Both the position numbers and the translations under genes were made by a program. A stretch of DNA of 32,958 nucleotides from Candidatus Cybelea tumulisoli (GTDB lineage: Bacteria; Vulcanimicrobiota; Vulcanimicrobiia; Vulcanimicrobiales; Vulcanimicrobiaceae): assembly GCA_003167155.1 (NCBI GenBank), contig PMTY01000023.1, positions 4,065 through 37,022 on the forward strand, written 5' to 3'. Below the pieces are notes generated by a model. It was given only the letters and a program-made list of their open reading frames with translations, ran no database searches and was not told where the DNA came from. Positions 1 through 32,958 of this stretch are shown in pieces. Position 1 is the stretch's first letter; each line of letters starts with the position of its first letter.

Positions 1-968
1 TACCGGACGCCGTCGAAACGCGCAAGATTCGACGAGCATTCCGCCGGTGCGATCAGATAATAGGTTGCCAGCCCGTAATCGGCAGCCGGCAGCGAGACTT
101 CGACCAGCTCGGCTCCAAGACGCTCCAAATCGCGATAGGCCTCGCGATAGAGCGCATCGGAACGTTCGCCCAAAGCCTTGGTGTCGAACTCTCGCACGAG
201 GCCGACCCGCAGGCCCGCGAGATCGGTGCGCAACGAATCCGCGGTGCGTTCTACCGGCCGGTCGAGCGAGGTTGCATCCATCGGATCGTACCCCGCCATG
301 ATATCGTAGGCGAGCGCGGCGTCTTCGACGCTGCGTGCCAGCGGCCCGATTTGATCGAGGCTGGACGCAAACGCAATCAAACCATAGCGCGAAACTCGAC
401 CGTACGTCGGCTTGAATCCCACCAAGTTGCAGAATGCGGCCGGCTCCCGAATCGAACCGCCGGTGTCACTTCCCAATCCAATTGCGGCCTCGTACGCGGC
501 GACCGCCGCGGCAGAGCCGCCGCTCGATCCGCCGGGGACGCGGCCCAAATCGTAGGGATTGCGCGTGACGCCCAAGGCCGAGTTCTCGCACGAGCTGCCC
601 ATCGCAAACTCGTCGCAGTTGGCCTTGCCGACCGGAATGGCGCCGGCCTGGAGCAACCGCGCAACGGCGGTGGCCGTGTAGGGCGCGATCCAGTGCTCCA
701 ATATCCGGCTGCCGCAGGTCGTTCGCGTGCCATCCAGACACATGTTGTCCTTCACCGCGATCGGTACGCCCGCAAACGCAAGTCGTTCTCCGGCCGCGAT
801 ACGCTCGTCGACGCGCGCGGCACAGGATCGTGCCAGATCGCCGAGCGTGGTGAGGTATGCGCCCACCTCGCCCTCGACGGCGTCGACCTGCGCTAGCGTC
901 GCCGCCGTGATCTCCGCGGCGCTGACGCGCCCGGCGCTCACATCGCGCGCGATTTCGGCGGCGGTCAT
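1..968 (-). CDS. gatA: Asp-tRNA(Asn)/Glu-tRNA(Gln) amidotransferase subunit A (GatA), partial
   Basis: Glutaminase/amidase subunit of the GatCAB complex, which amidates misacylated Glu-tRNA(Gln) or Asp-tRNA(Asn) in the cytoplasm. About 322 codons are visible before the frame leaves the left edge, so the C-terminal third is missing. The amidase-signature Ser-cisSer-Lys triad is in place: Lys73 (IAVKDNM), Ser148 (VPGGSSGGS) and nucleophile Ser172 (SDTGGSIREPA), with the family spacing of 75 and 24 residues. The signature carries Glu175 where most GatA have Gln. The KPTYGRVSRYGLIAFASSL block follows. The ATG start overlaps the gatC stop as ATGA (965-968), which implies translational coupling. 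Identification is secure; the only uncertainty is the unseen C-terminus. Confidence 0.96.
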   Translation of the reverse strand, partial: MTAAEIARDVSAGRVSAAEITAATLAQVDAVEGEVGAYLTTLGDLARSCAARVDERIAAGERLAFAGVPIAVKDNMCLDGTRTTCGSRILEHWIAPYTATAVARLLQAGAIPVGKANCDEFAMGSSCENSALGVTRNPYDLGRVPGGSSGGSAAAVAAYEAAIGLGSDTGGSIREPAAFCNLVGFKPTYGRVSRYGLIAFASSLDQIGPLARSVEDAALAYDIMAGYDPMDATSLDRPVERTADSLRTDLAGLRVGLVREFDTKALGERSDALYREAYRDLERLGAELVEVSLPAADYGLATYYLIAPAECSSNLARFDGVR

Positions 969-1261
969 TCGGCGATGATGCGCGGCACGCGAAAGAATCC
1001 GCCCTGTCGTTGCGGAGCCCTCTCGAGGACGACCTCGCGATCGAGGCACGGCCGCTCGACGTCCTCACGCAGGACGTTGCGCGACTCGACGACCTGCGCG
1101 GTTGCTGGAACGCTGGCGGTATCGAGCTCTTCGAGCGCGCGAACGTGCCCGAGCAGTTCGCCCAGCTCCTTTGAAAAACGTTCGATCTCGTCGTCGGTCA
1201 GTGCGATGCGCGCCAGCTTCGCGACGTAACGGATGTCAATCGTGTCGGGTGTCAATCTCAA
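965..1261 (-). CDS. gatC: Asp-tRNA(Asn)/Glu-tRNA(Gln) amidotransferase subunit C (GatC)
   Basis: Small subunit (98 aa) that wraps around and stabilises GatA in the GatCAB transamidosome. The N-terminus has the family pattern IRYVAKLARIALTDDEIERFSKEL, and the C-terminal region has the usual LREDVERPCLDREVVLERAP(Q) segment, where GatC binds GatA, followed by GGFFRVPRII. Length is normal for the family. The start is TTG at 1261, with a GGAG ribosome-binding site four bases upstream; an in-frame TTG at 1255 is the alternative. Both lie inside the 3' end of rlmD (26 nt overlap), and the stop overlaps the gatA start. Expression therefore probably depends on ribosomes finishing rlmD. gatB is not in this window. 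Confidence 0.93.
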   Translation of the reverse strand: MRLTPDTIDIRYVAKLARIALTDDEIERFSKELGELLGHVRALEELDTASVPATAQVVESRNVLREDVERPCLDREVVLERAPQRQGGFFRVPRIIAE

Positions 1262-2624
1262 AATGCTCCAGCTGGACTAGCGTCTCGACGTGCCCGGTTT
1301 GTGGAAACATATCGAAGGGCTGCACCACACCGAGGCGATAGCCCTTGGATACCAAGAACTTTAAATCCCGTGCGAGCGTGGCCGCGTCGCAAGAAAGATA
1401 CCAAACGTTGCGAACGCGAGCCTGCGCGATTGCGCTCAGGACGACCTCGTCGCAGCCTTTGCGCGGCGGATCGAGAAAAACCACGTCCGCCTCTTGCAAA
1501 ATGCGGGCAACCCGCGGGACGCCGGCCATCTGCTCGACCCGCCCAGTTTCAAAGCGGGCGCGATCCGCTAACTGGTTGAGGCGCGCGTTGGCCTCGGCTT
1601 CGGCAATCGCATGCCGGTTCTCCTCGATGCCCGTAACGTTCCAGCCGTGCCGTGCAAAGTAGAGCGCAAAGGTTCCCGAGCCGCAGTAGAGATCGACGAT
1701 GTTGCCGGGGCGTTTCAGCCATGGTTCGATAAGGTTGAAAATTCGCTCCAGTATCTCGACGTTGATTTGGAAGAACGACGCGGCCGAGATCCGGTATCGC
1801 AGGCCGCCGACCGACTCTTCGATCTCACCCTCGCCGTCGAGCAACTGATAGTGCCGGCCAAGGATGGCGTTCTCGCTGGCGAGACCGTAGGAGTTGCCGA
1901 CGCCCACCACCGCGGGCAGCTTCTGCCGGAACGACCGCGCGATTTTTGGCGCGTCCACGACCGCCCCAGCCGAGGTCACCGTAAGCACGACCTGGCCGGT
2001 GGCGCGGGCGACGCGCGCAACCAGATGACGCGCCCCGCGAAGCATTGCAGCGATGGTTGAATCCCCGCGTTGCTCGACCAAGGCGGCAAGTACCGCGTCG
2101 AGTTGCGGCGTAAGGATCGGACAGGCGGCGATCGGAACGACCTCGTGGGAGCGTTGCTTGTAAAACCCCAAGGCCGGCGGCTTCGAACTCTGGTCGACGA
2201 CGACGGCCATCTTGTTCCGGTAAGCGCGCGGCTCGTCCATGCCGATCGTTTCGCGTACCTCGACCTCCGGGAACCCGCCGATGCGCAGCAGGGCGTTGCG
2301 CACGACGTCGCGCTTCCACCTCAGTTGCGCGTCGTAGGCAAGATGCTGGAGCTGGCATCCGCCACATGCTCCAAAGACCGGGCAGAAAGGACGCGCTCGC
2401 TCGCGCGACTCGACCAGCAACTCGAGCATCTCGGCGACCGCGTAGCGCTGTTTGACCGTCTCGATGCGAACGCGCGCCCGCTCGCCGGGCAGTGGTCCAA
2501 AACAAAAAACGACGATGCCGGACGCTCGGCCGACACCTTGCCCGTTGGCCAGAACATCCGTAAATTCGATCTCAAGTTCGGAGCCAGCCCTCAGGGGGCT
2601 AGGCGCTGTGTCGCTGCTCGTCAA
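1236..2624 (-). CDS. rlmD: 23S rRNA (uracil-5-)-methyltransferase, RlmD/RumA family
   Basis: SAM-dependent enzyme of the RlmD/TrmA family that methylates C5 of a uridine in 23S rRNA (U1939 in E. coli RlmD). Domains in order: N-terminal TRAM RNA-binding domain (about residues 14-70, LEIEFTDVLANGQGVGR); iron-sulfur cysteines C81, C87, C90 (CPVFGACGGC) and C168, at the same numbers as the E. coli cluster for the first three; central RNA-binding domain; C-terminal Rossmann methyltransferase with IVDLYCGSGTFAL, FLDPPRKGCDE and the catalytic-Cys motif YLSCDAATLARDL. The length (462 aa) is typical. The start is taken as TTG at 2624, which overlaps the preceding membrane-protein gene by 26 nt; a start a few codons further in is possible. 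RlmC/TrmA-like specificity cannot be excluded from sequence alone. Confidence 0.9.
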   Translation of the reverse strand: MTSSDTAPSPLRAGSELEIEFTDVLANGQGVGRASGIVVFCFGPLPGERARVRIETVKQRYAVAEMLELLVESRERARPFCPVFGACGGCQLQHLAYDAQLRWKRDVVRNALLRIGGFPEVEVRETIGMDEPRAYRNKMAVVVDQSSKPPALGFYKQRSHEVVPIAACPILTPQLDAVLAALVEQRGDSTIAAMLRGARHLVARVARATGQVVLTVTSAGAVVDAPKIARSFRQKLPAVVGVGNSYGLASENAILGRHYQLLDGEGEIEESVGGLRYRISAASFFQINVEILERIFNLIEPWLKRPGNIVDLYCGSGTFALYFARHGWNVTGIEENRHAIAEAEANARLNQLADRARFETGRVEQMAGVPRVARILQEADVVFLDPPRKGCDEVVLSAIAQARVRNVWYLSCDAATLARDLKFLVSKGYRLGVVQPFDMFPQTGHVETLVQLEHFEIDTRHD

Positions 2625-2793
2625 GCGCCTTGAGCAATGAGTTCGCTTCGTCGATCAGGTATTGGATGCGCTGCGTCGTCGGATCCTCGATCGTCTCGCT
2701 GGATGCCAAGCGGTAGATCACGTACGCCAGCGCCGCGGCCAAGCCGGCCACGCCCACACCCAGACCGACCCACAGCATCTTACGCGACTGCAT
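2599..2793 (-). CDS. small single-span membrane protein, unknown function
   Basis: A 64-residue protein starting at ATG 2793 (MQSRKMLWVG). Residues 6-29 form a Gly/Ala-rich hydrophobic helix (WVGLGVGVAGLAAALAYVIY) preceded by Arg/Lys, which suggests an inner-membrane anchor. The remaining 35 residues are polar and probably helical (IEDPTTQRIQYLIDEANSLLKALDEQR). Its frame is open further upstream, but the longer versions lack a plausible N-terminus. It lies 34 nt after the secreted-protein gene and overlaps the rlmD start by 26 nt, so it reads as part of the same operon. No family recognised; the layout (anchor plus short amphipathic tail) recalls YtxH-like small envelope proteins, but that is only a resemblance. 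Confidence 0.72.
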   Translation of the reverse strand: MQSRKMLWVGLGVGVAGLAAALAYVIYRLASSETIEDPTTQRIQYLIDEANSLLKALDEQRHSA

Positions 2794-2827
2794 TATCGCC
2801 TTATTCGCGGCGTGGGGCGCCCAGTCC

Positions 2828-3463
2828 CTATTTCGCCGCCGGGGACGCGGTGCCGGCCAGCCGCACGTCGTCCACGAACTGCTGCGTGGAGAGCCTCGCA
2901 TAGCCGTCGCCGTGCACCCCAAAGTACAGCCAGTAGGTTCGTCCCGCAAAAGCGCCGAGATTCCACGTGCCGCTTAGCCAGGCTGGGTCGTTGTTGACGG
3001 AGCTGTAGAGATTCACGACGACGTATCCACGATTGTCGAGTAGATCGGCCTCCTGATATGCATAGGTTGTATCCGCTTCGTCGGAAAGCTGATAGAGCTT
3101 CGCGGTAAGAACGCCGCCTGGCGGAATCGTTATCTCTTGGCAGACGCCGGAGTTTCCCAGGGGTTCCCCCCGGCCGTTTGCCGTTCCCGAATACTCGTCG
3201 TAAACTCCGCTAAACGGATGATCGCGCGTCACATACGCGCGCACGTCGCCGCACTGATGCCAGCCCTGGTCAACGTCGCCGCTTTCAAAATCGGGATTGG
3301 TGATGGCGTTTGCGGCATAGTTGGGAAGGCGTCGCGCGCTGTGTTTGGGTACCTTGAAGTGCCCGACAACCGTACGCCGGTGCGGCCCGGCAGGGGCCGC
3401 GGCGATCGTTAGCATCGCCAAGACAAAAAGCGCCGCCCAACGGCGGCGATCAACCCGCGCCAT
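2828..3463 (-). CDS. secreted carbohydrate-binding-module-like (jelly-roll) protein
   Basis: A 211-aa exported protein. The N-terminus MARVDRRRWAALFVLAMLTIAAAPAG is a clear Sec signal peptide. The mature part begins with a basic stretch (RRTVVGHFKVPKHSARR). It then shows the N-P-D-F-E-S-G-D...GW motif at about residue 57 that commonly opens CBM-type jelly-roll domains, followed by alternating beta strands and an ending typical of such folds (TYWLYFGVHGDGYARLSTQQFVDDVRL). Two cysteines (in HQCGDV and SGVCQE) could form a disulfide. No catalytic motif is seen, so a binding role at the cell surface is inferred from the fold only. The ATG at 3463 overlaps the histidine-phosphatase 3' end by 14 nt. 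Confidence 0.7.
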   Translation of the reverse strand: MARVDRRRWAALFVLAMLTIAAAPAGPHRRTVVGHFKVPKHSARRLPNYAANAITNPDFESGDVDQGWHQCGDVRAYVTRDHPFSGVYDEYSGTANGRGEPLGNSGVCQEITIPPGGVLTAKLYQLSDEADTTYAYQEADLLDNRGYVVVNLYSSVNNDPAWLSGTWNLGAFAGRTYWLYFGVHGDGYARLSTQQFVDDVRLAGTASPAAK

Positions 3464-4043
3464 CGAGGTGCCGCCGATCGTCGAGCGAGAGTACGGAGGC
3501 GGCGCCTCCCTCCATAGCGATTCGCGTTATGCCGCCGGGCGTAAAGCGCTCCGGTGGCGCGAGGCCCATCACCGAGAAGATGGCGTGCAGCACGCCGGCG
3601 TGCGTAACGACGGCGGCGGCCGCAATATCTTGTTGCGTAAGATCGTCAAGAAACGACTCGACACGCGTGCAGACTTGCAAGAACGATTCGCCTCCTTCGG
3701 GCGCGTAAAGCTTGGCCGCCGTCGCACCGCGGCCGGTGAGGTGCGGATTTGCCGCAACGATTTCGTCCCACGTCAGCCCCTCCCAGCGCCCGAAATCGAA
3801 CTCTTGCAGACGCTCGTCGAGCACAACGCCGGCGCCGCGGGAGTCGCCGAGCATTCGCGCCGTCTCCAGCGAGCGCGAGAGATTGCTCGAATAGATCCGA
3901 TCGAACGGTTCGGAACGCAAGGCGTCGGCGATTGTCCGCGCCTGGGTCCGCCCCTGTGCCGACAACGGCATATCGGTCCTTCCTTGGAAGCGTCGCAGCG
4001 CATTCCATTCCGTCGGCCCGTGCCGAATCAGCGTGAGGCGCAC
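3450..4043 (-). CDS. histidine phosphatase (phosphoglycerate-mutase-like) family protein
   Basis: Cytoplasmic histidine-phosphatase superfamily enzyme, about 198 aa. It has the N-terminal RHG motif (LTLIRHGPTEWN, phospho-accepting His8), the conserved Arg region (YSSNLSRSLETA), the acid/base Glu segment (LDERLQEFDFGRWEG) and the second catalytic His (VVTHAGVLHAIF). Length and motifs fit the cofactor-dependent PGM / alpha-ribazole phosphatase (CobC) / PhoE group; substrate cannot be told from sequence. The start shown is GTG 4043, right before the first beta strand as in homologs. The frame stays open to a TTG at 4100, which would add 19 residues without a visible ribosome-binding site. It is the first gene of the minus-strand run and is divergent from the tRNA-Ser gene. 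Confidence 0.86.
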   Translation of the reverse strand: MRLTLIRHGPTEWNALRRFQGRTDMPLSAQGRTQARTIADALRSEPFDRIYSSNLSRSLETARMLGDSRGAGVVLDERLQEFDFGRWEGLTWDEIVAANPHLTGRGATAAKLYAPEGGESFLQVCTRVESFLDDLTQQDIAAAAVVTHAGVLHAIFSVMGLAPPERFTPGGITRIAMEGGAASVLSLDDRRHLDGAG

Positions 4044-4140
4044 GGGCGCAACCGTTCGGGTCCACCCCAACGGGCTCTTGCCGAGGAGTTGGCTGCGCAA
4101 GCGCCAAGGGGCAGTTCGCAGTCGTTCCAGGCTTCAATCC

Positions 4141-4231
4141 GGAGAGGTGGCAGAGTGGCTGAATGCACTCGCTTGGAAAGCGAGCAGAGGTGATGAGCCT
4201 CTCGAGGGTTCGACTCCCTCCCTCTCCGCCA
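4141..4231 (+). tRNA. tRNA-Ser (anticodon GGA)
   Basis: A 91-nt class II tRNA that folds completely by eye. The acceptor stem GGAGAGG (4141-4147) pairs with CCTCTCC (4221-4227), followed by discriminator G and an encoded CCA (4229-4231). The D-arm contains GCAGAGTGGCTGAATGC. The anticodon stem CTCGC/GCGAG encloses loop TTGGAAA, giving anticodon GGA for UCC/UCU codons. A long variable arm (AGAGGTGATGAGCCTCT) is diagnostic of serine tRNA. The T-arm is GAGGG-TTCGACT-CCCTC. Confidence 0.97.
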
Positions 4232-4308
4232 CCCAGCATCGAACGGCTAACGCACAGATCACCCGACTGCGAGCCAATAGCGCGATTACTTTTAAGAGGG
4301 GTGAGCCG

Positions 4309-4764
4309 TTGACTGATCTTTTTGAACGATTCGGGCTGCCAAGCATTAGACTGGACGGGCTTCGCATTTGGGTCCACGGAAGGCAGTTTCCCGATTCAGA
4401 TGACTACTGGGACGGGAATTGGCTTAAAGTAACGGCGAATTGCGGCGGAAATGGCGCGACCGTCTCTGTGACCGGTCCTATCATTCATTTATCCGAACTC
4501 GATCGATGGCTGGTCCAAACGGAAGGGCTTTACAGGAGTCTGGCCGGTAAAGCGAATCTCGACTGCATGGAGCCGCTGCTTTCAGTGAGTCTTAAAGCTA
4601 AGTCCCTAGGGCACATAAAACTGGAAGTATCGATCACGCCTAACCATCTGACCCAAAAGCATTGGTTTCAGTTCGAGATAGACCAGAGCTACCTTCCGGC
4701 CCTCGTGAGACAATGCAGGTCGCTCCTGGGGACATATCCGATCAAAAGCCGTCCCGATCAGTGA
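4309..4764 (+). CDS. WapI-family-like immunity protein (putative), orphan
   Basis: About 151 aa, cytoplasmic, with no signal peptide or membrane helix. The central pattern resembles proteins annotated as WapI-family immunity proteins, which neutralise contact-dependent or polymorphic toxins: a GNWL strand (DYWDGNWLKVTANC), a HLSELDRWL helix, a LEP-like MEPLLSVSL strand, and the end GHIKLEVSITPN...HWFQFEIDQSYLPALVRQC...TYPI. I assign it by this pattern only. Start TTG 4309, preceded by AAGAGGGG about eight bases upstream; no ATG or GTG in this frame lies between the tRNA and this point. It follows tRNA-Ser by 77 nt and no toxin gene is adjacent. Its wording is visibly less GC-biased than its neighbours, which fits acquisition by transfer (inference). 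Confidence 0.55.
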   Translation: MTDLFERFGLPSIRLDGLRIWVHGRQFPDSDDYWDGNWLKVTANCGGNGATVSVTGPIIHLSELDRWLVQTEGLYRSLAGKANLDCMEPLLSVSLKAKSLGHIKLEVSITPNHLTQKHWFQFEIDQSYLPALVRQCRSLLGTYPIKSRPDQ

Positions 4765-4789
4765 CGTCCCGCCCGGGTTTGCGCCGTGC

Positions 4790-6244
4790 TTACCACAAGC
4801 ACCACTTCACGCGCGCGGTGTAAGTCAGCGTCGAGCGGCCTCCCGCCGGCGCCGAAACATTCCATGTTGCCGAGGAGGCCGACGATTTTGTGTGCGGCAT
4901 GTTCTCGTCGAGGATCTGCCAGTCGCCGGGGATCGGCTCGACGACGAGAACGTTTTGCGCCACCGTTTTTGCATTCGCTAGGACGATCTTATAGGAGCTG
5001 TCGGCCCCGCAGCCAACGAGGTGGAAATCGGTCTGTACTTTGCGCGCCGTGACGTCGAACGAATCGCCCACGTGCAGCCGCACCGTTTCATTTTTCGGCG
5101 TGTGGTCGATCGAGTCTGAGCCGAGGAACTGCGACAGCCCGTGAGAGTCGTTCTTGTACAGGCGCACGATGCCGCCAGGCAGCGGGATCCCTAGCTCGCC
5201 GCCGCGGTTCTCAAACGAAACGTAGGCGCCGACAGGCAAACGATCGCCAATATCGGGCTCGGCGTTTCGGTAGTAGTCCGGCGAGCCCCGAAGCTCGAGC
5301 GTCTCCCGAATCGGCACGTTTTGCGCGGTCAGCAAGGTCAGCTGCTTCGTTTCATTGTCGAGGATCGTTGTCGGGCGCGCGAGCGTGTACAAGTGATACT
5401 CGTAGTAGTTCTCCTGCGAAACGTAAAGGTCACTGCCTACGCCGGATTTGACCATCGCCGAATACGCGTTGTTCAACTGCGGCTGCGCCACGTTGACGTT
5501 GCCGGCGACGAGCTGCAGGCGCGCGTTCTCATACGGCTCGCCGCTCGTGTTCGAGAGCGTCACAAGGCCAGTGAGCCCGAGGCGCGAGCCGTCGGCGGAG
5601 ACGACGCCGACATAGTCGGCACGCCAGGTCATTCCGCTGGTCAGGTAGCTCAAATCCAGGGTCTGGGATTGCGCGTGCTCGCTCTCGACCTGTAATACCA
5701 AGGTCGGGCGCTCGCGAAAGGCGCCGCCGGAATCGGGGAAGACGATGTGACCGCGCACGCCCGTCTCGATGCCGTCTTTATACTTCAGCGCGATGCCGCC
5801 GTTTACACTGAGAATCTCCGCCGTTTCGCGCGTGTCGCGGTCGCCGGCAAAGCGTGCCTCGTGGACGACGGTCACCTCCCGGCCGATGTACTTTAGCAGC
5901 AGCGTCTGGGGATCGAGAAGATCATAATCGAAGTTCTGCTCGCGCACGCCGATGAGATTCGTGCCGCCGACGGGTTCCAGAATCGCCGAGGTGGCATCCA
6001 TCCGGGCGCTGACGTCGCGCCACGCGATCCGGTTAAGCCCTTCTTCCAGCGGGACGACACGCCGGTCGTGAATCAGCGCCGCCCCTCCGTTATAGACCGT
6101 GACGTTAAGCGAGACGCGTTGCCCGACGGTGCTCGTCCGCTCGGGCGGGTCGGCGGCGATCCGAATGGGGGCAATTGCGAGTAACGCGATAACAAGTAGT
6201 CCGGTGCATATCATCTGACAGCTCGCGCGCTTATGGTGTCTCAT
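4790..6244 (-). CDS. DUF4139-domain secreted protein, copy 1
   Basis: A 484-aa exported protein. Signal peptide in MRHHKRASCQMICTGLLVIALLAIAPIRIAA; ATG 6244 is chosen because the earlier part of the frame runs into the neighbouring paralog, and ATG 6214 is an alternative. The mature protein opens with the VSLNVTVYNGGAALIHDRR strand and carries the DUF4139 region (LDLSYLTSGMTWRADYVGVV, LTLLTAQNVPI, GGELGIPLPGGIVRLYK, LHVGDSFDVTA). DUF4139 proteins are beta-rich and presumed envelope-associated; the biochemical function is unknown. It starts only 11 nt after the stop of copy 2 and is near-identical over most of its length, so it is a tandem duplicate, presumably co-transcribed. Two cysteines near the end (VGCGAD, KWCLW) are matched in copy 2. 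Confidence 0.85.
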   Translation of the reverse strand: MRHHKRASCQMICTGLLVIALLAIAPIRIAADPPERTSTVGQRVSLNVTVYNGGAALIHDRRVVPLEEGLNRIAWRDVSARMDATSAILEPVGGTNLIGVREQNFDYDLLDPQTLLLKYIGREVTVVHEARFAGDRDTRETAEILSVNGGIALKYKDGIETGVRGHIVFPDSGGAFRERPTLVLQVESEHAQSQTLDLSYLTSGMTWRADYVGVVSADGSRLGLTGLVTLSNTSGEPYENARLQLVAGNVNVAQPQLNNAYSAMVKSGVGSDLYVSQENYYEYHLYTLARPTTILDNETKQLTLLTAQNVPIRETLELRGSPDYYRNAEPDIGDRLPVGAYVSFENRGGELGIPLPGGIVRLYKNDSHGLSQFLGSDSIDHTPKNETVRLHVGDSFDVTARKVQTDFHLVGCGADSSYKIVLANAKTVAQNVLVVEPIPGDWQILDENMPHTKSSASSATWNVSAPAGGRSTLTYTARVKWCLW

Positions 6245-6255
6245 CAGTCGCGTGC

Positions 6256-7695
6256 TCAAAAGCCGCACCAGCTCACGCGCGCCGTGTAGGTCAGCGTCGT
6301 GCGCCCGCCCGCCGGAACGCGCAGGTTCCAGCTGGCGGTCGAGGCCGAGGATTTCGTATGCGGAAAGTTCTCCTGGGGAATGCTCCAGTCGGAGGGAATC
6401 GGTTCGACGACCAGCACGTTTTGCGAGGCCGTCTTCGCATTGGCCAGCACGATGCGGTAGGAGCTCTCGCTGTCGCACGGATTCAGCAGCCGGAAATCGG
6501 TCTGTATTTTACGCGCCGTAACGTCGAACGAATCGCCCACGTGCAGACGCACGGTTTCGTTCTTCGGCGTGTGATCGATCGAATCCGAGCCTAGGAACTG
6601 CGAAACACCGTGCGAGTCGTTCTTATACAGGCGCACAATGCCGCCGGGCAGCGGAATGCCAAGCTCGCCGCCACGGTTCTCAAAGGAGACGTAGGCGCCC
6701 ACGGGCAGGCGATCGCCGATATCCGGCTCGGCGTTTCGGTAGTAGTCCGGCGAGCCGCGCAGCTCGAGCGTCTCGTGAATCGGGACGTTTTGCGCGGTCA
6801 GCAAGGTTAGCTGCTTCGTCTCGTTGTCGAGAATCGTTGTCGGGCGCGCGAGCGTATACAAGTGATACTCGTAGTAGTTTTCTTGTTGAACTGGGGCGGC
6901 TTGGGCTGCATAGGCTTGCGAGGTGACTCGCGCGATCGTTCGAAGCATGCCTTGGGCCTGCACGACGTTGACGTTGCCGGCGACGAGCTGCAGGCGCGCG
7001 TTCTCATACGACTCGCCGCTCGTGTTCGAAAGCGTGACGAGACCGGTGAGGCCGAGTCGCGAGCCGTCGGAGGAGACGACGCCGACATAATCCGCGCTCC
7101 ACGTCATTCCGCTGGTAAGATAGCTCAAGTCAAGGGTTTCGGATAGCGCGTGCTCGCTCTCCACTTGCAATACCAACGTCGGGCGCTCGCGAAAGGCGCC
7201 TCCGGAATCGGGGAAGACGATGTGACCGCGCACGCCGGTCTCGATGCCGTCCTTATACTTCAGCACGATGCCGCCGTTTACGCTGAGGATCTCCGCCGTT
7301 TCGCGGGTATCGCGCTCGCCGGCAAAGCGTGCCTCGTGGACGACGGTTACCTCCCGTCCGACGTACTTTCGCAACAGCGCGTCGGGATCCAAGAGATCGT
7401 AATCGAAGTTTTGCTCGCGCACGCCGATGAGATTACTGCCGCCGACGGCTTCCAGAATCGCCGAGGTCGCGTCCATTTGTGCGCTGACGTCGCGCCACGC
7501 GATCCGGTTGAGACCCTCTTCCAACGGAACGACGCGCCGGTCGTGAATTAGCGCCGCTCCACCGTTATAGACGGTGACGTTGAGCGACACGCGTTCCCCT
7601 ATGGTGCTGGCGCGCTCCGCCGGATCGGCGCCCGGGCGCAGCGGCGCAACGAGCGCGGCAAAAATTAGCGAGACGAGTAAGATTCGTATCGGCAT
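6256..7695 (-). CDS. DUF4139-domain secreted protein, copy 2
   Basis: A 479-aa exported paralog of the next gene downstream. ATG 7695 has a strong ribosome-binding site (AAGGAG, 7706-7701). Signal peptide MPIRILLVSLIFAALVAPLRPGA. The DUF4139 region is the same as in copy 1. The two differ mainly in three places: the leader, a loop of about 30 residues just before QENYYEYHLYTLARP (here Ala/Gln-rich, AQGMLRTIARVTSQAYAAQ; in copy 1 NNAYSAMVKSGVGSDLYVS), and the last 60 residues. It lies 70 nt downstream of aroE in the same orientation. Function is unknown; an envelope role is inferred from export and beta-rich content. Confidence 0.86.
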   Translation of the reverse strand: MPIRILLVSLIFAALVAPLRPGADPAERASTIGERVSLNVTVYNGGAALIHDRRVVPLEEGLNRIAWRDVSAQMDATSAILEAVGGSNLIGVREQNFDYDLLDPDALLRKYVGREVTVVHEARFAGERDTRETAEILSVNGGIVLKYKDGIETGVRGHIVFPDSGGAFRERPTLVLQVESEHALSETLDLSYLTSGMTWSADYVGVVSSDGSRLGLTGLVTLSNTSGESYENARLQLVAGNVNVVQAQGMLRTIARVTSQAYAAQAAPVQQENYYEYHLYTLARPTTILDNETKQLTLLTAQNVPIHETLELRGSPDYYRNAEPDIGDRLPVGAYVSFENRGGELGIPLPGGIVRLYKNDSHGVSQFLGSDSIDHTPKNETVRLHVGDSFDVTARKIQTDFRLLNPCDSESSYRIVLANAKTASQNVLVVEPIPSDWSIPQENFPHTKSSASTASWNLRVPAGGRTTLTYTARVSWCGF

Positions 7696-7721
7696 GACGG
7701 CTCCTTTATCAGAGCGAGCTT

Positions 7722-7770
7722 ACTAGGAGAACGAGTAATCGCTATTGGTCGTGACGCGCTCTCTCCTAGT
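7722..7770 (-). promoter_or_regulatory. inverted repeat between aroE and DUF4139 copy 2, possible translational switch
   Basis: Perfect 9-bp arms ACTAGGAGA (7722-7730) and TCTCCTAGT (7762-7770) span the aroE stop codon and the leader of the DUF4139 gene. In the minus-strand transcript the CTCCT of the second arm could pair with the AGGAG of the first arm, or with the AAGGAG ribosome-binding site at 7706-7701. The two pairings exclude each other. There is no U-run, so a simple intrinsic terminator is less likely. Pairing is seen; regulation is inference. Confidence 0.35.
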
Positions 7771-8506
7771 CGTTCGCGACGCGATCGAGATGAGCGAGCC
7801 AAAAATCGAAGCTCGCGCGAGCTTGAGCTTCCAGCATTGCGTCGCCAGGAATCACTTCGCGATTGAGCCGCCGAGCGAGTCGTGAGCGATCGCCGTAGTT
7901 GGCATCCATTACCATGTCGGCGTTTTGAAGTTCGGCGATCAGCTCGCTGGGTAGCGACGCTTCGGGCGGAAGGGTGCTGACGACGATCTCCGGCGGATTG
8001 GAGGCCGGCCACGGCTTCGCTTCAAAACGGCGGCAGGTCTCGAGCACGCGCTGTTCGTCGCGTCCCCAAACAAACGTGTACGCATCGTTCTCTTGCAGGG
8101 CGGCGAGAATCGCGCGAGCGGTCGCACCGTAGCCCAAGATCCCGACCCGCTTGAGCGCGACCGGCTCGTCGAGGAACGTCTCGATTGCCGTGCGAGCGCC
8201 GATGCCGTCGGTCGTCGTTCCGAGAGTCTCCCGCCCGAACAGAATCGTGTTGACGGCTTCGATACGTCGCGCTTCATCGGTGCGCGCCTCACACGCCTCA
8301 AAGGCCTCCTCTTTGAGTGGATACGTTACGTTACAGCCGGTAAAGCCGTCGGCTCGGAGCCGGCGAATCGCTCGAGCGCCATCGCCGCGCGCCACTCGAA
8401 TCGCGACGTACTCGCCGTCCACCCCGGCCTCTTCGAGAAATCCGCGATGCAGCGCGGGGCTCGCGCTGTGCTCGACCGGATCGCCGATCAGCGCCAATCG
8501 CATCAT
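7766..8506 (-). CDS. aroE: shikimate dehydrogenase (NADP+)
   Basis: Reduces 3-dehydroshikimate to shikimate in aromatic amino acid synthesis; cytoplasmic. With the start at ATG 8506 the protein is 246 aa, slightly short for the family (about 260-290). The N-terminal substrate domain has IGDPVEHSASP (Ser14 and Ser16 bind shikimate), NVTYPLKE with catalytic Lys65 at the E. coli number, AVNTI (Asn86) and TTDG (Asp100; most homologs have NTDG). The NADP-binding Rossmann fold has GYGATARA. The C-terminal helix DAMLEAQARASFDFW matches the family. The start overlaps the yqeG-like stop as ATGA (8503-8506), indicating coupling. The frame is open further upstream, but that part overlaps the HAD gene and is not homologous. 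Confidence 0.92.
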   Translation of the reverse strand: MMRLALIGDPVEHSASPALHRGFLEEAGVDGEYVAIRVARGDGARAIRRLRADGFTGCNVTYPLKEEAFEACEARTDEARRIEAVNTILFGRETLGTTTDGIGARTAIETFLDEPVALKRVGILGYGATARAILAALQENDAYTFVWGRDEQRVLETCRRFEAKPWPASNPPEIVVSTLPPEASLPSELIAELQNADMVMDANYGDRSRLARRLNREVIPGDAMLEAQARASFDFWLAHLDRVAND

Positions 8507-8982
8507 CGGCGGCCGCGCAACATCAAGCGTTCGAAGAAACGAAAGAATCGAGTTACGGGAAAATCCTTGCCCTCGATGGGTTCGGTCAGGATCGTATAGA
8601 GCCCGCACAGCTTACCGCCAAGGACGTCGGTGAAGAGCTGGTCGCCAACCACCGCGATCTCGTGCCGGCGCATGTTCAGCCGGCGTTTTGCCCGCAAGAA
8701 ACCAAAGGGCAGCGGCTTGAGGGCATTGGGGATGCATTCGACTTGCAGCTGGGCCGCCAGCAGGTTGACCCGGCCCGACTGATTGTTCGAAAGCATCACG
8801 ATGCGAAAACCCCGCTCGTGAGCGCGGGCCACCCAGGAGATGTGCTCCTCTCCGAGCTCGGTCTCGCGGAAACCCAGGAGCGTATTGTCGAGGTCCACGA
8901 TCAGACCACGGATCCCCGCGGCCTCGAGCTCCTCGTGAGGCACGTCATACAGGCGTGGAGCGAAACGATCGGGCCCTAGCAT
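8503..8982 (-). CDS. YqeG-family HAD phosphatase
   Basis: A 159-aa HAD-superfamily IIIA phosphatase of the YqeG type. Motif I is IVDLDNTLL, with nucleophile Asp30 and acid Asp32. Motif II is IVMLSNN. Motif III Lys is in NALKPLPFGF. Motif IV Asp is in VVGDQLFTDVLGG. YqeG-type enzymes act on small phosphorylated substrates that are not well defined and are often encoded next to aroE, as here. Start ATG 8982 follows a GAAGG ribosome-binding site and matches the usual YqeG N-terminus (LGPDRFAPRLYDVPHEEL); a GTG at 9042 would add 20 residues without homology. First gene of the yqeG-aroE-DUF4139 operon, divergent from nrdJ. Confidence 0.88.
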   Translation of the reverse strand: MLGPDRFAPRLYDVPHEELEAAGIRGLIVDLDNTLLGFRETELGEEHISWVARAHERGFRIVMLSNNQSGRVNLLAAQLQVECIPNALKPLPFGFLRAKRRLNMRRHEIAVVGDQLFTDVLGGKLCGLYTILTEPIEGKDFPVTRFFRFFERLMLRGRR

Positions 8983-9121
8983 AGCGCTTGCCTTCGCAAA
9001 GGTTATCCCCGGTATCCTCGGGACTCTCCACATGCCCTCCACTCGCCCGCTCGCTCTTTGGGGGAGCTGTCCACACCTTTACCGCTCTAACCACAGCGGA
9101 CTCACAAGGATTCCACCAAGA

Positions 9122-9139
9122 ACCACAATATCTTGTGGT
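9122..9139. promoter_or_regulatory. NrdR box upstream of nrdJ
   Basis: ACCACAATATCTTGTGGT has perfect 7-bp arms and fits the NrdR-box consensus (acaCwATATaTwGtgt), the operator for the ATP/dATP-sensing repressor of ribonucleotide reductase genes. It lies 92 nt before the nrdJ start. A second half-site, CACAATA, lies at 9156-9162, exactly 32 bp after the same heptamer in the box (9124-9130). That is about three helical turns, the spacing usual for paired NrdR boxes, but its right half is degenerate. TTGTGG at 9133-9138 with CACAAT 17 bp later could be a weak -35/-10, which would place the box on the promoter. Confidence 0.75.
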
Positions 9140-9159
9140 AAGCCGCTTGATGTGGCACA

Positions 9160-9211
9160 ATAGGTAACCTATCGGAGAGTAGCGCAGCCTTAGCGCTCGA
9201 ACGCGTGTTCG
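9160..9211 (+). promoter_or_regulatory. nrdJ leader with short inverted repeats
   Basis: The leader between the NrdR box and nrdJ holds ATAGGT-A-ACCTAT (9160-9172) and a small hairpin CGAAC-GCGT-GTTCG (9198-9211) just before the GAGGAG ribosome-binding site. I see no cobalamin-riboswitch (B12-box-like) sequence, although the enzyme uses adenosylcobalamin. Function of the repeats is unknown. Confidence 0.3.
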
Positions 9212-9230
9212 CAATTATCGAGGAGTTCAC

Positions 9231-12200
9231 ATGAAGTTTTCGCGCACCTATTCCGCCCCTGAAAACCCCTACTCGGGCATCGTTTTCGAGCCGCGGACCT
9301 CGCGCATCGTCAACCCCGACGGGTCGGTGATTTTCGAGGCACAGGACGTCATGGTTCCCTCCTCCTGGAGTCAGGTCGCCCTCGACGTGCTCGCGCAAAA
9401 GTACTGTCGCAAAGCCGGCGTTCCCAGGTGCACGATTAAAGTGGCCGAGGAGGGTGTGCCGGAGTGGCTCCAGCGCTCGATTGCCGACGGCGCCGCCCTC
9501 GAGGCGCTGCCCCGCGACGAGCAGTTCGGTCCCGAGCGCGATGCGCGCGAGGTCTTCAATCGCATGGCGGGGTGCTGGACGTATTACGGCTGGAAGTACG
9601 GCTACTTCGATTCGGAAGCCGACGCGCAAGTTTATCACGACGAAATGTGCGCGATGCTGGCGCGCCAAGTCGGCGCGCCGAACTCACCGCAGTGGTTCAA
9701 CACCGGTTTGCATTGGGCGTACGGCATTTCCGGCCCCGCGCAAGGGCACTGGTACGTCGATCCCTCCGACGAAACGGCGCGCACCTCGGCCGACACCTTT
9801 TCGCACCCCCAGGTCAGCGCTTGTTACATCCTCGGAGTGGAGGACGACCTCGTCAACGAGGGCGGCATCTTCGACGGCGTCCTGCGAGAGGCGCGCATCT
9901 TCAAAGGCGGCTCGGGTAGCGGAGCCAACTTTTCAAAGCTTCGTTCCGCGGGAGAGAAACTGACCGGCGGCGGCACGTCGAGCGGCTTGATGTCGTTTCT
10001 GCGGGTCTTCGATCGCGCGGCCGGCGCGATCAAATCGGGCGGCACGACGCGCCGTGCCGCCAAGATGGTCGTCCTTAACGCGGACCACCCCGATATCGAA
10101 GAGTTCGTGAATTGGAAGGTCCGCGAAGAGCGCAAGGTCGCGGATTTAGTCATCGGCTCGCGCATTTTCGAAAAGCAGCTCAACGCCATCATTTCGGCCG
10201 CTCACGATACCCGCGTTCCCGACGCCGCGCGTCTGGATCCCGCCCTGAATGCAGCGCTGCGCATTGCGATTCGCGACTCGATCGATGCGGGCGTTCCGCC
10301 CGGTGCGGCACAGAGCGCGCTGGATTATGCGCGTCAAGGCTATACGCGTCTGGAGATCGAGCAGTACGACACCGCTTGGGACTCCGAAGCGTATATCACG
10401 GTCTCCGGACAGAACTCGAACAACTCCGTGCGGCTGACCAACGGGTTCTTCAACGCGCTCGACCGCGACGAGGATTGGCTGCTGACCGCGCGCACGACCG
10501 GCGACGTCGTCAAACGCATCAAGGCGCGAGACCTTTGGGAGCAGATTGCCGTCGCGGCATGGCAGTGCGCCGATCCCGGCTTACAATTCGACGACACAAT
10601 TCAAGAGTGGCACACCTGTTCGAACGACGACCGCATCAATGCGACGAACCCCTGCGTCACAGGCGATACGCTGATCGCCACCGCGGATGGTCCGATGCGA
10701 ATTGGCGAACTCGTCGGCAAAGCGGTCTTCGTAATCGGCGGCGACGGCAAGTCGCATCTCGTCAATAATATCTTTCCAACCGGCAACAAAAGCATTTACC
10801 GCTTGCAGACCGCCGGAGGCTACGAGGTCGACCTCACCGCCGACCATCAGGTGTGGACGGAAAACCGCGGCGACGTTGCGGCCCGCGAGCTGCGCCCCGG
10901 CGATCGCCTCGCCCTGAACGGCTCGGGTTTCGGCAACGTTTCGCTCGACGAGCGCTTGGCTTTTGCCGTAGGATCGGCGGTGGGTGAGGGCGACGAGATC
11001 GAGGCCGCGGTTCTCGGCGACATCACCGCCGGAATCAACGCCGCTAAGGTAGTCTCGCCTATGCAGGTTCACTCGATGTCGCGGGTTACGATGCATCGTA
11101 CGAGCGCAATTCACGGGACGACCGGAGGCCGCCCGATCGTCGAGTTCTGCTCTTACTATGCCTCGATCGAGGAAGGCAAAGCGCGCAAGATCTTCACCGA
11201 TGCCGTGTACGATCTCGATTGCCCGACGACCGCCGCGCTGCTGCGCGGTCTGTACACGGCCGACGCGACCGTTTGCGAAGATGGCGTCGGCGCGGTCTCG
11301 ATCGACCTCAAATCGGCATCGTCGCCATTCTTGAAGCAAGTGCAGTACATGCTCCTCTCGTTTGGCATTCGCTCCGATCTTTGCGCCGATGGTCTACTTC
11401 GAATTCCCGGGCAGTTTCTGGGCACGTTCGAACGGTCGGTTGGGTTTCATCAGTCCTCGGTCAAAGCGACTGCCTTGGCTCTGGTCGCCGGCAGCGATGC
11501 GCCGGCCTCCGAAACGTTGAGCGACGAGTTCTTCTCGTTGGAGCCGCTCGGCCAAGCGGACGTCTTCGATTTGACCGAATCCGAAACGCAGCACTTTGTC
11601 GCAAACGGTTTGCGGGTACACAATTGCTCCGAGTATGTTTTCATCGATGATACGGCGTGCTTTGCGCCTGAGACGCGAATCAGTACACCCGACGGGCTCA
11701 GAACTGTCGAAGAGCTTTTCGAGCGGCAAGAGTCGGGACAACGCGTCCTCATTACAACCGACATTCATTCGGAAGTGGACCATCGCAGGCTAAGCGCCCA
11801 CCGCCCGGCCTATATAACGAAGGTCGGCGAGCGAGAGGTCTTCCGCATGACGCTGGCCGACGGGCGCGAGATCCGTACCACCGGCGACCACAAACTCCTT
11901 ACCGCTGAGAACGGTTGGAAGCGGATCGACGAACTCAAACTGGGTCTGGATCGCATTGCCATTCGCGAGATGGGCAACTCGGTAACGTTTGCTTCCGATG
12001 CGGCCGACGTCAAGCGTTGGCAGATGCTCGGATGGCTCACGGGCGACGGCGTCTTCAATAAGGATACGGTCGCGCTCGTCTTCGGTCCGCGCGAGCGGCG
12101 CACCGCGGAGTTCATGACCGCGCAACTCAACGACCTTAAAGCAACGGCAGTCAACCTCTCCGGGCCGCCAATTGATGTCCGTATGAGTCAGATCTCCGTG

Positions 12201-15200
12201 CAGAGCAACGGCGTCATGCAGACCAGCGCATCGCAGACCTCGCTTGTCTCGTATCTCGAAACGCGCTACGGCTTCAAACAAGCGACGGCCCTGCATAAGG
12301 ACGTACCCAGCGCTATTCACCGGGCGCCAGAGGATCTCAAGGTCGCCTACCTGCAGGGGCTCTTTTCGGCCGACGGCTGCATTCGCGCAAATGGCGCGGC
12401 GGCGGAAAAAGAAGTGATGCTGGCCTCTTCTTCTGCCGCGTTGCTTCGGTCCGTGCAGCTCCTCTTGAGCGATCTCGGGATCACCTCACGCATTTCGTGG
12501 TCAGATCCCCAGGGGCACAAGACTCCGCAAGGCCAGCTGCACCTCTATAACCAGCAGTCGCGGAAGTTCAACTCCTTGATCGGCTTCCCGTGTTCGGCGG
12601 AAAAGGAGCTCAAAGCGCGGGACCTGTTGGCCAGTGAGTTCACCGCTCACCACAAGAACCCGCGCTCGCCGAAGGTCCTGTCGATCGTTCCCGACGGCAC
12701 AACGACCGTCTATGATGTGACCGAACCGGTCACGCATTCGGTGATCGCCGAGGGCATGATTGCGCACAACTGCAATCTCGCCAGCCTCAATCTGGTCAAA
12801 TTCCTCAACAACGACGGCAACTTCGATGCGCAACGCTTTGCTCACGCAGCTCGAGTCTGGACGACGACGCTCGAGATCTCGGTCACGATGGGCCAGATGC
12901 CGTCGAGGCGCATCGCGGAAAAGAATCACGGCTACCGGACGCTGGGGTTGGGATATGCGAATCTCGGCACGCTGCTGATGCGTTTAGGTTTGCCCTACGA
13001 TTCTGAGGAAGGTTTTGGGTGGTGCGCCGCGATCACGTCGCTGATGACCGGCGCCGCATACCGGACATCCGCCGAAATGGCGCAGCATCTCGGTGCATTC
13101 GCGCGCTTCGAAGCCAACCGCGAGCCGATGCTGCGCGTAATTCGCAATCATCGCAGCGCCGCGTACGCCGCGGATCCCGGAACGTACGAAGCTCTCTCGG
13201 TTACGCCGGTGACCCATGCGCCGACGCTCTTCACCCAAGCCACGTGGGCACTGGCGCGCAAGATGTGGGACGATGCGATTTCTATCGGGGAAGTTGCCGG
13301 CTTCCGCAACGCTCAGACGGTCGTCATTGCCCCGACCGGATGCCTTACCGGCACCGCATTAATTTCGACCGATCGCGGCCTCACGCGTTTGCAGCGCTTG
13401 GGCAACGTGGAGGGACGGCAATGGCAAGACATCGACGTTCGGGTCCTCACCGACGACGGCGAGCAGCGCGCGAACCAGTTCTACATTAATGGCGTCTCGC
13501 CGACGAGGCGCATCAAGACCAACAGCGGCTATACCATTACCGGAACGCCGGAGCATCGAGTAAAGGTCGTCGACCGCGGGTCGGGCGAGTTGATCTGGAA
13601 GCGCTTTGCCGAAGTGGGGGCGGGCGACACCGTCGCGCTTTCGATGGGCGGCTTCGCCGGCAGTCCGCACGACGTCAACCTGCCGCCACTGGGTGAAGAG
13701 CACTGGACCGCCGATTTTACGACCACCGTTCCTAGTTCGATGACCGCCGATCTCGCCGAGCTCGTCGGCTACTCGATGGGCGGCGGCACGCTGTACGCGA
13801 AGGGCTTGCGTTTGCGCGTCGCCGACGAAGATGGCGACGTCCGCGATCGACTGATCGCTTTGGCGCGACAACTCTTCAACATCGAGGCCACGACTTCGCA
13901 GAAGGGCGCTTATACCGAAATCGCGATTCATTCGGTTCCGCTTGCAATCTGGTGGCAAGCCTGCGGCTTCGCCAAACACCATCCGGCAAGCGACTCCCGC
14001 GGCAAGAGCTACGTCGCTCACGTTCCCGACGTGATTCTGGCTTCGAACGATCCGATCGTCTACGGTGCGTTCTTGCGCGGGCTCTTTGAGGCCGACGGCA
14101 CCGTCGTCAACGGCGCCGTCCACCTTTCGACGGCGAACGCGAGCCTGGCCGACGACGTGCGAACGGTACTTCTCACGCTCGGCATTCCGACCAATACGCG
14201 CATCGACAAATCCGGCTGGAGCGGCGCCGATCTCTACGTGTTACGAGTTCGCAACGCGGATTACGCGCGCACCTTCCTTAAACGGGTCGGGTTTATCGGC
14301 GATCGCAAGTCTAGCGCCGTTCGGCCGTGCGACACCTGGCAGGGAACCAAAGGCGACCGCGTCTTCGTGCGAAAAGACATTCTGCGCACGCTGGTTCCGC
14401 ATTCGAGCGAGCTCTATCCGCGCACCGCGCTCTACGGTTATCGTCATGCAGGTGCGATCAGCCGCACGGCCGCGTGCGAGCTGCTCGAGAAGACCGGCAG
14501 CCTCGAGATAAAAACCGCGCTGACGTTTTTTTACGACGACGTAGCCGCCAACGAAGACGGCGGCGAGCAGTTCACCTACGATCTCTCCGTTCCGGCCAAC
14601 GTCACGTATTTCGCCAACGGCTTCATCTCGCACAACACCATCGGCCTGGTCATGGACTGCGATACGACCGGTATCGAGCCGGACTTTGCGCTGGTCAAGT
14701 TCAAGAAACTCGCCGGCGGCGGCTACTTCAAGATCGTCAACCAGTCCGTCGATGCCGCCCTGCATAAGCTCGGCTACTCGCAAGACCAGATCGACGCGAT
14801 CGAGACGTACGCCAAGGGCACGGGCACGCTGGAGGAATCGCCGCACGTCAACCGCGCGACGCTGCGGGCCAAGGGTTTCGACGATGAAGCGATCGCGCGC
14901 ATCGAGGCGGTACTTCCGGGCGCCTTCGAGCTGCCGTTCGTCTTCAATAAGTTCGTGCTCGGCGAAGAGTTCTGCAAACAACGCCTCGGCTTAACTGAAG
15001 CGCAGCTCAATGACTGGAGCTTTTCGCTGCTACGCGACGGTCTTGGATTCTCCACGCAGCAAATCGAGGAAGCCTCGGCGCATATCTGCGGCCGAATGAC
15101 CGTCGAGGGTGCGCCGTATCTCAACGACGAGCATCTGCCGGTTTTCGACTGCGCCACGCCGTGCGGCAAATACGGTTCCCGCTACATCCGCCCGCTTGCA

Positions 15201-17558
15201 CACGTCGACATGATGGCCGCCGCGCAACCATTTGTCAGTGGCGCAATCAGTAAGTGCGTGGTCGGAGAGACGCTTCTCACGACCGAACACGGCCTCGTTC
15301 GCATCGAGTCTCTCCATCGGGGAGAGGCCGCGGATTCGTTTAGAACGCAGGCCACCGAGGTGGCGTCTCTCAACGGGCGACGCACGACGGACGCTTTCTA
15401 TTACGGCGGCGAACGAGCTGTGCGCGAAGTCAAGCTCCGTTCAGGTCACCGAGTGATCGGGACTCCCAATCACCGTGTCCTTGTCTGTGGGGATACTGGC
15501 CTGGCCTGGCGCCACCTATCCGAAATTCAGCCCGGTGAGTACGTAGCGACGCAATATGGCGACGACATGTGGTCGCAAGACGCTGCTACCTTCAGCGATT
15601 TTAGGCCATCGTCGCCTTACGGCTATCAAAAGGCGTTCGAAACACCGCAACAAATGACTTCGGATCTCGCGTTCTTTCTGGGAGCATACGCTGCAGAAGG
15701 CCATACGTCACGGTCTGACTACACGGTCACAATAACCAACTCCGTAGAAGTAGTACTGCAACGGGTGCTCGACGCCGCCCGGTCGGCTTTCGGACTCGAA
15801 GGCAAGCTCTTGCGATCCGCGGACCGCTGTGCAAGCGTTGTCTTTGCATCAAAGACCCTCGTAGAGTTCCTCGAGTACCTCAAGTGTGGTTCACGCGCTA
15901 GCCAGAAGCGCATTCCCAACTCGGTGCTTGGGTCGAGGCGCGAGCACGTGCTTGCATTCCTCAGCGGCCTCTTCCTCGATGCGTACGTGACGACCGAGGG
16001 GCTGGCAAAATGGGCGATCTGTCTCGATTCCGCGTCGCTGCTCGACGATCTCCAAGCCGTGCTAACCAATCTTGGCGTCGTCCACAGCCGGATAGAAAAA
16101 CTTAACAAGGAGTACGGAAAGACGTACGGAGAGGTCTACGCCGCGGGGCGCCAGGCGCAGAAGTTGTTAAGCTTGGTAGCGTTCCCCGAGCCTGCAAAGC
16201 TGGCGCGTGCCTGGACTATTCTGACCGACCGATTCTCCCAAAGCACGGCTGACGTTATACCAGGCGTTACCGGGCGGGAGCTCTACGAGCTCATTCCGCG
16301 AGTGACTGAACGGTCCGCGCCCCGGAGTCCCGTCATCCGTGGAACGCACGGGTACCTTTTGGATCCTCGAACGCGCCACGTCTCCTGGGAGACTGCTTCC
16401 AAGTTACGCGACCATATTGAACTGCCGGTCTGGCTCGACGATGTCATAAACCGTAACCTGCATTTCAGCCCGGTAGAGTCCGTCAAGGACGCCGGAACGG
16501 CAAAGGTCTACGATCTGTCCGTGCCAGTCACGCACGCATTCGTCGGCAACGGCATAGTCAATCACAATACGATCAACTTTCCGCAGACTGCGACGATCGA
16601 GGATGTCAAGGAAGCCTACCGCTACTCGCACGCGCGCATGATCAAGGCGGTTGCGCTCTATCGCGACGGCTCGAAGCTCTCGCAGCCGCTGGCGACGAGT
16701 TACGACTTCGGCAACGACGGCAACGAAGCGGAAGCGACCGGCTCGCAGCCGCAACCCTTTGCGACGCCGATGCAGATCGCCGAGAAGATCGTCTATCGGT
16801 ACATCGCCAAACGCCGGCCGATGCCCCAGCGCCGCAGCGGCTACACGCAGAAGGCGACGATCGCCGGCCATAAGGTCTATCTGCGCACGGGTGAATACGA
16901 AGGCGGCCAGCTCGGCGAGATCTTCCTCGACATGCATAAGGAGGGCGCGGCCTTCCGCTCGATGATGAACAACTTCGCGATTGCGATCTCGCTGGGCTTG
17001 CAGCACGGCGTGCCGCTAGAAGAGTTCGTCGAAGCCTTCACCTTCACGCGCTTCGAACCCAACGGGCCCGTCGTCGGTCACGACCATATCAAGATGGCGA
17101 CCTCGATTCTCGATTACATCTTCCGGGAGCTCGCCGTCAGCTATCTCGGTCGCTACGATCTCGCACACGTGGAACCGTCTATGCAAATGGATGCGATGGG
17201 GCCTGAAGCGCGCGAGGACTACGTCGCCGAGGAAGAGGGTGGGGTCAACGTTCGGCCGGTGGGCGTCGCAGAGATGTTCCATCCGGTAAGCACGCATCTC
17301 CACCCCGGCCAACAACCCAGGCCGGCCGCGCCTGTCCGGCAAGCCGCACCAACGACTACTTCTGGCAGCACCGTTCCTTCCGGTAGCACCGGCGGGGGCG
17401 CGGCCGTCGCCGTCATGGTGAGAACCGAAGCGATCAACGCCTCGAAAGCCAAGGGCTATACCGGCAACGCATGCTCCGAGTGCGGCCAGCTCACGATGGT
17501 CCGCAACGGCGCGTGCGAAAAATGCGATTCCTGCGGATCAACGTCAGGCTGCAGCTAA
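9231..17558 (+). CDS. nrdJ: adenosylcobalamin-dependent (class II) ribonucleoside reductase with four inteins
   Basis: Precursor of 2775 aa. Four inteins (1565 aa in total) interrupt a class II ribonucleotide reductase of 1210 aa, the usual length for the large B12-dependent NrdJ. It reduces ribonucleotides to deoxyribonucleotides using a cobalamin-generated thiyl radical. Extein pieces are residues 1-474, 799-809, 1181-1370, 1803-2008 and 2447-2775. Recognisable sites: redox Cys198 (VSACYILG); NP-CSEY containing the thiyl-radical Cys and catalytic Glu; [12 protein letters not shown] with the second redox Cys; the APTG-TIGL loop; SGAISK-TIN. A TSCPD-type domain (about 2510-2620) follows, then a Cys-rich tail (CSECGQ...[13 protein letters not shown]) that probably re-reduces the active site. 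ATG 9231 has GAGGAG upstream. All junctions stay in frame with no internal stop, so splicing rather than gene decay is expected. Confidence 0.95.
10653..11624 (+). other. intein 1 of NrdJ (324 aa)
   Basis: Precursor residues 475-798, inserted between Pro and Cys of the extein motif NP/CSEY. Splicing residues are intact: Cys1 ([13 protein letters not shown]), block B TADH (intein residues 62-65), block [17 protein letters not shown], penultimate His and terminal Asn, and +1 Cys. That +1 Cys is the residue equivalent to the thiyl-radical Cys439 of E. coli NrdA. Homing-endonuclease motifs are weak: the first DOD block reads AVGSAVGEG (Glu for the usual Asp) and the second [11 protein letters not shown] keeps its Asp. 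The nuclease half is compact, so it may be decaying while splicing is kept (inference). Confidence 0.93.
11658..12770 (+). other. intein 2 of NrdJ (371 aa)
   Basis: Precursor residues 810-1180, inserted in [12 protein letters not shown] only 11 extein residues after intein 1. Cys1 ([13 protein letters not shown]), block B TGDH (intein residues 75-78), block [19 protein letters not shown], and His-Asn before +1 Cys are all present. The +1 Cys corresponds to redox-active Cys462 of E. coli NrdA. Both LAGLIDADG blocks look intact: [11 protein letters not shown] (about 123-133) and [12 protein letters not shown] (about 231-242), each with its catalytic Asp. Of the four inteins this one is the best candidate for a working homing endonuclease. 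Confidence 0.93.
13341..14636 (+). other. intein 3 of NrdJ (432 aa)
   Basis: Precursor residues 1371-1802, inserted in the loop [18 protein letters not shown], a site I recall as used by other ribonucleotide reductase inteins. Cys1 ([13 protein letters not shown]), block B TPEH (intein residues 69-72) and His-Asn followed by +1 Thr are present. Block F reads [16 protein letters not shown], with Tyr where the other copies have His. The first DOD block is [11 protein letters not shown] (about 141-151), with Gly replacing the catalytic Asp; the second, [12 protein letters not shown] (from about 244), is intact. One active-site acid is therefore missing and nuclease activity is doubtful. Confidence 0.92.
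15255..16568 (+). other. intein 4 of NrdJ (438 aa)
   Basis: Precursor residues 2009-2446, inserted in [19 protein letters not shown]. Splicing residues: Cys1 ([13 protein letters not shown]), block B TPNH (intein residues 70-73), block [19 protein letters not shown], then His-Asn and +1 Thr. First DOD block [10 protein letters not shown] (from about 140) has Glu, which is tolerated in many inteins. The second, [11 protein letters not shown] (from about 235), lacks the Asp at the catalytic position. The wording of this stretch is less GC-biased than the flanking extein, which hints at later arrival (by eye only; not measured). Confidence 0.92.
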
Positions 17559-17640
17559 GAACGCGAAGCCGCTCCGACGCCGGGGCGCCTTCTATTTGGT
17601 AACTTTAGTCAATTTCCCCTAAAGTGCCAGACTGCCGCCC

Positions 17641-17669
17641 TTGCCAGTTTTAGAACCTAGGTCTATAAC
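17641..17669 (+). promoter_or_regulatory. sigma70-type promoter for the propeller lipoprotein pair
   Basis: TTGCCA (17641-17646) and TATAAC (17664-17669) each match the consensus at five of six positions, with the ideal 17-bp spacing. The palindrome ACCTAGGT lies in the spacer at 17655-17662. This is the main content of the 167-nt gap between nrdJ and the next gene; I see no convincing terminator after nrdJ. Confidence 0.65.
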
Positions 17670-17725
17670 CTAAGTTAACAAGTGCCTTCGGCGAATCGTT
17701 ATTCTCCATCCAGGAGGGTAGGCGG

Positions 17726-18676
17726 ATGCAAAGATTGAGTCTAGGACGCTCCATGCTCGGCGGCGCGGCGGTAGTCGCGCTGCTATTAGGATGCGGTGGC
17801 CTAAATGGGCCACCGTTTGTGTTTTCGGAGGGCGAGCCGACGGCATTAAAAGCAACGAGCGGCGAACTACTCTATGTCGCGAACGAAGGCGCCGCCGACG
17901 GCGTGACGATTCTCACTTATCCGCAGGGCAAGTACGTCGCAACGATCACGAACATCGGCGGCCCGACCGGCATATGCTCCGACGCGTCGGGTAACGTCTG
18001 GGTGTCGGCGTATGATGACCAGACTCGCAAGTTTTACCTTTATAGGTTCGTACACGGCGGAACCAAGCCGATTGAAACGCTGCGTGTCCCTGGAGGCGCG
18101 TATGGCTGCGCGATCGATCGGGCGACGGGCGATCTTGCGACGTGGGCCGCCTTCGCCGGTTCGGCGGGTGAGGTCGACGTATTTCCCGGCGCGCGACACG
18201 GCAAGCCGACCGTTTACAAAACGACCTTCCAACCGCTCTTCGGTACTTACGACAACCGCGGCAACATCTTCGCCGACGGCATCGTAAACAGTGGTGACTT
18301 CATCTTTGAGGAACTGGCGAAGGGCAGTAAGAGTTTTGCACTCGTTCGCTTGAACAAGCCGGCCATCAATCCGGGCAGCGTCCAGTGGGACGGCAAGTAC
18401 GTCGTCGTCGGTGAAGGTTTCGTCTCGAGTGGACCCGTGCTTTATCGGGTGCAAGTCTCGGCGAACCGCGGAAGGGTCGTCCACAGCGTGGTCTTGCAGG
18501 GGCTCGGGGTCCCGGTACGATTTTGGATTGAGGACGGTAATGTTGTCGCCGGCCAAGGCAGGCACGCCGGCCGGCAGCTTGGGTTGTATGATTATCCGGC
18601 CGGCGGCAAGCGGGTCGGCGTGTTCTCAGGTTTCCACAATCCGATGGGAATGACGGTCAGCGTAGCGGCGCAATAA
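17726..18676 (+). CDS. exported propeller-type lipoprotein, paralog 1
   Basis: 316 aa. The signal ends in a lipobox (VALLLGC), so the mature protein is probably lipid-anchored. Repeats such as LLYVANEGAADGVTILTYPQGKYVATI and PTGICSDASGNVWVSAYD are typical of YVTN/NHL-like beta-propellers found in groups of secreted lipoproteins. No catalytic motif is visible; a binding or scaffold role is inferred. Start ATG 17726 follows AGGAGG at about eight bases. It ends GMTVSVAAQ and is followed 14 nt later by a paralog with which it shares nearly every segment, so the two form an operon and an old tandem duplication. Confidence 0.82.
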   Translation: MQRLSLGRSMLGGAAVVALLLGCGGLNGPPFVFSEGEPTALKATSGELLYVANEGAADGVTILTYPQGKYVATITNIGGPTGICSDASGNVWVSAYDDQTRKFYLYRFVHGGTKPIETLRVPGGAYGCAIDRATGDLATWAAFAGSAGEVDVFPGARHGKPTVYKTTFQPLFGTYDNRGNIFADGIVNSGDFIFEELAKGSKSFALVRLNKPAINPGSVQWDGKYVVVGEGFVSSGPVLYRVQVSANRGRVVHSVVLQGLGVPVRFWIEDGNVVAGQGRHAGRQLGLYDYPAGGKRVGVFSGFHNPMGMTVSVAAQ

Positions 18677-18690
18677 CGGGGGAGAGGATC

Positions 18691-19932
18691 ATGCAGGCTG
18701 CAGTTCGTTGGTCGCCTGTGGCGGCTGTTGCAGGCATAATCGCTTTGCTGTGGGGATGCAGCGCCCTTCCCTTCGACTTCGCTCAGGGCAGGCTGGCTCA
18801 GGATGACATGCCGCCGAGCGCGCCGTCGGCGACGAGCGGCGATCTGCTTTACGTTGCGAACAAGGGCGCTTCGGAAGGCGTGAGCGTTCTCACCTTCCCG
18901 CAAGGAACGCTGGTCGCGACGATCAAGCAGATCGGCAGCGTTCGGGGCATCTGCTCCGATACGTCCGGCAATGTGTGGATGACGACTTCCAACAGCGGAA
19001 GCGACCCGTTTCACATCTACAAATTCCGTCACGGCGGAACAAAGCCGGTCGAAGTTCTGAATACGCACCGCTACACGTACGGCTGCGCGGTCGATCCAAC
19101 GACCGGGAACCTCGCTGTGATAAGTTATGGCGGATCCGAGGACGGTGTAGTCGACATTTGGCGGGGCGCGCATAAAGGGAAGCCCGCCGTTTATTACATT
19201 GGGATCCCTCCGTCCGCGTGCGCGTACGACTTCAGCGGTAACCTGTTCGTCGACGGGGCCGGAGGGGCGGGCGCCGCGTTGACGGAGTTGGTGAAGGGCG
19301 CCAAGCGTTTTACGAGCATCAGCCTACGAAACAACGCGGGGTGGACCGTCGGCAGCGTGCAATGGGACGGCACGTACGTCACGCTCGGCGTTGGCACCAT
19401 TTCTGGATCGTCTTCGATCTATCGCGTGCAGCTCTCCGGCGAGCGCGGCAAGGTCGTTAAGCCGGTGCACCTCCAGCACCTCGCTAGCTGGCCACACTTT
19501 GTGATCGTCTACGGCGAAATCGTTGCGACCCAACGTGGCTCAGCCGGTCGCAGAATCGGCCTTTACAAATACCCGGGCGGCGGAAAGACGCTCGATGTAT
19601 TCTCGGGCTTCGATCATCCCGCGGGGATGACTATAAGCGTGGCGCGGAAACACCTGTCATTCGCTATCGGGAATAAGATAATCGTCGGCGAACTGGTGCA
19701 TGAAGAACTTCGGCGGATAGGGCGCCTTGATCTTCACCCACTTGGCCGGTTGTTGCGAGAAATCGAAACAGTCGGCGGGCGAATGCGCGCGCGTGTCGGC
19801 TTTGGCGAGCCGGCCCAGACCGAAGAGGTCTTCGGCAAAGCGCAGCACGCTGGCGGTTTCGTAGTGGTCGTGCGAGACGTAATCGTGTTTGACATACGGA
19901 GAGAGCACGATCAGCGGTACGCGGAAGCCTAA
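18691..19932 (+). CDS. exported propeller-type lipoprotein, paralog 2, with antisense-derived C-terminal extension
   Basis: 413 aa; signal with lipobox (IALLWGC). Residues 45-319 are the same propeller as the preceding gene (LLYVANKGASEGVSVLTFPQGTLVATI, RGICSDTSGNVWM, GMTISVAR). Two oddities. First, the linker after the lipobox (PFDFAQGRLAQDD) is encoded by a dispersed repeat. Second, where paralog 1 stops, this frame runs on for 94 more residues, of which 92 codons and the stop (19657-19932) lie on the opposite strand of the convergent phosphoesterase gene and look like no protein domain. The natural stop seems to have been lost. GGGGAGAGG precedes the ATG at 18691. Confidence 0.78.
   Translation: MQAAVRWSPVAAVAGIIALLWGCSALPFDFAQGRLAQDDMPPSAPSATSGDLLYVANKGASEGVSVLTFPQGTLVATIKQIGSVRGICSDTSGNVWMTTSNSGSDPFHIYKFRHGGTKPVEVLNTHRYTYGCAVDPTTGNLAVISYGGSEDGVVDIWRGAHKGKPAVYYIGIPPSACAYDFSGNLFVDGAGGAGAALTELVKGAKRFTSISLRNNAGWTVGSVQWDGTYVTLGVGTISGSSSIYRVQLSGERGKVVKPVHLQHLASWPHFVIVYGEIVATQRGSAGRRIGLYKYPGGGKTLDVFSGFDHPAGMTISVARKHLSFAIGNKIIVGELVHEELRRIGRLDLHPLGRLLREIETVGGRMRARVGFGEPAQTEEVFGKAQHAGGFVVVVRDVIVFDIRREHDQRYAEA
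18764..18810. repeat. dispersed ALSEVEG-type repeat unit inside the lipoprotein linker
   Basis: The stretch reading CCCTTCGACTTCGCTCAGGG followed by GGCTCAGGATGACA is a familiar dispersed-repeat sequence in many bacterial genomes and MAGs. Translated on the other strand it gives the tell-tale peptide LSQPALSEVEG. Here it is in frame inside paralog 2 and replaces the linker seen in paralog 1. I found no second copy in the window. Recognition is from memory of the motif. Confidence 0.6.
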
Positions 19933-21027
19933 ACTGTCGCGATCCTTGTACTCGGGCGCCACCGGGTCGTAGAGGCCGCCCCAATCGTCCCACTGGATGA
20001 AGATCGCCGTCGAGTTCCAGAACTTGCTCTTGCCCACGGTGTTCACCAGCGCAGAGACCCACGACGGCCCGTAGTCATCCGGGCAGTTGGTGTGATCCGA
20101 GTCGTCGCAGACGGGCGTGATCCAGGTGAAGTTCGCGAGTTTTCCGGCCCGTACGTCGGTGATGAACTTAAAGTTGGGCGAAATGACGTCTTTCTTCCAA
20201 TCGGGCCCGTCGTAGATATGTTTGATGGCCTGATAACTGGACCACGTTGCACCGTTGCCGCTCGAATCGGTACCATACTTGCTTGCGTAGAAGCGCCACG
20301 AGAGCTTCGCCTTGTCGAGCTCATCGCCAAGGGTTTGATAGTCGAAGCACGCCTTCTGATGCCCCCTGACGACGCGCTCTACCGTGATCATCGCGACTGT
20401 GGCTCGCTCGTGCTGCTCGCAACCCCAGTAGAAGCTGTCGGGCAAGTTGGCGCTCCAGGCTGCCTGCGCGGCGATAATGTATTGATGCGCGACGAAGCTC
20501 TCGTCGAGCTGCGACTGGAACATGCGGTCGGCAAGCGCGCCTTCGTGCGCCATGTCGAAGTACGGCTTCGACTGCTCGTGCGGCACGTACACGTACTCCG
20601 GGTCCTTGAAGGCGGCGTCGTTCATCTCTTTATCGAACCCGTTCATCCGGCAGTCCGTACCGGGCAGCTTGCCCCTACCGTTACAGGCCGTGAACATCGC
20701 CTCCACCGAGTGATCGATATCGTAGTAGGCACCGAGCTTCGATGGCTGGAGTTTGATCGTGTGGCCCGCCGAGTCTTGGCCTTCCGTGACGGTATACGCG
20801 TGCGGGTAGCCGTAGAACATGTTGTTGAAGCTGCGGTTCTCTTGAACGATGTAGACGACGTGGGTGATCTTGCCGGCGCCCGTCGCGTTAAGCGCACGCA
20901 TTGCGTTGGCGCTTTGCATGTAGGGCAACGAACTCGGCGAGCCGGGCGAGCCAAGGGAGCACCCCCCGAGCATCGCCGCACCTGCGCAAATGCCGAGCGC
21001 AAAGCGCGTGAAGCCTGAGATTCTCAT
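19657..21027 (-). CDS. exported phosphoesterase (phospholipase C / acid phosphatase family), lipoprotein
   Basis: 456 aa. The signal ends in a lipobox (GAAMLGGC), so it is probably lipid-anchored outside the cytoplasmic membrane. Alkaline-phosphatase-like fold of the phosphoesterase family (phospholipase C, AcpA): metal-site motif VVYIVQENRSFNNMF near residue 60, the likely nucleophile region DESFVAHQYIIAAQAAW, and C-terminal metal motif IFIQWDDWGGLYDPVAP. The last motif has Pro where the other phosphoesterase here has His (DHVAP). About ten cysteines suggest disulfides. The substrate (phospholipid or phosphomonoester) is not predictable. Its 3' end overlaps the convergent lipoprotein ORF by 276 nt. 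Confidence 0.85.
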   Translation of the reverse strand: MRISGFTRFALGICAGAAMLGGCSLGSPGSPSSLPYMQSANAMRALNATGAGKITHVVYIVQENRSFNNMFYGYPHAYTVTEGQDSAGHTIKLQPSKLGAYYDIDHSVEAMFTACNGRGKLPGTDCRMNGFDKEMNDAAFKDPEYVYVPHEQSKPYFDMAHEGALADRMFQSQLDESFVAHQYIIAAQAAWSANLPDSFYWGCEQHERATVAMITVERVVRGHQKACFDYQTLGDELDKAKLSWRFYASKYGTDSSGNGATWSSYQAIKHIYDGPDWKKDVISPNFKFITDVRAGKLANFTWITPVCDDSDHTNCPDDYGPSWVSALVNTVGKSKFWNSTAIFIQWDDWGGLYDPVAPEYKDRDSLGFRVPLIVLSPYVKHDYVSHDHYETASVLRFAEDLFGLGRLAKADTRAHSPADCFDFSQQPAKWVKIKAPYPPKFFMHQFADDYLIPDSE

Positions 21028-21065
21028 CTACGGGACCCTCCACCTAAGCAGCGACGGACGAAAGA

Positions 21066-21088
21066 GCCGCTGGGTTTCGACCAGCGGC
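21066..21088 (-). terminator. hairpin between convergently spaced secreted-protein genes, probable terminator
   Basis: A perfect 8-bp stem GCCGCTGG / CCAGCGGC with loop GTTTCGA lies 46 nt past the stop of the 21134-22216 gene. On the minus strand it is followed by TCTTTCG, a short U-rich run. It could terminate that gene or act in the leader of the next gene in the same direction (start 21027). Confidence 0.45.
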
Positions 21089-21133
21089 CCTCAGTTCCAT
21101 CGTCGCAGAGGCGCGAAGGGCGCCCGCGCTTTA

Positions 21134-22216
21134 CTAGATCTTCGTGATATAACCGTTGGCTAGGCCGGCGCCCATGTAGACGCCGATGACGGTGCTTCCG
21201 TAGACAGAGTTAGCACTCACGGGACCAATAACGGTGGCGGTACCGGCGGTCCAGTTGCGGATCGGCAGCAAGAAGCCGTACTCGAGGGTTTTATTCTTGA
21301 TATCGAAGTAGTCGCCGATCACGTTGTAGTTGCCGGGTCCGCCCGCTCCGGTGATCCCTTCGAAGTGGGTAAGGATCGACTTCGGCCAAGTGTAGACCAG
21401 CATTTTGGTCCCGGCGAGGTCGCGCACGTATGCGTGCGTGCCCGTCTTATCGGTGTAGCCGCCGGCGATGGCGACGGCATTGCCGTCCATCCAAATACCG
21501 TAAGCCGTCGAGCTGATCGAGCCGGGAAATTCAAGCGTTGAAAACTTCGCGGTGGAAGAGTCGTAGATGAAGGCATGCCCCGAAACGGGATACGCCTTCG
21601 AATTCGTCAGCAACGAACCGGACTTTATCGAATCGTAGTTTCCGACTACTTTGTAGGCCGTATCCCCGTAGTTGCTGTGAGCGATCGTGTAGTTGCACGA
21701 TTTCGGCGAGCAGAGTTTTGTCGGAGCGTCGACGGTGAGATACTTCTTGGTCACCGAGTCGTAGACGAACCCACCCGCGCTCGTCTGGCCCCTTTTCTCA
21801 TAACTGCCGACGAGCCGGTAGCCCGTCGCCGTAACCGCTGGGCCGTACACGCTGGTATTTGACGCGCCCGGGTACTTAATCGGCGTCCAGACGCCTGTTT
21901 TTCGATCGTAGACGACGCCCAGGTTCGACCCGTCGGCTCGATCGATGAAGCCCGTGATCAGGTTGCCGCGGATGCCCGTAAGAAGGGTCCCGACCGCCTT
22001 CGGAAACTGGCTCAGCGGAACGTCGAGCGTTTGCAGGACGGGTCCGTCCGAACCAAAGCGCAAGAAGTTCGCTTGTGTCGCCATCGCCGGCGTGGACATC
22101 GCAGGTACGGCGCCGAGGCTGCCGGAGCGGCCTCCGGCGGCGCATCCGGCAAGCAGCGCGACCGAGAGCGCTGCGATCGAGGCTCGCGCGAACACGGAGG
22201 TAAACGAAAAACTCAT
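21134..22216 (-). CDS. exported lipoprotein with repeated beta-strand motifs (HAF-repeat-like)
   Basis: 360 aa from ATG 22216. The signal ends in a lipobox (VALLAGC). The mature protein is built of repeats of the form GGFVYDSVTKKYLTVDAP, GHAFIYDSSTAKFSTLEFPG and GVVYDRKTGVWTPIKYPGA, interleaved with GxYxVVGNYD or YNVIGDYFD segments. This is the arrangement of extracellular HAF-type repeats, probably a propeller. Two nearby cysteines (KLCSPKSCNY) may pair. There is no enzyme motif; function unknown. A TTG one codon upstream is an alternative start. A promoter with an inverted repeat in the spacer lies upstream at 22280-22308. Confidence 0.78.
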   Translation of the reverse strand: MSFSFTSVFARASIAALSVALLAGCAAGGRSGSLGAVPAMSTPAMATQANFLRFGSDGPVLQTLDVPLSQFPKAVGTLLTGIRGNLITGFIDRADGSNLGVVYDRKTGVWTPIKYPGASNTSVYGPAVTATGYRLVGSYEKRGQTSAGGFVYDSVTKKYLTVDAPTKLCSPKSCNYTIAHSNYGDTAYKVVGNYDSIKSGSLLTNSKAYPVSGHAFIYDSSTAKFSTLEFPGSISSTAYGIWMDGNAVAIAGGYTDKTGTHAYVRDLAGTKMLVYTWPKSILTHFEGITGAGGPGNYNVIGDYFDIKNKTLEYGFLLPIRNWTAGTATVIGPVSANSVYGSTVIGVYMGAGLANGYITKI

Positions 22217-22219
22217 CAA

Positions 22220-22537
22220 GACAACTCACTATTCATAGAGCAGCGCTGCAGCTTCTTAGCAGAAGCGCAGTGCAGAGGAAAAATACAGATGGTCCATCTT
22301 AGCATCAAGAGCGCCGTCTCGTAAGCCCTAATCGTCAGATCGCCGGCTAAATAACGCGGTCCTGTCACGATAACCAGTTAACGAGGTCCCAAAACTGCAA
22401 GTAGCGTTAATAAAGCTTCTAAAGCGGCCGATAAGCACGTCCGCCGGTTGCAACTCGGATACGCGGGGGCTTTGCACCGCCAAGCAGAAACGGTCGTTCC
22501 AACGCCGTGACGTTCATGAAGCGGAGGAGCAAGGCAG
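22220..22537. other. 318-nt divergent intergenic region
   Basis: No credible gene on either strand. Apart from the minus-strand promoter at 22280-22308, the middle part (about 22375-22420) is AT-richer than the surroundings, with GTTAAC and TTAATAAAG. It probably contains the plus-strand promoter for the esterase operon, but I cannot point to convincing -35/-10 boxes. Confidence 0.5.
22280..22308 (-). promoter_or_regulatory. putative minus-strand promoter with inverted repeat in the spacer
   Basis: On the minus strand TTGATG (22308-22303) and TATTTT (22285-22280), each matching consensus at four of six positions, are separated by exactly 17 bp. The spacer holds AGATGG-A-CCATCT (22299-22287), a 13-bp inverted repeat that could be an operator. 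It would drive the lipoprotein starting at 22216. Confidence 0.4.
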
Positions 22538-24751
22538 ATGATAGTCCGGGACACGCAGACACGACAGATCATAACGTGGGTCGTCTTCGCCGCTATCTCG
22601 GGATCCAACATTGGAACTGCGCCGGCCTCCGCGCAAGGCGCTGCCCCTAGCACAACGGGCGCGATCGCCAATGCCTATGTCGCATTAGCCGAAGCTTACC
22701 AACGGGCGGATAAAGCGGCGCTTTTTAACCTGCTGCTCCCCGAGTTCGAATTCACGTACACGACGGGGGCCCGCGAGAACCTTGCGCAATACATCGCCGA
22801 TTGGAACGAGACGATAGAGAACTTACCCGGGCTGCACGTTAGTATACAGGTTGAGAGGCTTAACGTTAGCGGTAACGCCGCCGATGCAGTAGTTCTGCTC
22901 ACGCAGCGTTATACGCGCTCAAAGCACGGCGCACTCGACGTCCAGCGCGAAGATGATCGTTGGAGTCTGCGCAACGGCAGCTGGGTTTTAACGACGGGGC
23001 GCACGATGAGTGATACCTTTTACCTGGACGGCAATGTCGCGAGCACCGACGCACCCGTGGCGCCGCTGACGGCCTCGCAGCGCAGCGCAGTGACGGCTCA
23101 ACTCAAAGAAGTCGCGTGGCCGATTCATACGGCCGTCCCGGGAGGAAGTTTGCAGGATCTCGCGCCCCTCGAGGGCGCCATCGGAGCGTCTCGTATAGTC
23201 GCGATGGGCGAGGCAACGCACGGCACCAGTGAGTTTTTCTCGCTGAAGGATCGTATCTTCAGGCTGCTGGCCACGAAGATGGGTTTCACCGTGCTCGCGA
23301 TGGAGACGCCATGGGTCGGCGGACTCGCAATCGACAAATACGTCACGACCGGACAAGGCGACGCACCCGCGGCATTAGCGGGCACGTTTGCCGTGTGGGA
23401 CAACCAGGAAGTGCTCGATCTTATCGAGTGGATGCGCGCCTATAACCTGACTCGAGGCAATCGGCCGCCGTTGCGCTTTGTGGGAATCGATATGCAAGAC
23501 GACCCCGTTGCGCTAAGTGGAGTCATTCTGCGCTTTGTGAAAGCCGCGCGCCCGGCCGACGTGTCGCTCGTCTCCACTCAACTTGCATGCCTACGAGCGC
23601 GCGGTGGACCAACGCCAGATTGTGTCGGCTCGATCGCGCAGGTCGAAAGCACGGTGACCAATGAAGCGCGAGGCACTACGCTGTCGCGCGATGAGATTTT
23701 GCAGGCGGAGCACGCCGTCACCGTGGCCCGCGAACAGGCGCAAATGGAGAGTGAGCCCGAACTTATCGACCAAGTCAACTCACGCGATCGCGCGATGGCC
23801 TACAACCTCGAGTGGTTCGCAACGACGGCGTTCCCGGGCGCGCGAATCGCCGTTTGGGCGCACGACGGTCACATTATGACATCGAATAGCAACGGGATGG
23901 TTCCAATGGGAACGTATCTGCGCAAACGCTATGGTGCGAACTATTACGTCATCGGCTTCGGATTCGATCGTGGCAGCGTCAGTCCCAATGGCATGGCCGC
24001 AGTGGTAACGGTTCCGCCGGCGCCTCCCTACGCGGTCGAGTCAGTCTTGCGTTCGACCGGCCAACCGTTGTTTGGACTCAATCTCAGGCAGATGCCCGCC
24101 GGCACCCCGCTTGGGGCTCTGCTATCGAGCGAGCAGCCGATGCGAACTCTCGGCGCCTTCACGAGTGCCAAGGATCTCGTCGACTCGCAGACTTTTGGCA
24201 ACGTGCGCCTGATAGACTCGTTCGACAGCCTGATATTCGTGGACGAAATGCATGCGGCGCACTCATTTGAACTGCAACACGCGCCGGTGGTGCGGCCACT
24301 CACGGTACCGGCCGCCTCCGGAGGCGTCACGTGGGCGACGAAGTGGCTCTTTGCCAGTTCGGATCCGAGCAGCTATCGGGCCGGCGGAGATGCGCCCTCG
24401 GCGAGCTATCCGTCGGGGCTGCTGTGGTTGTCGTCGGTTTCCAACATCGGATCCGGTTACACGGTCGGGACGATTCCCGTGGCAACGCACCGCGGCAAGC
24501 GCCTTCGCTTAACCGGCGTGCTTGAGGCGGCCGGTGTCGACAAGGGCGCCGAAGCGTGGATGGTCGTCTCCGGGCCGAACGGAAAGCTTGAATCGTTCGA
24601 CTACATGCTGGACCGCTCGCTGCAAGGGACGACGGATTGGACGCCATTTACCATCGCTCTCGACGTGCCGAAGGACGCTCGCGCCATCCGGTTCGGGCTC
24701 TTGTTGCGCGGGCGGGGGCGGCTGTGGGCAACGAATCTCGAGGTGCAATAA
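22538..24751 (+). CDS. exported erythromycin-esterase-family protein with N-terminal SnoaL/NTF2-like domain
   Basis: 737 aa. N-terminal export signal (hydrophobic stretch [21 protein letters not shown]). About residues 40-150 resemble an NTF2/SnoaL-like domain ([32 protein letters not shown]). About 165-560 are the erythromycin-esterase fold: [21 protein letters not shown] (Glu225, His228), [33 protein letters not shown] and WAHDGHI (His442, His445). The C-terminal 170 residues are a beta-sandwich ([14 protein letters not shown]...[23 protein letters not shown]). EreA/EreB hydrolyse the macrolide lactone; most relatives have unknown substrates, so resistance cannot be assumed. ATG 22538 has GGAGGA upstream. 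The stop overlaps the next start by 1 nt. Confidence 0.86.
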
Positions 24752-26172
24752 TGTTTCGCTCCGCGGTATCTTCGTTCATCGTGCTTATCCTGGTCTCCGG
24801 GTCCGCGCGCGCCATGCCGCCCGTAGATGGAATACACAAGATCCGCCACGTGATCGTCATCATGCAGGAGAACCGTTCCTTCGATAGTTACTTCGGAACG
24901 TTTCCGGGAGCCGACGGCATTCCGATGCGTGACGGAGTCGCGCAGGTCTGCGTTCCCGATAAAGAGACCAAAACGTGCGTGCGGCCGTACCACGACACAA
25001 ACGATGAGGATACCGGCGGCCCGCACGGCGCGAAGGCGGCCGATCTCGATATCGACGGCGGAAGGATGGACGGCTTCGTCGACGCCATGGAAGGAGCGCA
25101 ACGCACCGGCGGCTGTCCGACCGATATCCCCACGTGCGTCGTCAAAGGCCACGAAACTACCGTGATGGGTTATCATACCGCCCAAGAGCTTCCGAACTAC
25201 TGGGCGTATGCGCGCAACTTCGTTCTCCAAGACCACATGTTCGAGCCGGTGCGATCCTGGAGTCTGCCGACGCACCTCTATATGGTTTCGGAGTGGGCGG
25301 CAGACTGCGCCACGATTGGCGATCCGGCAACTTGCAAGCCGGAGCGCACGTACTTTAAGGAAGCCGATTTTCCGCGCGATCTTTTCACCAAGGACGAGCC
25401 ACAGGCCGCCGGCCGCCCCGACTACCCTTGGACCGACTTAACGTATCTGCTGCACGCGAACCGCATCTCATGGGCCTACTACGTGATGGACGGGCTCGAG
25501 CCCGACTGTGAGAACGATCAGAGCAGCTGTAATCTCAAGCCGCAGACGGCTCGAACGCCGGGCATCTGGAATCCGCTGCTGACGTTCGACGACGTGAAAC
25601 AGGACGGGCAGCTTTCAAATATCAAAGATACGTCGCTCTTCTTCAGCGATCTTCGCAACGGCACGCTGCCGGCGGTCGCGTGGCTCGCGCCGGGAAACCG
25701 CTATAGCGAACACCCGCCGGGAGAGATCAGCGCGGGCCAGGCCTACGTCACCGGGGTTATCAACGCGGTTATGCGCAGCCCCTATTGGGATTCGACGGCG
25801 ATCTTTCTGAGTTGGGACGATTGGGGCGGCTTCTACGATCACGTCGCCCCGCCGAACGTCAACTACTTCGGTTACGGGCTTCGCGTCCCCGCGCTCGTGA
25901 TCAGTGCGTACGCGCGCAAGGGATACATCGACCATCAAACGCTCAGCCACGACGCCTACGTCAAGTTTATCGAAGACGACTTTCTCGCAGGGCAACGGCT
26001 GGATCCGCAGTCCGACGGGCGCCCGGATCCGCGCGCCGAGGTTGCGGAAAATGCACCGCAGCTCGGCGACTTGCGAAACGACTTTGATTTCACGCAGCCG
26101 CCGCGCCCGCCGCTGATTTTACCGGGCGGAATCGGCCCACCATACAAACCAGGCTACACCGGCGCTCCGTAA
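24751..26172 (+). CDS. exported phosphoesterase (phospholipase C / acid phosphatase family)
   Basis: 473 aa from ATG 24751, which shares its first base with the upstream stop (TAATG); GAGGTG serves as ribosome-binding site. Signal peptide [21 protein letters not shown]. Motifs of the phosphoesterase family: [24 protein letters not shown], the Cys-containing region with [54 protein letters not shown] and [11 protein letters not shown]. The length fits bacterial phospholipase C/AcpA-like enzymes. It keeps the His in DHVAP that the paralog at 19657-21027 lacks. Coupled translation with the erythromycin-esterase-family protein suggests the two act in the same exported process; substrate unknown. 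Confidence 0.88.
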
Positions 26173-26202
26173 GGCCCAGCAGCCATTATAACCATCCAGA
26201 TA

Positions 26203-26211
26203 TGGTATACT
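26203..26211 (+). promoter_or_regulatory. extended -10 promoter upstream of hipA-like gene
   Basis: TGGTATACT is an extended -10 (TG-N-TATACT, five of six matches to TATAAT) in an AT-rich patch of the 180-nt gap before hipA. No good -35 lies 17 bp upstream, which is acceptable for this promoter type. Transcription would start near 26218. Confidence 0.5.
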
Positions 26212-26242
26212 ATCGCCAGGTTTTGATTTTAACAGACCACAT

Positions 26243-26374
26243 ATGACGCTTTATTCTCCAGCGGGCCACCATGTAGGCTTGGATGTCGTTGACGACGTGC
26301 TGCGGCGCACTCGTCAACGTCAGCGCGCGCGCGCGCGAAGATCAAGTCCGAAATGCCGCTGCGCATTTTTTTGA
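26243..26374 (+). CDS. short upstream ORF overlapping the hipA start (doubtful)
   Basis: A 43-codon ORF (MTLYSPAGHHVGLDVVDDVL...) begins just after the putative promoter, runs through the GC dinucleotide tract at 26323-26337 and ends inside the hipA 5' end. It has no ribosome-binding site and no helix-turn-helix, so it is not a HipB antitoxin. Removing one GC unit from the tract would join it in frame to hipA. It may be a leader peptide, a lost N-terminus or chance. Confidence 0.25.
   Translation: MTLYSPAGHHVGLDVVDDVLRRTRQRQRARARRSSPKCRCAFF
26323..26337. repeat. (GC)7 dinucleotide tract upstream of hipA
   Basis: Seven GC repeats plus one G, 16-30 nt before the hipA ATG. Alternating GC tracts can slip during replication. 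Contraction by one unit would put the upstream 43-codon ORF in frame with hipA. Confidence 0.6.
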
Positions 26375-27624
26375 GCTTCGGGCCACACCAATTCGTAAGC
26401 GTCGGACGCCTTGCCCTCGACCGTAGCGTGGCCTTGCTGGAATACGATTCGGACTTTATCGCATCGGGCTTATCGCTCAATCCCTGTCTCGCGCCGCCGG
26501 CAAAGGGTCTGGTCGAGCCAAAATCGCCGCGCGACTTTGATGGACTTCCAGGATTCATTGGCGACAGTCTGCCGGATGCATGGGGACAGCTGCTCATGCA
26601 GCGGCGTGCCGAGGCCGCCGGCATCGGCTATTCTTCCTTGACGCCGCTCGATAAGCTCGCGGTCATTGGCTCGCGCGCCATGGGCGCGCTCACGTACGAA
26701 CCTGAAATCGCGAGCGACCACACGGAGGGGCTCGATTTGGAACGAGTCGCAGCGGAGTCGCTTGAGTTGCTGGAAGGCCGCGATATCGCCATGCTCCCGG
26801 CGCTCGAACGCTTGGGCGGATCGTCGGGCGGCGCCCGCCCCAAAGCGCTGATAGCATTGAATCAGAGCACGAATGCCATTGCGGACGGTGCGGGGCCCAT
26901 CCCTGACGGATTCGAGGCGTGGCTGGTCAAGTTTCGCTGCTCGCGCAACGATCTCGAAGATAGTGGACCGCTGGAGGCCGCGTACGCCGACATGGCGCGT
27001 GACGCGGGACCCAACGTTGCGCCAACGCGTCTTTTTCCCGGGCCGGTGTACGGATACTTTGGCACACAGCGATTCGATCGCCTTGCCGGTAACGGGTGTC
27101 TCCATATGCTCTCGGCGGCGGCCATGCTGGACGTGGACTGGGAGAGCGGCGGATTGGATTACGACCACTTGATGAGGCTGGGCCGTTATGTCCTCCAACG
27201 CCGCGATGGCGCGCAGCGTATTTTCGCGCGGATGGCCTTCAACGTGGTGGCCAACAACCGCGACGATCATGCAAAACAGCATGCATTTCTGATGAACGAA
27301 GAAGGCGTTTGGGATCTAGCGCCGAGTTTCGATTTGACGTTCGCCAGGGGACGCGGTGGCGAGCACTACCTGGCAGTCAAAGGGCGGACGGGCGATGACA
27401 TCACGACGGAGCTCATGATAGAACTGGGACGCGAGCACGGCATTGACGCCGCTCAATGCCGCTCCATCATCGAGCGCACAATCGATGCGGTCAATCGTTT
27501 TGAAGAGTTCACGCGCCCATACCCGATGAGTACCTCCACCCGTCAGGATATCAATCGCGAGCTGCAATCGAATATCGTTCGCCTCGCCGGTCCTTCGACA
27601 CGCTCGATCACCGTTCAAGGGTAG
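26353..27624 (+). CDS. HipA-family serine/threonine kinase toxin, solitary
   Basis: 423 aa. HipA kinases phosphorylate cytoplasmic targets (glutamyl-tRNA synthetase for E. coli HipA) and arrest growth. N-terminal HipA domain: VGRLALDRSVALLEYDSDFIASGLSLNP, GLPGFIGDSLPDAWG, LAVIGSRAMGALTYEP. Kinase domain: P-loop-like LGGSSGGARPKALI, RFDR, catalytic loop NVVANNRDDHAKQH (Asp304, His306) and metal-binding APSFDLTF. The family loop is N-x-D-x-H-x-K-N; here the last Asn, a metal ligand in E. coli HipA, is Gln. ATG 26353 has no clear ribosome-binding site. No HipB-type helix-turn-helix gene lies on either side, so the antitoxin is absent, distant or of another type. Confidence 0.88.
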   Translation: MPLRIFLSFGPHQFVSVGRLALDRSVALLEYDSDFIASGLSLNPCLAPPAKGLVEPKSPRDFDGLPGFIGDSLPDAWGQLLMQRRAEAAGIGYSSLTPLDKLAVIGSRAMGALTYEPEIASDHTEGLDLERVAAESLELLEGRDIAMLPALERLGGSSGGARPKALIALNQSTNAIADGAGPIPDGFEAWLVKFRCSRNDLEDSGPLEAAYADMARDAGPNVAPTRLFPGPVYGYFGTQRFDRLAGNGCLHMLSAAAMLDVDWESGGLDYDHLMRLGRYVLQRRDGAQRIFARMAFNVVANNRDDHAKQHAFLMNEEGVWDLAPSFDLTFARGRGGEHYLAVKGRTGDDITTELMIELGREHGIDAAQCRSIIERTIDAVNRFEEFTRPYPMSTSTRQDINRELQSNIVRLAGPSTRSITVQG

Positions 27625-27634
27625 TGTGTAATCC

Positions 27635-27663
27635 TTGACAAAACCTAGGCCTAGGTTTAGATT
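27635..27663 (+). promoter_or_regulatory. promoter with 18-bp perfect palindrome, for the DUF4160/DUF2442 pair
   Basis: TTGACA (27635-27640, perfect -35) and TAGATT (27658-27663, -10) are separated by 17 bp. The palindrome AAACCTAGGCCTAGGTTT (27641-27658) fills the spacer and touches both boxes, an ideal operator position for autoregulation. The expected transcription start (about 27670) is within two bases of the GTG start codon, so the mRNA is probably leaderless. Confidence 0.75.
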
Positions 27664-27671
27664 GATCCTTT

Positions 27672-27932
27672 GTGGGCAGCAAGCGGATTGGTCAGGTCCG
27701 GTTTAGGGTGATCTCTGGAGACCACGCGGGTAGCGCGGTTCCGCACGTTCATGCAGATATAGGCAGCGGAGAGGTCGTCGTTGAGTTAGTCGCTGGAGGC
27801 GTTCGGCTGTCAGGGGCCCGCTCCGATCCTATTCGCGGTAGGGTGACTAAGAATGATCTCCGGATCGTTCTTCGCACCGCGCGCGATTCGTATCAACAAC
27901 TGCTCGAGCTCTGGAAGGAGAGCCAACCATGA
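27672..27932 (+). CDS. DUF4160-domain protein (putative toxin-antitoxin-like pair, first gene)
   Basis: 86 aa, cytoplasmic. It matches the DUF4160 pattern: an N-terminal strand (VRFRVISGDH), the invariant PHVHADIG motif, strands EVVVELVAGGVRL, then C-terminal helices (DLRIVLRTARDSYQQLLELWKE). DUF4160 genes are commonly found next to DUF2442 genes, as here, and the pair has been suggested to be toxin-antitoxin-like; biochemical activity is not established to my knowledge. The start is GTG 27672 with no ribosome-binding site, consistent with the leaderless transcript predicted from the promoter. The stop overlaps the next start as ATGA. Confidence 0.78.
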   Translation: MGSKRIGQVRFRVISGDHAGSAVPHVHADIGSGEVVVELVAGGVRLSGARSDPIRGRVTKNDLRIVLRTARDSYQQLLELWKESQP

Positions 27933-28369
27933 AGTCACGCAAGAAACAGAAGACGAGAATCCTCACGACCCAAGCCGAAATGGGGAAGGCCGTTGCTGCC
28001 GCTCGTCGCCGGGAGAAGGGGGCGACGAAGATCCGCCATGCTCGCTACGATGTGAGGCGCGACGCTATCATAGCTGAGCTGTCGACGGGATCGATTATAG
28101 CGGTGCCTCGCCGGATTATCCCCGGATTTGCGGGAACGCGACAGGCGGTACTTGCCGATCTTGAGATAACTCCGGGCAACGAGGGTCTCTGGTCGGACAG
28201 CGCCGACGACGGCGTTCTTCTGGAGCAGTTGGTTGTTCTGGCTGCTGGGGAGAGAACTGTCGGAGCGATTGGCGCTCGGATCAACGCTTCGAAGAAATCA
28301 GCAGCACGCGCTGCGGCATCCAGAGCTAACGGCGCAAAAGGCGGTCGTCCCCGGAAAAGCGCAGCGTGA
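27929..28369 (+). CDS. DUF2442-domain protein (putative toxin-antitoxin-like pair, second gene)
   Basis: 146 aa. A basic N-terminal tail (MKSRKKQKTRILTTQAEMGKAVAAARRREKG) precedes the DUF2442 core: ARYDVRRDAIIAELSTGSIIAVPRRIIPGFAG, then LADLEITPGNEGLWSDSADDGVLLEQLVVLAAG. The C-terminus ends in the Ala-rich, positively charged sequence SRANGAKGGRPRKSAA, common in long DUF2442 proteins and likely to touch nucleic acid. It may be the autoregulator binding the palindrome upstream of the pair (inference). ATG 27929 overlaps the DUF4160 stop and has AAGGAG upstream. Confidence 0.8.
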   Translation: MKSRKKQKTRILTTQAEMGKAVAAARRREKGATKIRHARYDVRRDAIIAELSTGSIIAVPRRIIPGFAGTRQAVLADLEITPGNEGLWSDSADDGVLLEQLVVLAAGERTVGAIGARINASKKSAARAAASRANGAKGGRPRKSAA

Positions 28370-28433
28370 GCACGCACCGGCGCTTCGTAACGCTCAGTCG
28401 CGTAGTAGTTGGCCGAGCGCTTAACCGGCTCTC

Positions 28434-28466
28434 GTACACGCGTTTTACAGCCGTTAACGCGTGTAC
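28434..28466. promoter_or_regulatory. 33-bp inverted repeat with 11-bp perfect arms, probable operator
   Basis: GTACACGCGTT (28434-28444) and AACGCGTGTAC (28456-28466) flank an 11-bp spacer, so the half-sites lie about two helical turns apart, as expected for a dimeric repressor. TTTACA (28444-28449) and TATAAA (28469-28474) could be -35 and -10 with a long 19-bp spacing, placing the repeat on the promoter of the secreted protein at 28553. It is the main content of the 183-nt gap. Confidence 0.55.
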
Positions 28467-28552
28467 ATTATAAAGCGCTCCAAAGTCGAAGGTTGCCATT
28501 ACTGCGAGCCTAATCCCATTCGAGCGCAAAGCTGCGCAGAAAGGGACCAGTG

Positions 28553-29149
28553 ATGAAAAACTTAGCTCGCTGCGGTGCAGCATTCTTTGCTCTTAGCCTC
28601 ATCGTTTTAAGCACAGGTCCGGCGCCGGCTGTAATTCAGCCGATGTGGGGCGGCGGTGGAGGCGGTGGTCTAAACCTCTCCGGGGTGTATTCCGGTACCG
28701 TCACCGACAGCGTTCTCGGAACGGGAACTGCCGTTGCGAATCTCGCCAAATCCGGAGGTTCCGGCGGCGATCCACTCGGCGGCTGGTTTGGCTTCACGTT
28801 TGGAAGCACGACCTACTCGAATCCGACATCCGCAGAAATCCCCAGTCACAATCGCCAACATGGGTGCGGCGGAGGCGATTGCGATCAGAATGACTGGGGG
28901 AAAGGCAACACGACATCGGTGCACGGTGTCTTTATATCGAACATCGCCAGCGTGGCCTGTACCTTTGTCTTCAAAGCAAACTTCAATCCGTCAAGCTACG
29001 AGCTGAGCGGAGAGTATCGGGCCAGGAGCGGTTGCTCCGGTGAAAGCGGCACGTTCTTGGTCACACAGCAGTGCTACTATCAAGAGTACGCGAGCGGGAG
29101 CCTACGCCGGAATACTGGATCTGGGTCTGGGCCCGGAGCCTGCACGTAG
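28553..29149 (+). CDS. secreted Gly-rich protein, unknown function
   Basis: 198 aa from ATG 28553 (ribosome-binding site AAGGGA; a GTG one codon earlier is less likely). Signal peptide MKNLARCGAAFFALSLIVLSTGPAPA. A run of seven glycines after MW leads into a beta-rich domain (LSGVYSGTVTDSVLGTGTAVANLAKSGG...GGWFGFTFGS). The remaining part has several cysteines (GCGGGDC, VACTFVF, SGCSGE, QQCYYQ, GACT) that probably form disulfides. The GVYSGTVTDS pattern recalls small secreted proteins common in soil bacteria, but no characterised family is recognised. The 11-bp-arm inverted repeat upstream suggests dedicated regulation. Confidence 0.7.
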   Translation: MKNLARCGAAFFALSLIVLSTGPAPAVIQPMWGGGGGGGLNLSGVYSGTVTDSVLGTGTAVANLAKSGGSGGDPLGGWFGFTFGSTTYSNPTSAEIPSHNRQHGCGGGDCDQNDWGKGNTTSVHGVFISNIASVACTFVFKANFNPSSYELSGEYRARSGCSGESGTFLVTQQCYYQEYASGSLRRNTGSGSGPGACT

Positions 29150-29174
29150 TCTCAATCGGGCGAATTCGAATCGA

Positions 29175-29202
29175 GCGGGCGCGGCTGCAGAGTCGCGCCC
29201 GT
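29175..29202 (+). terminator. strong GC hairpin, possible terminator
   Basis: CGGGCGCG (29176-29183) pairs perfectly with CGCGCCCG (29194-29201). The stem extends inward by three pairs (one G-U) to a GCAG loop and outward by one G-U. No U-run follows, so it may be a weak terminator of the 28553-29149 gene or an mRNA-stabilising structure. It occupies most of the gap before the next lipoprotein. Confidence 0.45.
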
Positions 29203-29265
29203 ATCACAGGGGCTGCGCCGTCGTTGCAGAATGGCCGATAATCCCGGGCCGATGAGGAGTGCAGG

Positions 29266-30441
29266 ATGACCAAGCGAGTGATACGTGTCGCGCTTTCAGC
29301 GTTCGTCTTTTTGATTTGCGGCTGTTCGGCGGCGACCAACGTTCCATCGGTTACCGGACAAACTCCGCAAGCGCCCCTTGTCAAAGCGAAGTCGTCGCAG
29401 TACCTCTACGTCTACAATCTCGGATCGCCCGGCCTCTACTACGCACAGCGCGCGCGCTACGGTCTGCCCGACCTCACGCTAGAGGAGACTACCGAAGCCG
29501 ACGGAGCGGGAAGCCCGGTAGCATTCGGACCCACCGGCTTGCCGTTCTTCGTGGATGAGGCTCCTCAAGGTGACTACGCGGTCTTTCTGGAGCCTGTCAA
29601 GAGCGGGACCGTGTCGGCAAAGGAGCAGTTCTCCGGCGTTCCATGCGCAAGCTCGTCACTCGCCACCGGCCCAACGGGCAACTTCTACGCCGTGCAGTAC
29701 TGCTCTGGAAACGTGCTCGAGTTTTCTGCCGGAGCCGAGAAAGGCGGAAAGGCGAAGAAGCCAATCGCGACCTACGCGGGGGGAAACCTCACCGGGGACG
29801 TCCTGCCTACCTACGCGACGGTCGATCCCGAAGACGACCTCTACGTTGGAGACAACGGCGGCGGCGTCACCTATTTCGCCGCTAAAAAGACTAAGGGTAC
29901 CATCGCCTTCGCGACCGGGCAGAGCCAGGCGGTAACGCAGATGGTCGTAGATGCTCACGGCAACGTTTGGAGCACGCACTATGCTAATCCAACGATTGTG
30001 TATTTTCAAAATAAGAAAACGTGCATCCCCGATCCGAGTGGTTCCATCAAGCGCTTCGAACAGGCAGAGGAATTTTCAAAGGGTAGGTTGGTTAAGCAGC
30101 TGTACAGTTCGACGAGCGATAGCCCCGTGTTCGCCGCCGGCGGCCTTTCGCTGGCGATCGATTCTTCGGGAAGGATCTACATCGGAAGCCAAAATAGCAG
30201 CGACGATGGCGTGCTGATCGATTACGATCCGAATCGATCGTGCCCGAATGACGGCCTTTCCTTCGTATTGCCAACCCGTGCCTTTCCGCAGGTTGCCGTC
30301 GATAAGCAGCGCCGGTTTTACGTGACGGACTACAACGATAATACAATTTCCGCCTATGAAGGCGGCTCGAAAAAGCTCCTCAAACGCATAACCCAGGAAA
30401 CCGGCGTAGTCGATATTTCGTCCACGGCAATTAACCCGTAG
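29266..30441 (+). CDS. exported propeller-type lipoprotein, third member
   Basis: 391 aa. Signal ending in a lipobox (VFLICGC). Propeller-like repeats: YLYVYNLGSPGLYYAQRARYG, YATVDPEDDLYVGDNGGGVTYF, MVVDAHGNVWSTHYANPTIVYF, LAIDSSGRIYIGSQNSSDDGVLIDY and VAVDKQRRFYVTDYNDNTISAY. This is a more distant relative of the 17726/18691 pair. Cys residues in VPCASS and QYCSGN, and in KTCIPD and RSCPND, may pair. It is probably anchored outside the cytoplasmic membrane; ligand unknown. ATG 29266 follows GAGGAG. It converges with the cyclase gene, only 13 nt away. Confidence 0.8.
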   Translation: MTKRVIRVALSAFVFLICGCSAATNVPSVTGQTPQAPLVKAKSSQYLYVYNLGSPGLYYAQRARYGLPDLTLEETTEADGAGSPVAFGPTGLPFFVDEAPQGDYAVFLEPVKSGTVSAKEQFSGVPCASSSLATGPTGNFYAVQYCSGNVLEFSAGAEKGGKAKKPIATYAGGNLTGDVLPTYATVDPEDDLYVGDNGGGVTYFAAKKTKGTIAFATGQSQAVTQMVVDAHGNVWSTHYANPTIVYFQNKKTCIPDPSGSIKRFEQAEEFSKGRLVKQLYSSTSDSPVFAAGGLSLAIDSSGRIYIGSQNSSDDGVLIDYDPNRSCPNDGLSFVLPTRAFPQVAVDKQRRFYVTDYNDNTISAYEGGSKKLLKRITQETGVVDISSTAINP

Positions 30442-30454
30442 CTCGCAACTCCTG

Positions 30455-31546
30455 CTAGTCTTTCCTGTCGTTCAGGAACCAAGTGCGCATCTCGCCGCTA
30501 CCTTTGACCTCGATGACACCGCGCTCTTCGAGCACGAACGGCTTGCTCAAGCGCTGCCGCGTAGAATCCGCTACTTGAATGCGTCCGGCCAGGCCGTGGG
30601 ATTCCATCCGACTGGCAGTGTTAACGACATCTCCCCATAAGTCGTAGAGGAATTTCTGCTTGCCGATGACGCCGGCCACTACTGCGCCCGTCGCGATGCC
30701 TACGCGTAGCGTCAACTTGCGACCGGTTTCCTCATTGCAACGATCCAATGCCTCGATCATGTCCAACGCCGTGTGTGCCGCACGCATTGGGTGATCGTCC
30801 ACTGGGACAGGCAGCCCCGCGGCAGCCATGTATGAATCGCCGATGGTCTTGATCTTCTCAAGACCGCGGTGATCGGCAATGTTGTCAAAGCGGGTGAAGA
30901 CGTCATTTAGGAGTTCTACCAGAACGTTGGCGGTGACGCTCTTTGAAAACTTCGTAAAGTCTACTATATCCGCAAATAGAACCGTCACTGCTGCGAAGCT
31001 ATCGACGATGACCTCCGTAAAGCCGTCATTCGTGACCACGGGACGCCCTTTCAACCGTTCGGCAATCGCATACGGAAGCACGTTGCACAGCAGGCGCTCA
31101 GAGATTTTCTGCTCCTCAACGACTCGATCGTATAGGTGCTTAGTTTCAAGATGCAGCAGCCTAACCTCAAGCATGTTGTGGACTCGTGCGAGCACCTCCG
31201 CGAGGTCGAACGGCTTGCTCACGAAGTCCTTGGCACCGGACTTTAGCGCGCGCAGTTTTAAATCGGGTTGGCCGGTGAGCACCAGGACAGGAAGATAGTC
31301 GCCCGGCTCGATTTCTTTCAGAGCGTCCATGACCGCAAATCCGTCCATGCCGGGCATGTGGAGATCGAGCAGGATCAGGTCATAGCAATTTTTGCGGTGA
31401 AGGTTGCAAACCTGGGTTGGGTCGGTCGTCGACTCGATCGCGACGTAGCCGGCGCCGCGCAGCAACCGCTCGAGGAGAAGGACATTAACCTTCTCATCGT
31501 CGACGATCAGGACTTTGCCGTTAAGAATGTCGGACGAGCTTATCAG
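30455..31546 (-). CDS. response-regulator-linked class III adenylate/guanylate cyclase
   Basis: 363 aa if started at CTG 31546. Receiver domain (residues 10-125): KVLIVDDEKVN, phospho-acceptor Asp61 (LILLDLHMPG), LVLTGQ and Lys111 (VSKPFD). A coiled-coil linker follows (LETKHLYDRVVEEQKISERLLCNVLPYAIAERL). The catalytic domain has metal-binding Asp193 (LFADIVDFTKF) and Asp237 (KTIGDSYMA), purine-binding Lys233 and LYDLWGDVVNTASRM, a set usual for adenylate cyclases. No ATG, GTG or TTG exists before 31465, and starting there would remove the VDD acidic pocket. CTG 31546 overlaps the kinase stop as CTGA, so coupled non-canonical initiation is likely; ATT 31528 is the alternative. Product: probably cAMP, controlled by phosphorylation from the neighbouring kinase. 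Confidence 0.88.
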   Translation of the reverse strand: MISSSDILNGKVLIVDDEKVNVLLLERLLRGAGYVAIESTTDPTQVCNLHRKNCYDLILLDLHMPGMDGFAVMDALKEIEPGDYLPVLVLTGQPDLKLRALKSGAKDFVSKPFDLAEVLARVHNMLEVRLLHLETKHLYDRVVEEQKISERLLCNVLPYAIAERLKGRPVVTNDGFTEVIVDSFAAVTVLFADIVDFTKFSKSVTANVLVELLNDVFTRFDNIADHRGLEKIKTIGDSYMAAAGLPVPVDDHPMRAAHTALDMIEALDRCNEETGRKLTLRVGIATGAVVAGVIGKQKFLYDLWGDVVNTASRMESHGLAGRIQVADSTRQRLSKPFVLEERGVIEVKGSGEMRTWFLNDRKD

Positions 31547-32958
31547 GTCGTCATACTCGCAAACTCCAGTGCCTCATTCAAAGCTTCCATGAATTCGTTG
31601 ACCTTGATCGGCTTGGTTAGGTAACGGAAGAATCCCGCGTTGAGGCCCCTGGCGATGTCAAACGGCATTGCATTGGCACTGATGGCTAGGACGGGGATGT
31701 GCGCCGTGACCGGGTCCGAGCGCAGGATTTGCAGCACCTCGAAACCGCTAATTCCCGGGAGGTTGATATCCATCAGAATCACTTCCGGCTGGTTGGCGCG
31801 CGCACTTTCTACGCCGAGATCTCCACTCACGGCGGCCAACAGCCGCAGATCGGGATGCCGAGCGATGATTTGCCCTACCAGTTTCAGATTCGCCGGGTTA
31901 TCCTCAACGTAGAGCACGGTGTGTAGCCGCGCTCCTCGAGCGGCTTTGGGCCGGGTCGATGCCGTTGCTTTGCCCTCTTGCGTGGAAATGTGCGGCTCGG
32001 CGATCGATTTGAGTTCAAACCAGAACACGCTTCCCACGCCGACCGTGCTTTCCACCCCAATTTCGCCCCCCATCAGCTCGATCAGCCGTTTGGCCACCAC
32101 GAGACCAATGCCGGTGCCTTCCTCGCCGCCGGCCTCTTGTCCGAGACGATTGAACGGCTGAAAGAGCTGCGTCAGCTGTTCGGGAAATAGCCCCGCGCCC
32201 GTGTCCTTGATGCTGACACGAATGAATCCCGGCGTGCCATCGCGGCATCCTACCTCAACGATACCCCGGTCGACGTTATATTTAATTGCGTTGGAAAGCA
32301 GGTTGATGAGAACCTGCTTCAACCGCGTCTGATCGGCGAGAACGAAGCACGGAGCGTCGAACTTGGGGATGCTCAGTTTAATGCCACGCTGCTGCGCCAG
32401 CGGGTCGATCATGCCCTGACAATCGAGGATGACTTCGGCGAGTGACACCGGCTCTTCCGAAAGCGGCACCTGGCGGGACTCGATCTTTGCGAGATCCAGT
32501 ATCTCGTTGATCAGCGTCAGTAGGTGCCATCCGGCCTGGAGAATCAGAGCGATGCTTTCCTGCTGGCCCGGTGTAGGCGGCGGGGATTCCGACTGCATCA
32601 GCTGGGCGAATCCCAGGATCGCATTGAGCGGGCTACGCAGCTCGTGACTCATGCTGGAAAGGAAATCCGATTTCGCGAGGTTGGCTTCCTCCGCGGCGGA
32701 CTTGGCGCTCGCCAGCTCGATGTTCGTTTCCTGGAGCGCCTGCTCGTTGCGTTTGCGCTCCGTGACGTCCCGCGCCGCGGCGAAGACACCTTGCAGCGTA
32801 CGGTTCCGGTCATAAAAGGTGGTCGCGTTGTAGGACACTACGGTCTGCTTGCCGTCGCGGGCGCGCGCTGTCAGTTCGTAGTCGGTGACCGACTTCTCGC
32901 TCAGCACGCGCTTGATCGCCGCCTCGGCCCGCTCCGGATCGGTGAAGTAGTTCTTGAA
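31543..32958 (-). CDS. PAS hybrid sensor histidine kinase with C-terminal receiver, partial
   Basis: At least 471 codons; the frame is open to the right edge, so the N-terminus is missing. Domains in order: the end of a PAS domain with PAC motif (YELTARARDGKQTVVSYNATTFYDRNRTLQGVFAAARDVTERK); HisKA with SHELRSPLNAILGFAQL; HATPase with N-box NLLSNAIKYN, G1 KDTGAGL and G2 GTGIGLVVAKRLIELMGG; a receiver with VLYVEDNPANLKLV, phospho-acceptor Asp in ILMDINLPG, AISANA and KPIK. No transmembrane segment is seen in the visible part. Its stop overlaps the proposed CTG start of the cyclase, so the two proteins are probably made together and form one phosphorelay with a second-messenger output. Confidence 0.92.
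   Translation of the reverse strand, partial: FKNYFTDPERAEAAIKRVLSEKSVTDYELTARARDGKQTVVSYNATTFYDRNRTLQGVFAAARDVTERKRNEQALQETNIELASAKSAAEEANLAKSDFLSSMSHELRSPLNAILGFAQLMQSESPPPTPGQQESIALILQAGWHLLTLINEILDLAKIESRQVPLSEEPVSLAEVILDCQGMIDPLAQQRGIKLSIPKFDAPCFVLADQTRLKQVLINLLSNAIKYNVDRGIVEVGCRDGTPGFIRVSIKDTGAGLFPEQLTQLFQPFNRLGQEAGGEEGTGIGLVVAKRLIELMGGEIGVESTVGVGSVFWFELKSIAEPHISTQEGKATASTRPKAARGARLHTVLYVEDNPANLKLVGQIIARHPDLRLLAAVSGDLGVESARANQPEVILMDINLPGISGFEVLQILRSDPVTAHIPVLAISANAMPFDIARGLNAGFFRYLTKPIKVNEFMEALNEALEFASMTT

Follow-up and report, generated by a model that had tools for sequence, protein, structure and literature searches.

The window, a 32,958-nucleotide stretch of DNA from Candidatus Cybelea tumulisoli, encodes a DUF4160/DUF2442-type gene pair that we interpret from sequence, at a probability of roughly 0.78, as an autorepressed type II toxin-antitoxin module with the toxin gene first, in which the tailed DUF2442-type protein would block RNA polymerase and weak, leaderless translation of the toxin would keep the antitoxin in excess. 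A promoter with an operator in its spacer, two overlapping genes, a strong ribosome binding site for the second gene only, and the conservation of operator and layout can all be read in the DNA. The resemblance to a toxin-antitoxin operon proposed in the initial annotation is supported by the putatively self-repressed layout and by the recurrence of the palindrome at orthologous pairs. While toxin-antitoxin systems of this kind are known, the variant found here, which carries a DNA site of its own, seems to form a branch not yet described.

Promoter, putative operator and genomic neighborhood

A promoter scan ranked the site formed by a -35 hexamer TTGACA (27635-27640, plus strand) and a -10 hexamer TAGATT (27658-27663, plus strand) first in the region, with 10/12 matches. 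The 17-bp spacer is filled by a perfect 18-bp palindrome, AAACCTAGGCCTAGGTTT (27641-27658, no strand assigned), the final T of which is also the first base of the -10 hexamer and which we regard as a putative operator. The GTG start codon of the toxin gene (27672-27674) is placed 8 nt past the end of the -10 hexamer, and the two genes overlap by ATGA (27929-27932, plus strand); hexamers, palindromic spacer, GTG start and overlap had all been described in the initial annotation and are exact in the sequence. Its placement of the GTG about two bases from the transcript end likewise agrees with a predicted transcript start at 27670, 2 bases upstream of the GTG, which is computed from the -10 position and assumes initiation 7 bases after it. 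As genomes do give rise to palindromes this long, the one found here could be a product of chance without function. However, the 18-mer is single in the window at up to 3 mismatches and single in its own 3.7-Mb genome even at up to 3 mismatches, no such site was obtained in 100 shuffles, and the conservation described below refutes a chance origin, to which we assign next to no probability.

A HipA-like gene (26353-27624; HipA_C, 131.7 bits; Couple_hipA, 36.7 bits) ends 10 bp before the -35 hexamer. A functional link between this gene and the pair was considered and dropped, as a hipA-like gene adjoins no other module copy in the fetched loci. The window also contains an unusually intein-rich reading frame of 2775 aa for a class II ribonucleotide reductase (9231-17558) with four Intein_splicing and three LAGLIDADG_3 stretches, an Erythromycin-esterase family protein (22538-24751; 205.5 bits), and two adjacent minus-strand frames (4790-6478 and 6256-7695) encoding long, nearly repeated proteins, which by eye represent a tandem duplication.

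Predicted toxin and antitoxin proteins

The first gene (27672-27932, plus strand) encodes an 86-aa protein (P0001), the predicted toxin, which matches the DUF4160 profile (PF13711) with 24.6 bits and thus lies above the Pfam gathering cut-off of 23; PF13711 is also matched at E <= 0.01 by 50/50 aligned toxin relatives. P0001 is not a member of the NCBIfam DhiT equivalog family NF048015 (toxin_DhiT), scoring 15.1 bits against a curated cut-off of 100, and weak matches to this model (E <= 0.01) were found in 42 of the 50 aligned relatives, the best at 3.7e-12. An AlphaFold2 model of P0001 (pLDDT 91.9) consists of five strands and two helices. A fold search of the PDB with this model returned no chain at E <= 0.001, and the best Z of a second fold comparison (5.6) lies inside the range counted as uninformative; hence, no toxin mechanism is claimed and the fold is not called new. 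PADLOC assigned no family to the three proteins examined.

The second gene (27929-28369, plus strand) encodes a 146-aa protein (P0002), predicted from its relatives and its fold to be both antitoxin and repressor. With 12.9 bits, P0002 falls below the Pfam gathering cut-off of DUF2442 (PF10387; 23.9 bits) and is the sole exception among 44 aligned members, 43 of which match DUF2442 at E <= 0.01. A sequence search identified the structure 3k8r at E 0.0057, and the structural model of P0002 matched the same entry in Foldseek (E 1.8e-5, rmsd 1.4 over 71 columns), identifying a DUF2442-like fold, as well as 2auw, a putative DNA-binding protein (E 0.036); both structures are presumably DUF2442 entries. 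As its closest aligned relatives match DUF2442, P0002 is treated here as a diverged relative of this family. The label given in the initial annotation therefore holds by way of relatives and fold, but not as formal Pfam membership.

P0002 ends in a C-terminal tail, SAARAAASRANGAKGGRPRK (28298-28357, plus strand), in which a helix runs into an AT-hook-like GGRPRK motif and which is the predicted DNA-binding part of the protein. The core of the model is confident, while the last third, a long helix followed by the unstructured GGRPRK end, is uncertain, with a pLDDT of 54-59 per block in the tail. Because of this low confidence, a DNA-binding role of the tail is argued from its conservation. The pattern NGxxGGRP occurs in 139/144 homologous antitoxin ORFs, a count that is biased upward for the loci fetched by the GTDB scan (L001-L080), where the tail peptide RANGAKGG was among the search patterns and invariance is consequently not evidence; all five misses belong to the set fetched without this pattern.

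Conservation of the operator

Homologs of P0002 were collected as 80 loci from named genomes and as 61 matches in 27 of 98 genomes related to that of the window. A DUF4160 frame is located just upstream of 111/144 antitoxin-type ORFs in the fetched loci; some loci, the window locus among them, entered this count more than once. Removal of two copies of the window locus and of five pairs with weak toxin matches left 104 pairs, and removal of a further 39 with toxins more than 80% identical left 65 non-redundant pairs, among them the window's own locus (L081). The DNA preceding the toxin starts shares the inverted repeat AACCYAA-N(2-7)-TTRGGTT, which was found at a score of at least 12 of 14 within the 70 bases before the toxin start in 56/65 pairs, compared to 4/2264 windows of the same loci and 7/1300 dinucleotide shuffles. 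Both subsets behave alike, with the operator present at 29/34 loci from named genomes and 27/31 from the relatives' genomes. The search for the palindrome upstream of orthologous pairs suggested in the initial annotation was thus positive, and the absence at such loci that would have spoken against its reading did not occur.

The consensus was chosen by eye from the scored loci, and the only check made after it had been fixed is a set of 12 plasmid loci, all of which (12/12) score at least 11 and 10/12 at least 12; this set and the controls offer some protection against circularity, but neither is phylogenetically independent. These loci are found on small mobilisable as well as on conjugative plasmids. 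A plasmid search with P0001 as query yielded no match, and one with the toxin of a relative yielded 87 records, 12 of which were read. On a Roseinatronobacter plasmid (L213), a type ISP restriction/modification gene immediately precedes the pair. The operator is missing in 9/65 pairs, some of which have truncated toxins or misplaced starts, and since start codons were chosen by their position relative to the domain, some of the misses are explained by this procedure. The spacing between the half-sites ranges from 2 to 7, a variation that a rigid dimer would not predict. Furthermore, TTG[ACT] is found just before the operator at 40/57 operator-bearing non-redundant loci vs. 99/1140 control draws.

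According to the record titles, the module is hosted by alpha-, beta- and gammaproteobacteria, Gemmatimonadetes, a Pyrinomonadaceae MAG and a Viridilinea MAG, and further by MAGs labelled as Actinomycetota and as a cyanobacterium, although single MAG assignments may represent contamination. This distribution bears on the possibility that the palindrome is bound by a different regulator, encoded by the host, which has the pair as only one of its targets. The operator is indeed placed where that of any repressor usually is, but no host regulator would follow the family motif through different phyla and onto plasmids. In addition, the window palindrome at up to 2 mismatches has only four sites in the 98 related genomes (exact in G000, the window's own genome, G040 and G058; two mismatches in G047), each of them upstream of this module. 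Moreover, the loose family motif occurs at six sites in G000, three at three intact modules and three inside unrelated reading frames, which are taken as chance occurrences. We therefore consider a host regulator improbable and favor a repressor encoded by the module itself. The two additional intact modules in G000 (G000:C22:8498-9157 and G000:C156:17578-18229) have different operators, which makes cross-talk among the antitoxins testable. The openly licensed literature on the family names and on AT-hook antitoxins with operators yielded no description of an AACCYAA operator or an NGxxGGRP tail.

Translation signals

The two genes of the tailed branch differ in their translation signals. Shine-Dalgarno matches of at least 4 precede 3/56 toxins vs. 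44/56 antitoxins, with 46/336 in coding windows, when scored against AAGGAGG only, since the AGGT of the operator itself would otherwise count. In the window, the antitoxin has a Shine-Dalgarno sequence AAGGAG (27915-27920, plus strand; longest core match 6) that lies within the toxin gene, 8 nt upstream of the antitoxin ATG. The median distance from the end of the -10 hexamer to the toxin start codon is 5 nt across tailed-branch loci, and the toxin is accordingly predicted to be leaderless. Three predicted leaderless toxin-antitoxin loci have been described in Synechocystis, none of which is named as DUF4160/DUF2442 in the accessible part of that report (PMC4963859).

Alternatively, another promoter or read-through from the hipA-like gene could supply the toxin message with a leader. 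The 10-bp distance between this gene and the -35 hexamer would make read-through possible, and GTG is a weak start codon. However, the short spacing from the -10 hexamer to the start holds throughout the tailed branch, the hipA-like neighbor is peculiar to this locus among those fetched, and the tailed-branch toxins generally lack the Shine-Dalgarno sequence that is found in 13/21 DhiT-type toxins. A leader is thus unlikely, although it is the alternative to which we give the most weight, and a leaderless toxin message remains the preferred reading.

Toxin loss and antitoxin-only loci

At 15/32 loci without a detected toxin, an operator with a score of at least 12 is located within 200 nt of the antitoxin domain, a space too short for a whole toxin; in some of these, a short toxin remnant is fused in front of the antitoxin. 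The retention of the operator where the toxin is gone indicates that this site is associated with the antitoxin. In four Rhizobiales loci (L039, L047, L056 and L060) lacking the toxin, the antitoxin begins at the place expected for the toxin, a few bases behind the kept operator. Among the relatives, 26/58 intact antitoxins lack an intact toxin (18 have none, 8 a broken one), compared to 0/32 assessable intact toxins without an antitoxin; the other two of the 34 toxins are located at contig ends. This asymmetry (Fisher 1.1e-6, or 5.1e-5 if the two contig-end toxins are counted as orphans) is what one would expect if harm came from the product of the first gene. The antitoxin-only count and the contrast would, however, be inflated by any diverged toxins that the profile of so short a protein may overlook.

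The same observation argues against the view that the DUF4160 protein is no toxin but the harmless companion of a regulator that represses its own operon. Two DUF4160 proteins were negative in E. coli, namely the toxin of the Thermus thermophilus plasmid-borne Persistence Enhancing Module (PEM), which had no effect there (PMC12724237), and a PF13711 protein tried as an injected toxin (PMC11297309). Yet, in the accessible parts of the respective reports, toxic behavior is described both for DhiT of Dickeya dadantii 3937 and for the Thermus protein: DhiT inhibits growth while DhiTA does not (PMC8198452), and a Thermus plasmid lacking the second gene of PEM could not be introduced (PMC12724237). 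Together with antitoxin-only loci being common and toxin-only loci not being seen, this leaves a harmless partner a small probability, and we retain the toxin-antitoxin interpretation.

Proposed mechanism and implications

In the proposed mechanism, a dimer of the DUF2442-type protein, probably with the toxin as co-repressor, would read the two AACCYAA half-sites via its basic C-terminal tail. The bound repressor would cover the stretch between the -35 and -10 hexamers and keep RNA polymerase off, so that a plentiful antitoxin, alone or with the toxin, would close the promoter, and a falling antitoxin level would open it. Transcription would begin at the start codon of the toxin or no more than a few bases away from it, giving a leaderless and poorly initiated toxin message, and the antitoxin would be made in greater amount from its AAGGAG site. 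The combination of a weak leaderless toxin start with a Shine-Dalgarno sequence for the antitoxin would place the antitoxin in excess even though it is encoded second. Upon loss of the antitoxin, the DUF4160 protein would stop growth, which may favor retention of the module or its replicon.

More tentatively, and with somewhat less than even odds, we propose that the tailed DUF2442 branch is a portable self-repression cassette, in which a minimal tail of a short helix and GGRPRK would read AACCYAA half-sites at spacings of 2-7 in a host of any phylum, and that leaderlessness is obligatory for the toxins of this branch and functions as a built-in dosage device. If so, antitoxins in genomes with multiple copies, such as G000 with its three intact modules, could repress one another's operons, and antitoxins that have lost the toxin but retain the operator would serve as resident antidotes against incoming modules. 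A little-studied kind of toxin-antitoxin system thereby gains a concrete candidate operator ready for gel shift and a candidate DNA-binding tail small enough for a synthetic peptide. Furthermore, the proposed arrangement offers a clean, testable answer to the question of how an operon that encodes the toxin first can maintain an excess of antidote, and the operator consensus provides a means of detecting and classifying such modules, toxin-less ones included, in genomes and small plasmids.

Comparison with known systems

The toxin-antitoxin reading of the window pair has direct precedent in the published DhiTA and PEM systems. The initial annotation regarded the role of DUF4160/DUF2442 as not established, which does not hold for the pair as such, as pairs have been tested in Dickeya (PMC8198452) and Thermus (PMC12724237), but still applies to the biochemical target of the toxin within the accessible, openly licensed literature. 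As described in the accessible part of the Thermus report, PEM consists, like the window pair, of a DUF4160 gene (87 aa) followed by a DUF2442 gene and raises plasmid persistence (PMC12724237); by this description, which mentions no operator, its antitoxin has 92 aa compared to 146 aa in the window pair.

Similar logic is found in other families, as far as the consulted portions of the reports describe them. Aca10 and similar anti-CRISPR autorepressors are second-gene repressors acting on a promoter-overlapping palindrome, but Aca10 is a helix-turn-helix protein with another operator and is no relative of the window tail (PMC9410881). Likewise, the BrnTA-like Aave_1720/1719 of Acidovorax citrulli is a toxin-first, overlapping type II pair, but belongs to other families, and no promoter binding was found there (PMC10714953).

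DhiTA of Dickeya dadantii 3937 is likewise close to the window pair. In the accessible part of its description, it combines the same DUF4160 and DUF2442 domains in co-transcribed, overlapping genes with the toxin first (PMC8198452), and the window pair shares this layout of a toxin-first bicistron with a small overlap, here ATGA. DhiA lowers the activity of its own promoter by about half and the DhiTA complex lowers it further (PMC8198452); the autorepression reported there is the one proposed for the window pair. DhiT-type loci, which were retrieved using the DhiT model from a class of genomes (48 of 274) and from the Viridilinea genome and its relatives, differ from the window branch in lacking the AACCYAA operator (0/22; the Dickeya locus itself was compared by description), and their antitoxins are short and, unlike that of the window, devoid of the NGxxGGRP tail (0/21), in addition to the difference in toxin Shine-Dalgarno sequences described above. 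Tail, operator and predicted leaderless toxin thus occur together and, judged from these sequence comparisons, mark a branch apart from the DhiT type.
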